The notes under the pieces are model-generated. The model was not told the DNA's origin. It saw nothing but the letters and a program-made list of their open reading frames with translations, and ran no database searches. This document shows, piece after piece, positions 1 through 64,000 of a stretch of 64,000 nt of DNA. Source of the DNA: Apostichopus japonicus. Taxonomy: Eukaryota; Echinodermata; Holothuroidea; Aspidochirotida; Stichopodidae. The translations under genes and the position numbers were made by a program. The DNA lies in the NCBI RefSeq assembly GCF_037975245.1, contig NC_092577.1, positions 15,824,013 to 15,888,012 of the forward strand. Reading direction: 5' to 3'. Every line of letters starts with the position of its first letter. Position 1 is the stretch's first letter.

Positions 1-72
1 GTACCACCAGACCATATGAATGAAAAAATCGGCCTCTCCAACCGCACCAGGACGCGACGCGGAATAGGCTAC
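1..72 (-). mobile_element. Tx1-like LINE A fragment, cut by the window edge
   Basis: The first 72 bases match, with a few changes, the minus-strand LINE A copy at about 27037-27107 and the reverse complement of part of ORF2 of the full-length LINE at 18400-23341 (the segment just after the reverse transcriptase domain). Similarity stops near base 72, so this is one end of an older fragment whose other end lies outside the window. Confidence 0.75.
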
Positions 73-719
73 AAAATGTTATTCATACTGTTTGTCCCAG
101 TAGCAACAAAACTGGCTCTAGGTTAACCCGATAGCGTTCAAACAAGCCTGCGATGTAGCTCTTGTAAGAACATGCATAAAGACATATATATATATATATA
201 TTATATATACATATAAACATTGGACAGATCACCAATCTAACAAAACATTTAACTGCATTAACATAGCCTTATTGATTATTTCAAACAAGGCTATGATTAT
301 CTACAGCATATTGTCAGAAACAGTTTCCTGGAGCAGACGTCTCTACCATACGACTTAAGATGTCTACCAAGTGAAGAGATGAGGCGGCCTTCTAGGGATA
401 CTGATTTCTTCAAATACATTTTTTTCAGTTTATGGTGGTGGTTTCCTCTGAATGTACATTGTAAGGTTCAATAGAACGTGTTCATAAAGAACATGGGCTT
501 AAACTTTGTCTTTTTAACAACCAACAATTAAGGTAATTTTATCAGACAATGAAAACAAAATCAAGATAAGGCTTATTAGATATTTTAGGATCACATTTTT
601 TTGGATGAAATGCAAAGCTTCATCGGTGAGCCCCAATCGGAATCTAAATATATTATTATTATGACAATTAGTGGTAGGAAACTCTGTGATTTTAAGGTAG
701 GGTATATAACAACAAATCT
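73..719. other. Non-coding stretch
   Basis: I see no gene here. It is AT-rich, with a (TA)n tract at about 185-212. No reading frame of useful length and no similarity to the mobile elements elsewhere in the window was noticed. Confidence 0.6.
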
Positions 720-970
720 CTCAGAGAATCCAAGATATTTTACAAGAAATTTCTCGCGAGATTAGGAATCTCTCACAAGCTTTTTCTGATGATTTGTTTC
801 TCATGTATCCAAATTCTCGCAAGAAGTTCTGTTTCTCATGAGAAATTTCTCGCGAGAAGTGCTGTCTCTCATGAGTTACTACTCGCGAGAAGTTTCTCGC
901 AACATTTTCTCATGAGAATTTAGATTTCTCATGTGCCCAAAATCTCACGAAGAGTTTCTCGCGAGGAATT
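720..970. repeat. Cluster of TCTCGCGAGA and TTCTCATGAGAA palindromes
   Basis: Within 250 bases there are exact TCTCGCGAGA palindromes at 752-761 and 848-857, near copies at 881-890 (ACTCGCGAGA) and 957-966 (TCTCGCGAGG), and interspersed TTCTCATGAGAA-type palindromes near 832-845 and 907-918. TCTCGCGAGA is the known CGCG promoter element of animal genes, so this could be a regulatory cluster, but tandem repeat decay would look similar. Confidence 0.6.
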
Positions 971-1527
971 TTGATAAGGGTTCTGGGAATATGCTGAGAA
1001 TTTTTCGGGCACCTACTGAAAGAAAAATAAATTGCAATGTGTTTTTCGATGGTTAACCTGATATTATTATGATCATTATTATTGTAACGACTTCCCCAAT
1101 AATTCGAACCAATATGGAAGGGTAATAACACGGCAAACGATTGTATGTTTTTGGCGTAATTGATGTAATAACCGATGCATGCCTATATGATATTCACATT
1201 AACATGTTGAACGCGAGAGGAGCGCGCGAAAAGTTTGGTTATATTTTCCGGGCAAGCCCCCCCCCCCCCTAATCAAACTGGGCTCCTACGCCTATGAATG
1301 GCACTCACCAGAATGTTAGAAACCTTGCGGTAGTAAACGTTTCAGTTGATCCACAGAAAGCCATTAATATTTCTAAATTAGGATTAGATCTCTTACTGAA
1401 ATATCGCTGACCTAATAAGGTGATCAAGAGTACAATTTTTATGTAGAAAAAAAGGGCATATTTTTATCCTGAGGAAAAGTGGGGGGCACGTGCTCCCTGT
1501 GCCCCCCCCCCCGGTTCCGCCGCCCTT
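971..1527. other. Non-coding, with C tracts
   Basis: No gene seen. There are poly-C tracts near 1258-1269 and 1502-1512 that open short artefactual reading frames on both strands. Confidence 0.5.
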
Positions 1528-1588
1528 GTTCGGTAGTGCCGTTTGGCCGTTACGTTTTGTATCCCGCATGGCGGGTCACGTAAAAAGC
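1528..1588 (+). mobile_element. LINE A copy 5: 3' end only, 61 bp
   Basis: This is an extreme 5'-truncated copy that matches the last 60 bases of the full-length LINE A (about 23281-23341). It includes the terminal hairpin CCCGCATGGCGGG and ends exactly at GTAAAAAGC, as every other copy does. No target-site duplication was found. It lies 36 bases before the TSD of the DNA transposon at 1631. Confidence 0.8.
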
Positions 1589-1630
1589 ATTCAAGGTAAC
1601 TCAAGACGAGTCTTTCATATAACACATACC

Positions 1631-1809
1631 TATGGCGCGAGAAAGCGGAATATATTACGTACAAATATATATATGCTGTACTTGCGAAATATATACATGG
1701 TTTACGTCAAAAATACATTTTAGAAATATTTATATATATTCTGAAAACAAATATTCTGTAACACAAATACATTTATATAAATATATTCTCTTCGAGAAAA
1801 ATTCTCTTT

Positions 1810-1850
<41 letters not shown>

Positions 1851-2333
1851 AATATATATATAATGTATAAATATAAATATATTCTCTACGAGAAAGATAT
1901 ATTTTCTTTCAAATATATATATATATATATTTTGATAAAAAACATATATATTCTCTGACAGAAAAATATTTTTCTTGAACAAAATATATAAATTCTGAGA
2001 CAGAAAAATATATATTCTGCAGGAAAAATTATATTGTGTGCAAAATATATTTTTATTGTGTGTATGTAAATTATATATATTCTCCAACAACAAAATTCTA
2101 TTCTGTGCGAACAATATATATTCTGTGCGAAAAAATATATATGCTGTACAAAGTACAAAAACATATGTATTTTTATTGTGTGTAAAGAAAATATTTATAT
2201 TCTGTAACATTGAAGACCTATTCTGTGCGAAAAATATATTCTGTACGAAAAATATATTCTGTGCGAAAAGATATATATATATGCTGTACAAAGTACGGAG
2301 CTCTGTAAGTGCTGACTAAGATGTTTGTTAAAG
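1631..2333 (+). repeat. Left TIR of the DNA transposon, with AT-rich tandem repeats
   Basis: This roughly 700-bp terminal repeat begins TATGGCGCGAGAAAG and ends near AGTACGGAGCTCTGTAAGTG, followed by AAGATGTTT. Its core is a degenerate array of ATATATTCTGTGCGAAAA-like units and pure (AT)n. The inverted partner is at 8608-9214. Reading frames here are artefacts of low complexity. Confidence 0.88.
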
Positions 2334-2904
2334 TTGTTCAGTAACTTCAGCAGTGACCAGCTTGTTCATTACACTGGCCATTCATAAAATCATGTTTGCT
2401 CAGAATCTTAATGCAGTTCACAGTGAGTGGGTTTGCGACATCACATTGCACATGATAGTACCAGGGATTATTCCATAACAACTCCCTGATTGTACGACGA
2501 TACGATCGACAACGAAGCCTTCTGTACCGTAACTAGCCGGCTTAACAGTAACAGCAGCAATATAGTCATGGCGTCCAGATCGGGCCCGTGAGTATGATAC
2601 AATTATCACAAGATTCGTTGCATATGACTAGCCACTGCAGATTTTCTACAATGCATTGTTAACAATGTGGCCGAAATTAGGCTAGGCTTGCATTACCTAC
2701 GTCAGTTGCTAGCATTATATTAACGTCAGGCTACTCAAGAAAAAGGCTAAACAACATAGGCCCTAGCCTACCTACTATTTAAACTTACATTTTCTACCAT
2801 TCAAAAAATCTACTTACACTAGACTAAGAATTAGTATAGGCCTTCATACAGTTCAGCATGATTGAGAATTATACTTTCATATGTTTTCCTTCATGTATCA
2901 TAGT
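2334..2904. other. Non-coding interior of the DNA transposon
   Basis: No coding signal seen between the left TIR and the MITE. It probably forms the 5' region of the transposase gene. Confidence 0.5.
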
Positions 2905-3480
2905 GTATAGTAAAACCAAGGCTTCATAATTGACGCACCCACTCCTTCAGATATTACTAGCAAGGGTCACTATTTTACAGTGAAGCAGAGTTACATATTT
3001 GATGAATTTGAATCCATATTAGATATGTGCTGATCAGTTTCTTTTCTTTTAAAGCTTTTATCACCCTCCCCACCAGTTTTGCACGGTTTATTGCATTTGG
3101 ATATCTTACTCCCTTATTTTAAAATAACCAAAATTACGACAGTAATATACCATTACTCTCTGGGACCTGACCAGTCATAGCTAGGAGGTTCAGAGCATAG
3201 CAAACAGCATCCAAAGTCAATGAATGTGTACTTAGGTGTACACAAAGTTCGCTTTACTACAAATGTGTCAATATAGGGTACTGTATGACATGTAAGATCT
3301 CGACTGGGCAGACATTTTGTGGTCAAATTCTGCTCAAGTGTACATTGCATAGGCACAAACACAAAATATTTTGAGTTGATTATATTATGAAAAATGCATA
3401 CAGTTGAGTGACTTGGATTTTTCAATGATAGACATCACTAATCAAATTCTTAAGTGCGTCAATTATTAGCCCACCATGCT
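2905..3480. mobile_element. MITE-like element M1 (576 bp)
   Basis: A second copy of the same sequence is at 44284-44871. Both start GTATAGTA, followed within a few bases by GGCTTCATAATTGACGCAC, and end with GTGCGTCAATTAT, then AGCCCACCATGCTA, so the termini form an imperfect inverted repeat of about 30 bp. It has no coding capacity, so it is a non-autonomous DNA transposon. It sits inside the 7.6-kb transposon, so it inserted later or travels with it. I could not define a clear TSD. Confidence 0.7.
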
Positions 3481-3864
3481 AGACGTACAGTAATGAGTGC
3501 TTTTTCCTTCTGTGTTTAAAACAACAACAAAGCGTGGCACATATTACGAATCAATCTTATATACATTGTCACACTGTATGCATTGTGATGTGGTTAAGAT
3601 AAAGCCAGTCTACGCTGTTACATCTGAAAATTGAGAGCCAAATGATGCTCACAGTGTTACTCCTCCCTCATCAGTGTCTCAAGAGAAAATTGAAGAAGGA
3701 AATCATCTATGTTCTGTATAGAGGTGTCATCAATTGTTTGTAAAGTGGAAAAGTGATTGACTGTATTTCACTCTTGTTCCCACTTTACACAGATGGCTTA
3801 TCACTGGTAAGACAGCATTTTTAGTGTTGCCTTTTCTACTGCTTCTGAGGGGATTGTTCAGTGC

Positions 3865-6088
3865 ATGCCACCTCCAGTACGAAGAAACGAACCAGATGTA
3901 AATGTCTTCCTGAACTCCCTGCTGCGCTTTTACGGGCAGGCAGTGAATTCAAATGGAACCAACTTGAATGAAATTGAACACAATCATCGACATGGCATCG
4001 AGTTCTTGGATTCTCTGCAAATGCTAGCGCTGCAAGCCGAGGACTGGTTAGTCCATTCTAGGGACTTTGCTGAGCTAAGCAATGCTCTCTATGAAATGGT
4101 TGCAATTTTACAGCAACTCCTTGCTAGGCTAGAGCACTTGCAACTTCACTTTCAAGCCAGGCTAAATCCAACATCATTTGTATGTCCAACTGAAAACAGA
4201 CCAGGTCCAGGCAGACCAAAGCTACTTGTAACTCCGGAGCAATTAGAATATTTATGCAACTTAGGATTCAGTTGGGAAAAGATAGCCCAACTTCTACGAG
4301 TTTCAGCCCGTTCCATACGAAACATACGGCATGAATTAGGCATGCCAGTTGGTTCAAACCAGCACAACATTTCAGATGATGACCTTGACAGGGAGGTCCG
4401 TGATATTTTAGATGTCAACTCACGCTGTGGACAGACTCTGATGCGGGGAGCTTTGGTGGCCAGAGGTTGGAAGGTCCAGGTATTTAGGATTAGGGAAAGT
4501 CTGCAGAGAGTGGATCCTATTGGCGTCGCAATGAGGAGACATTCTATTATTAGAGGAACATATAATGTTCCTTCTCCAAACTTTCTCTGGTAAGTACATA
4601 AAGAATGATGCAAATAGAAAACATTCATGCTATATAGTCATGAAATCTTTTTCAATGTTGTAGGTTGGCAAGTATGTGTTTTTCCAATAAAAGTATAGTT
4701 ATACTGTCTTTGCACAATATTGTATTTGAAATAAGTCCTAAATTCCAGACTCTATTCCATTATCTTATGTTGGGTGGTGTACCTTTTTGTACGTATGTAA
4801 AAGCCAAGTGTTTTATCCCATACCCATACAGGTTATCAGACTGCAGTTCTAGGTATCTTGTAAAGCAAATTGATATACTCTTAAATCACACAGTATGTAT
4901 TATGTAACCAGGGTGAAGTCTGGTAAATACTGTAAATCTTTGGTAATATGTCAAATCTTAAAAGTCCCTCACAATTCCTATGCATGTGTACTCAAAATTA
5001 ATGGAATTCTAATGTTGAGACGTAGCATTGGGCTACCCGTTAGTTCACAGGACAGTCTCTTCTTAATGAAGTATGGATAAAACAACTTCTCCTGTTTCAG
5101 TTTCTATTTAAGTGCCCTAGACTAGTCCAATCCAATGTGGCTCAGCATTAAACATTTTGATATAGCCTACATCGATGTCATTATGGTTATACCTGAGTCA
5201 AACAGAGGAACATGGAGTCTTGTGAAAGTTGACAAGTAACTTTGCTAAAATGTAATTGTCATACTAGATTAAATGGTATAGACCATCAGTATCTTATTAA
5301 ATATTCATACTTCTTTTCTCTTTTATTTGTGCAGGCACATTGACGTCAACCATAAATTAATAAACCCCTGGCGCTTTGTGATACACGGCTGTATAGATGG
5401 GTTCTCTAGGACAGTCGTGTTTCTACAGTGTAAAACAGACAATAGGGCTGCAACAGTGCTGCAGTTATTTGAGAGAGCAGTGGCAGAGTATGGTCTTCCT
5501 TTAAGAATTAGATGTGACTACCGATCAGAAAATTTTGAGGTACCAAGGGCCATGCTTGAAAGAAGAGGTACAGGACAAGGCAGTGTTATAACAGGTCGCT
5601 CAGTTCACAACCAAAGAATTTAACGTTTATGGAGGGATGTTTACATAACATGCCTTCAGTCATTTAGGGCACTTTTCATTCAAATGGAAGACTTTGGTTT
5701 ATTTAACAGAGATAACGAAATACACATTCTAGCTCTTCAGACTGTGTTTCTGCCTCGTATTAATAGATCTCTGCAGCTCTTTGTCTCTCAGTGGAACAAC
5801 CATATCCTTAGGACGGAAGGTCTGACACCTCTTCAGCTATATACACAAGGTTTTCTTTCAAGAAATGCCTTTCCACACAACTTCACAGCATACGGCATTG
5901 ATGATGATGGTCCTATTCCACAACTACAAACCAATAACAATGTTAATGTCCCTAAGTGTTTGGTTGATCTAGATGATGAGGCAATTAAATTTGTTGAGGA
6001 TTTGGATGTATTGGAGGATGATGGTGAGAATGGTGTACACATTTATCGTCAGTGTTGTGAATTTTTCCAAAGACACGCTCAAAATTAA
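3865..6088 (+). pseudogene. Integrase-like DDE transposase, two exons, nonsense codon at the catalytic Glu
   Basis: Exon 1 (3865-4589) codes for a helical N-terminus, then a helix-turn-helix at about residues 115-162 (after GPGRPKL; motif SWEKIAQLLRVSARSIRNI). Intron 4590-5334 has a GTAAGT donor and a pyrimidine-rich GTGCAG acceptor. Exon 2 (5335-6088) continues in frame through the catalytic core: first Asp in [10 protein letters not shown] (codon 5342), second Asp at codon 5516, and 35 codons later (5621-5623) a TAA stop. In relatives I recall the motif NQRIERLWRD, whose Glu is the third acidic residue; here it reads NQRI-stop-RLWRD. The frame then stays open to 6088 (SQWNNH, LTPLQLY). Total is 492 codons, normal for metazoan proteins with this integrase core. 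It would move the transposon at 1631-9214. No other lesion was seen. Confidence 0.85.
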
Positions 6089-8151
6089 ATTAACCTTCAA
6101 TGCAGCTTGTTAGGCTAGCCTTTTTTTATATTTTAATTAAACAAATTTCATTATACTCACATGTTTTTGGGACTTTCCAAAACTGTTATTTATGTTTTTA
6201 GTTTTACCAGTCCTCAGTTGGGCATATATGTAATTTAGATGTCAAGTTTTCAGAAGAAAATAGTAAAGTGTGTATATCATAAGTAAACTTATCCTTTAAA
6301 TTGAACTCATACCAGCATGCTGGATGTTTGCCATATGAAGCTAACCATCATTACTACATATGACCCCATGTGCACCTGCATACTGGTTAGTGGACAATCC
6401 AACTTTGTAATATTCTGTTAACGATGTTAAAGGGTTTTTTTTCCTTTTTTTTTGGCTAGTTTTCTATTGGTAACCTCATATTGATAACACTTTTAATCTC
6501 AACCCAAAAAGGTGGACACTTTATACATTAAAACTCATTTTGGGGTATGTATGTGCCTTATTTGAAAATGCTTCAACATTTATTAAATAATTGGAAACAA
6601 AAATGTGTTCTTCGTTGTACAATTTATTGGCAGGTCAAAATATGTCAACATAAAAATTAGGTTTCTCGGCCTCTTGGTCTGATCTGCACCAAACAGGTAA
6701 ACATCCTTTACGAACATTCCTCTGCCTGTAGAGAATATGCATGTAGGATATATTATGGACATGAACATCATCTCAGTTGCACAATCATACATGTGCTTTT
6801 TACGTGACCCGCCGTGCGTCAATCATACATGTTGATGAACTAACACAGCAGCATTGTGCTAAAATAATTTTCTGAGTATGTGTGAAATTAATTCTTGTAC
6901 TAGCATGATGAGGTTTCATTATCTGTAAGAAAATAATGACTGATTTAACCAAAAGTTCTTGCCTCTTATGTGTATTACCGCCTAGTGCTTTACTGGTCAG
7001 GTACAGTACATGGGCCTACTTGTTGGTCCCAGGACTACATTTTGTTTTTATGCCCTGACAGAATTGGTCAGCAGTTGGGCACAAGTATTTAGCTCACCAT
7101 GTAATATATAGGTGCAACAAAACAGGTAGAAGACACAGAAGTCTTCAGCCAATACCAGTATGCTATTGTAACACTACAGCCCTGATCCCCTGAAGATTTG
7201 AGTATGTTATAGTGATTATGTGCAGCACTTTGATGATTAAATAGTGTCAAGTACAGTAAGGCCATGATGAAGATGGCTGAAATTGGCTGGAGGTCTTCTT
7301 AAAAGTAATTCTTCAAATCAGTGGTGGAGATGCAGTACATGCTAGGGTACCTGGTTTCCTCAACCCTCTCTTCCCCTAGATAAGATCCCTTTCGTATTAT
7401 CACCAGCTATGATTTTGGCATATATACTTTCCCACATGATTGCCTCCTCCGAGTCCCTCGGCCTATGCAATCTGTAGAATTGACAATTACAACTGGTACA
7501 GCAAGTGCTTAAAAGAACAGATGTAAGGTTTGGTAGGTCCATTTTACCATTTTCTCACCTCACTATATGCCAAGCCTTATGTAAGTATATACAATTCATT
7601 TTTAGTAACACACCCAAAATGTCTAGAACTACAGTTTAATGATTGTCTAGCTGAATATTTGCTCCCATACACAAGGATTAACTTATATTCCACAATTAGG
7701 CTATGTAAGCTTTTTAGTTTCCTTTTGATTGTAATTACTCCCTCCAAAACTCACAAATGAGTTATCTATCTACAGCAATACCCTTCACCAAACAGAATGA
7801 TGATGGTGCCCCCACAGACTCATTACCCAATCCCCCCCCCACCCCGGGAATAAAAGGTGTAACTGTTAGACTGTTTATGGGTCAATGAGTGAATATGGTT
7901 TCCATATATTTTTTTTTCTATCCCTCCTCACTTGGGTCATACGTTCGTTGGTGGGTATTTATATAGTTCCTACGACCCATTTCATGATTTGTGATTGATC
8001 CTGTTTTAGTATTAATGGGCCTACTGCTACTAGCCTACATTAAACCAATGTACGCCTACGCTATAGACCTGAGTTAAGTGGACCTAGCCGTTCCTGAAGA
8101 TTGATGTAAAGGCTACATGTATGTAATTAGCATAAGCCTAGGCCCACATAC
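6089..8151. other. Non-coding 3' part of the DNA transposon, with a possible small exon
   Basis: No convincing gene. A minus-strand stretch at about 7366-7471 has a good acceptor (TTGTCAATTCTACAG) and an open frame containing MWESIYAKIIAGDNTKG, and could be an exon of the antisense gene that starts at 8524. However, the phase does not match the donor at 8150, so it is only a suggestion. Confidence 0.4.
6782..6832 (-). mobile_element. 25-nt LINE A insertion flanked by a 13-bp TSD
   Basis: The direct repeat CAATCATACATGT is at 6782-6794 and 6820-6832. Between them, 6795-6819 is the reverse complement of the extreme 3' end of LINE A, reading GGCGGGTCACGTAAAAAGC on the minus strand and ending exactly at the conserved terminus. 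One mismatch (C for T) occurs in the hairpin loop. This is an insertion 5'-truncated to about 25 nt. Confidence 0.85.
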
Positions 8152-8524
8152 CATTTCTTTCATAAGGTTCGAATCTCCGTGAACCTGACCGCCTCAATGC
8201 TACCCCGGTTCTGTCTTGGGGCGTCTGCCTTGACCCTGAGCTCCTTGAAGGTCGAAAGAGCTCTGTCAACTCCTGTTGTGTACTGGTGCCGTGCCTTGGC
8301 CGAGCACTGACGTTTGGCCTAGTTAGAATGCTATTACTAACGTTAGTCCTAGGTACGGGCCGGACTTGCTGCCCTTCACTTGAAGTTAAACGATGGGATG
8401 TGGATGCTGGTGGTGGGTTCTGTGTCAATTGGTCCACCGACGAGTTTGCCACCACCTGCTCTATTAGACTTGAGAGCCGTTCGAACTGCTGCCTCATGTC
8501 TCTGAATTCTGAGTGATCGGCCAT
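8152..8524 (-). CDS. Possible first exon of a second transposon gene, unknown function
   Basis: An ATG at 8524 opens a frame of about 124 codons ending at a consensus donor (ATG|GTATGT, intron from 8151 leftward). The protein starts MADHSEFRDMRQQFERLSSL, a likely short coiled coil, and then becomes rich in Ser, Arg, Pro and Gln (disordered). I do not recognise a family. It lies just inside the right TIR, pointing toward the transposase, an arrangement seen in two-gene transposons. No downstream exon is certain. It could be an accessory DNA-binding or scaffold protein, or a chance open frame. Confidence 0.45.
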
Positions 8525-8607
8525 GATGTCTACTGAGTACTATTCTGAAGTGTTGGTCTAGTAGTGTGCGCTGGACACTGGACTTCCGCGGCACGAACTA
8601 GTCCGAA

Positions 8608-8979
8608 CGAGAAAACATCTTAGTTGGCACTTACAGAGCTCCGTACTTTGTATTGCATATATATATTTTTCTTACAGAATATATTTTACGAACAAAATAT
8701 ATTTTTCGTACAGAATATATTTTACGAAAAAATATATTTTTCGTACAGAATAGAACTTTCTTGTTAGGGAATATATATATTTTTCCTTACACATGATACA
8801 AATATATTTTTTGCACAGAATAGAATTTTTTGTACAGAAGATATATATTTTCTGTCACAGAATATATATATTTTCTGTCACAGAATATATATTTTGTTAG
8901 AGAAAAATATTTTTGTGAGAGAATATATATATATTTTTTGAACAAGATATATATTTTTTCAACAAGATATATATTTTTT

Positions 8980-9016
<37 letters not shown>

Positions 9017-9214
9017 CTCTTACAGAATAAATATTTTTTTTTTTATATATAAATATATACCTTAAGGGAATAAATATAATTTTCAGGGAATATATATGTG
9101 TATACATATATATTAATATGTCTAAAATGTATTTTTGAAGTTAACAATGTATGTATTTCGCAAGTACAGCATATATATATTTGTACGTAATATATTCCGC
9201 TTTCTCGCGCCATA
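8608..9214 (-). repeat. Right TIR of the DNA transposon
   Basis: This is the inverted copy of 1631-2333: the outer 61 bases are identical, and the inner end shares ACAAAGTACGGAGCTCTGTA. The central array of TTTTTCGTACAGAATATATT-like units differs in length and order from the left one, as expected for unstable tandem repeats. Confidence 0.88.
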
Positions 9215-9220
9215 CATACC

Positions 9221-9825
9221 CGTACATCTGACAGGAGTGTGGTTTGTACACGGAAGCTCGTAAGTAGCTTTGCACGTACAGATAATCGTACAACTTACAG
9301 TAGGGTACCACTCACTATTAATATGGTGTAACTTTTCGTTTAACGTTAACTAACAAAATCTTCAATACACTCGAATCAGTGGAGCGAATCCGTCAGTCGT
9401 TAGAATTCTTCACGGTGTGGATTTCGTGGCACGGTTATGAGACACAATGTGAAGTGTCATTTCTTACTCCTGTTCTTTAAGCGTTCTGTTATTTCTGATA
9501 GTTTCTTCACCCGCCTGACGGGACACATGTCTATGTTAAGACTAAACCGGGAATTGAAACTCCAGCCGTCTGACGGGACATACAATCTCCAATAAAGAAT
9601 AGTAGTGCTGCAGACACCAGACGCTTTTGGAAAAAAATGTTACCACGAAACTTTTTTTTGGGGGGGGGGGGGAGTTTGTAATGTTAACACAATATCAGTA
9701 TCAAAAAGTAACAAGCCTCGCTACTCAACGGTGCAAATTTTTAGTACGCTGCTCCTGGATGGCGTAATTGACCCAATTTTTGCAGCACACCGTCGACATG
9801 CACACCATAAATAAGCATATTCGGC
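9221..9825. other. Non-coding spacer with a G tract
   Basis: No gene seen. There is a poly-T/poly-G run near 9651-9671. Two related phrases, CCCGCCTGACGGGACA (9512) and GCCGTCTGACGGGACA (9567), resemble the hairpins of LINE A untranslated regions and may be decayed LINE sequence. Confidence 0.45.
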
Positions 9826-9890
9826 TTCTTAAGCGGATTCATAATCCGTCTTCAACGGCTCAACCTACCTACTCTTGCATCTCTGACCAT
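9826..9890 (+). mobile_element. Old LINE remnant, left part (interrupted RT C-terminus)
   Basis: One frame reads RLQRLNLPTLAY up to the insertion point at 9890. Across the 15.7-kb insertion, 25624 onward continues as YR...RGDMIQVYKIMHG with one frameshift. The combination LPTLAYRRLRGDMI is a conserved C-terminal block of CR1/Jockey-type LINE reverse transcriptases. So the target of LINE A copy 1 was itself a LINE. Confidence 0.7.
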
Positions 9891-10039
9891 GATACTGTAG
9901 TAGCACGTTTTGTTTTGCCTTCCTTTTTCCCGATCGGGCGGGGCCAATGAAAGCTTAACTGTCGGATTCTTGGCGAGGCAAGAGTTCCGCCAAGGTTTCG
10001 AGACCAGGTACAAAGGATGGCAAAGATTGAAGCCGGCCT

Positions 10040-11398
10040 TTGCCTGTACATCCTAATGGTGGGATGTCAAGTTGCGCATCAAACGCTTCGCAAATTCAGT
10101 ATTACGTGACCCGCGCACGGCGTCGAAGAGAACATTTTTCGAAGCTGTGCGCGGAGGTGAAGTTTGGCGACCCTTCGGCTGTCATCGCTTTGCAGACCTA
10201 TCTCGATGAAAAGTACCACGGTGCCCGTGTCGAAGCGGTGGAAGCCGAGGAACGCCCTTCACTGAGGTTTTACCAGTCCGTAAGCTCATCGGCGTGTGAC
10301 AGACGCGTCCCATCTGTGCGCGCTACTGATGGGACCGTGGTTAGTGACCCTCACGGCATTGTCCGCGTATACAAGGATTATTATTTCAGTTTGTTTACGC
10401 GTGGCAGTGTCGACTTGTCGGCACAGGCCGATTTATTGAGGGGGAATCTCAAAAACTGTTCCCCACGATGTCAATGATATTTTGGGGGGGGGGGGGACGG
10501 AATAACCACTGTTGAGCTTTGGAAGGCGCTTTCGAAGATGAAGAATGGCAAGTCTCCGCGTTCGGACGGGCTTCCGAGGGAGTTCTACCGAACCTTCTGG
10601 GCCCGACCTCAGAGCCGTCTTCGAGGACGCCTTCCAAAACGGACTTTTAAACCAAAGTCAACGTCTGGGCATGATTACTTTGCTGCCCAAGTCTGGGAAC
10701 CCCTTGGACCCTCATAACAAGCGTCCAATCACCTTGTTAAATGTAGACAACAAGTTGTTGGCTAAGGCTTTGTGCAACCGCCTTGCACTGGCTATGCCGC
10801 ATCTCGTGGGTGATCTCCAGACTTGTGCAGTGAAGTGTCATTGCATCCAGCAAAACTTGTGGTTGTTGCGCGACTTGACCGACTTTGTTATTGAACGAGA
10901 TCTGCCATGTGCATTGGTGTCTCTGGACCAGCAGAAGGCCTTTCACATGGTGGATCGGGGGTTTTTAATGAATGTATTGGAGACGTTTCAGTTGCACCCG
11001 GTTTTTCGTAAATGGATTTCTGTTTTGTATCAGGACAGTTTCAGTTCTGTTATCGTTAATGGGTTTTGTTCGGAGGTTTTTAACGTGGAGAGGGGGGTGC
11101 GCCAGGGGTGCCCTCTGTCTCCATTACTTTATGTTTTGTTTAGGGTGCCAAAGTGAAGTGCGTTCAATATGCAGATGACATCACGTGAGTTATTTAGAGT
11201 CTGGGCTCCTTTGGTGCCCTCTCGCAGGATTTATCTATCTTTGAGAGAGCTACCGGGGCGAAGTTGAATCCGGAAAAGACAAAGGGCCTTCGCCTTGGTA
11301 GCTGGAGATTACAGAGACTTACCATTCGGTGCATCGTGGTCGGATCAAAATATCAAAATTAATGGTATATGGTTCGGCTACGATGCACCTTGTGATGT
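10040..11398 (+). pseudogene. LINE A copy 1 ORF2 fragment: linker and reverse transcriptase
   Basis: Translated pieces match the full-length LINE A ORF2 closely: the RRRREHFSKLCAEV region, then RT blocks LGMITLLPKSG, RPITLLNVD, DQQKAFHMVD (the catalytic Asp block; F-D is changed to F-H) and GVRQGCPLSP. Frames are broken by indels near 10441, 10483 and 10601 and by the deletion near 11145. The YADD motif survives in part (CADDIT) around 11170. Coding stops at 11398, where the Gypsy LTR begins. Confidence 0.82.
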
Positions 11399-12062
11399 TG
11401 TAGAGTCAACAGCATTTCCGGATTTCTGGATAGCGCCACCTTTTTTTTCCCCTGGACAACGGGTTACGAAATAGACAAACAACACGTTTTGTCGGTGAAG
11501 AAAATAGCGTATTAAAAAAGCGTACTTACGTGCTCCATTATTAACCAATCATTACGGAAGTTTGATTAGGACTTACCTTAATATCGCAAGGAACATTATA
11601 TATCGTATCTACCAGTGTTATATTACATATTTTATCGTTTATTTGTGAAGAGAAGTTCCACATCTTTACGAACTTCAGCTAAGTAGCCTACCTATTAAAT
11701 CGCGTTACCTATCAGCATTAGGCTGTTGTGTAAGGCCTATACTTCATTCCATTTCTCCGCGGACCGCGATATTTATTTGTGTTGAGGATAGAATCATCCA
11801 GTTCATCACTATTCACCTTTATGTTGGATGCCACGAGCCCGTGAACTTATTCTATTTTTATACATCCAGTTCGGATTCCGGCATATATATATTTATATTT
11901 CATCTTAAGGAATGAGGTTTCACCAGCAGTGTAATTCTGTCTGTCGCCCTCACTCCTGTCGTGAATACGACTTACGTGCCGGCGAAGCAGATTCCAGACT
12001 CCCCAACATACATAAGGAATAGGTAAGAACCTTTTATTATAGTATTTAAAACCGCCTCAACA
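11399..12062 (+). repeat. 5' LTR
   Basis: 664 bp, TG...CA ends, the same length as the 3' LTR with one difference seen by eye. It should contain promoter and poly(A) signals; I did not identify a clear TATA box, though a TATATATATTTATATTTC stretch lies near 11884-11901. Confidence 0.95.
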
Positions 12063-12065
12063 AAT

Positions 12066-12083
12066 TGGTGACCCCGACGTGAT
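12066..12083 (+). promoter_or_regulatory. tRNA primer binding site
   Basis: TGGTGACCCCGACGTGAT starts three bases after the 5' LTR. From memory this matches the 3' end of tRNA-Trp, the primer described for CsRn1-type elements. Confidence 0.8.
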
Positions 12084-12141
12084 TCTTAGGTTCGAACAAC
12101 TGAGAATGGAACATAAAATTTCACTGTAAAATATATCACTG

Positions 12142-12867
12142 ATGTCTACACTTTGCAAATTAATTTTTGTTGCTGACTCAAGAGCACATTCATTTCAAAA
12201 ATATTCTAAGCCACAACATTATAACCATAGAATTAAATACATTATAACGAGGGGTGCTAAGGTGAATGATCTGCTTCAACCCACTTTGGAACAAGTAAGA
12301 CACTGCAGCAATCGCTGTTACCCAGTGGTCAGAGTGGCTGCAGGGATAAATGACCTCCTAGAATTAAGACCAGTCAAGGACACAACCAAGCCGAAAATTA
12401 TTTATCCATCTACTATCACCTCGGAAGAACTAATATCTACTTTAGAGTTTTTCCGCAGTAAAGTCACAGAAGTCCACCCCAAAGCTATAGTAATCTTTAC
12501 CACTATACCCCCCGCAAGCATCCAAAAGTTCCAACAAAATCGTGGGGTCGTCGCACACAGTCAGAGCGAAATCAAGGACATTCAGACCAATTTCAACGAC
12601 AAGATCGACAGGATCAATGATGCTATATATGAATTAAATAATAAGGAGCAAGTTGGAAAGAAATTCACAACCTTAGCCTGGCACGCGTCGATACGCAAAG
12701 CAACCAAACGCACTAATACCCGCACAGGGAAGAAATATAAAGCCAGGGTAAACAATTTCAAAGATCTGTATGACGGCCTGCACGGTACTTCTCGGTGCAA
12801 ACTAAAGTGGTTTAACCTAATGCATGAACATTTCTCTAGAGATTTAGAAATAATAAACACCATTTAG
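12142..12867 (+). CDS. SGNH/GDSL-hydrolase-like ORF ahead of gag
   Basis: 241 codons, intact, between the PBS and gag (29 bp spacer to the gag ATG at 12897). The order and spacing of motifs match the SGNH hydrolase family: block I FVADSRA with Ser13, block II Gly38 (TRGAKVNDL), block III GIND at 68-71 and block V DGLH at 211-214 (Asp and His of the triad). Block I has A-D-S instead of the usual G-D-S. There is no signal peptide or membrane segment. Such esterase-like domains are known from ORF1 of some LINEs; I know of none upstream of gag in a Gypsy element. The role is unknown; lipid or glycan ester cleavage or a purely structural RNA or membrane role are guesses. The ORF shares the composition of gag and pol and looks like part of the element, not a chance capture. 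Confidence 0.7.
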   Translation: MSTLCKLIFVADSRAHSFQKYSKPQHYNHRIKYIITRGAKVNDLLQPTLEQVRHCSNRCYPVVRVAAGINDLLELRPVKDTTKPKIIYPSTITSEELISTLEFFRSKVTEVHPKAIVIFTTIPPASIQKFQQNRGVVAHSQSEIKDIQTNFNDKIDRINDAIYELNNKEQVGKKFTTLAWHASIRKATKRTNTRTGKKYKARVNNFKDLYDGLHGTSRCKLKWFNLMHEHFSRDLEIINTI

Positions 12868-12896
12868 TATCTTATTGTCAAAACGATACAACAAGA

Positions 12897-13754
12897 ATGT
12901 CGGAAGGAGACGACGAACAAAAGAAAGTTAAGGAGCACCCGGAACAACATACAGCCACCATGTCAGCAGTCTCCATCAAACTACCCCCCTTTTGGCCAAA
13001 CGACCCGGCCATCTGGTTTGCTCTGATAGAGGCCCAATTTCAAACTAAGGGTATCACCGCTCAAACGACAAAATATGCCTACGTGGTAGCCGCCCTACAG
13101 CCCGAGGTAGCAGAGGAAGTCCGTGACCTACTACTGAAACCACCAACAACAGACCAATATGACAACATCAAGGCAGAGCTGATATCGCGTACATCCACCT
13201 CAGAGCAAAAACGCCTCCACCAGCTTATCAACGCAGAGGAATTGGGAGATCGCAAGCCCAGTCAACTGTTGCGGCGCATGCAACAATTGTTGGGAGACAA
13301 GAAGTTGGAGGAAAGCATACTGAAAACCCTATTCTTACAACGACTCCCAATTTCTGCACAAACCATACTGGCGACCAGTGATTCTCTGGACATTGGGCAG
13401 CTTGCGGTCATCGCAGATAGAATTTTAGAGGTTAACCAAACACCAACCATAGCACCCGTACAATCCCAGGCAAGCGCAACTGCCTCCAGTGAGATTGAAG
13501 AACTCCGGTTAATGGTATCTACCTTGAGTGCTCAAGTCAAAGAATTGTCAGATGGGTTAGCACGTAGAAGCAGGTCCCCAAATAGGTCAGTTTTCAACAC
13601 CGGCAACCGCCAAAGGTCATCCTCAAGGCGACGATTCGACCAAAAGGGGAGTCTGTGTTATTACCACTGGCGATTCGGGAAGGAGGCAAAGAAATGCCAA
13701 GATCCTTGCAAATGGAAAGCAAACCAGACGCCAAAAGACAACACCAGCGCCTAG
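12897..13754 (+). CDS. gag: Gag polyprotein of the Gypsy element
   Basis: 285 residues. The N-terminal capsid-like region begins with [21 protein letters not shown]-type sequence (about residues 28-48), common in CsRn1/Kabuki-type Gag. A coiled stretch (residues about 200-222) and an Arg/Ser-rich segment precede a zinc finger near 251-268 of form CX2HX9CX3C (CYYH...C...C), which differs from the usual CCHC knuckle and is characteristic of the CsRn1 group as I recall. It overlaps pol, which lies in the -1 frame. It would assemble the particle and bind element RNA. Confidence 0.88.
13643..13649 (+). promoter_or_regulatory. Candidate -1 frameshift site A AAG GGG
   Basis: In the gag frame the codons are CAA AAG GGG, giving a perfect X XXY YYZ heptamer (A AAG GGG). 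The pol frame is -1 relative to gag and is open here. A shift at this point would fuse Gag to Pol just before the Gag zinc finger. No downstream pseudoknot was modelled. Confidence 0.5.
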
Positions 13755-16700
13755 CGGCGACAGGGACGTCTGGTGCACTATTAGGTCGTCAATTTTATGT
13801 AAGAGACAGGCGCATTGGGACCAGGTACCTAGTTGATACTGGGGCAGAAGTAAGTGTTTTCCCAGCAACGCTAGACGACAAAAAGAAAACACACACACAC
13901 ACACTACAGGCAGCTAACAACACTGTAATTACAACTCATGGTCAACGATCCATGACACTAGATCTTGGATTACGCCGTATGTTTTCCTGGGTGTTCATAT
14001 TAGCCGACATAAGGACTCCAATCATTGGGGCAGATTTTCTTGCTAACTTTTCTATTTTGGTAGATGTCAGGAACAAGAAGCTAATAGATTCACAGACTAC
14101 TTTACAAGTCAACGGAAGTGGATCGAAAGCAAACCCACTTAGCCCAAGAGTCAACATAGCTAATAGTCAAGCGTACGTCACGAAGTTACTTCATGAATTC
14201 CAAGGTATCACAAAGCCGGACTACCAGGAAACTGCATTAAAACATAATGTCACTCACAGCATCATCACCAAAGGTCATCCTGTCACCGCAAGGCCACGTA
14301 GGCTCCATGCAGATAAACTGCAAACAGCAAAAGATGAGTTCAATCACATGTTGCAACTCGGCATCATACGCCCGTCCACCAGTAATTGGGCGTCGCCACT
14401 ACACCTTGTCCCGAAGAAATCTGGAGACTGGCGCCCTTGCGGCGATTACAGGGCTCTTAATAACATTACGGTGCCCGACCAATATCCAATACCACACTTA
14501 CAGGATTTCTCAAACGTACTGGCAGGGAAACAGATATTTTCAACCATTGACCTCGTCCGTGCTTATCACCAAATACCAATCCAACCAGAAGACATACCAA
14601 AAACCGCAATCACAACCCCTTTCGGCCTCTATGAGTTCGTCCGCATGCCTTTCGGCCTCAGGAACGCGGCTCAAACCTTTCAGAGGTTCATTGACCAAGT
14701 TTTAAGGGGATTACCCTTTGTATTCACCTACATCGACGACCTACTCATAGCAAGCAATACCAAAGAGGAACATGAGCAACACCTGCGTGCAATTTTTCAA
14801 AGACTCCAAGACCACGGCGTTGTAATCAACCCCACGAAATGTGTTTTCGGAGCAGATTCAGTAGATTTCTTGGGACATCACGTGACTTCCCAAGGCATCA
14901 GTGCCCTCCCAGAGAAGGTTACAGCAATTCAAGCCTTCACAGAACCAACGACTCTCAAGCAACTAAGAGAATTCTTGGGCATGTTCAATTTTTACCGACG
15001 CTTTGTACCTCATTGTGCAGACCTATTGTTACCATTAACAGACATGCTAAAAGGGGAAAGGAAAAATGCAAAAATCACATTAAATGATGCTCAACAAAAA
15101 GCATTCAGTCAGGCTAAAGAGACCTTAGCAAAGACAACCTTGTTAACACATCCCCGAGCTGATGCACCAATCCATGTGTCAACCGACGCATCGGATTTCG
15201 CTGTCGGAGGTGTCCTTCATCAAACTATTGAGGGACAACAACAACCAATCGCTTTCTTCTCAAAGAAGCTGCAACCTGCAGAAACAAGGTACAGCACTTT
15301 CAGCAGAGAACTCCTTGCAATTTATCTCACAATTCGCCACTTCCGCCACTACCTGGAAGGACGTACCTTTTTCGTCCTAACGGATCACAAACCCTTAACG
15401 TTTGCGTTGCAAGCTAAGCCTGACAAACATTCGCCAAGGGAAATCAGACAACTAGACTTCATTTCGCAATATACAACTGATATCAGACACATCAAAGGCA
15501 CCGAAAACCTCGTAGCAGACGCACTTTCGAGGTCACGATTGGAACATATTTCAACATCATCAATACCAACCACTGTTGTCGACACCGATAACATAGCGTT
15601 AACTCAAACGACGGATGACGAGCTGGAAAGCTTACGAAAATCATCGTCGTTACAATTTTTAGATGTTCCAATACCAATGACTGAGCGAACCATCGCATGT
15701 GACATTTCCACGGGCATTCCACGACCATATATTCCGCAATCATACCGCAGACAGGTATTCGATTCGGTCCACTCATTAGCACATCCAGGCACAAGGGCAA
15801 CTAGAACGCTAATCAAAAAACGATATGTCTGGCCATCAATGAATCACGATATCGCCAAATGGACACGGCAGTGTGCCAGGTGCCAACAGGTGAAAGTACA
15901 CCGCCATACCAAACCAGTTTTGTCAACAATACCACCGGCGAACGCACGTTTCAAGCAACTGCATATAGACTTAGTAGGTCCATTACCACCTTCTAAGGGT
16001 TACATATACCTCCTGACCATCATGGACCGTTATACGCGATGGCCAGCGGCATTACCACTAACAGATGCTACCGCGAGCACTGTGGTCAACGCACTACTTC
16101 ACCACTGGATTGCAAATTACGGAATCCCAGACACCATAACTACTGACCGTGGGGCACAATTTGAAGCCCATTTATTTCAACGCATCAGTGACCTTTTTGG
16201 ATTCAGAAGAATTCGCACTACCTCCTACCATCCAGAGGCAAATGGTATGATAGAGCGATCTCATCGCCGATTAAAAGAAGCCATAAAAGCAACAGACAAC
16301 CCGTCTGCTTGGTATGAGTCCTTACCAATTATCATGTTAGCTCTACGGAACAACCCTAGAAGAGATACAGACTGCAGCCCAGCAGAACTACTCTACGGTG
16401 AACCACTAACAATGCCTTGTGATCTAATTACCGAACAGAAACCCCAAGGGTGTTTGGACCCTAGCGATTTTGTCGACAGGCTGCGACAGCAGATGTCAAG
16501 GTTACAGCCAATCCTAACAAGGCCAACTAAACGTGCAAGCTACCTACCAAAAGACATCAACAGCTGCTCACACGTGTGGATTCGCATCGACCGTGTGAGA
16601 AAACCACTCGAAGCACCCTACTCAGGACCTTATAAAGTTTTGAAACGAACGGAGCATTACTTCACACTCAAAATGAAAGATAAGGAAGACACCGTTAGCG

Positions 16701-16945
16701 TCAGTAGACTTAAACCAGCATATCTGGAAGACGACTTCCACACCATCAACCAACAACCAACGTGCTACGAGGCAGCACCAAACACCCCGAGTACTACAAC
16801 AAACAAACATCCAACACACACCAACAAAAATGCTACAACAAACAAACAAACGAAAGTTACATTTTCAATACCACAAAAACAAACTCGTTCAGGCAGAAAA
16901 GTCCACCGACCGAAAAGGTTTATTCAAACATTGAATCCAGAATGA
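13655..16945 (+). CDS. pol: Pol polyprotein: protease, reverse transcriptase, RNase H, integrase
   Basis: 1096 codons from the first conventional start (a GTG at 13655); true synthesis probably begins by -1 frameshifting from gag, since the frame is open further upstream. Numbering from 13655: protease LVDTGAE at 59-65 and IIGADFL; RT FSTIDL (Asp299) and YIDD 359-362; RNase H STDAS (Asp511), RELLA (Glu552), TDHKP (Asp577) and ADALSR (Asp622); integrase zinc site His706, His710, Cys740, Cys743, and core Asp772, Asp831, Glu867 (DD35E). A chromodomain is not evident; the C-terminus is Thr/Asn-rich and basic. All catalytic residues are present and there is no stop, so the element may be active. 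Confidence 0.95.
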
Positions 16946-17002
16946 ACAGGAAAGGCATTTTAGACTACAATATCGATTTTCATGTTTTTCAACCCTCAAT
17001 CT

Positions 17003-17010
17003 GGAGGGGG
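17003..17010 (+). promoter_or_regulatory. Polypurine tract
   Basis: GGAGGGGG lies four bases before the 3' LTR, where the plus-strand DNA primer is expected. Non-coding sequence of about 60 bp separates it from the pol stop. Confidence 0.8.
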
Positions 17011-17014
17011 CTAA

Positions 17015-17678
17015 TGTAGAGTCAACAGCATTTCCGGATTTCTGGATAGCGCCACCTTTTTTTTCCCCTGGACAACGGGTTACGAAATAGACAAACAACA
17101 CGTTTTGTCGGTGAAGAAAATAGCGTATTAAAAAAGCGTACTTACGTGCTCCATTATTAACCAATCATTACGGAAGTTTGATTAGGACTTACCTTAATAT
17201 CGCAAGGAACATTATATATCGTATCTACCAGTGTTATATTACATATTTTATCGTTTATTTGTGAAGAGAAGTTCCACATCTTTACGAACTTCAGCTAAGT
17301 AGCCTACCTATTAAATCGCGTTACCTATCAGCATTAGGCTGTTGTGTAAGGCCTATACTTCATTCCATTTCTCCGCGGACCGCGATATTTGTTTGTGTTG
17401 AGGATAGAATCATCCAGTTCATCACTATTCACCTTTATGTTGGATGCCACGAGCCCGTGAACTTATTCTATTTTTATACATCCAGTTCGGATTCCGGCAT
17501 ATATATATTTATATTTCATCTTAAGGAATGAGGTTTCACCAGCAGTGTAATTCTGTCTGTCGCCCTCACTCCTGTCGTGAATACGACTTACGTGCCGGCG
17601 AAGCAGATTCCAGACTCCCCAACATACATAAGGAATAGGTAAGAACCTTTTATTATAGTATTTAAAACCGCCTCAACA
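17015..17678 (+). repeat. 3' LTR
   Basis: 664 bp, nearly identical to 11399-12062. It is followed by the TSD ATGT (17679-17682) and by the resumed LINE A copy 1 sequence (AACCTGGAACGAGAG). Confidence 0.95.
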
Positions 17679-17682
17679 ATGT

Positions 17683-18399
17683 AACCTGGAACGAGAGGGC
17701 TGAGGTGCTTGAGAGCAGGCTCGAAACCTTTGGCACCCGCTGGCTTTCGATCCTAGGGAAAGTCACCGTAGTTAATCGTTTTGTTTCGCCCATCTTGTGG
17801 TACCCGGGCGCGGTGTATCCAATTCCGCGTCGCGTCCTGGTGCGGTTGGAGAGAGCGATATTTTCATTTATTTGGTCGGGTGGTACAGAGCTTGTCAAAA
17901 GGGCGGTAATGTACCAAAAACTGGAGAAGGGTGGGTTAGGGGTGGTTCATCTGGGAAGTAAATTGACCTTTTTGTTATTTAAGCAGTTGTTTGTAGCGGT
18001 AACTGACCCAGGGTTGCCTTGTTCATATTTTGTACGTTTTTGGGGCGGTTTGCACCTGCGTCGATGGGTCCCGGCGCTGTTTAGCAACAGAGAACCGCAT
18101 AGTAGTACTCCAAACAGGGTGGTGCGTGTCACTTGCTCCGCTCTGATTGAGTTGCCCCCTGTTGACCTGTCACAGCCGGCCCTCGTTCACAGTTCGTTGC
18201 GGGATAGGGCCTTGAATGCAATTTTTGTCCAGGGACGTCATTCTGCCGAAGTATGGCGTTCGGTGCATTCAAGGCTGAATGGTGAAATGCTCCGTGATCT
18301 TGCATGGAGAATTGCACACGGTGCCTTGGTGACCAACCTAAAAAGATATCATTGGCGATTGGGTGATGGACTGTGCCCAAGGACCGGCTGTGACTGCTT
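17683..18399 (+). pseudogene. LINE A copy 1 ORF2, post-RT segment
   Basis: This continues the ORF2 broken at 11398: WNERAEVLESRL, then the RLERAIFSFIWSGG region and the segment up to the C-terminal zinc motif (CPRTGCD). It matches the full-length copy (22063-22770) with a few substitutions and a small in-frame variation near 18283-18300. It is cut at 18399 by insertion of the full-length LINE, within the TSD GCTGTGACTGCTT. Confidence 0.85.
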
Positions 18400-18650
18400 G
18401 ACAGTTGACTTCGTGGAGTGCAGACGTGTTTTTTGCTCTCGCTCTCCATATACTACACTGTACTATATTAACTTATACTGTATTGCACTGTACTGTACTG
18501 TGCTTCCCGCCAGGCGGGAGTGGTATTTTTCTGTTAGTACGTGCGTGCTACAGGCGTTGGTTTGTTTTTCGATATATTGTTCTTACTTTACTATTACCTT
18601 TGTTTTGGTTCGTTTCTTGCTCCTCCGTGGCCTAGCCACCTTGCGGTATC
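18400..18650 (+). promoter_or_regulatory. LINE A 5' UTR
   Basis: It starts GACAGTTGACTTCGTGGAG, carries a run of ACTGTACT/ATACTG repeats (about 18450-18502) and a CCCGCCAGGCGGG hairpin at about 18508-18520. That hairpin mirrors the one in the 3' UTR. An internal promoter is expected here but not identifiable by eye. Confidence 0.7.
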
Positions 18651-19769
18651 ATGGCGTCGCGCCGTGATAGCCGTATTGTTAAGTTAACTTTTACCGGTGA
18701 ACAAGCGGTTCCACCGGTGCAAGTGTTCAGTATTTTGAAGAGTAAGGGTGTTGCGGTTCCTGGAGAGGTTGACGCTTTGCAGGCTCTCCAGGGTCGTAAC
18801 ACGTATGACTTACGGTTCACCAGTGACGTGACCCGGCAGAAGGGTGTCACGTTGCTGAGTAATGTCGATGGTTTGACAGTTACGCCATACGAACGTTCCG
18901 TATGGGTAACTGTCATCCACGTAGGACTAGAGGTGCGTCAGGAACTTGTCGCAACTGTTTTAGGACGGTTTGGGGCTGTCAAGGCTACCAAAATGTGCTC
19001 CTACGCACAGGCCCCTGGGGTTTTGAACGGGCACCGACAGGTTCGGATCGACCTAAAGCAGGACATTCCCTCCTTCCTGTTTATTTCAGGGCATAAAGCT
19101 CACGTGCGTTATCCCGGTCAGCCCCGCACCTGCTTCAGGTGTGGGGAGACCGGGCACGAAGCCAAGGGCTGCCCAAACAAAAAGTGTGGGCGCTGCCTTC
19201 GTCTTGGGCATGATACCTCTGCTTGCCCAAGCGAAGTTGTGTGCTCACTCTGTGGGAAGGAGGGACATTTTTTTCGCGCTTGTCCCTCCTCTTATGTATT
19301 TATGACAAAGAGCAGGGGTCAGGCAAAGTCGCAGAGTTCTGACGCACCTACTGCCTCGGAGGAAGCTCCACGCAAGGAGGGGGAACCAGGTGAGGATTCA
19401 CCTTCCGCACCTGGTTCACCCTCCCCCGTAGTTGCAGACCCTAACCCCGTGCCCGCACCGAGAAAGTCTCCAGCAGCTTCCCCCATCAACTCGTCCAGTT
19501 CCGTCCCCAGTCCGCCGCCGGTATCGCCAGATCCGGAGACTCTGTCCGACGGCGACTCCGGGGACTCGGTAGTCATCGGGTCTCCGGAGGCTCTGTCTGA
19601 CAGCGACTCCGGAGACTCGGTGATCGTAGAGCCGAAACGTGCCACCGGGACGAGCTGGTACGACGAGATGGGGGAACCCTCTCTAAAAAGGTCGGCCTCA
19701 AGCGACGACTCAGACGACGATATGTCGTCTAGAGCTCGCTTGAAGCTTACAGAATCGTCGTCGGCGTAG
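18651..19769 (+). CDS. LINE A ORF1 protein (zinc-knuckle nucleic-acid-binding protein)
   Basis: 372 residues, intact. The first 155 residues form a folded region without a name I can give. Three CCHC zinc knuckles follow at about 163-217 (CFRCGETGHEAKGC, CGRCLRLGHDTSAC, CSLCGKEGHFFRAC). The C-terminal 150 residues are Pro/Ser/Asp-rich and disordered, with a tandem duplication of SGDSVVIGSPEALSD-like units. As in other Tx1-type LINEs it should coat the element RNA. The ATG at 18651 sits at the end of the 5' UTR; the stop is 20 bp before ORF2, suggesting reinitiation. Confidence 0.9.
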   Translation: MASRRDSRIVKLTFTGEQAVPPVQVFSILKSKGVAVPGEVDALQALQGRNTYDLRFTSDVTRQKGVTLLSNVDGLTVTPYERSVWVTVIHVGLEVRQELVATVLGRFGAVKATKMCSYAQAPGVLNGHRQVRIDLKQDIPSFLFISGHKAHVRYPGQPRTCFRCGETGHEAKGCPNKKCGRCLRLGHDTSACPSEVVCSLCGKEGHFFRACPSSYVFMTKSRGQAKSQSSDAPTASEEAPRKEGEPGEDSPSAPGSPSPVVADPNPVPAPRKSPAASPINSSSSVPSPPPVSPDPETLSDGDSGDSVVIGSPEALSDSDSGDSVIVEPKRATGTSWYDEMGEPSLKRSASSDDSDDDMSSRARLKLTESSSA

Positions 19770-19789
19770 TTTTGCCTCATTGCCCTCTC

Positions 19790-22700
19790 ATGGCCCATAC
19801 ATTTTCAGTTGCAACTTTCAACGTCAATGGCATGAGGGATCATCGCAAGCGCAGTCGCATTTTCCAATATTGTATTTCAATGGAAGTCGACTGCGTTTGC
19901 CTGCAGGAAACACATATTTTGGAAGAAGATGTCCCTCTATGGGCTTACGAGTGGGGTGGTGGGCTGCATGCTTCGTTTGGTTCGTCTTCATCCTGTGGCA
20001 CTGTCATCCTTCTGTCACCTCGTCAGGCGGGTTTTGCCACTAGGGTGGAGACGGATCACGAGGGCCGATTGGTTTGCATTCTATTCAAGTATCCACAGGG
20101 TAACATCTCCCTTTGCAATGTGTATGCTCCCAATCGGCCTTCTGCTAGACGATAATTTTTTAACACGCTACCTTCCTTTGTTCCTGGTAGTGCACCATGT
20201 GTCATGGTCGGAGACTTTAACTGTGTCCCAGACTCGGGTCTTGACAGACTCGGGGCTCCTGTGTATGCTAGTCCCGACGCTGGGATCACAGAATTGGACA
20301 GATTCACTTCGGCACACCATTTAGCCGATGTCTGGAGGCATATGCACCCGTGTAGTACGGTGTATACGTGGATGAGGCCTAACGGAGAAGATGCCTCCAG
20401 GATAGATCGAGTGTATGCGCCCGTAAGTTTTAAATTTTCGGGTTGCGAGACGCTCAGCTGTCCGCTCTCTGACCATGACACTGTAGTAGCACGTTTTGTT
20501 TTGCCTTCCATTTTCCCGATCGGGCGGGGCCTATGGAAGCTTAACTGTCGGATTCTTGGCGAGGCAGAGTTCCGCCAAGGTTTCGAGACCAGGTACAAAG
20601 GATGGCAAACATTGAAGCCGGCCTTTACTTCTACATCCCAATGGTGGGATGATGTCAAGTTGCGCATCAAACGCTACGCAATTCAGTATTGCGTGACCCG
20701 CGCACGGCGTCGAAGAGAACATTTTTCCAAGCTGTGCGCGGAGGTGAAGTTTGGCGACCCTTCGGCTGTCATCGCTTTGCAGACCTATCTCGATGAAAAG
20801 TACCACGGTGCCCGCGTCAGGGCCCGTGTCGAAGCGGTGGAAGCCGAGGAACGCCCTTCACTGAGGTTTTACCAGTCCGTAAGCTCATCGGCGTGTGACA
20901 GACGCGTCCCATCTGTGCGCGCTACTGATGGGACCGTGGTTAGTGACCCTCACGGCATTGTCCGCGTATACAAGGATTATTATTTCAGTTTGTTTACGCG
21001 TGGCAGTGTCGACTTGTCGGCACAGGCCGATTTATTGAGGGGAATCTCAAAAACCGTTCCCCACGATGTCAATCATATTTTGGGGGGCGGAATAACCACT
21101 GTTGAGCTTTGGAAGGCGCTTTCGAAGATGAAGAATGGCAAGTCCCCGGGTTCGGACGGGCTTCCGAGGGAGTTCTACCGAACCTTCTGGGCAATAATAG
21201 GACCCGACCTCAGAGCCGTCTTCGAGGACGCCTTCCAAAACGGACTGTTAAACCAAAGTCAACGTCTGGGCATGATTACTTTGCTGCCCAAGTCTGGTGA
21301 CCCCTTGGACCCTCATAACAAGCGTCCTATCACCTTGTTAAATGTAGACTACAAGTTGTTGGCTAAGGCTTTGTGCAACCGCCTTGCACTGGCTATGCCG
21401 CATCTTGTGGGTGATCTCCAGACTTGTGCAGTGAAGGGTCATTGCATCCAGCAGAACTTGTGGTTGATGCGCGACTTGACCGACTTTGTTATTGAACGAG
21501 ATCTGCCATGTGCATTGGTGTCTCTGGACCAGCAGAAGGCCTTTGACATGGTGGATCGGGGGTTTTTAATGAATGTATTGGAGACGTTTCACTTGCACCC
21601 GGTTTTTCGTAAATGGATTTCTGTTTTGTATCAGTACAGTTTCAGTGCTGTTATCGTAAATGGGTTTTGTTCGGAGGTTTTTAACGTGGAGAGGGGGGTG
21701 CGCCAGGGGTGCCCTCTGTCTCCATTACTTTATGTTTTGTTTAGCGAGTCCCTGTCTCGTCTTTTGGAAAGGGACTCAAGACTTGTTCCATTCGTTGTGC
21801 CAGGGGGTGCCAAAGTGAAGTGCGTTCAATATGCAGATGACGTCACGTGTGTTATTTCGAGTCTGGGCTCCTTTCGTGCCCTCTCGCAGGATTTATCTAT
21901 CTTTGAGAGAGCTACCGGGGCGAAGTTGAATCCGGAAAAGACAAAGGGCCTTCGCCTTGGTAGCTGGAGATACAGAGACTTACCATTCGGTGCATCGTGG
22001 TCGGATCAAAATATCAAAATTAATGGTATATGGTTCGGCTGTGATGCACCTTGTGATGTAACCTGGAACGAGAGGGCTGAGGTTCTTGAGAGCAGGCTCG
22101 AAACCTTTGGCACCCGCTGGCTTTCGATCCTAGGGAAAGTCACCGTAATTAATCGTTTTGTTTCGCCCATCTTGTGGTACCCGGGCGCGGTGTATCCAAT
22201 TCCGCGTCGCGTCCTGGTGCGGTTGGAGAGAGCGATATTTTCATTTATTTGGTCGGGTGGTACAGAGCTTGTCAAAAGGGCGGTAATGTACCAAAAACTG
22301 GAGAAGGGTGGGTTAGGGGTGGTTCATCTGGGAAGTAAATTAACCTTTTTGTTATTTAAGCAGTTGTTTGTAGCGGTAACTGACCCAGGGTTGCCTTGTT
22401 CATATTTTGTACGTTTTTGGGGCGGTTTGCACCTGCGTCGATGGGTCCCGGCGCTGTTTAGCAACAGAGAACCGCATAGTAGTACTCCAAACAGGGTGGT
22501 GCGTGTCATTTGCTCCGCTCTGATTGAGTTGCCCCCTGTTGACCTGTCACAGCCGGCCCTCGTTCACAGTTCGTTGCAGGATAGGGCCTTGAATGCAATT
22601 TTTGTCCAGGGACGTCATTCTGCCGAAGTATGGCGTTCGGTGCATTCAAGGCTGAATGGTGGCATGAATCTTGCATGGAGAATTGCACACGGTGCCTTGG

Positions 22701-23176
22701 TGACGAACCTAAAAAGATACCATTGGCGTTTGGGTGATGGACTGTGCCCGAGGACCGGCTGTGACAGCTTAGAGAGTACCGCTCATGTTTTTTGGCATTG
22801 TTGCTTTGTAGTTAACTTATGGGAGTGGTTCCAGACCTGGACCGACCGTGTTACGGGAGACCGTTCATGGTCGGTAGGACAGGGCTTTATTTTATATGGG
22901 GTAGACCCTCCAGTTTGTTCGGTTGCTGTTTTGCATCGCATTATTTTTGTTTGCTCTATTGTAAAAAAACATGTTTGGCGGAATAGATGTGATGTGGTTT
23001 TTAGGGGGAAATTTGCCAGTTGGCAGGCAGTCCTGGAGGCGGTGAAGTCTGATATTCGCCTTCAGATTGAAGGCGACTTTCGCCGTTTATCTGGGCCTGC
23101 CTTTTTTGGACGCTGGTGTGCTGGGGAGGGGTTTTTCGTTTCGCTCCGTACTGGTCGTCCTTTTGTGGTTTTTTGA
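19790..23176 (+). pseudogene. LINE A ORF2: endonuclease and reverse transcriptase, one nonsense codon
   Basis: The frame opens at ATG 19790 (MAHTFSVATFNVNG). Endonuclease motifs: FNVNGMR, CLQETH, YAPN, then a TAA at 20153-20155 right after SARR, then the same frame continues with VGDFN and SDHDTVV. RT motifs: SPGSDGLPREFY, RPITLLN, DQQKAFDMVD, RQGCPLSP and YADDV. The C-terminal Cys-His motif is CPRTGC...H...HC near 22750-22800. Only this one stop separates it from a complete ORF2 of about 1128 codons. A downstream start at 20204 would give a protein lacking most of the endonuclease. It is possibly inactive, or expressed by readthrough. Confidence 0.9.
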
Positions 23177-23354
23177 ATGTTTGAGTGGGGGGGGGGGGGT
23201 TGGGCGTTTGTCTCTGCAGGTCGGCGGGCGTATGTTTTATTGGCTCGCTTGACCTGAGTTTCGTTTTTCAGAATGGGATGTTTCGGTAGTGCCGTTTGGC
23301 CGTGACGTTTTATATCCCGCATGGCGGGTCACGTAAAAAGCGCTGTGACTGCTT

Positions 23355-23851
23355 AGAGAGTACCGCTCATGTTTTTTGGCATTGTTGCTTGTAGTTAACT
23401 TATGGGAGTGGTTCCAGACCTGGACCGACCGTGTTACGGGAGACCGTTCACGGTCGGTAGGACAGGGCTTTATTTTATATGGGGTAGACCCTCCAGTTTC
23501 TTCGGTTGCTGTTTTGCACCGCATTATTTTTGTTTGCTCTATTGTGAAAAAAACATGTTTGGCGGAATAGATGTGATGTGGTTTTTAGGGGGAAATTTGC
23601 CACTTGGCAGGCAGTCCTGGAGGCGGTGAAGTGTGACATTCTCCTTCAGATTGAAGGCGATTTTCGCCGTTTATCTGGGGCTGCCTTTTTCGGACGGTGG
23701 TGTGCTGGGCCCTCGAGGGGTTTTTCGTTTCTCTCCGTGCTGGTCGTCCTTTTCTGGTTTTTTTAATGTTTGAGTGGGGGGTTTGGCGTTTTGTCTCTGC
23801 AGGTCGGCGGGCGTATGTTTTATTGGCTCGCTTGACCTGAGTTCCGTTTTT
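23355..23851 (+). mobile_element. LINE A copy 1, 3' portion resumed
   Basis: After the TSD at 23354 the sequence continues copy 1 (AGAGAGTACCGCTCATG), parallel to 22776-23270 of the full-length copy, with frameshifts such as loss of a T near 23390. It ends at GTTCCGTTTTT where R1 is inserted; copy 1 concludes at 25539-25613. Confidence 0.85.
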
Positions 23852-25538
23852 GCTTCCTTGCTTTTTGCAAAGCAAGGAACCTATGCGTTCAACTTGGCGT
23901 GTGTGTATGTGTGTGTGTGTGTGTGTGTATGTGACGCTTGGCTTGTGTACACGATATCTCAATAAGGAAATGATGTATCATGATGAAACTTGTTGGGTGG
24001 ATAGCCCATAGTAAGAGGAAGATCCCTATTGTTTTTGGTGCCCGCAAAGGTCAGTTAGATGCCAAAACCAATATATTAAAAACAGCAATAACTCCCATTG
24101 ACAGGGTCCGACATGGTTGATATTTTGGGAGTAGTTGTGAATGGGGTAAGGCATCGTTTCCAAACATAACGGTAATGTGATCGAAGGTCAACAAAGGTCA
24201 ATTAATGATAAAAACTAGTATTTTTGCGATAACTTGAGAACGAAATGTCCGTTAGGGTTGGGAGTTGCTTCAATGTAATCCCAATTGTCGACCCGCACCT
24301 GGGTGACCCCTGACTTCAATTTGACCTTTGGTGACCTTTACGTGTTTTTGTGGATTTTTACAGTTTCGATGCTATTTTCAGATGTTAAAGGTACATTCTG
24401 ATCATAAATGTCAATGGGTTGACCCCCGTGTGACCTTTGTGTGCGAAGTTATACGAGGTCAAAGCTAATTTTCAGACATTTAATGCAATAACTCCCAGTT
24501 CCAAGGTGTGACACGGTTGATATTTTTGGAGTAGTCGCAAATGGTATAGGGTAATATTTTCAAACTTAACGGTCATGTGATCCAAGGTCACCAAAGGTCA
24601 ATTAATGATAAAAAACTAGTATTTTTGCAATAACTTGAGAACGAATTGTCAGTTAGGGTTGGGAGTTGCTTCTACGTAATCCAATTGTCCACCCACATCT
24701 GGGTGACCCTTGACCTCAATTTGACCTCTGGTGACCTTTTCGTGTTTTGGGGATTTTTACAGTTTCGATGCTATTTTCAGATGTTAAAGATACCTTCTGA
24801 TCATAAATGTCAATAGGTTGACCCCTGAGCTTTGTGTGTGGAGTTATAGGAGGTCAAAGTTAATTTTCAGACATTTCATGCAATAACTCTCAGTGCCAAC
24901 GTGTGACAAGGTTGATTTTTTGGGACAAGTTGCGAATGGTATAGGGGAATATTTTCAGGTTTAGCGGTCATGTGATCCAAGGTCACCAAAGGTCAGCTAA
25001 TGTTAAAAAACTAGCATTTTGGGGGGAGAAAATGGGCAAAGAAAACATGTTTGAATTTTTACAGTTTTGATGCTCCGTTTAGGTATCACCGATCAAAAAT
25101 GTCAATTGGTTGACCTACGGGTGACCTTTGTGTGTGAAGTTATGTATACAAGTTCAAAGTAAATTTTTAGATATTTAATGCAATTAAATGCCAATACCAA
25201 GGTGTGACACGGTTCATAATTTGGGACAAGATGTGAATGGGGGTGGTGGAACATTTTCAAACTTAAAGGTCATGTCATCTGTGGTCACCAATGTTATCAT
25301 ATCTGTTGACCCGCTTGTAGGTGACCTTATACTTGTCACATTTTCGACGCCATATTTAGATATCAAAAGTGCCTTTTGATCAAAAATCCGATCACATTTT
25401 GTGATCACAAAAGTGTTGGTTACTTTATGCGTACATGTAGGACCACAATTACTTGGACTATTTGAGCCCAATCTTGCTTCATAATATATGTATTGTCATA
25501 TACCCCAAGCAAGGAACCACAGTGCCCTTGGGCTCTTG
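23852..25538 (+). mobile_element. Repeat element R1 inserted in the LINE 3' UTR
   Basis: The uninterrupted sequence in the sister LINE (CGTTTTTCAGAATGGG) shows a 1.69-kb insertion. It begins with a palindrome (TTCCTTGCTT...AAGCAAGGAA) followed by a (TG)n tract at about 23900-23930. The body has roughly 398-bp tandem units whose starts (CAATAACTC) lie near 24087, 24485 and 24881, with a shorter last unit near 25183. Each unit has AGGTCA direct repeats. Near its end AAGCAAGGAACC recurs, matching the start in inverted form, so the ends may be decayed TIRs. No coding capacity. A diverged inverted relative is R2 at 61140-63180. Confidence 0.75.
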
Positions 25539-25613
25539 TTCAGAATGGGATGGTTCGGTAGTGCCGTTTGGCCGTGACGTTTTATATACCGCATGGCGGG
25601 TCACGTAAAAAGC
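25539..25613 (+). mobile_element. LINE A copy 1, last 75 bases
   Basis: CAGAATGGGATGG onward equals the LINE A 3' UTR, with one change in the hairpin (TATACCGCATGGCGGG) and the standard end GTAAAAAGC at 25613, followed by the TSD ACTCTTGCAT. Confidence 0.88.
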
Positions 25614-25623
25614 ACTCTTGCAT

Positions 25624-25757
25624 ATAGACCCTCCGTGGTGATATGATACAGGTTTATAAAATAATGCACGGGTTGAATGATATGAAGAAGAACACCCTCT
25701 GTTCTTTCATTCTGAAGGATTTCAAAACGCTGTCGGCTGGGGAGGTTTGGCCGTCAC
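25624..25757 (+). mobile_element. Old LINE remnant, right part
   Basis: A frame reads LRGDMIQVYKIMHGLNDMKKN (shown here as the conserved block), the RT C-terminal motif of CR1/Jockey-like LINEs, one frameshift away from the LPTLAY part at 9890. The last 67 bases (from about 25690) are repeated in inverted orientation at 26172-26241. Confidence 0.65.
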
Positions 25758-26171
25758 GTCAGTTTACATCACCAATATGTTCTGGATCCAGCTAATAGGA
25801 CAGAATAATCTGATGGATATAAATATACCAGCTACGGGGATTTTGCCAGTGGGGAAAATTAACCCCGTTTTCTTCGGCATTTTTCCTGTGGGATTTTGAA
25901 AATTCCAAGGAGGAAAATTTCACGTGCATTATTCCCGTCGGGTATTTCCCCGTTAAAACCCCATAGGAAATGGTCTTTCCCGTGTGCCAAAATCCCTAAG
26001 GAAATTTCTTATGGTTTTTTTTTTATAGGAAATTCAATTGTTTACTTTTGTAAGGGATGCTCCATAGACCATCGGTCTCGCGGATCATCGGTTTTCGAAA
26101 ATTCGGTCTCGCGGATCTTCGGAATTCACCCGAATTCATCGCGCTAAATTCCTCCTACTGCGGTAACCAAT
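25758..26171. other. Spacer between inverted copies, TTTTCCC-rich
   Basis: No gene. From 25840 to 26040 it is full of related phrases such as GGGAAATTTC and AAATTTTCCTCC on both strands. Near 26060-26110 CGGTCTCGCGGATC occurs twice. Confidence 0.45.
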
Positions 26172-26241
26172 ACGTGACGGCCAAACCTCCCCAGCCGACA
26201 GCGTTTTGAAATCCTTCAGTATGAAAGAACAGGGTGTTGCG
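26172..26241 (-). repeat. Inverted copy of 25690-25757
   Basis: CGTGACGGCCAAACCTCCCC to AAGAACAGGGTG is the reverse complement of 25690-25757 with a few differences. The arms are separated by 414 bp. Confidence 0.8.
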
Positions 26242-27360
26242 AATGTCAGACTTCACCGCCTCCAGGACTGCCTGCCAACTGGCAACCTTCCCCCTAAAAA
26301 CCACATCACATCTATTCCGCCAAACATGTCTTTTGACAATAGAGCAAACCAAAATAATACGATGCAATACAGCAATCGAACAAACTGGAGGGTCTACCCC
26401 ATATAATATAAAGCCCTGTCCAACCGACCATGAACGGTCTCCCGTTACACGGTCGGTCCAGGTCTGGAACCACTCCCATAAGTTCAAAACAAAGGGGCAA
26501 TGCCAAAAAACATGGGCAGTACTCTCAAAGCTGTCACAGCCGGTCCCCGGGCACAGTCCATCACCCAATCGCCAGTGATACCTTTTCAGATTGGTCACCA
26601 AGGCACCGTGTGCAATTCTCCATGCAAGATCACGGAGCCTGCAACCATTCAGCCTTGAATGCACCGAACGCCATACTTCGGCAGGATGACGTCCCTGTAC
26701 AAAAATTGCATTCAAGGCCCTATCCCGCAACGAACTGTGGACGAGGGCCGGCTGTGACAGGTCAACAGGGGGCAACTCAATCAGAGCGGAGCAAATGACA
26801 CGCACCACCCTGTTTGGAGTACTACTATGCGGTTCTCTGTTGTTAAACAGCGCCGTGACCGATCGACGCAGGTGCAATCCGCCCCAAAAACGTAGAAAAT
26901 ATGAACAAGGCAACCCTGGGTCAGTTATCGCTACAAACAACTGCTTAAATAACAAAAAGGTCAATTTACTTCCCAGATGAACCACCCCTTACCCACCCTT
27001 CTCCAGTTTTTGGTACATTACCGCCCTTCTGACAAGCTCTGTACCACCCGACCAAATAAATGAAAATATCGCTCTCTCCAACCGCACCAGGACGCGACAT
27101 TGGATACACCGCGCCCGGGTTCCACAAGATGGGCGAAACAAAACGATTAATTACGGTGACTTTCCCTAGGATCGAAAGCCAGCGGGTGCCAAAGGCTTCG
27201 AGCCTGCTCTCAAATACCTCAGCCCTATCGTTCCAGGTGACGTCACAAGGTGCATCGTAGCCGAACCATATACCATTAATGTTGATATTGTGATCCGACC
27301 ACGACGCACCGAAGGTAAGTCTCTGTATTTCCAGCTACCAAGGCGAAGGCCCTTTGTCTT
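26242..27360 (-). mobile_element. LINE A copy 3 fragment, both ends truncated
   Basis: Minus strand. It matches ORF2 of the full-length copy from AAGACAAAGGGCCTTCG (right edge, 27360) to the GGCGGTGAAGTCTGACATTCGC segment (left edge, 26242). An 831-base open frame (26155-26985) remains, including the C-terminal CPGTGCDS...HC motif. It lacks the LINE 3' UTR and terminal hairpin, unlike all the other LINE A copies, so its 3' end was lost or it arose by recombination rather than normal insertion. Frameshifts occur near 27110 and 26995. Confidence 0.85.
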
Positions 27361-28408
27361 GTACTTGCTATATAGAATCTTGCACTTGCTATATAGGCAA
27401 TGCACATGTCAAGTTTGAAGTGCAACCATTTTTCTCTCGAGATATCACGGTCACAATGTGTTTCAGACTTTGACATACATGAACAAACATAGAAGAGGTA
27501 TCATCTACTCACAACAGGTAATGTACAAAGAAAGTTTAAACTTCAAGCAATTTTTAACTCTGGAGCATGGTATTGGGATTACAAGATATTGTGACATGAA
27601 GCAATATGCCCAAATGGATGGAGGGGCTTGAGCCGATGACCCACCTCTGTAACAATTCTGGAAAACCGCTCAGATGTGGATAACTGCCTCTCCCCTTAAA
27701 CCACTCCCGCATATCAAACAGGAGAAACACAAATCTACCCCCCCCCAACCCCTCTTATACTATGTACAACACTACTCATATACAGACACATTAACAACAT
27801 GGAACAGATTCCTTGTGCAAAGAATACAATCAAATTGTATTTAAACTACCTCTCACAATTTGGCAAACGTAATTTGTTTCGGACAAATACCCAGAAGCTT
27901 TGGGATATTCATGTACCATAGAACAGGGGTTAACAACCTACATCCTACAGGCCGATGTTTAAATATATTAAGCCCACCAGGGATGCATTGTACCTATAAA
28001 GGTAGAACCAGCAGGCCCACCATTAACAATAATTTTTGTTTATTTCCCATTAATTCACATGAAATGGTAGAAAGAAAATTACACCATGTTGCATTTAACA
28101 CCACTTATCATGATCAACTTTTCTCAAAAGGAAAGAGAATCGAGGTACCTCCCCCCCCCCCCCTTTGGAACCTTCTCATTTCAGGGATAGAAAGTAGTGC
28201 ATGCATCCAGCAAAGCATTGCAGACCATCAGGGTTGTCGCAGAAGGAGTTCTAAAAGTACATGTTTATTTCGATCCAATACAAAAAAGGTTGTAGCTCTT
28301 ACATTCCATGAACACTTAAAGTTGCAATATACGTATAATATCTCACCACAAGGTCTTAATTCTTCTGCTTTTGAATCTACATTGATAATCTTGTTGTAAC
28401 ATACAATA
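27361..28408. other. Non-coding, no recognised feature
   Basis: A plus-strand open frame of 179 codons (27860-28399) crosses a poly-C tract (giving poly-Pro) and resembles nothing I know; I treat it as chance. A small direct repeat ACTTGCTATATAG occurs at 27362 and 27382. Confidence 0.5.
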
Positions 28409-28860
28409 TAGTCCATGGGCTAGCAGGACCCCCCCCCCCCCGAGCACCCCCCCACTCTCCGCGAGTGGTATCATTTTGTTGAGGGGACCCGTCCGAACAA
28501 TATTTTGCATGTTACCGTTGAAAATGTTGGGATCGACTCTGCATTTCCGCCATTTTCCAAAATGGCCGCCATTTGGAACTATTTTCACCCATATCTCGGC
28601 GTTATAATTTTGGTGTTTATACCCATGTTTTCTGGGTCAAGGAATCCAGTAAGAACAAAGACATAACCATTGGATCATTGCGCTGCAGCGGCTATTTTGA
28701 AATTGAAAATGGCCGCCAATTCGGAACTATTTACCTATAACTCAGCTTCTAAGGCACATAGAGTTATAATTCTGGTGTCTATACCCATGTTTTCAGGCTC
28801 AAGGAATCCAATAAGAATAACAAGATTAACACTGGATCGTTTCGCTGTAGCAACCATTTT
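28409..28860 (+). repeat. Left TIR with tandem 155-bp units
   Basis: Terminal repeat of the transposon. Phrases AATGGCCGCCA, TATAATT(T/C)TGGTGT and ATACCCATGTTTTC recur about 155 bp apart (28556 and 28711), with a third, partial unit to about 28860. The inverted partner is at 34680-35066. Confidence 0.8.
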
Positions 28861-29569
28861 GAAATTGAAGAAAAATCATTCTTCTTCATATCCTTTACGT
28901 ATCTGGCATTATCGCGTGATCAGAGATACATTTGTACTGCATCTTTAACCTCTCTCTGTATTACTTCCAGACCATCTTGTTTTTGTTCTGTTCTGTGGTT
29001 GAGACAATTTTTATTAGTGGATTGTTAACTACCGCCCCCTGTTCTGAAAATGTTCTTTTCTAACTTTAAGAATCCTTTTGACTTTTGCTGAGGTGCTCCA
29101 GATAGTGAGTGCAGGTAAGAGGATAGTTTTAAAATTAGATTCTAACTTCGAAATGTTGATTCGAAATAGCTATAGAAGATGCCTGAAAAGTTTTTGTCCA
29201 GGAATAGTCTTCAAAGAGTGGTAATTTCCTGGAAGCCTTTGGGGATGACAAAGGCTATGCTATAGCCTAACCTAGCATAACGTTAAGGCCCATTGACGTT
29301 CCGTGCATCTTTCAGGCCTATGCCTATAGTCTGGTATATGTTTCTTACAGGCCTAGGTCTATATCTTCAATGTTGACTGATAGCAGCTGGGGGTCAAATT
29401 AAATTGTGTCCGGACAAGCCGAAGGTTGAAAAAGACGCCCGGACACTCGAAATTGCAGACGGGTACAGGGATCGGATACCCGGATCTTCATTCTGACTAC
29501 CCATGTAAACACTAATATATGTAACACATGATGACGTAACCGTTCTTTGATTTCTTTTCTCCTTTTTTT

Positions 29570-32500
29570 ATGTTACAGGTTGCGATTGGGGCAATGAGTC
29601 TGCCAAGTAAGAAGCGTCAATTACGCTGCCCTCCAGATGCAGCAGATGTACCTACATGTATTATCCACAGTGACGACTGTACATCAGAAAACATTACCCT
29701 TCTGTCTGAACTTAACAACCCAGAAGAACGGTTCCAAAAAATCCAGGACGTTTGCAGACAGCGGTTAGCTCAACCTGCACATTCAGTACACCGTAGATCA
29801 GATATTTGTGAGCAGGTGCCCAACAAGTATTCACCTGAAATGAACTATGGGTATCGTCGTCAATGTTATCAAAAGTTCACAAGCAACCTAAGTCGTTTGA
29901 AAGGAAAAGTCGACACTGACAACCTGGAGCAGTCCACACATCGAACAACCAGACGATCAAGCTCTGAGACTGAAAGACTCATATTCAAGGCAGACTGTAT
30001 ATTTTGTGATAAGCAAGGGCGCAGAAAAGTTCAAATTGGACGCTCTTGGACCACTGAACCGCTCAGTGAGTTTGAATATGGCGGGGGTGACAGTGTGCTT
30101 CATGCCGCAGAGCAGAAGCATTTTGAACTCCTTACTAGAATAGAAGGTTATGATTTATTCGCCTGCGAAGCCCAATATCACCGCACTTGTCGCAAGGCTT
30201 ATGTGAACATTTCTGTTCACTGGCGGAGTGATTCCATAGAGGCGAAGACGAAGCAGAATGCCATGGAGATGGCTCACCAAGCAGCATATAACAAAGTCTG
30301 TGCAACTGTTGAAAAGACGCTGGTTGTGAAACAAGGCGTAGTCAAAATGACTGATCTTCTACAGGAGTATGTGGCTCATCTACAGGAATCACATTCCCCC
30401 AATTTGAGGTACAGATCAGAAAATCTCAAAGCAAAGCTGATGAAAAGTTACCCCCAGTCATTGTTATTCGCAAAGCTGGCCAAGAAAGGGAAGTTCCGGT
30501 CTGACCTGGTGTACAGCTCAGCTATTTCAACAGGAACAGCAGTGAGTCTGGCATATGAGCTAAGTGCCACGGACAGAACGAGAGATGTTGCTCTTGAGAT
30601 TCGCAATGAGATCAAGAATGCCTTCGAAACCTCTGATACTCTTCCTTGGCCCCCAACTGCCAGAGATATGGATGTTTCTCACAGCGTGCTGCCTGAAAAC
30701 CTGGAGAAACTTCGTGTGCTGTTAACTGGTGAGAACAATGCCAATGCCTCAAACAGAAACAACCGTTTGATACAATCCATTGGACAGGACATGTGTAGGG
30801 CAGTAACTAATGGACAATGGAAACTGCCAAAACACATACTCCTGTGTGTGACATTACGTCACATGTTCCGTAGTGCTGAACTCATCACACTGATCAACAG
30901 ATTCGGACACTCAGAGAACTCCTTTGCACAGTTGAAGTTGAGACTGCACTTGCAACAGCCATGCATGAGTCATCAAACCTCTTAACAACACAGATAGTGA
31001 GAACACCTGCAGGACAGTCAACGTTTCATTCCGATTTTGACAATTTTGATCAGCTGTCGCTACGAGGTCTGTGCACACTGCTCATGGTATGATATTGCAA
31101 CACGCCATTGATGTCAGACCAGAGGACATGCAAGACGTTCATCGTGTAAGCTTACCAGAATTGGAAAAGACGGGGGACCGTTCTCTGAAGCTAAACACTG
31201 AATCTAGAGAGTCTTCCCGATTGCTACATAACTCAGCGCTCCAGTCCCGGGTACAAGATTAGCAAATGGACATGCCCTACAGGTTAGTAGGTTAGTGTGT
31301 ATGTATGTATATATGTATCTATGTGTAAGTGTGGGTGTATCTTCATTTATTGATTTATTGATTAATCTTGTATTCCCACTCGAGTGCCCATCCCAGTTAC
31401 ACTGTTGATGTTGATAGAAAAGATTTAGAAGCATCTGCCTCATCTCCGACCACCTTCTAACTAAACGCAATATTATTTGATTGTCAAATCTCAATTCTTA
31501 TTTATTCTCAGGTTTACCTGTTACCAAGGAAGCAGATCAACGTAACATGCTGTGGACTTTCATCAGGAGCATCAGTGCAGATACTAGCCAAGAGGTACCG
31601 GGATGGTCAGGATATATTTCTGTCACTGGACAGAAGCCAGCCTCAACCACCACTGTTGATTACTATCCTGTAATCAACAGCCCCATCACAGAATACAAGA
31701 CTCAAAGACGCAACACGGGAGGTGGGTCAAGACTATGTCATCACCACATTCGACCTTGGGGTCTGCATGAAGGCATATCCGTTTATTTGGAAGTGCCCTG
31801 CTCGCTATGAGAAGCATATCGTCATGATTGGAAGCTTCCATGTCATATGTGCGTACCTTAAAATGATTGGCAAGAAGATGAACGGCACTGGGCTCGCTGA
31901 TATAATGATTGAAGCAGGTTTGATAACATCTGGATCTGTACGTGGTGTTTTGGCTGGTAAACAGTACAGCAGAGCTATGGTATGTCACAAGACCATGCTA
32001 GAAGCTCTGGAGAGGTTACTCGTGACTGCATATCTTGCTGATGAAGGAAAAGCCAATTTGATGGACTTCCTGCGTAAAGAGTCACAGCCGTTGATGCAAG
32101 ACATTCTGGAGACACCATCCCAGTTGACAATGGCCGGTGCCATAGAGGATGAGGACATACGCGCTCTCATGAATGGATACGCAAAGTTCAAAGATGAGGT
32201 GAAAGGAGGGAAGCTCGGGAAGACAGCTGAGTTGTGGTTGTCATACATGGACCACATCTGGTTGGTTCTGAAGCTAATCCAGGCCGTGAAGACCAATAGC
32301 TATGCTCTTTACACCGAGTCTCTCTATAGGATGTGCAGCCTGTTCTTCAGCTTCGATGGCCACAATTACTCTCGTTATTTAACATTCTTCTCCGCGTGCA
32401 ACATCCAGGTGCAACACAACTACTTGAAGTAGGTGCCTTCAGTGTTGCTCGATCTATGATTCCCGGCAATCGATGTCCTGTTGATAAAACGATTGAAGAA

Positions 32501-34467
32501 ACGTGTATGAAACACGCCAAGTCACATGGTGCTTCTGGTGGATGTGGAGCTGGATTGACAGGGTTGGTCACCAACTACGATAGTTACCAGAAATGGGTAA
32601 GAACAACCCATGAACGTGCACAGTTCGTTGAGGCAACTTTCTCCATATGTTGTCCGAGTCCAAAGGAAGTCGGAAACACAAAGATCTCCGACCTGCAGAA
32701 GTGAAGAAGAGTGAACAAAAAGTACAGACAACTATCGATGCAGTAAACAGCTTCATGAACCCGTTCGATGTTCCTGACAAAGAAAAGTTGTATAGTCTAT
32801 CATCAGGTGCTTCTGCATCACCTGAAATCACGGTTGATGTCATGAGAGCTGATCGCGCTGGTACAGAGACCAAGGAAATTTTTAGTCGTGAACGGCTTGA
32901 AAAGGGAGATCATTTCTTCGAGCCTGTCAAGAGGATGAACTTGCTCACTTAAGGCAACACACGTAAGGCTGTTCGGATCACGACAAGTCAAAATAAAGTA
33001 GTTCAATACAAGAATCAAGGAAGCATGGCTCTTCAACTACTCGTGAAGTCCCAGGAAGGTAATATGGTTGGACTAGAAGATGTCATGAAATACTTTCTCA
33101 CTCCTGTTCCATATAGCACAGGAACTGCTGATGGGTACCTGGCAGTAACTCATAAAGCCAAGGGGTTCCACTACATAACCAAAGAGCTGATTGATGCACC
33201 AGTTCCACCTCCTGATGTCACTGTCGTCATTGTAGATGGCAATGCAATGTTCTACTGCATGCGTGACATACCTAGCAACTTCAAGGAGATCAGCTACAAA
33301 GTATTCGACATCATGCCAAAGTCATCTGATATTATATTCAGCACTGACATGTACAATGAAAACTCCATAAAAGCGTTGGAAAGACAGAAGAGGATGCAGT
33401 GAGAAGCTCATCATCAGAGGAGAAATGACTTAGAGACCACTTGACTGGAAGGTCTTCCTTACGAACGACGAAGACAAGCAGCAACTCATACGTGTGATTC
33501 TGAATGTTTGGAGCTCAGACGACTTTTCTTCACAGTTGCAAACAAGGAAAGTAGTAGCCGTGTGTAAGGGCCACGCATTCCTGCTGGAAACAGATGACAA
33601 CGCTACTAAGAAGACCAAGATTCCTGCCTTGTTATCCACTCAGGAAGAAACAGATACACGAGTAATCATGTACTGTAAATATGCTGAAGAAACAGGGATA
33701 TGAGTATGCACGAGTACGTACCCCAGACAGTGATATATTTTTCATTGTTCTCCACTTTGTTTTCACCTTCAAGATCACTATCTTGTTTGACACCGGAACA
33801 GGCAACAACAAGCGAATCATCAACATAACAGAATTCGCAAGTGGTCTAACTCAAGAATACTGCACGGCGCTGCTGGCCCTACATGCTTTCACACATTGTG
33901 ACACAACCAGTGCCTTCCGAGGGAAAGGGAAAGTGAAACCAATGAAAGTGATGCAGAAGCATCCAAAATTCCAGCCCATCCTGGCAGAGCTTGGACGTGA
34001 ATGGGAGGTAACAGATGAGCTGTTTGCTGGTCTGGAAGAATTCACCTGTGCTATCTATGGTCGACCAAGATTCAAAAGCATAGATAAAGTTCGGTTGACC
34101 CTCATGAAAGAGAAGTGTTGCGATGATCCTGCATCTTGGTCGCAATGTGGACCTGGCGATGCTACCACCCTGCCGTGGGGTGTTGCAACAGCATATCTGT
34201 AGAGTTAACTACCAGGTCGCAATATGGAGACGTGCAGACATTCCCATTCAAGACGTTCCATCACCAACAGATGGACACGGATGGACTCTGAAGTCTGGTT
34301 TCCTGGAGCCATTGTGGGTGGACGGACCAATTGTTCCCCAAGCGCTAGTGGACGAAGTGGAACTACTTGACCCAAGCTGTGAATCAGATGATGAAGATTC
34401 TGATGACCAAAACTCACTACCTGCTCCATCAGAAAGCGATGACAGTGACAGTGAGAGTGAATTGTAG
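29570..34467 (+). pseudogene. Transposase of the 6.7-kb transposon, many frameshifts
   Basis: The start near ATG 29594 (MSLPSKKRQLRCPP) gives about 460 codons in one frame (to 30985), with Cys/His-rich segments (IFCDKQGRRK, AQYHRTCRK) and HMFRSAELITLINRFGH. A frameshift near 30935 and an intron-like gap (about 31262-31490, acceptor TTATTCTCAG) follow. Further parts lie in other frames: 31481-31700 (YISVTGQKP), 31722-32430 (FHVICAYLKMIGKKMNG), 32333-32704, 32647-32943, 33025-33402 (VTVVIVDGNAMFYCM), 33494-33703, 33681-34140 (RTPDSDIFF, FTHCDTTSAFRGKGK) and 34123-34467 (LPPCRGVLQQHICRVNYQVA), then an acidic tail. These blocks belong to one widespread metazoan transposon protein family of about 1400 residues that I know but cannot name with certainty. 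The copy is dead. Confidence 0.75.
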
Positions 34468-34679
34468 TACAGGTGGACAGTTACATCAGGATAACTGTAA
34501 ATTTAGAGAAGTACTTGCATCACATGTTAGTTCTGAATGCGAAGCAGCCATTTGGAATTCAAGATGGTTGAACATGTTACCAACAAAGGGGCCCAGCCTT
34601 AATATCACTGAGCCTAGTGAAATACTTGACTATAAAAACATGCCAATGTTTTATATTGTTTTATTTTTATAATGTTGTT

Positions 34680-35066
34680 GATCTTATTGGATTCCTTAAC
34701 TCTGAAAACATGGGTTTGTGAAAGTGAAAATAGTTCCAAATGGCGGCCATTTTTAATTGCAAAATGGCTTGCTGAGCACAATGTCCCAGTGTTAATGTTG
34801 TTATTCTTATTGGATTCCTTGAGCCAGAAAACATGGGTATAAACACCAGAATTATAACTCTATGAGCCTTAGACGCCGAGATATGGGGGGAAATACTTCC
34901 AAATGGCGGCCATTTTGGAAAATGCTGGAAATGCTGAGTCGATCCCAACATTTTCAATGGTAACATGCAAAATATTGTTCGGACGGGTCCCCTGAACAAA
35001 ATGATACCACTCGCGGAGAGTCGGGGGGGGGGAGGGTGCTCGGGGGCCCTGCTAGCCCATGGACTA
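34680..35066 (-). repeat. Right TIR with tandem units
   Basis: Reverse complement of the left TIR: AAATGGCGGCCATTTT, ATTCCTTGAGCCAGAAAACATG, GATCCCAACATTTTC, CGGACGGGTCCCCTGA and finally CTAGCCCATGGACTA. The outer 30-40 bases are nearly identical to the left end. Confidence 0.8.
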
Positions 35067-38000
35067 ATACTTCTCATTGAATATTTCTTGGACTTTGCGA
35101 CGTAGATAATCCCAACAATCCTTCGACTTACAAGCTAAATGTTCTATAACATTGAATGAAATATTTAGTATAAGGCAAACAATAATCCATAACTTGTAGT
35201 TATGCAACAAACATTTATCAATCTTGTTTTCCTCTATGTACTGTCACATTTTCTTTAACATATGTAGTATGACACTGAACATGCTTTAATCCAGTTGGAC
35301 AATGATTTGCTGTTAATATGGGGTTGATACTGAAGATCATTTAAGGTGCATAGGTTCAGTAGTCGTGAACAACATTCTCCATTAAGTATTGTTTATTCCA
35401 AATTAGCTTATGCCTACTGCTGAAATGTCTACTAAAAACTGCCTCAGGTGTATATATATTCAGCATGATCTGGTAATGTTAAGCAATTAAAATTGGATTG
35501 CAAGTCCAGCCCCCTTCATCTTTATTCATGTCAGGTGACCAATAGCTATAGAAGCTTGTAGTAAGGAGTTAAATCACATTCTTTCAAATTTCTTTTCTAA
35601 TCATATCAAACAGACAAATCAACAGTCCATGGTTACGTGGCTTTTTTACAATGTACAGATAAACATATACACATAGTGAAAGATGTGCAGATACCTTTGC
35701 CAGATACAGGAAGGCCAAATCGTTGAGGAACAGCTCTTATCTCTGCATCAAGTTTTTGCCATATCTGTTCCTGCTGTAATCAGTCCTGTTCCATCTGAAT
35801 TAACTACTGCGACAAAAGCTTCACAGTTTTGCTTCTCAAGTTTCTCGCACTGTGAGAGAGTAAAAAAGTAACAATTGATAATTGTGCTGTTGATGTCCCA
35901 TTTGGCGAGTGAAAAAACACTTAATAATTGTTCAAAAGCCCAAAAAATCCTCTCTTTCATTATGGATAGTCTTCAAACCCATCTTTCCAATGATGTAATT
36001 GTTTCAACAAATTTTGGCTAGCTGACAATTTTTATAAGAACATTTCAATTAACAATGAAAGAATGAAGATCCATCAGCTCGATTTACAAAGTGCAACAGA
36101 TATAGAGGTTGGCCTTAAACGCTATCAACAGGAAACATCAACAAAGCATTCAATGTAAAGAGGCATATGTATTTCAAGATAAGTTTTTTAATTTAAAGGA
36201 TTGTTAATATTATCAAAACTTGTACAATAACTGTTTGCTTGGTTAGACTCTGGGGATGTAAATATTCTTCCATATATAGACCAACAAGTCATGTGCAAAA
36301 CCCAATAGAAATCAAATTTTTACCACACAGTCCAATAACAAAGTATCCAAAGCCTTCAGACAATAATTATTCTTAGCAAACAGTTCATTCCTTGATATAA
36401 TTATTTCAAAAGTTAACAATACAGCAAATTTCTGCCAAACTGCCACCTGATGATTTTTTATTTCATACCAAAACCTGCATCTCCTTCACAACTTTCTTTT
36501 GCCACGGTTTTATCTGATGCTGGCTGAAATTTGTGTTCTTCGCATTGATCTTTAATCTTCCTCCATGCTTTCCCTGCAGTTTTCAGCAGATCCTTTCTGC
36601 TCTGTTGAGAAAGGGAATGATTATGGTTATTGGATATTACTTTTCCTTTCAAATTTGTGCTTGGAGCATTTACACACAATACCTCCGAATTTCATTAATA
36701 GCCCATGAAAGTACCTTTTTGTTTCTTCATCTTAATATTTGAGCACACAGAGTTGCATTAGTAACTGCAACATGGCAAAGATAAATTTTACACTACATGA
36801 TAAGCAGTGTTTGTATGAATGCAATAGCCTCAATAAGAGAACACTACCATAATTGGCTTCGATTTGAAGAAAACGTTATGGACCTTGGTCGGACAATATA
36901 CATAGCTTCGTTGTGTCAGGGAAGCTTACTAGCCCCTAACGCGGCCAAAGACAAAAAGGAATAGCAATGAAAGCTTTTTTTTCTCAGTGGCCACCTGATA
37001 GGGGACCAATAACATAACATTTTAAGATGAGTAATCTCCAGTTAGGGTAGTACACTAACACTAGTTCATTTCACTGGGTACAGAATGGTCGAGTACCCAG
37101 ATACCCGACTGGTTACCTCCCCCACATAGCTGTGGAAATAACGTAAAGTAATAGATAACTGCAATGGCCTACCTTCATGCATCGTCACAATCAGCCTCAA
37201 TGTTCTTGCCTATGCTTCAAATAACTAGTGCAATTTTACAGAATATACTCAAGTTTCATAACGAACTCTCTAAATTTGGTGTAAAATATGTACAAAATAA
37301 AATACAAATTTCCTGGTAGAACCTTGCAACCCTATTACACATGTTTGCTCACTCTTAGTGAAACTTTAAAGTGCCATGTGTAATAGGGTTGCAAGGTTCT
37401 ACCACAAAATGTGTATTTTATTTTGACATGAAATGTTCACTGAGTAAAATGGTTGTTTCCAATCTAGAATTAATAAGGTCAGAAAGTATAAATGATTTGC
37501 AAAGAAACCTAAACGAATTACATGTTTCAGCAAACAAGATGAACACATTCATGTAATATTTACACCCTCCATATATTTCATATAAGGTACCTGAAATAAA
37601 CGAACACCCCCCATGAACCAAACAGTATATTCCCCATGAAAACATGATCAAAAGCCCATACGGCATGCATACTACATGCACATTTCGATATGACAGTTCC
37701 TAGCTACGCCATCAGTTATACACTAAAATCTTCATATCCAATATGTTTTATGCCACTTGACATGATTGTCAAAAGACCAACATAAATAAACACCTCAAAG
37801 TAACTATGGTAGGATTTTATTATTTCTGTATTTTGGAAAGTTGTAGGATTTTTTCCAACACCAGCAATGGTCTGGTATTTGTGTTCTATATCCTTTCTAA
37901 GTGAGCATAAAATGCCATTTTTGAGGCAACAATTTGGGAAGTTTTTGGCTTTCTTTTCAGTTTCAGTTCCTTCAATCACGTAAAGTTGAGTTGTAGCTTT

Positions 38001-41000
38001 TGTACATGGGCGTAATTTTTGTCACCTTCTTCTTTTTTAGGATTGTGCACGATTTGAAGGATTCTTGTCACAGTGGCAAATTTCCTACTTCATGTCAAGG
38101 ACACTGCTGTTTGTAAAATATATTAAAAATCCACTCCTCTGATCAGCCAAATTCACCAAGTGGTGTGTAAATAACAGACCGAATTTTCCGAAAATGCATT
38201 GTTTGATGTTCACTGACTATATAGGTTATTACTGTTACAGTGTTACTAAAACATACCAACCAGTGATACATAATCTGTTAAACTAAAGCAAATTAAACGT
38301 CGATACAGACTATTTCCTGTGCCTATTGTTTGTGCCTATTGTTTGGCAAGCTCAAAGAATGCCCACTATGAGAACCTGCTTTGTGGTTTAAGAGGCAATT
38401 CTTGTTCTCTGGTGAAAACTTGTGCATCCGGCCAGGTCCCCGGCCAGATTCAGTTGGAATCTGTGTATGGAGATGGGAGTTTCGTGCCTAGGGGACCTGG
38501 GGTCTCAAGTTACCAAAGACACTGATAAGGAATAAGTGACTATTTTAATGTCTTCTTTCGTTTCATCTGAACACAAGCTAATGTGAAAATATTTAACCTC
38601 TTTCTCGTTTCCATTCTATTTCGTTAGTTGTTCCAACACTGTCGATGAAAATCAGGTTGAAAAAAAAGTGCAGATAACACTTAACTATATGACAACCACT
38701 GTATGATTAAACATAAAGAGAAAACAATGAAACTCTAATACATATCAATACTCCAGGCAAGGGAAATTGGATTACTTCAAATTAAGTGATTGAAGCCAGC
38801 AATGCTCATCCCATTTTCTTTGGTATGAACATTCTCTCACATTTGTTTGTTTCTTTGTTGAGACAGTCAGTTTATCATAATAAGAATTCGTAATAAAATT
38901 GGCAGTATACATAACAATTTGGTCCATGAATTATTCAATCCAAGCCACAAATAAAGATAAGAACCTCATGAAGCTACTTTGCATAGTGCTTATTTTCTAC
39001 ATGTAATATGACATTTGGTTCTCTACATAGCCACTTGCTTCCACCAAAGTTTGTCTGTAGCTGGCTTTCCAAAAAAATTGATTGAGAACTCTTGATCGTA
39101 GGAACAGACTCAAGCACATCACCACTGGAGATTCACTGTGCACAATCAAATTCATAAAACATAATCTACTATACCTTGCACTTCACACGCACATCTCACC
39201 TAGAAGAAATACTTGCTTGCAATATTGTACCTATAATACCTGTGTGTGTGCTCTCATTTATGCATCAGTATTACGTGAGCTTCCTTTCGTTACCTTTACA
39301 TTCTTTGCCGACATGGCATATTTTGTAACCATTCTGCAATTCTCTCATTATTTCTTGTTGGATACTACTGATCGAAGACAATTTATTGGAAATCAATTTT
39401 ACCATTACCATCCTGATTGACTGTTCCAATTTACGGTTAAACAATGAAAAGAAATGAGAACTCACACAATACGTTTTTACAGGACAAAGACCAATTCAGA
39501 ACACCCGAATTCGAACATACGGTTCTTTGAGGTCACGCAAACTGGAATAAACCAGCATTTAACGTCCCAATCCGACAGACAGTCCCAATCCGACAGTGTA
39601 TGCCCCAGCATCTGACCACTTTCTCAAATACTGGGGTCGGCAAGGCACCCCATTAATTACTGTAGTGCAGCCATGACGAACAAAGTAGTTTTGAAACAAA
39701 GTGAAGAACAGAACCAAACCCCTTTCCCAAGTTCACAAACAAGAAATACTAAATCCACGAAAGACTCCGCACATCACCATTGCACTGCAGTGACATTAGG
39801 TCAAGAGAATCTGGCTCCTGGTTGAAGTTTGATCCTGGAACCTAAGGATTGTGAGGGGGACACTCTGAGCATTGAATTACTCTGAACAGTCAATCACGCA
39901 CAGCTAAATGCGCAAATGTATGCAAATATAATATCATATCATGTCATGCATATAACGTACACAGACAAATACACAACAACGCATAGATTCTATCAACAAC
40001 TATGGATTCTGGCGGCCTGCCAGCAAATGCTAGGAATCTAACTAAAAAGAACCTTGACCTCTGCAAATGACATGATCTTTACATAGTTGCAAACATAGGC
40101 CTAAGTTGGAAGTGTCATCAACAAGAAAGTTACCTTTCTGAATCTGACCATACACATTTTCCCAATTTCATAATCGTTTGTTTCTTCTGTACGTAGTCTA
40201 CGTGTCAGGAAATGGACAGTTAGCCCAATCATGAGCTGCATAATGTGACTGCCAGGGACGATATCTGCTGTGCTTGTGATGGGTATGTTGTTTGTGTATA
40301 CAGTACGTGTGACCAAGCCAAATGATTATATCTGCCTCTTTATTATTAAAGCATTGTACGACTGGGCACCTTCAATGTTTTTACATCATGGTCACGATAA
40401 ACTGTTGTAAGTTAGGTCTGTAGCCAAAGGACTATGTTGGCCTAATCTTTTAGTACTAGTAGTCATTACTACTAGTTGGCAGGTTACTAATAATTAATAC
40501 CACGGTCTTAACATTGGTAAGGCTTAGGCCCTGTAGGCCCCTTATTGTTTAGTTCACAACGCGTGGTCAATATGCTTTCAGCGATTATAGTTTAGTAATA
40601 CCGAACTAAGCCGCAACCAAACGTTATTTGTAATAAATATGACCATGTACATTACGTTATCGTTTTGCTTAATTACTTCTGCATCTGCCGTCTAGATTGA
40701 TCACATAGACAAAAGTACTGATTAAAATTGGCAAGTGTTCGTGAACTTTTAATAACTTCCGCCAATCACAGTGTGCAGAAACCGCACACGATGCCGCATA
40801 TGTTGGCGGCAAAGAACTAAAGTTACGAAGAAGACGACATTCAGAGTCGTGTGAAGCATTCATACAGCAAATGTACTTATTTGCTACAATATAATTGGAA
40901 GCCGAAATGGAAGTTGTATATACATAGCCACGGCTCTGTAACAATTTCCATTTTTTGCTCACTTTGCCGTTTCTCGCTAAATTTAATGCTATGAGGAACA

Positions 41001-42164
41001 GTCCTTGTTTAGACTAACCTTCAATGAACAGCCGTTTTACATTCACCAAATATAAAAGAATGAGAATGATGAAAGCTCTGAGAACAGCATGGCCATTGCA
41101 TTGGCAGGGGATTTAGATAATTCATAAAGCTTGACATTTAATTTCGGTTCAATGAGTTTTCATTTCCGGTTTTTCAAAATCTCGTATACTGATAAAGGGA
41201 TCACCTTTCCTGATATTTCATACTTTGGATGTACTCCGTGGGATGCTCTAATCTGAATAGAAAAAATACAATTGAGGACAAATAGTGTAATTTAGTTTTT
41301 AAATTTTGCGACAAATATTTTTCTATAGAATGTTCGACAATATTTGCAAAACATTTTCTTTATTTGCATACCCTATGTGAAATGGTGTAATGACAGTTTC
41401 ATATACATTTTTGACTTTCCGATTAATGCATGTTGTTACTATATCAGTGACAGATCTAGTGTTCGTAGGCTGCCTCAAGTAACAACCTGCAAAGGATACA
41501 TAAGACTCCTCATCATATAAGAAAGAAAGAAATTGGTCATGTGCATGGGGAAAGGGGGGGGGGGTTAGGAGGTAATTCTTCTTTTCGCATACTCACCTAC
41601 ATGTCATGCCTTCATATGAGAATATACTCAGTTTGGGAACAAAATAATTTAACAAAAAATGAAAAGCTTCGATTCTGGAAGTCTGCTTCTTTGGAGACAT
41701 CCTTTTAGCGTCATTATTTAGTCGTGAAACTATGAAGGAAGCAACATATCAACGGTCAGTTTCCAGGAGGAGAGGTATTTGTGAATTTTGTTAAAATCAT
41801 TTTCCAGGCCGCTTTCTCAAAATTATCTAACTATATCCAGTTGCTAAAATGTACCTTGAAACTGCCTTTGGTGTTTTGACGCAAACTTTTCGAAATTAAG
41901 AGAGTGTTAAGATTAGTTCTGCTCCAGTTCTCCTTGAGTTGGGTGATATGAAGCTATAAGTACTGATGCTTGCAATACTCTCTCCACTGTCAATTAAAAA
42001 TAATTTTAGCAGTGGTGTGAACGTGTGAAATAAAACAAATGATGGTACTTTTCTTTGTTCTTTTTACAATTCCAATACACCTTATGAACCTTTAAAATCT
42101 ACATTCCTTTATGCTAACAAGCTTGGTGTAGTTACCTGGAGTTAAGAACTTTCTAGTCTTTCTC
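35067..42164. other. Long non-coding stretch
   Basis: No convincing gene in 7 kb. A minus-strand frame at 36458-36679 (KAWRKIKDQCEEHKFQ) has protein-like composition and could be a stray exon, but no family is recognised. The only clear structure is the foldback at 37293-37424. AGGCCTA-type words appear from 40500 on. Confidence 0.5.
37293..37424. repeat. Foldback (inverted repeat, about 50-bp arms)
   Basis: The left arm 37293-37343 (through GGTAGAACCTTGCAACCC) pairs with 37375-37424 (GGGTTGCAAGGTTCTACC). The 35 bases next to the loop are perfect; the outer parts have a few mismatches. The loop is 31 nt. It is probably a small foldback transposon or recent palindromic duplication. Confidence 0.85.
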
Positions 42165-42464
42165 CTACCAAAGGAGGGTGAGCACACTCTTGAAATACAC
42201 ACTGGCCCTTAGCTCCCCATCATGGCCAGTGTGTATGCTCTGCACATGGTTTGCTACAGAAGCAAATTTTTCGAGCATCATGTCTGGGTTATCATCAGGG
42301 GTGGAGGCAGCTGACCAGTGGAGGTGCTTGATGAAGCTCTTGCACCATTCATTGACAGCGTCATATCTCTTCTTGTAACCAAGTGCAATAATTGTCTTCT
42401 TTATTGCTGAAATAATAGCATTCAATGCACCATCACTATTTGAAGGCAGAAAATAAGCTGACAA
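42165..42464 (-). pseudogene. THAP-type transposase remnant, C-terminal block
   Basis: A 99-codon frame contains KKRYDAVNEWCKSFIKHLHW and ANHVQSIHTGH, a block I recall near the C-terminus of a widespread metazoan transposase-like family that carries an N-terminal THAP domain. In relatives some 150-200 residues lie between this block and the DSPGHTAKFG block; here the gap (42465-42590) is too short, so part of the gene is deleted. It is on the same strand as the THAP exon at 50395-50754. Confidence 0.6.
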
Positions 42465-42569
42465 AATAGTTCCTCGACAACAGGAGAATCAACACTTAAC
42501 TTTCGTGCTTTTTCTTTACTTGTATAATTAATAGGTTTCATGAACAATGAACTCTCACATTTCGAGTTT

Positions 42570-42963
42570 TTTCTTTTATTGTTGTTTCATAAGAGTGTAA
42601 CTCCCAAATTTGGCTGTGTGACCAGGACTATCAGCTCTAGCATCTCCGCCCAGAAGCAAAGGCTTCTCAAGCTCCATTAGTCTTGAAACCAAAGTGTGCT
42701 GGTGGGTAGTAGGCTGGAAAAAGTCAGTTCGGTGTTTTAAAAAAAGTTCTTATATGATGTGTTCTACATCCCATATGTTTCAACACCCTTACAGGTTTTG
42801 TAGGGATGGCTCCTGCAAAAAGGATCGCTCCCGAAAGATGAAAGTTGCCAGCTGGATTATTTGTTATCATGGCTTGACTGTTCCATGTGCGCTCCCAAAA
42901 CTGTTCCTGTACCGTTGAGGCACTGCATGCAGACTGTGAATAGTGAAAGCAGACATGTCCCAA
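42570..42963 (-). pseudogene. THAP-type transposase remnant, central block with GGDARADSPGHTAKFG
   Basis: From 42963 downward the frame reads NPAGNFHLSGAILFAGAIPT and HIRTFFK. Then after a frameshift comes FFQPTTHQHTLVSRLMELEK, followed by GGDARADSPGHTAKFGSYTL and a stop. The G-D-x-R-x-DSPG segment is the presumed first catalytic-Asp region of this family. The frameshift and stop mark it as decayed. Confidence 0.65.
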
Positions 42964-44120
42964 ACACTATAAACTTGTCTCCCTCCAAAACCGTCTTTCG
43001 ACCTTCTGTGTCACAACTGAAAAGGAGAGAATAAACAACACATAGGTCTTGTTTATTCTCTCCTATATAAATAGAAAAATTAAATCACAGCAACAAACTG
43101 CTCGTAAAATATTTGTACTATTTCATTGTAATTTTCTTGCAGAACCAATTTCATAAAACTCTGTTACATTTTGAAATCAATGTAGAAGCACCTTGCAGTG
43201 GTTCTGTGAAATGACCCAACCAACTTTGGACCAAAGCTAAATCTAGAATACCTCATACAAACCAAAAGCAAGGATATATATATTACCAATATAGTACTCA
43301 ACCATTTCATACCTGTTGTATGAAACGTAATTATCATTGTTCCAAACATATCTGTCTCAGAGTCACATGATGGAGTGTGGTCAGAAGGTATATAATCACA
43401 ATCAGATTGATCCCTCTTCAATGAGCTTCTGCTGTATCTTCTTCCACTGGCTTAAGTGAAAGTATGTCCTCTTGAGATGAAGGTTAACAGAGAACATTGT
43501 ACCTCTGCTTCTCTTAAAGGTCAAGTGACAGGTAGACTTGACTTAACATAATATTAAACTTAACAATTCTTACATTAAGAAAAACCCAACACCGCGATTG
43601 TGTTTCCTCTCCAAAGGGGTAGAAATCGGTAAAAAGTACTATTACGTAATAGATTCAGTGACGTCACGGGGGAGCGCAGAAGAGTGCAAACTGTATATGT
43701 TCTGCGCAGTGCATTGGGTCTGTAGAAATCTCCCAAAAAATATTACCTTTTCAGCAGTCTGTTACAAGAAAGTTAAGATTGGGATTAAGATGAAAATCAC
43801 AAATTGATACATAAGACATCGAGCAAAACATGTAATGAATTTTTTTCCCCAAAAATTTCTTGCATTTTCTTCCTATCAAGCAACATAAACTCCGCAAAAA
43901 TCGGCTAGATTGACTCGTTCAGGGAAAGTCGAAAACAAATGACGTCATTTGTTTACCAGGTCGAAAGTGCATGATATCGTCGCATGGAACTGCTCCTTGC
44001 TACCACATACAGTTTCTATACAGGCACTGTAGTACGCATATATGCACAGCATACACAGCATAGCTTATACATATCGCGAAATGGCTGCCGGTGGCATTGA
44101 CACACAGTATTCAGATAGCA
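42964..44120. other. Non-coding; possible decayed exon
   Basis: A minus-strand frame near 43300-43421 may be another scrap of the THAP-type gene (CDSETD), but support is poor. The plus-strand part from 43560 to 43810 (ACGTCACGGGGGAGCGCAGA) may be the promoter region of the exon that follows. Confidence 0.4.
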
Positions 44121-44267
44121 ATTGATGGCGAAGAAGGCAGGGAACTGGAGGACATGGTCGACGATCGCGCAAAAGTTTTTCCCTACATGTTCGAACCGGA
44201 GACCAGCGAAGAGGAAGCGGGATCGGACAGCGATGTCGAAATTGATCGTCTTGACGGAACACAATGG
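44121..44267 (+). pseudogene. First exon of a P2X7-C-terminal-domain-like gene
   Basis: The frame from about 44121 reads AIDGEEGRELEDMVDDRAK, then VFPYMFEPETSEEEAGSDSD, ending GTQW at a donor TGG|TAACG. The pattern Y-x-F-E-P, an acidic run, then an exon end at the Trp that precedes a Cys-rich P2X7-C-terminal-like domain is familiar from many invertebrate transposon-associated genes. A likely start (ATG 44081, MAAGGIDTQYSDSN) is one frame off, so a small indel has broken it. No later exon was found, and MITE M2 starts only 16 bases downstream. Confidence 0.5.
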
Positions 44268-44283
44268 TAACGTTACGCCTAGC

Positions 44284-44871
44284 GTATAGTAAAGGCTTCA
44301 TAATTGACGCACCTTCAATTATTACTAGCAACGATACAGCAGGCCACCTCAACTTTTTGTAGTCAAGCAGAATTACATATGTCATGGGTTTGAATCCATT
44401 TCAGCTATTTGCTGACCAAATTGTGGTATTTTTGACGTATTTAACACCCTCCCCCCCCCCCAGTTTTGCACGTTTTTTGCCCATTTGGAAATCTTACATC
44501 CTAAAAATAACCAACATTACCTCAATATGATTACACTACTCTGATCTGTCGGAGCTTAGAGGCTCACAGCATAGCAAACAGCATCTAAAGTCAATGGATG
44601 TATACTAAGGCTTACACTACAGTTAGCTTATCGACTAATGTGTAAATTTAGGGGTATGAAAGAACTTGACACGGCAGACATTTTGTGGTCAAATTCTGCT
44701 CAATTGTACGGTGCATAAGCATAGAACCTGAAATATTTTGAGATCATAACATTTCTGAGGAACTACACATATGAAAAACACATACAGTTGAGTGATTTGG
44801 ATTTTTCCTTGATAGACATCGTTGATCAAATCCTTAAGTGCGTCAATTATGAGCCCACCATGCTACTATAC
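44284..44871. mobile_element. MITE-like element M2 (588 bp)
   Basis: The second copy of the M1 family. Ends are GTATAGTA (44284-44291) and TACTATAC (44864-44871), with inner TIR GGCTTCATAATTGACGCAC and GTGCGTCAATTATGAGCCC. It shares many internal blocks with M1, such as CAGCATAGCAAACAGCATC-type sequence and ACATTTTGTGGTCAAATTCT. No coding capacity. Confidence 0.75.
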
Positions 44872-47800
44872 TGTATATAGGATAGTTGTGTAACTAGTTA
44901 GGCCTAGAACCGATAAGTGTTTCGTAATATTTTCCTTAAAAGTTGTGGCAGCACATGCCCCAGGAACATTTCACACAGACATATTTCATTTGGATAGTAG
45001 ATTGAAGGAGCCAACTGGAAGAGTGTACAACAAATTCAGGGGTGGTCTATTATTAATTTCCTAGCATTTGTAGTGGCAAATTAGTGAAGTTACCATAAAT
45101 CAGGGAAAGGGTGGGGGGGGGGGGAAGAAGGTGGCACCTCACACCAGCTTTTCGTCATTTCCGCTTAAGCTAATTTCATAGCCAGATTTTCTCAATCTAG
45201 GGAATGGATTCAGAAGTGGGAAAAAGAGTTGGAAACGAGGCAACATCAGCCTGTTTTATTTTCCTTTGCAGCATTGCCCCAACAGAGGCAAGAACTCTAA
45301 GAAGAGGCTACCCCCTCCTTCACTTATAAGGAGCTTCAATTGTAGACAGCCCTTGAGAAGTTCAGAGTTTTTTTTTCTATTTTGACATGTTAGTATGCCC
45401 CAATAATTGAGGCCGGTATGAAGTCATTGAAAATTGTGCTTGTATTCATATTTTAGTTTTATTGTGAAGGGAATTACATTAAGATATAGATTAGATCAAG
45501 AAAATGTGTGCACCATGTTGTAAACCTGCTTCTGCTTCTGCAAAAACCAAAACTGGTGCAATATCCTTGAGGTTAACCCTTATCATGCTGACTGACATAG
45601 TCATTTACACTGAGCCACGGAACCAAATGCCACACAAAAATGTCGAGCAGCTTTTCCATCTGAACAGTATGAAGGGTTTAAATTACCAACACTGTGAGAA
45701 TGTGGACTTTGTATGCCAAGTCAAACTATCGTTTCTGCAAAGTTTAATGAAACAGGGTTCAGTTCTGTCTGTTTTGTGGCTGAATGGTGAACATTTTGGA
45801 ATTCCAGCATACATTTTTCTAGTTCATGCTATTAACTACAATCTTGGATGAAATTTGACGTTTTCAAGTTTGGGAAGTACATAACAGTAATAAATAATAA
45901 AAACTCCAGTTAATTTTTTGTATGTATTCTCTCTTGTAACAAAAGCTGTAACTTCTAGTAGCCTGCCAACAAAATCTGGCTGATTGAAATCTCAAATATA
46001 CTAGGTTAAAATAGAAGAACAGTTTGAATAAAGTAGCCTAAACCACTATGTCCATGGGATCTGGAGAGCTTAGGCTTTCATCTGAAATTGTTCATTAATC
46101 CATGGAATATCAAGGTTACTTGATCATAAATGGGACCAAAAAAATCGCATTTTATCCCATGCGGGGGAACAAACAGCAAATTTATGGCAATTCATTTCGA
46201 TAAAAAAAAAAATTGCAACATGTTTCAAACACCAAATATTAAGTGAGCATAAAATTTATATTTATGAAGTCTAAGCTCTCTAGAGAGGAATACTTGTCAT
46301 TGGAACTTTAGTTTAAATATAATGTTATCATTTAGTTACAATGGAAACCAGATGTAAGTAAAACTTTAATGTAAGACTTTAGCAACTTCCCTAAAGGCTG
46401 GTAGCGACCTATTAATTAACACTGCTCTGCAGTTGTGCCAAAACATCATGTGAACAGACAATTCACAGAGTCGATTGCTCCCCACTACAATGAAACAAAA
46501 TTAGAAATTGGGAGGCCATCAACCACTTCAGCAAAGCTTTTGAAATCTGCTTCAGTGTTGTATTATGACATCCTCATTGTTTGGATGAACATAGAAGCTT
46601 GCAAGTGGTGGTGGCTCTTTTCTGACAGGAACAGGACACTCCTCAAAGAGTTCCCATACGTATTCTGTAGAATAGTAAAGATATCAAGAATAATATAATA
46701 ATAGTTCATAAAAACATACCATTTAGATAGAGGCATTCCAATCACTCCATTTCGGTCAACAGTCATGGCACAATGCACAGTTGTCAGTCAACTTTCACCA
46801 TTTGTATTCAGTAGCAGATATCCAGCCAAGTGAAGATATAATATACTCTGTTAAATCCAACTACTTGTTTGTGCCTTTATTTCTTGTTCACATACCAGCT
46901 GTGACAACTCTACCAGATACAGCATGTATACGCTAATTGAAGAAAAGACTGATGGCCTCACCACACATTCCAGACTGCCCCACAGTGTTGGTGTCAAAAT
47001 GAATAATGATCCTCTTTCCAGAAAGTGATAGCACCAATTGATTTGCCAGACTAATCTACTATCAATCTTGAAAATTACCTTCAAGCGTCATCTTTGTCAT
47101 GTTCAGATTCATCAGATGAGTGAACTGATGGAGTGTAGTCCGGACTACCTGGCGGTTTTTCGGTGTATCCCGATGAGGATGCCACAGCAGCATTGGTTGC
47201 ATTGATGGTGTTATTGTCTCTGTTGGTCCAGTCAGCAACTTCAATGGTCGTAGGGGGACCAGTGAACACTGGACTTCTACATGTGTTACATTCACTGAAA
47301 ATTAGAATAAACGCTTATTATACCACACACATACAGTAGGCTGCTCTTGGACAGGGGTCTGCTGCCTAGATGGTTCACTTATCTTTTCCTAAGGAGAACA
47401 TATCCTCCTACTTTATGTGGCTGCAAAAATATGGGCCACTCACACCATGAGCATTGCAAATGACGAACAGCTTGGTTTCATATAGTACAATCTCCCTTCT
47501 CTCAGTAACTATAGATGTAGCCTATATATTTTCCTGTGAAGCCATCAGGTATAGCCTCCTCAACCACTCTCGTCAGGCAGGCGGATATGATGGATAAAAT
47601 ACAATGTATGTTATCCCCTGTGTATCCCCAATGTATGTTAAAACTGCACATCGGGGCAGGCTATGTTGCTTTCAAAAAGTACTCTTTCTAAAATTTTGGC
47701 CCCTGTACTCACTTCTGCTATAGAATACTCTATAGATCTATGAAAGTTTTCCATTCTCCCTTGTATTACCCTGGGTTACACTTCTCCACCACATTCCCAC

Positions 47801-50394
47801 CCCCCCCCCCCCCATCATCACTGTATTTATGCCTATTTAGGGGACCTTTTAGGCGTAATACTGCTGCCTCCTTTTTGTCTGGTAGCTTGCCCCCCATATA
47901 CATGCCTCGATGTTTTACTGGTGGAGATTCCTTGTATCCCGTTCAAAACTGACTACTTAAATCTTAAATGCCTTGTAGATTAATGTAAGTAGTGAAAATT
48001 CGGAAAGAAAATAACAAGGAAGTTATGAAAGTTCAGAGCATGTGCACCTGTCACAAGCGTTTACGCTTGTAACAAAAATTGTAGCCCTACCACCAAAAAT
48101 GGCAAAATATAAGGATGTCATTTACTGTGCAACATATGAGCCATGACTCTGATTATGAAGATAGGTGGAAGCAGATTATTCGGCAAAATGACATGTAAAC
48201 ATCTCATGCTTTCTGGATTCTTCATGATGTACAACTGATCAAATGCTTCAGTAAGCTCTAGCCTACGCCTAACTTTATCGTCGCCATACCTAATTTAGGG
48301 CCTAACTAACTGAACGAAATTATAAGACTTAGGATTATTACTAACAGTCCTTGTAGTAGGCCTAGGCCAGAAAATACACTTACTCTTTTTCGATCCAGCT
48401 TTGCAACTACTGGTTTCTATATCTCCTCGAGGTGTGAAGATACTTTCTCCAAATAGAGAAGTAACGGCATCGTCTTGTAGACGGCGAGCTCTTGGTGTTC
48501 CAAATCCAAGTTGCGCGGATAGGCGCACTGCACACATAAGATTCGCTCGAAGTTCCAAGTCAATCTTTACTTAGGCAGCTAGGCTGGCTGAGTGCACTGG
48601 TACTAAGCTACAGAAAAAATGCCTGTAATATTATACTATAATATTATACCGTAATGTTGGCTTGCCTGTTTTGACTGTCACATACAAAAATTGAGTGAAT
48701 GAAACTAGTTTAATTTGCTTCATTAACACAAATGACCTAACCTTCGGGCAAGCTATACCAGATAATTACAATTATCTAATATGCAACTTTTTTCATTACC
48801 CCTCTGCTATTTACTATTTGTGTTTTCGATCAGACACGGTGAATCATTAGCAGTGAAGTTTCTAAGCAACGTTTGATCTTGACTTTTAAAGCCAACGCAG
48901 TAATGACTACTTGTCCATTAAAAAGGAAATTATATTCCCTCTGCTATCAAAAGTCTGGTGGTTGTTGAGAAATGAGTGTTTTACAATCGATGAGGGTACA
49001 TTTTCATACACTACCTTTTTGTAAGCCTGTTGGGTAGCATTGTATTCTTCTCGACCCCTTCTTTGCCTTTTCTGGAAGAACTGTACTGACTTTGTAGATG
49101 AGGATTATTCCACATATTGTATGGGAGGAGGATGTACAGTACATCATTGATCAATCGAAAGTGTCATTTTGCATTCATACTCTACGTACCACCTGGCCAA
49201 ACCACCTATTATACTGTTTTGGCTCAATGAACTAACCATGTAATAACACTGAATGATTTTAAGCAAGAACAATGGTGTTATTACGGTAATACCCTTGTAA
49301 CTGATAGTGCTGGCAACATTAGTTATCCCATACTCAGTTTAGGCAAGACACATCTCAGATTGTCACTGGCACAGTATAAATCCATCGGAATAAGCTGTTT
49401 CTCATAACTAATCATGCCCTATCATATGTGAATAAAATGCAAATTAGGAAATGTAACCATGGTACTGCATTAGAAACAACACTTTTTATGTACAATACAT
49501 CAGATGAGAGCAGGGGTAGGAAAAAACAAAAACATACAAAAGTCGAAAACAGTTGCACTAATGACAGAAATATACAAATAGGATATAACAAACTTAGCAT
49601 TCATAGAAGGATCAACGTCTCAGGCATCATTTTTTACGAACTCGCCTCTTGTAAATTTCCAGTTCATCTGGTGTCTGATAGACTTCAGTTTCCCTGTCAT
49701 ATGCTGGCACTATTTCTTCAACCATCTATGAAATGAAAGACAAAAACTTGAACATAATGTATGATGCATGTGATATTGCTACTACGGAGCTAATGCCATT
49801 CTGCCATATGTACATACCGCAATGCCTTTCCGTGATAGGTTTCGATCCTCTCCGCCATGGCGGTGGAAAGGTTGAAAACATAATTCTTTGGTTGCAGTCA
49901 TTAGCTTGCCGCACCTACGCTATACACATACCACATTTAGCATTACATCGATTTATCATAGGTTTAGGCAATGCTAATTATAATACAAACTTTAATTTTC
50001 GAAAAGGCCCACTCAAGTCACATGGTAAAACTCTCCTCATGATGGTCCCTTACTTCGCCTAGTATTTGCGTGCATTATGCCATGTGAAGGCTACAGTAAG
50101 GCTCGACTGTACAGTACTTGCACTAGCAATGTAGTCACACCAAGTACTAAGAGAAACATTACATTGCTTCAACCAATACAACCAAGCCTAAGTTCTAAAT
50201 AGGCTTAGGTTAACCTACTCTATACTGGAGGCTTCGCCATATTGGATCAATTTGATAAGAGTTTTAACTGTTCATTTTACTCACTTTCTTCTGTGACCGC
50301 CTCTCGTAGCTAATTCTTTAACGTTTTCACCGTCCTGGCTCATCACGAGGAGTTGATTTGACCCTCAATCCTAGAGTCCGTTGATATAGTACTA
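44872..50394. other. Mainly non-coding, with weak exon candidates on the minus strand
   Basis: No firm gene. Minus-strand pieces that may belong to the THAP-type gene: 48380-48558 (ELRANLMCAVRLSAQLGFGT, ending at a GTAAGT donor), 47081-47269 (DYTPSVHSSDESEHDKDDA, acidic) and about 46570-46690 (EYVWELFEECPVPVRKEP). A plus-strand 115-codon frame at 45504-45851 matches nothing I know. Poly-C and poly-G tracts occur near 47800 and 45113. Confidence 0.4.
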
Positions 50395-50754
50395 CTAGTA
50401 ACAGGAGCCGTTGCCGTAACGCTGAGGGTGGTCAACTGTTTTGCCTACGGTATTCTTGGCTTCGCTCGCTCCACTAGATGCAACCTTGATTGTAGGATAT
50501 TTTCCAGGCAATATCGTTGTTATGCATTTTATCCCGAGGCTTTCCTTAATTTGGAATGATGGATCGTAGCAATCCTCTGTGAAATGGTCACTGCAGATAA
50601 CTGACGTTTGTGTTGCATTTTGAAAATGTGACCGAGTGTTTTGAACGAATAGTGTCCAAATTCTTCGAATCCTGTCGTCTGTTGGAAATGCGTGCAGGTG
50701 AACTCCGTCTTTACTTATGTTGGAGCAACCTCCAACTACACATGAATTCGGCAT
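50395..50754 (-). CDS. THAP-domain protein, N-terminal exon
   Basis: A 119-codon frame from ATG 50754 starts MPNSCVVGGCSN. It contains the THAP C2CH signature (Cys5 and Cys10, then CSDHF with Cys and His), the conserved Phe-Pro in HAFPTDD and the Trp in IRRIWTLF. It ends with an AVPTIF-like segment (ITTILPGKYPTI). THAP domains bind DNA and occur in P-like and other transposases and in host transcription factors. On the same strand further left lie blocks of a THAP-type transposase (42165-42963), so this may be its first exon, 8 kb away, or a separate gene. The domain itself is intact. Confidence 0.8.
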   Translation of the reverse strand: MPNSCVVGGCSNISKDGVHLHAFPTDDRIRRIWTLFVQNTRSHFQNATQTSVICSDHFTEDCYDPSFQIKESLGIKCITTILPGKYPTIKVASSGASEAKNTVGKTVDHPQRYGNGSCY

Positions 50755-51263
50755 AATTAGCAGTTACGAGATAAATTTACTTAAAAAGAAAACTCCATCT
50801 CGATTTGTACAGTTTACAGAGCACTGGAAAAGTGTTATGTTGTTTACTAAACGTTTATGCACTTGATGTAAACATAGCGTCCATGGGCGGCGATCCGCAC
50901 TTCCGAGTGTGGGGGGGGGGGTATGACCTTCTTGACTATCTAAGCGTATCGCCACTATAGCTTGGCGCGAAGCGTACAAGAAACTTTTGGGATTTACAAA
51001 CCCTCTACATGGCCGGAAACGGCACTTCCCGATGATTCCAAGCGGCATATACCGAACTTGAAAATAAGGATATCATGTCCGAAATATCTCATAATCAGGA
51101 TCCAAAATCATGTTTATTTTATTTCGGGTGTTATTTTGCGAAAATTGCCCCTTTCAATCTTGTTTCAGGCGGTACGTTAGAATGTTCGATGAAGAAAACA
51201 GCTTCATGCAGGCTATTATAGGCCTATACACAATTACACATAGTTACATTCCTGATGAGTTGA
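50755..51263. other. Upstream region of the THAP exon
   Basis: No gene seen. It contains a G tract at about 50912-50922 and probably the 5' flank of the THAP gene. Confidence 0.4.
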
Positions 51264-51329
51264 ACTGCCCGGCCAAGTTAGCCTACATTTGGTAGGTCGT
51301 CGCGATATTCCCCAACTTGGCCGGGCAGT
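51264..51329. repeat. Perfect 16-bp inverted repeat
   Basis: ACTGCCCGGCCAAGTT at 51264-51279 and its exact complement at 51314-51329, with a 34-nt loop. The right arm overlaps the head of a possible SINE. Confidence 0.85.
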
Positions 51330-51625
51330 ACGATGGTAGACTGCTCCGCCTGCGGTGACAATTGGAGGTCTCTGGTTCAAACTTAAGTATCAACATCTGA
51401 TACCAAAACTTCCCTCCACTCCCTTCTCTATGAAAACTAATAAATTAATATAGGAGAGGGTAAGTCTCCATCCCCGAGTTCCGTTGCCATTTGCCAGGAG
51501 AGGAAAGTGTTTTCAATCTCTGCAAGTGGACAGCTGTGCTCACGTTGGTTGGATGGGGACATTAAATGACAGTCCTGGAAGTAGGATTTTGACCCGCCTG
51601 CCTGAAAACATATCACTTTGCGCCT
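51305..51625 (+). mobile_element. Possible tRNA-derived SINE
   Basis: The head has an A-box-like segment (GATGGTAGACTG, near 51332) and a B-box-like GGTTCAAACTT at about 51374-51384, spaced as in a tRNA. Downstream is GGTTGGATGGGGACATTAAA, a phrase I associate with the 3' part of marine invertebrate SINEs. No second copy is in this window, so the call rests on motifs only. Confidence 0.4.
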
Positions 51626-51826
51626 GGGGGTCTATAGAGTTTAGAGGTTGAACCTGCCCATTGCAAGTATCTGTGTAATGTGTCTTAGGTGCATAGTAAT
51701 GCTATGTTAGGTATTCACTGCGACTATTCACTGACAACAGCATCCGTTTGGGAATAATTATTTCTGCATTACAGCTACATTTCAGATTGCCAGACAAAAT
51801 ACCATATTATATATGTATTTAGGCGT

Positions 51827-52323
51827 GCTTTTTACGTGACCCGTCAAACGGGATACAAAAAGTCACGGCCAAACGGCACTACGAAACCATCCCGTTCTTA
51901 CAAACGAAACTCAGGTCAAGCGAGCCAAAAAGTACATACGCACAACCACCTACTAAAACATTCCAAAAACTACAAAAGGACGACCAGCACGCAGAGAAAC
52001 AAAACACCCTTCCCCAGCACACCACCGTCCAAAAAAGGTAGACTCAGATAAACGGCGAAAATCGCCTTCAACCTCAAGGCGAATGTCAGACTTCACCGCC
52101 TCCAGGACTGCCTGCCAACTGGCAAATTTCCCCCTTAAAACAACATCACATCTATTCCTCCAAATAAGTTTTCTTACAACAGAACAAACATAAATAATAC
52201 GCTGCAACACAGTAACAGAACAAACTGGAGGATCTAATCCATATAAAACAAAGCCCTGTCCTACCGACCAGGAACGGTCTCCCGTTAAACGGTCAGTCCA
52301 GGACTGAAACCACTCCCACATGT
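51827..52323 (-). mobile_element. LINE A copy 4, 5'-truncated, with TSD
   Basis: About 497 bp on the minus strand, from the GTAAAAAGC end (51827) through the 3' UTR into the C-terminus of ORF2 (to WEWFQSWTD). It is flanked by TTTAGGCGT at 51818-51826 and 52324-52332. Its ORF2 tail (51953-52321) is an open frame of 122 codons, so the copy is fairly young but diverged from copies 1 and 2 (for example GTCAAACGGG in place of the usual hairpin). Confidence 0.9.
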
Positions 52324-52589
52324 TTTAGGCGTTTACTCATCATGCTAAGCTGCGATCACGAATGGACTTAATTAATGATTACATAATTATGAGAAACCAT
52401 TCAGTGTAAAAAGTACCTTGTTTTGAAAGTACATCCCAGGTTAGTCGATAAAATTATGTTGGTTCGAATACTTTCGCCCTTCTGTCCTGGCATCCATACT
52501 ACTCGCTAGGTACCGATTGCTAGGGCATCCAGGTGAAACGTGTATTGATCTCAAGCATTACATTCGTCCAAAAACGACTCGGCGTGTTT
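52324..52589. other. 3' flank of the hAT gene
   Basis: No feature beyond the TSD of LINE A copy 4. It is probably non-coding sequence after the hAT stop. Confidence 0.4.
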
Positions 52590-52785
52590 GACAATTACAC
52601 AAATTCTTTGGCAATGTCCACTGGGTTTATTTCCATAAGAAGATCAGAGTGAACGGCGCACACCATGAGGCTGTTTAGACGCGTCTGACCCATTGTGCTG
52701 CGGAGCCACGTCTTTATTCTACGAAGGGCACTGAAGGAGCGTTCGGCCGTACAACAGCTGGCAGGCGACACCAGAAGAAGGCGTA

Positions 52786-54682
52786 CACTGTAAACAATTA
52801 CCTGTACATTTCTGGCAGCAGAGTTGCCAGTAATTACCTGTAAACTTTACGCTAAAACACCTTGCTGTAAAATATATGTACAGTACTATACTGTCAAATG
52901 TTACAGTAATAAAATCAATTACTGTAGATCAATTATTGTAGAAAAGAGTCAAATGATACAGTAATAAAATCAATTACTGTAAATCGACTATTGTAGGAAA
53001 CAGTATTTTACTGTAAATGATAATTTTAAATTCTTTGCTGCTGTAAACTTTAAGGGGAAAACAGTATTTCTCTGCTATTAACTATCACTTTACAACCGTT
53101 AGAGTTTTCCATGAAGAAAGTACCGATTCAATCAAACCCTAACAGGAAAAATTCCCATCTGCAGCTGAGACCTATTAATACACAATAGCTTGCCTTTCAA
53201 ACAAGGTTGCTTTACAACATGTGTGTTATTAAGAAAACAAAAACTTACTCAAAAAAGATAAGAAAAAAAGGAAAAAACTTCTAAAAGTTGATTTCACATA
53301 TTCCCTTTATTGTAATGTTTGTCTTGACACAAAACAGCCTATAAGGTATTGAAATAAAGAATTTATCTGAAGGACAGGGCAACAAAGCCTAAGTAATCAT
53401 TTCATGACTGATAAGAAAACTGATGAGCTAATGATTGGGACATTCCTCAGGTCTTTCACCGACTGGAAAACTGGCTTATATAGGCCTAGTATTGGGCCTA
53501 GCATTAATAATTGTAAGCCCAAAAGAAAGAGCTGAGTATATTTTGAATTTGGAAATTAGTTGTGCCAGAGGTTGTATGTTCTGGCGAAAGTTACATGTAC
53601 ATTGGATAGGGCTAGGCAGATAGCTCCACGATCCTTAATTTCATGCACTCTGTATAAACGTTACAAAATATATAGCTTTCGGTCTATATATAGTGGTCTC
53701 AAAAAGCTGTAGGCCCCTACCTGTAATTGCGTGATAATTGCATAATAATTATACGTTCATCAGCGAAGGTTTTTAACAAATGATATTTGAATTTTTCAAG
53801 ATATTTTCCAAATATTATCAAAATTGTAGCTATTAAATGTTTGAATTTTGAGATTGTAGGCCTACAAAATTAGGACCTGTGCCGCAAGAAAGTAAGCCAT
53901 ACACAACAGTCAGGCCTAACTTAACCGACGTTAACAAATTAGGGATGTAGGCCTAGGCTAAATTGTATGGAAGGCTTAACTTTCAAGTTTCAGACAGTTG
54001 GGCCTACGCCTACACTAGGCTACAGTACAAGAAGTAGGGGCTTACAACGTTTAAGGCGTGGGCAATAGGGCTAATAATTTATGAGAAAAGCTAGTATCAT
54101 AGAATTGATCCGAGTAACATAACGTAGGCATAGGGCCAACGCGTAGGCCTACTTGTGACTAACTTCCAAGTTCTACCACGGTGTACACGTAAGCCTAGCG
54201 TTGTCTGTATTAGTTCTAGCCTACGTTACGTTAGGTCCTTTGTCATGTAGGCCTACCGAGCAACCGCCGTTATGAACCATATATTTTCAGAATTACAGAT
54301 AATGCCAATAAATTTATTTTTCATATTAACGAATCTTACAACTGTTAACATTGAACGGTCACCTACAATGTAGGTAGGTCTGAGGCGCGTTAACAAACTG
54401 CAACAAGCAAATTATTCAGCTGAACTTTTTCCCTTACTGCATAACCACCAGCACCGTACCAGTTGCCACGTAATCTCTGCAATGCATTGTTGGAGTCAAG
54501 TGGAGTCCAAAATACAGTAATGATGTAGGCCTACTCTAGGTTTTTTAATCTATTCCTGACATTTCAGAAGTGGCAAGAAACGACTTAACATTGCAGTAAA
54601 TTACTGTCAACTCAACTTACAGTACGCTGCTGTAGAAAAGCACGGTAAAATACCCTCAAATTTACGGTCGTTTCGTACAGTG
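52786..54682. mobile_element. 1.9-kb CACTG-ended non-autonomous insertion in the hAT gene
   Basis: The hAT protein is split between NNLY (54686) and RLLLVSPASCC (52785). The insert starts CACTGTAAACAATTACC and ends CGTTTCGTACAGTG. TSD is TA if the ends are CACTG, or GTAC if they are ACTGTA. Near both ends TTACTGTA and TACAGTAA motifs recur many times (52790-53010 and 54590-54680). No coding capacity; the middle (53040-54560) is AT-rich with AGGCCTA words. CACTG-like ends with a 2-bp TSD would fit CACTA/EnSpm, but the TIR is short. Confidence 0.7.
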
Positions 54683-55052
54683 TACAAGTTGTTCAACCGC
54701 GGGAAACTGCCGCATCTGAGGGCACTTGTCACGCATGGTTTGTGAATTCCCTCTATGGTGGTCTCACTCGGGAACTGTCGGTGAAAGAACTTGAATTCTA
54801 ATTCCAGGTCACTTGACAACTCGGGATACCTCGATGACGGCAGGGTTGGCCTTTCCTCTTGTCAGCATGCTGGCAATCTGCCCGTACTTATGGAGTAGCT
54901 GAGAAGTAAGTATCCAAATTAGCAATAGCGCTATCGATCGCTGCGAAGTACTGTCTTCGAAATTGTTCCTCGACAGTTTGCTCAGGAGGAGCAAACAGGC
55001 CCGACCCCAGCTTACTTGGCACCTTTCGTCTTCTCGGTTGGCAAAAGCTCTC

Positions 55053-56313
55053 GCTTTTTTTACGTGCAAAGAAACGGACACGGACCAAAGGTCAACAAAA
55101 CCAAAAACAATCCCAGTCTGTTTAACAACCAGCAAAACCCAGCTGAAAACCCACAAACAGAAATCTCTCACTAACCCACAAATGTATAAAATATAGCGTT
55201 TAACGTGACGTGAAAAGGACACGGACCCAAAGGCTAACAGAACCAAAACAATAAAGCTCCACAAACCAGCCCCAAAAAGCCAACACCAAACCACAAACAG
55301 AAAACCCCCAACCCATATTATGTAAGGACCACACAAACCCCCCACCCCACACATAACAACTAACTAACTCCAAAATTCATCCGGGGTACGCCGTCCCGAT
55401 AGCAGACGACAGGCTTGCGCATTACCTGCGAAATTTTCCCAATACGGGTCTTTTCAAGCCCCTAACAGTATTCCCCCTTTTCTTACGAGGGAGCAGAGTT
55501 CTTAACTCCTCGTCAACCTTGATCGAGTGGACCTCCCTGTCAGGAACAGGAGGTCCACTAGCGACCATCGTGTCCGGTATAGCGGAAGCGGCTGCGGGTA
55601 GGGTGGAAGGGCCACTCGAGTCAATGAGATCAGTGGCCGGTTTTGTCTCATCAAACCAATCGGAGGACTCCTTAGCCACAACTAATAAGGCTGTAGTGCA
55701 GTCCTCCATTGGCGAGTCAGAATCTGGGCCACTTAATGTCTCTTGGGCCGGTTGACTCGGGGCCCGACTAGTATCACCGATAGCGGGCGTAGCTACCGGT
55801 GAACCAGTACAAGCGGCATCCTGCGCCGCGTGCCACTCCGCTAGTACCATCTCCGCCGTTTTGTCCTGCTCTGCGTCAGTGGGCAGGCTGGCAGTCTCGG
55901 CAAGTTCGATCAGGGGAGAGGTCGGACACGAAAGGGGGAACAAAGCCTCCATCGGGGCGCTAGTGTCGGACACTGGGGCGATGACAGGAGCATCATGTGG
56001 TACGGTGTCAGAGGCCGGGACAGGGACCGCTTCAACCACGCCCGTAGCCACTCTCGCGGCGTATGAGCGGTCTGGGCATAAACGGGCGAAATGGCCCGTT
56101 TTCCCACACGAGTTGCAAACGATATCCCCTTTACACTCGGCCAGGGTATGCCCAACCTGTAAACAGCGGCTACACCGCTTGTTCGGGCACAACCTGGCCT
56201 CATGCCCTTCCAGCCCACACCTCCAACAAGTGCGAGGCTGGCCCGGGTATGCAATGTGGGCCCTGTGCCCATTAGCCCACAAGGTAGAGGGGATATCGGA
56301 CTTGAGTTCGATT
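55053..56313 (-). mobile_element. LINE B: Tx1-like LINE with ORF1 and 3' UTR but no ORF2
   Basis: 1261 bp inserted in the hAT gene with the 5-bp direct repeat CTCTC (55048-55052 and 56314-56318); the hAT frame is restored exactly across it. It is 5'-truncated inside ORF1 (RIELKSDIP), runs to the ORF1 stop at 55422, then about 370 bp of 3' UTR and an end CACGTAAAAAAAGC, very like LINE A (CACGTAAAAAGC). ORF2, over 3 kb in LINE A, is absent. The 3' UTR contains two tandem copies of a roughly 145-bp unit (GGACACGGACC near 55076 and 55218). Confidence 0.82.
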
Positions 56314-56870
56314 CTCTCTATTTCGTGTGTTTCCTCGATGAAGCCTGAAACCTCAGTGAAAAGGGCTGAAAACTCCTCATCGTCGCGCAGTTCCGTTAGC
56401 TGATCCTTCAGGACCTTGGCACACTGGATCATACCTTCAACGGTCTGGTCTTTGGCCTGAAGGCGTCTGTTTAAGCCTTCCATAAGGGTCAGAATTGGAA
56501 GGGAGGCCTTCGGCCCAATGTAACACTTGGCCTTCTTCAGGGTACTGTAGAAGCCGCTAGCACGAGCGGCAGTGGTGCTTCCAAAGTTGGCGGCTGCGTT
56601 TGGAAGTTCCTTTAAGACATATTCAATATTGTCCATCACCGATTTCACAGCGGGTCTTCTAGTAACCAACGGGTAAGGCAGGTTGGCTTGAGATTCGTAG
56701 GTGATTGTATTTCTGGCTTTGCCGCATGAGTGTCCAGATAAGTGCTTTTCAACTTGTCGGACTGGGAATAGAGATTTCCTACCTCCTGGACAGCATCGAG
56801 TGCGTCTCGTATGAAGGGTGCTGCTGATACTGCTTTGGAGGTGATCAGGTGGGTAACATGGGCACCGCAA
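55422..56870 (-). CDS. Chimeric open frame: hAT core fused to LINE zinc-knuckle ORF1
   Basis: 482 codons without a stop. Residues 1 to about 184 are hAT transposase (the first 70 in a wrong frame, then NIEYVLKELPNAAANFGS in frame). From about residue 186 the frame passes into LINE B ORF1: RIELKSDIPSTLWANGH, then three CCHC knuckles (CWRCGLEGHEARLC, CSRCLQVGHTLAEC, CNSCGKTGHFARLC) and a Pro/Ser/Thr-rich acidic tail, ending KRPVLGKFRR. It is most likely an accident of insertion; expression is unproven. It is listed because it is a long, intact zinc-knuckle frame. Confidence 0.65.
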   Translation of the reverse strand: MRCPCYPPDHLQSSISSTLHTRRTRCCPGGRKSLFPVRQVEKHLSGHSCGKARNTITYESQANLPYPLVTRRPAVKSVMDNIEYVLKELPNAAANFGSTTAARASGFYSTLKKAKCYIGPKASLPILTLMEGLNRRLQAKDQTVEGMIQCAKVLKDQLTELRDDEEFSALFTEVSGFIEETHEIERIELKSDIPSTLWANGHRAHIAYPGQPRTCWRCGLEGHEARLCPNKRCSRCLQVGHTLAECKGDIVCNSCGKTGHFARLCPDRSYAARVATGVVEAVPVPASDTVPHDAPVIAPVSDTSAPMEALFPLSCPTSPLIELAETASLPTDAEQDKTAEMVLAEWHAAQDAACTGSPVATPAIGDTSRAPSQPAQETLSGPDSDSPMEDCTTALLVVAKESSDWFDETKPATDLIDSSGPSTLPAAASAIPDTMVASGPPVPDREVHSIKVDEELRTLLPRKKRGNTVRGLKRPVLGKFRR

Positions 56871-58097
56871 TGCGTGTATAGGGCCAGTGGTTGTTGCTTG
56901 TTTATTTCAGCCTGGCATCCGTTAAATTCGCCAGAAATGTTAGATGCCCCATCATACGTCTGAGCTCTGAGGTTGGCCAGTGGTAGCTGCGTGCGTATCA
57001 GGACATCCTTCAGCATGTTGACAATGGCCTTTCCGGCCGTTTCCTTCATGCTGTACAATCCGATCAAGTCCTCTCGGACCCCCAAATCCTTGTCGATAAA
57101 ACGGACGCAGACGAATTCTTGCTCATTCCCACTGATATCGGTAGTTCCATCCACTATTGTCTCGAAATTCTTTCATTCCTCGTTTACACTACGGAGAATA
57201 TTTTGGAGGACTTGTCGGGGCATGATGGCGAGTATTTCGTTTTGAATCTCATGGCTGGTGAAGTTCGTGGTTCGTTTCATGAATTGTCTAAGATCTTCAT
57301 CGTCTTCGCTGCGTAGATCGAGGAATTTTCTGAACTTCCCTCCATCGTTCCTCCGTGCCTCTGAGCGCTGCTCCTTCTGTAGCCATATAGCGGATGGACG
57401 TAATGAGCTTGACGAGGGCATGTCGGGCATTCACCTGGTTTTTGGAAGCGTGGTCGCTTAACTGGGCTGCTACGGGTTTCTGCGAAGCAGCTTGCAATTT
57501 GAGGATGCACAACTCATGGAGATGACTGGTTTGATGCTGTTTGAACTTTTGCATCGATTTCTTCCAATTGAAAAACCCTTCCATCAAGAAGTTGGTTTCG
57601 TGGTCGCGTTCGAGGTCATCAAACCCGCGTGTGATGGCAGTAATGCACGTATGGCAAAACACCTTTCCGCTCTTAATATGATAGTGGAGCCACCCGAATT
57701 TGTGCAACCATTGACGCTGCAATTTAAGAACAGTAAATCCGCGTTTAGTTTTCGTCGATACCATTTGCGTGGTCATAAAATCAGTTGAGTCCGGTTGGTA
57801 AGGATGTTCGTCGATTGCTGGATATGGCGGATCAGACTTTTCTTCACCAGACGGTAGGGCAGCATTGGAAGAACCTGAACGCTGGGCGGACAGAGGCTTT
57901 AGCGATGCGATCGCAGACGGCGGCTGTGGCGATGTATCTGCAGGCGGAGGCTATAACACTGATTCGACCATAGTCTGAGGCTGTAGCGATACATCCATAG
58001 GCTTTGGGCTGCAACGATGCGGCGGTAGGCTGATTCCGTAGCGATGCATCCGTAGGCTGCGACGACTCTCTATATCAGACTCAGGTACAGCGGACAT

Positions 58098-61000
58098 TAT
58101 GAAAGGTACAAGGAATGACATAGGCCTATGTAACGGACATAACATAATTCACACGTTTCTTGGTGGAGTGGCACTGCAACCTATACCATGTAGTTACACG
58201 TTTACCTATTAATTTTATTTCACAATTCTAATACAGTTAGTACTTTCCAAAATCTCTAAACAGGGGCAGTACCTGTGATATATCATCAGCATGTGGAGGG
58301 GAATAAAGGAAGTACATGAAATTGTCCAAACACAACAACCAACAATCGGATTGGCTAAAACTTTAGTCACACTTTGGATTAGAATACCCGGTAACACCAT
58401 CCCTGTTGGGGCGGCCCAGGACGTACGTACGGTATGTTTGGACAAGCCACAAATCCCTGAAGAAATGTATTTTTAGTTTTGATCAGATTGGAACGAAAAC
58501 AACTGCAAAAACAGTATAAAAATACCTACGCTTTGTCTTTACTTTTCTTAGTCCTCCCTAACCATTCAGACATAGTAGTTTGCCTCTTCATGATGTGGCC
58601 ATGAACGCCGTTGATCCTGCGGAGAGATAGAATGAGTCCAAACGGTCTAAGGAGCCACGAATCCTTGGACTGCAGCATCGGCCTATCTCTAAGATGACCT
58701 CGCAAATCGCAAAATGAAAGTACTAGATGAAATAACTTTTTTTGTCTCATTTGTGTTACTGAACGAAAATATTTGATTTTATATCACTGCTGAAATATTT
58801 AAAAATGTTGCAAAAACGTTTCATTGCTCCTGTGGTGTCCATTTTTAGGTAATATGGTGTTCTCACCATTTTGAAAGATATTTTGTAAAGTAAGGTTTTT
58901 TTGTTGGCAAATGTTACTTGAGCGTTTTCATCTCATTTGTAAATCTGTATATCGTCATTTTCTTTCCGCTAATCATCCATAGACTGTGCATCATAAGCAC
59001 AGTGCAAATGTTGGCGTGGTGCGTCCCTCGGGATATTTTGCCTACTATCAGATCCGGATCCTTTTATTTTCTGTTGAGCTGTTTCCACGAGGCGGACGCG
59101 GGCGGGCGGGCGCAGACGCGTTTTGTAGCGATTTGGCCAGCGCCCGGCGCTGCCCGCATCCGCATGGTATTTCGTCAACATTTTCGGGGAATTCCTCCTG
59201 CTATGACACGAGCTTGTAGCACGGGTAATGTAGATATAGAAGGTATTTAATATGATGTTCAAGTCGGACGACTGATCAAAATCAGGCTGTGTAACCACTA
59301 ACCAGGACTAACCATAGGTTACTACTACTAGGTTAGGCTTTTGCTAGGCTCGAGTACATGCCTTATATTAAATAAATGGGCAGAGTGCCGTGCGAGTCAA
59401 CAACATGGAGTAGGCCTATGCCCTAGGGCTGGGCCTAATGATAATTGGCCTTCATCTAGAAAACAATAAGAAGGAGCAGTAATGCTGAAGGAATTCATTT
59501 GACGACTTCTGAGAAATATGAAATCATCAATGTTTGCTGAGGCTTCTACTAAATACAAAAAAAACATTTTACTTACAGTGTCAACACAATTGTGTCATCG
59601 AACTTTCTGGCCGGTCTGGCGCGCAACCCTGGTAACCTGAGATTCTCAGCTGTTGGAGGGTACATGTACGTGTGTATGCCTACTATAGGGCCTACATGAA
59701 TACTATGAGGGGCGCAATAATACCTTTTGTTGTTATAGGTCTTCCAATTACTCAACAAATTCCTAGGCTTTTCACCCTTTGGTATTATTGAAATTACCCC
59801 CAGTTAAGAGATCTAATCAGAAAATGGCCCTAAGTCCAACCAAAAATACCTATAAAACTCTACAGTAAAACCATATGTTCCAGGAGACTTATCACACTTC
59901 CTAATACTGTAATGGCCCTTCTAGTGACTCCGATTCTGAAGTAGTGAAAACCTTATACTCACCCAATAGCACCATTTCCATAGCACCGTTTCCAGTCTAA
60001 TTATTTTTCAATTCGTTTTTAAGTTTCTCCAGTTCATCCCTCATTATAACAATATTAATATCTTCCAGCCTATTAATCTCGCCTAACAGAAAGGTTTCTC
60101 TATCATTCTTAATTTTTTTTTCCTGTACGAGGCGTAAGAAATGCATTTCCCACAAAGGTTAAAGAAAAATCATTCCAAACAATAATTGATCATTTATAAC
60201 AAAATTAATATCTTGTTGTGAAAATTTATGTCTATGACACGTTTTATTAATAAACTAGAATTCAACAACTGTGTAAGATTTAGCATAAAACATACTTAAT
60301 AGTAAGAAAATCATGCGACAACATGGTTACCAGTTTCCCCCCAAAACGGTGACAAATAAGCCCAACTGAAATATCATGTAACTTTTAAGTAGGTGTTTAA
60401 AACTTTCGGCACTAAAGGTCATCCGTACATTACATTTGACAAAACATTCAGTGGCCTTAACAACATAGGAAGAAATATTCAGCCAACCAGAACCCATAAA
60501 TTGTAGGTCAACTTATAACTTAGCATATACATACACAACTTAGGGTAAACAAGTAGAAAGTAGGTTAATAGCAACTGTATACATCTTTCGACCAGTATCA
60601 GGTCATAACTAAGAACGAACTCACAGGCCTAACCAAGTGTAAACAACCCCCACCATAGTAGCCTAGCCCGCGATACAAATAATACGCTGATTAATTCCAC
60701 TTAACACTTCCTTATGAAATATACAGATAATGAAACGTTGACAAGCAACAAATCAAACAACATACCTACATCTCGTTATATGCTATACGTTAGAATATTA
60801 CTGCAAGGTTGCACCGCAGCGCTATGTCTCGTTGCCGACAGCTGTACATGTAACTACAACGCATGTTAATAATACAAATAATAAGTACGGAAACTTATAG
60901 GCAACATAGAGGGAAAACAATAACACGACAACCCATCCCCCCAAAAGTGACGGAATGTCACTAGTTAAACAAACCAAAAGAATTAGCAGATAATGATTCC

Positions 61001-61139
61001 TAAACAATATAGAAAAAAAGGAGCAAATATACACTACACATTTTACTTCATCTCAGATCGTTCCGAGTTTTTCAACCACAATGAAAACATTTCATGGTTC
61101 CTTGCTGCTGTTCATTAGTTCCATTCATAGGGAAATTTC
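58098..61139. other. Non-coding stretch
   Basis: No gene recognised. There is a GC-rich patch near 59090-59170 (CGGACGCGGGCGGGCGGGCG) that may be CpG-rich regulatory DNA, and AGGCCTA words around 59300-59700. Short frames here look random. Confidence 0.5.
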
Positions 61140-63180
61140 TAACAAAGCCCTGATACAACAACAGTAATTTATGCTCACAAACATTTGTTGCCAAAGTAAT
61201 GCTAAGCCCTGATATCAATTGCAACACACATCAGTGTGTGAAGACTATCTACCATCATCATCATACCAAGTTTGACGAAATTCCGACTAGTAATAGTAGC
61301 CAAGTAATTGCAATTTGGAGTATTTCACGTTTGACCCCATGACCTCATTAATATTCATGATATGAGCACCAAATCAACAGGGTTAATCTACTTACTATGG
61401 GCCACCCACTCACCAGTATGGTAATGATCCGTCATTCCCTTGTTGAGTTATTGTGCATACAAACTTTTCATAACGAAATAATGCTAGGCCTCCCCCCCCC
61501 CCCCTTATAAACATGCATGATATCAATTGCAACACACATTAGTGTGTGGAGACTATCTACCAATATCATCATACCAAGTTTGATGAAATTCCAATAAATA
61601 GTAGCCAAGTTATTGCAACTTGGGAGTTTTTCACGTTTGACACGTGACATCATTAATATTTTTTAACTTTGACCTCCTATAACTTCGCACACGAAGGTCA
61701 CACGGGGGTCAACCTATTGACATTTATGATCAGAAGGTACCTTTGACATCTGAAAATAGCATCGAAACTGTCAAAATCACCAAAACACGAAAAGGTCACC
61801 AGAGGTCAAATTGAGGTCAAGGGTCACCCAGATGCGGGTCGACAACTGGATTACATGGAAGCAACTCCCAACCTTAACGGACAGTTTGTTCTCAAGTTAT
61901 CACAAAAATACTAGTTTTTTTATCATTAATTGACCTTTGGTGACCTCGGATCACATGACCGTTAAGTTTGAAAATATTCCCCTATACCATTTGCAACTTG
62001 TCCCAAAATATCAACCGTGTCACACCTTGGAACTGAGAGTTATTGCATTAAATGTCTGAAAATGAACTTTGACCTTGTATAACTGAACCCACAAAGGTCA
62101 CCTGGGGTAAACCTATTGACATTTTTGATTGGTGAGACGTGAATATAGCATCAAAACTGTAAAAATTCAAACTTTTTCTTTGCCCATTTTCTCACCCAAG
62201 ATACTAGTTTTTTAACATTAATTGACCTTTGATGACCTCGGATCACATGACCGTTAAGTTTGAAAATATTCCTCTATACCATTTGCAACTTGTCCCAAAA
62301 TATCAATGTTGTTACACCTTGGCACTGGGAGTTATTGCATTAAATGTCTGAAAATGAACTTTGACCTTGTGTAACTTTACACAAAGGTCACCCGTGTGTC
62401 AACCCATTGACATTTTTGATCGGAAGGTACCTTTCATATCCAAATCTAGCATCGAAACCAAACATTTTCTTTTTCGCCCGTTTTCTCCCAAACTAAGCAC
62501 ATTTTTTCTAATGTGACCTTTGACCTTTTGACCTTGGTTTCAAATGTAGTTTGATCTGCTGATTCCAAAAATCAACACGACAAGTGTGTACAGCCATGCT
62601 AACTCCGACCGAAAACTTTGACCCCATATAAGTTCGCACACAAAGGTCACACGGGGGTCAACCTATCGATATTTATGATCGGAAGGTACCTTTGACATCT
62701 GAAAATAGCATCGAAACTGTCAAAATGCCCAAAACATGAAAAGGTCATCAGAGGTCAAATTGAGGTCAAGGGTCACCCAGATGTGGGTCGACAATTGGAT
62801 TACACTGAAGCAACTCCCAACCCTAACGGACAATTCGTTCTCAAGTTTTCGCAAAAATACTACTTTTTTAACATTAATTGACCTTTGGTCACCTCAGATG
62901 ACATGACCGTTAAGTTTCAAAATGTTCTCCTAACCAGTTCACAACTTATCCCAAAATATCAACCTTGTCGCACATTTGCACTGGGAGTTATTGCAGTTTT
63001 AGTATTTTGGGTTTTGGGACCATAACTGACCTTTGGCGACCTTTGTGGGCACCAAAAACAATAGGGTTCATCTACTCACTATGGGCCACCCACCCACCAA
63101 GTTTGATCATGATCAGTCAATCCCTTGTTGAGTTATCGTGCATACAAGCTAAAGCGTCACACACACACACACACGCATAC
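61140..63180 (-). mobile_element. Repeat element R2, inverted relative of R1
   Basis: It carries the complementary phrases of R1: ACCGTTAAGTTTGAAAATAT, GGGAGTTATTGCA (62034, 62327, 62986) and CATTAATTGACCTTTGG, and ends with GTCACACACACACACACAC at 63156-63174, matching the (TG)n head of R1. Two copies of a block AGTTTGATGAAATTCC / TAGTAGCCAAG lie at about 61268 and 61576. Spacing of the tandem units is irregular (about 300 and 650 bp). No coding capacity. Confidence 0.7.
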
Positions 63181-64000
63181 CTGTACGCCCAACATGTCTG
63201 AGGACCTTGACGTACCACCTTCCAATGAGGACCTCTATTTAGGGTGTGGTCAGGAAGAATTACTGTCTCACTTTGTGACACAAAGAAGCCTTCATCAGCT
63301 TTTTTGCCCCACACTATTTGTTTGAGGACCTACCTGCTATACATGCGAGGACGTGTGATGGGTATGCATTAAAATTTGTTGAGATTTTTTCAGAGGACTA
63401 CTTATTCACTCGATTTGGAGAAATACAAATCATTTTTTGTCAAATGCTACCCTGAATGTTTTGAGGATTAAATGTCAGTACATACAAAAAGCACTGTTTC
63501 AACTAGCAATTGTCTGACACTACTGTATGAGAAATCTCCACGTATGCATGCAGGCTTCCACTGTCTGCATTTAAGTTGGCTGGTACTTGTCTGAGGACAA
63601 TACGTTGAATTCCAATAGTTTTTCAGTGAAATGTGCACGAATAAAAGTTGTCGAGTCATCCCATGCACTTTTTATTCATCGACAAATACATTTAAGCCAA
63701 GCAAAGTGTATAACAAATTATCTAAATATTTGGGAGTGCATAAACTAACCCTTTTGATGCAAAGCAGATGAGTGGTGGGGGGGGGGGGGAGGGCAGGTCC
63801 ATATAAGATGAAACTTGACATTTAAAAAATCTCTCAAAACAGATAATGAAGTTGCAATCTATATTTGGCAACTGCTTATACAATAACAAATATATTGAAT
63901 GGTTAGAAAGTTGCTGAAAAATACATCTCACCCTAACATGACAAACAAATCTTAAAAACTGAATGGATTTTTTTAGGAGTTCTTCAGAAGGACGGAGTAA
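63181..64000. other. Non-coding end of the window
   Basis: No gene seen. A G tract at 63777-63789 is the main landmark. Confidence 0.5.

What the first reader, a model, noticed from the sequence alone, without database searches (positions are those of the whole stretch)
12142..12867. SGNH-hydrolase-like ORF between the 5' LTR and gag of a young Gypsy element
The intact 241-codon frame has, in the right order and spacing, the four SGNH blocks: ADS (Ser13), Gly38, GIND (68-71) and DGLH (211-214). It lies within an element whose LTRs differ at about one base, so the ORF has been kept open recently. Esterase-like ORFs are known in LINE ORF1s, but I know of none upstream of gag in Ty3/Gypsy. It could be a new accessory protein of retrotransposons acting on lipids or glycans, or a repurposed fold. 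The G-to-A change in block I needs explaining.
Basis: partly seen in the sequence, partly recalled or inferred. Interest (0 to 1): 0.88.

Follow-up and report, generated by a model that had tools for sequence, protein, structure and literature searches.

The report
Esterase-fold gene upstream of retrotransposon gag
A family of virus-like jumping genes carries, in front of its usual genes, an extra gene for a protein shaped like an ester-cutting enzyme, and natural selection has kept its active site intact, which suggests that the jumping gene uses it.

Summary
A 241-codon ORF (12142-12867) lies between the PBS and gag of a young Ty3/Gypsy element (LTRs differ at 1 of 665 aligned bases). The element carries published CsRn1-clade marks: tRNA-Trp PBS, CHCC Gag motif, 4-bp TSD.

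It is no one-off. In the same genome 15 of 15 uninterrupted full-length copies found, in four subfamilies, lie upstream of a CsRn1-type RT. Selection is purifying (ratio 0.21). One fully supported pol branch separates ORF-bearing from ORF-less elements.

SGNH ORFs are known in LINE ORF1s and, after pol, in bdelloid Vesta1 LTR elements. I found none before gag in nine open-access searches. Most likely it is an active acyl-ester hydrolase aiding membrane-linked particle or RNP steps. Fold and selection are shown; activity, substrate and role are inferred.

The parts
11395..11398 (.). left copy of the 4-bp target-site duplication (ATGT)
   Evidence: read; boundary script
11399..12062 (+). 5' LTR, TG...CA ends
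   Evidence: self-comparison 99.85% over 665 bases; ends trimmed by TG/CA and TSD
12066..12083 (+). primer-binding site, TGGTGACCCCGACGTGAT, of the tRNA-Trp type reported for the CsRn1 clade
   Evidence: compared with the PBS given in PMC2582038
12106..12129 (+). 7-codon upstream ORF ending 12 nt before the SGNH ATG
12142..12867 (+). SGNH-hydrolase-fold ORF, 241 aa; S13, G38, N70, D211, H214 active-site set
12897..13754 (+). gag, 285 aa, DUF7041 (PF23055, E 1.4e-33) and CHCC motif CX2HX9CX3C near the C-terminus
13586..16945 (+). pol open frame (-1 relative to gag): aspartyl-protease-like stretch, RT, RNase H, integrase zinc-binding and core
   Evidence: the protease matches are under Pfam's cut-off
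17003..17010 (+). purine run (GGAGGGGG) upstream of the 3' LTR, likely polypurine tract
   Evidence: read; inference
17015..17678 (+). 3' LTR
17679..17682 (.). right copy of the target-site duplication (ATGT)

Best explanation
The ORF is a true, still-selected third gene of a sublineage of CsRn1-type Ty3/Gypsy retrotransposons. It encodes a stand-alone SGNH-fold acyl-ester hydrolase with a complete Ser-Asp-His triad and oxyanion-hole Gly and Asn, and it is the first long cistron of the genomic RNA. I think it most likely works inside the cell of origin: a basic, soluble enzyme that acts on an ester at a membrane surface (phospholipid, or an acyl group on a protein) and so helps particle/RNP assembly, localisation or release, much as is proposed for the esterase in CR1/L2 LINE ORF1 proteins. 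Shown: ORF, predicted fold, near-invariant active site, purifying selection, co-inheritance with pol. Inferred: that it is catalytically active (about 0.85), that the substrate is a lipid or protein acyl ester (about 0.5), and that it acts at membranes during assembly or transport (about 0.4).
Against: No enzyme activity, expression or localisation data. Pfam's GDSL model does not reach its cut-off for this ORF (14.0 of 32.9 bits), and only 3 of 33 aligned members match each of the two GDSL models at E up to 1; no solved SGNH protein was found by sequence. The triad geometry was not measured. ORF-less sister subfamilies in the same genome are also multi-copy, with near-identical copies, so the gene is dispensable for CsRn1-type elements in general. 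One relative (P0048) has Phe aligned at the Ser position and one (P0021) Asn for the Asp. Some within-subfamily pairs alone look close to neutral (L004/L006 0.88, L011/L012 0.63). A basic protein could equally bind RNA.
Confidence: 0.66

Rival explanations
1. Repurposed, non-catalytic SGNH fold that binds RNA or protein, as in the OSK domain of Oskar: a nucleic-acid-binding helper of Gag rather than an enzyme.
For: The protein is basic, Oskar is called a non-catalytic SGNH protein (PMC3905857 passages), and another SGNH repeat in the same genome matches Pfam OSK. That OSK binds RNA is recalled.
Against: Ser, Asp, His, Gly and Asn of the active site are among the 20 best conserved of 241 columns across very divergent sequences; a pure binder would be expected to lose them.
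Confidence: 0.12
2. Env-like or entry function: the enzyme opens membranes or trims surface glycans to let particles leave or enter cells, allowing spread between cells or species.
For: Membrane penetration was suggested for GDSL ORFs of bdelloid elements (PMC5408684 and PMC6431247, passages). Sialate O-acetylesterases are among the structural neighbours.
Against: No hydrophobic segment of transmembrane strength in the four proteins tested, by a crude scale; the pol tree shows inheritance with pol rather than scattered gain; the place is before gag, not the env position.
Confidence: 0.1
3. Counter-defence or regulation: the hydrolase removes an acyl or acetyl mark from a host factor or from element proteins, protecting the element from silencing.
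For: SGNH enzymes deacylate many substrates (recalled); the gene is the first long cistron, so it could be made early (inference).
Against: No direct evidence; ORF-less sister subfamilies are also multi-copy in the same genome.
Confidence: 0.08
4. A passenger or chance ORF, or a captured host gene without function in the element.
For: The ORF is absent from three sister subfamilies that I read from PBS to gag.
Against: Ratio of nonsynonymous to synonymous change 0.21 with p 6e-8, 37-45% identity to the window's ORF with saturated synonymous sites, and the same layout in four subfamilies.
Confidence: 0.02

Closest known systems
GDSL/SGNH ORF3 of bdelloid rotifer Vesta1 LTR retrotransposons (Rodriguez, Kenefick, Arkhipova 2017, PMC5408684; abstract and passages read)
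   Same: An LTR retrotransposon carrying a separate SGNH/GDSL ORF, reported with the invariant residues intact
   Different: There the ORF is ORF3, after gag and pol; within-genome variation looked mostly neutral. Here it precedes gag, in CsRn1-type elements, under clear purifying selection and inherited with pol. Sequence relationship not tested (no Vesta sequence at hand).
Esterase in ORF1 of CR1/L2/RTEX non-LTR retrotransposons, for example ZfL2-1 (Schneider et al. 2013, PMC3905857; passages read)
   Same: SGNH fold, S-D-H triad, G and N oxyanion residues, basic surface, encoded by the first ORF of a retroelement. hhalign with two esterases of this genome (one CR1-ORF1-like) puts blocks I-III in register.
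   Different: LINE ORF1 carries coiled coil, PHD or zinc-knuckle parts and stands in for Gag; here the enzyme stands alone next to a normal gag. The profile match is weak (E 5.7e-4, probability 29.5).
CsRn1-clade Ty3/Gypsy elements such as CsRn1, PwRn1, AgCR (PMC2582038; abstract and passages read)
   Same: tRNA-Trp PBS, CHCC Gag motif, 4-bp TSD, -1 gag-pol frame relation in many
   Different: In the passages that I read they have gag and pol only, some trematode elements also an env-like third ORF; no ORF before gag is mentioned.
Plant LTR retrotransposons with additional ORFs (PMC7264820; passages read)
   Same: Extra ORFs are known upstream as well as downstream of gag-pol
   Different: The term esterase does not occur in that paper's main text.
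Texim SGNH genes associated with fish Helitrons (PMC4021074; passages read)
   Same: SGNH hydrolase gene associated with a mobile element
   Different: DNA transposon, intron-bearing gene, no reverse transcriptase associated.

Membership tests
SGNH hydrolase superfamily | Ser (block I), Gly (II), Asn (III), Asp and His (last block) in order and conserved | tested here: met
   48-sequence alignment: S 42/43, G 45/45, N 48/48, D 46/47, H 46/46
SGNH hydrolase superfamily | SGNH-type alpha/beta fold with Ser after strand 1 and Asp/His before the last helix | tested here: met
SGNH hydrolase superfamily | measured distances in the triad | not testable with these tools
   no coordinates were available; only the topology was read
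SGNH hydrolase superfamily | match to Pfam GDSL profiles over the cut-off (a detection aid, not a defining property) | tested here: not met
   PF13472 E 0.073, 14.0 against 32.9 bits
SGNH hydrolase superfamily | ester hydrolysis | not testable with these tools
   needs the purified protein
CsRn1 clade of Ty3/Gypsy | PBS complementary to tRNA-Trp | tested here: met
   TGGTGACCCCG in the window (12066), L031, L032 and the ORF-less L061-L066, L068, L069; one base differs in L034; not found by exact pattern in L033. Compared with the PBS printed in PMC2582038; no tRNA gene was fetched
CsRn1 clade of Ty3/Gypsy | CHCC Gag motif CX2HX9CX3C | tested here: met
   window, L031, L032; in L033 no whole motif in the stretch examined, where the gag frame ends at CFYH
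CsRn1 clade of Ty3/Gypsy | 4-bp TSD | tested here: met
   5 of 5 full-length elements: ATGT, GTAT, GGGT, TATC, GTAC, read from the flanks printed
CsRn1 clade of Ty3/Gypsy | pol grouping with reference CsRn1 elements in a tree | not tested
   no reference sequences were fetched; own-genome RTs fall into a tier at 54-100% identity and the next at 47% or less (144 of 1563 candidates scored)
Vesta1-type GDSL ORF3 elements | GDSL ORF downstream of pol | tested here: not met
   ORF lies between PBS and gag
CR1/L2 LINE ORF1 esterases | common descent of the esterase domain | tested here: inconclusive
   hhalign E 5.7e-4, probability 29.5, 67 columns
CR1/L2 LINE ORF1 esterases | esterase inside a LINE ORF1 with coiled coil, PHD or zinc knuckle | tested here: not met
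   stand-alone 241-aa ORF in an LTR element
Env-like ORF | signal peptide or transmembrane segment | tested here: not met
   highest 19-aa Kyte-Doolittle mean 0.75-1.19 in four proteins; a crude test, no signal-peptide predictor was run
OSK-type non-catalytic SGNH protein | active-site residues lost | tested here: not met

The most novel reading that the evidence does not exclude
A previously undescribed, old and vertically inherited gene class of LTR retrotransposons: a CsRn1 sublineage with the order LTR-esterase-gag-pol-LTR, in which an active SGNH acyl hydrolase, made from the first cistron of a polycistronic RNA, is an obligatory helper of intracellular retrotransposition. Its block II (RGAK/PGAK) and block III motifs hint that LTR and LINE elements draw on one pool of retroelement esterases.
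Probability: 0.35. Interest if true: 0.78.

Novelty: new variant of a known kind. Interest (0 to 1): 0.62.

Why it matters
Esterase genes have been reported in LINEs, Penelope-like elements and bdelloid LTR elements (PMC5408684, PMC3905857, passages), and what they do is still open. A clade in which esterase-bearing and esterase-less sister groups live in one genome, with the gene under measurable purifying selection, turns the question 'why do retrotransposons carry esterases?' into something testable by comparison and by simple biochemistry. It also adds a gene order (enzyme before gag) that annotation built on gag-pol could overlook, since Pfam's GDSL models miss this ORF.

Tried and rejected
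Rejected: chance or passenger ORF. Rejected: Pfam's other weak hits for P0001 (MIS13, PIN_8 and others) and the weak PDB sequence hits, such as MW1564, R1Bm endonuclease and a TASOR chain, which the structure does not support. Considered: Troyka (PMC12440569, abstract read): none of the terms esterase, hydrolase, SGNH, upstream or ORF1 occurs in its main text, and its CG...CG ends and 3-bp TSDs differ from what is seen here.

Led nowhere: scans for relatives in viral contigs with A3 and in prokaryote genome contigs with P0026 found none. A third homolog search with the 33-row profile reached no protein with a precomputed Pfam domain. A search of the own genome with the distant relative P0012 gave 24 matches, each at a place already found. 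The Foldseek searches never ran (queue full: PDB; viral library), so the fold comparison rests on the VIA second look; the ZfL2-1 structure (4c1b) is not among its 50 rows shown, which excludes nothing. Depletion of out-of-frame ATGs in the SGNH ORF, a sign of leaky scanning to gag, is weak and not uniform (p 0.27, 0.012, 0.030, 0.090). The distance from SGNH stop to gag ATG is 29, 57 (61 in L006), 100 and 66 nt, so no fixed frame relation supports read-through or frameshifting; how gag is initiated is open.

Rows dropped: A3 left out 7 of 40 sequences (P0023, P0035-P0040). One search left out the 5 of 50 proteins shorter than 170 aa and added three own-genome ones (48 rows); one search also left out P0036 and P0039 (46 rows), and P0049 and P0031 are long branches there. 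The gag pool left out L007 (broken frame) and L016 (other length). The pol tree left out L059 (segment too short) and did not label L067. One search used 45 of the 144 RT places and 33 of the 70 SGNH matches.

Not in print claim: nine searches of the open-access PMC library showed no SGNH ORF before gag. Several listings were capped (for instance 25 of 105 and 20 of 796 papers shown), and I opened 13 papers in all, by passages or abstract. Of the five papers, two mention SGNH only in a reference to the Texim paper and two only as a plant gene family. A survey of annelid LTR elements that includes the CsRn1 clade does not contain the terms esterase or hydrolase in its main text (PMC8556966). 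Repbase and subscription journals were not searched.

Full report
What is there. The window holds a complete Ty3/Gypsy element nested in a LINE copy: TSD ATGT, 5' LTR 11399-12062, tRNA-Trp-type PBS at 12066, a 7-codon uORF (12106-12129), the 241-codon ORF of the finding (12142-12867), gag (12897-13754), pol in the -1 frame (open 13586-16945), a purine run and the 3' LTR 17015-17678. The LTRs differ at one of 665 aligned bases. Gag matches DUF7041 (E 1.4e-33); pol has RT, RNase H and integrase domains, the protease matches being under cut-off. The PBS, the CHCC motif CX2HX9CX3C and the 4-bp TSD are marks published for the CsRn1 clade (PMC2582038, abstract and passages; checked). A tree with reference CsRn1 elements was not made.

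Is the ORF real? Searches of 5.8 billion proteins found 11 relatives with the sequence (best E 1.3e-54), 39 with a 12-row profile and 35 with a 33-row profile at E up to 0.01. One is named, HOLleu_00541 of the sea cucumber Holothuria leucospilota; one is filed under a Sedimenticola MAG; for most no name is shown. The own genome (unnamed, 671.6 Mb, 35 contigs) has 70 matches, 15 of them full-length and uninterrupted, in four subfamilies: the window's and one on C16 (98%), seven copies at 44-45%, three at 39%, three at 37-38% identity to the window's. Five full elements were compared, one or two per subfamily; all five have the layout LTR-SGNH-gag-pol-LTR with LTR identities 99.85% (window), 99.5% (L031), 100% (L032), 99.85% (L033) and 99.2% (L034) and 4-bp TSDs; the LTRs of L031 and L032 end in AA rather than CA. 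One database protein (P0013) is nearly identical to subfamily 2.

Is it kept by selection? Pooled over four subfamilies, 29 synonymous changes on 665 sites and 21 nonsynonymous on 2254 give 0.21, Fisher p 6e-8; gag gives 0.27, p 0.001. Counts against the commonest codon ignore the tree and rest on few changes, and some pairs alone look close to neutral (L004/L006 0.88, L011/L012 0.63). Between subfamilies synonymous sites are saturated while 37-45% identity to the window's protein remains.

Is it part of the element's heritage? RT places in the own genome fall into a CsRn1 tier (54-100% identity) and a lower one (47% or less; 144 of 1563 candidates were scored). Of 43 places in the upper tier, 19 have an SGNH match 1.4-2.0 kb upstream on the same strand; all 15 uninterrupted full-length ORFs are among them (2 of the 101 lower places were also checked, neither had one). 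Three ORF-less sister subfamilies were read from the PBS to gag: gag starts about 115, 205 and 395 nt after the PBS, with no SGNH ORF or other long ORF between. In a pol tree of 29 rows the ORF-bearing (15) and ORF-less (13) elements are the two sides of one 100/100 branch; the unlabelled row, L067, groups with subfamily 3 and has an SGNH fragment upstream. So one gain or one loss explains this sample; the root is unknown.

How it may work. The ORF is the first long cistron, after a short uORF; in the window its ATG is in a weak context (TCACTGATGT) and gag's in a stronger one (ACAAGAATGT, judged by the recalled rule of a purine at -3). The stop-to-gag distance differs among subfamilies (29, 57, 100, 66 nt), so gag is probably initiated separately (reinitiation, leaky scanning or splicing; undecided). 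The protein is basic (pI 9.9-10.8) and lacks a membrane anchor by a crude scale. With an intact active site and no env, an intracellular acyl-ester hydrolase acting at membranes during particle or RNP assembly or transport is the most economical reading; it follows the model proposed for ZfL2-1 ORF1p, whose esterase is active and binds acidic phospholipids (PMC3905857, passages). This last step is inference.

Known relatives. GDSL ORFs were described in bdelloid Vesta1 LTR elements, as ORF3 after gag and pol, and in Athena/Terminon elements (PMC5408684, PMC6431247; passages). LINE-type esterases exist in this very genome: a 469-aa frame (L071) with PHD and GDSL matches and a CCHC match under its cut-off, a combination known from CR1 ORF1 (title of Kapitonov and Jurka 2003, seen in a reference list), and a 316-aa frame (L070) with OSK and GDSL matches, whose element is unknown. 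None of the 54 PF13472 matches lies at an SGNH place. hhalign of the family profile with those two gives E 5.7e-4 and probability 29.5, with blocks I, II (RGAK/PGAK) and III (GIND/GTN) in register: a lead to a common pool, not a proof. Nine capped searches of the open-access library found no SGNH ORF before gag (listed under Tried and rejected); Repbase was not searched.

Verdict. Observation confirmed, interpretation supported, with amendments. A new variant of a known kind: an SGNH-bearing LTR retrotransposon with a new gene order, retention through a whole sublineage in this genome, and evidence of selection.

Noticed in passing
G000 C15:24848973, 24885650, 24922183, 24958703; L070: A second repeated SGNH ORF (316-aa frame, 19 of 54 PF13472 matches) matches Pfam OSK (E 3e-10) and GDSL (2e-9); four copies on C15 lie about 36.6 kb apart, as if part of a large repeated unit. 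The element that carries it was not identified.
   Followed up: partly
L071 (G000 C9:21786100-21787500): LINE ORF1-like frame with PHD finger, SGNH domain and zinc-knuckle match (under cut-off) in the same genome.
   Followed up: partly
G000, many places (for example C8:34018374-34018869): A degenerate repeat with SGNH-like pieces matching query residues 6-76 (with one TAA) and 70-170, in many similar copies; looks like a decayed or non-autonomous derivative.
   Followed up: no
L059 with L030 (G000 C16:11748225-11750626): A CsRn1 element in which the SGNH ORF seems cut down to about its first 55 residues directly before gag.
   Followed up: partly
window 10040-11398, 17683-18500 and 18651-23176: The Gypsy element sits inside a LINE copy; a second, more intact copy of the same LINE (ORF1 with zinc knuckles, ORF2 with RT and a weak endonuclease match) follows directly.
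   Followed up: partly
P0014, P0019, P0021, P0024, P0028, P0032-P0034: A subgroup of SGNH relatives of 272-317 aa with a Ser/Asp-rich C-terminal tail and a WKR-type motif; host element unknown.
   Followed up: no
window 12106-12129: A 7-codon uORF in a good start context ends 12 nt before the SGNH ATG; uORFs of 2-12 codons start within 90 nt before the SGNH ATG in the other subfamilies too, that of L032 overlapping the SGNH start.
   Followed up: partly
P0026: A relative is filed under a Sedimenticola MAG, a bacterium; probably animal DNA in the bin (my guess). A genome-contig scan found nothing.
   Followed up: partly
window 29570-30985: 471-aa ORF without any Pfam match at E up to 0.01.
   Followed up: no
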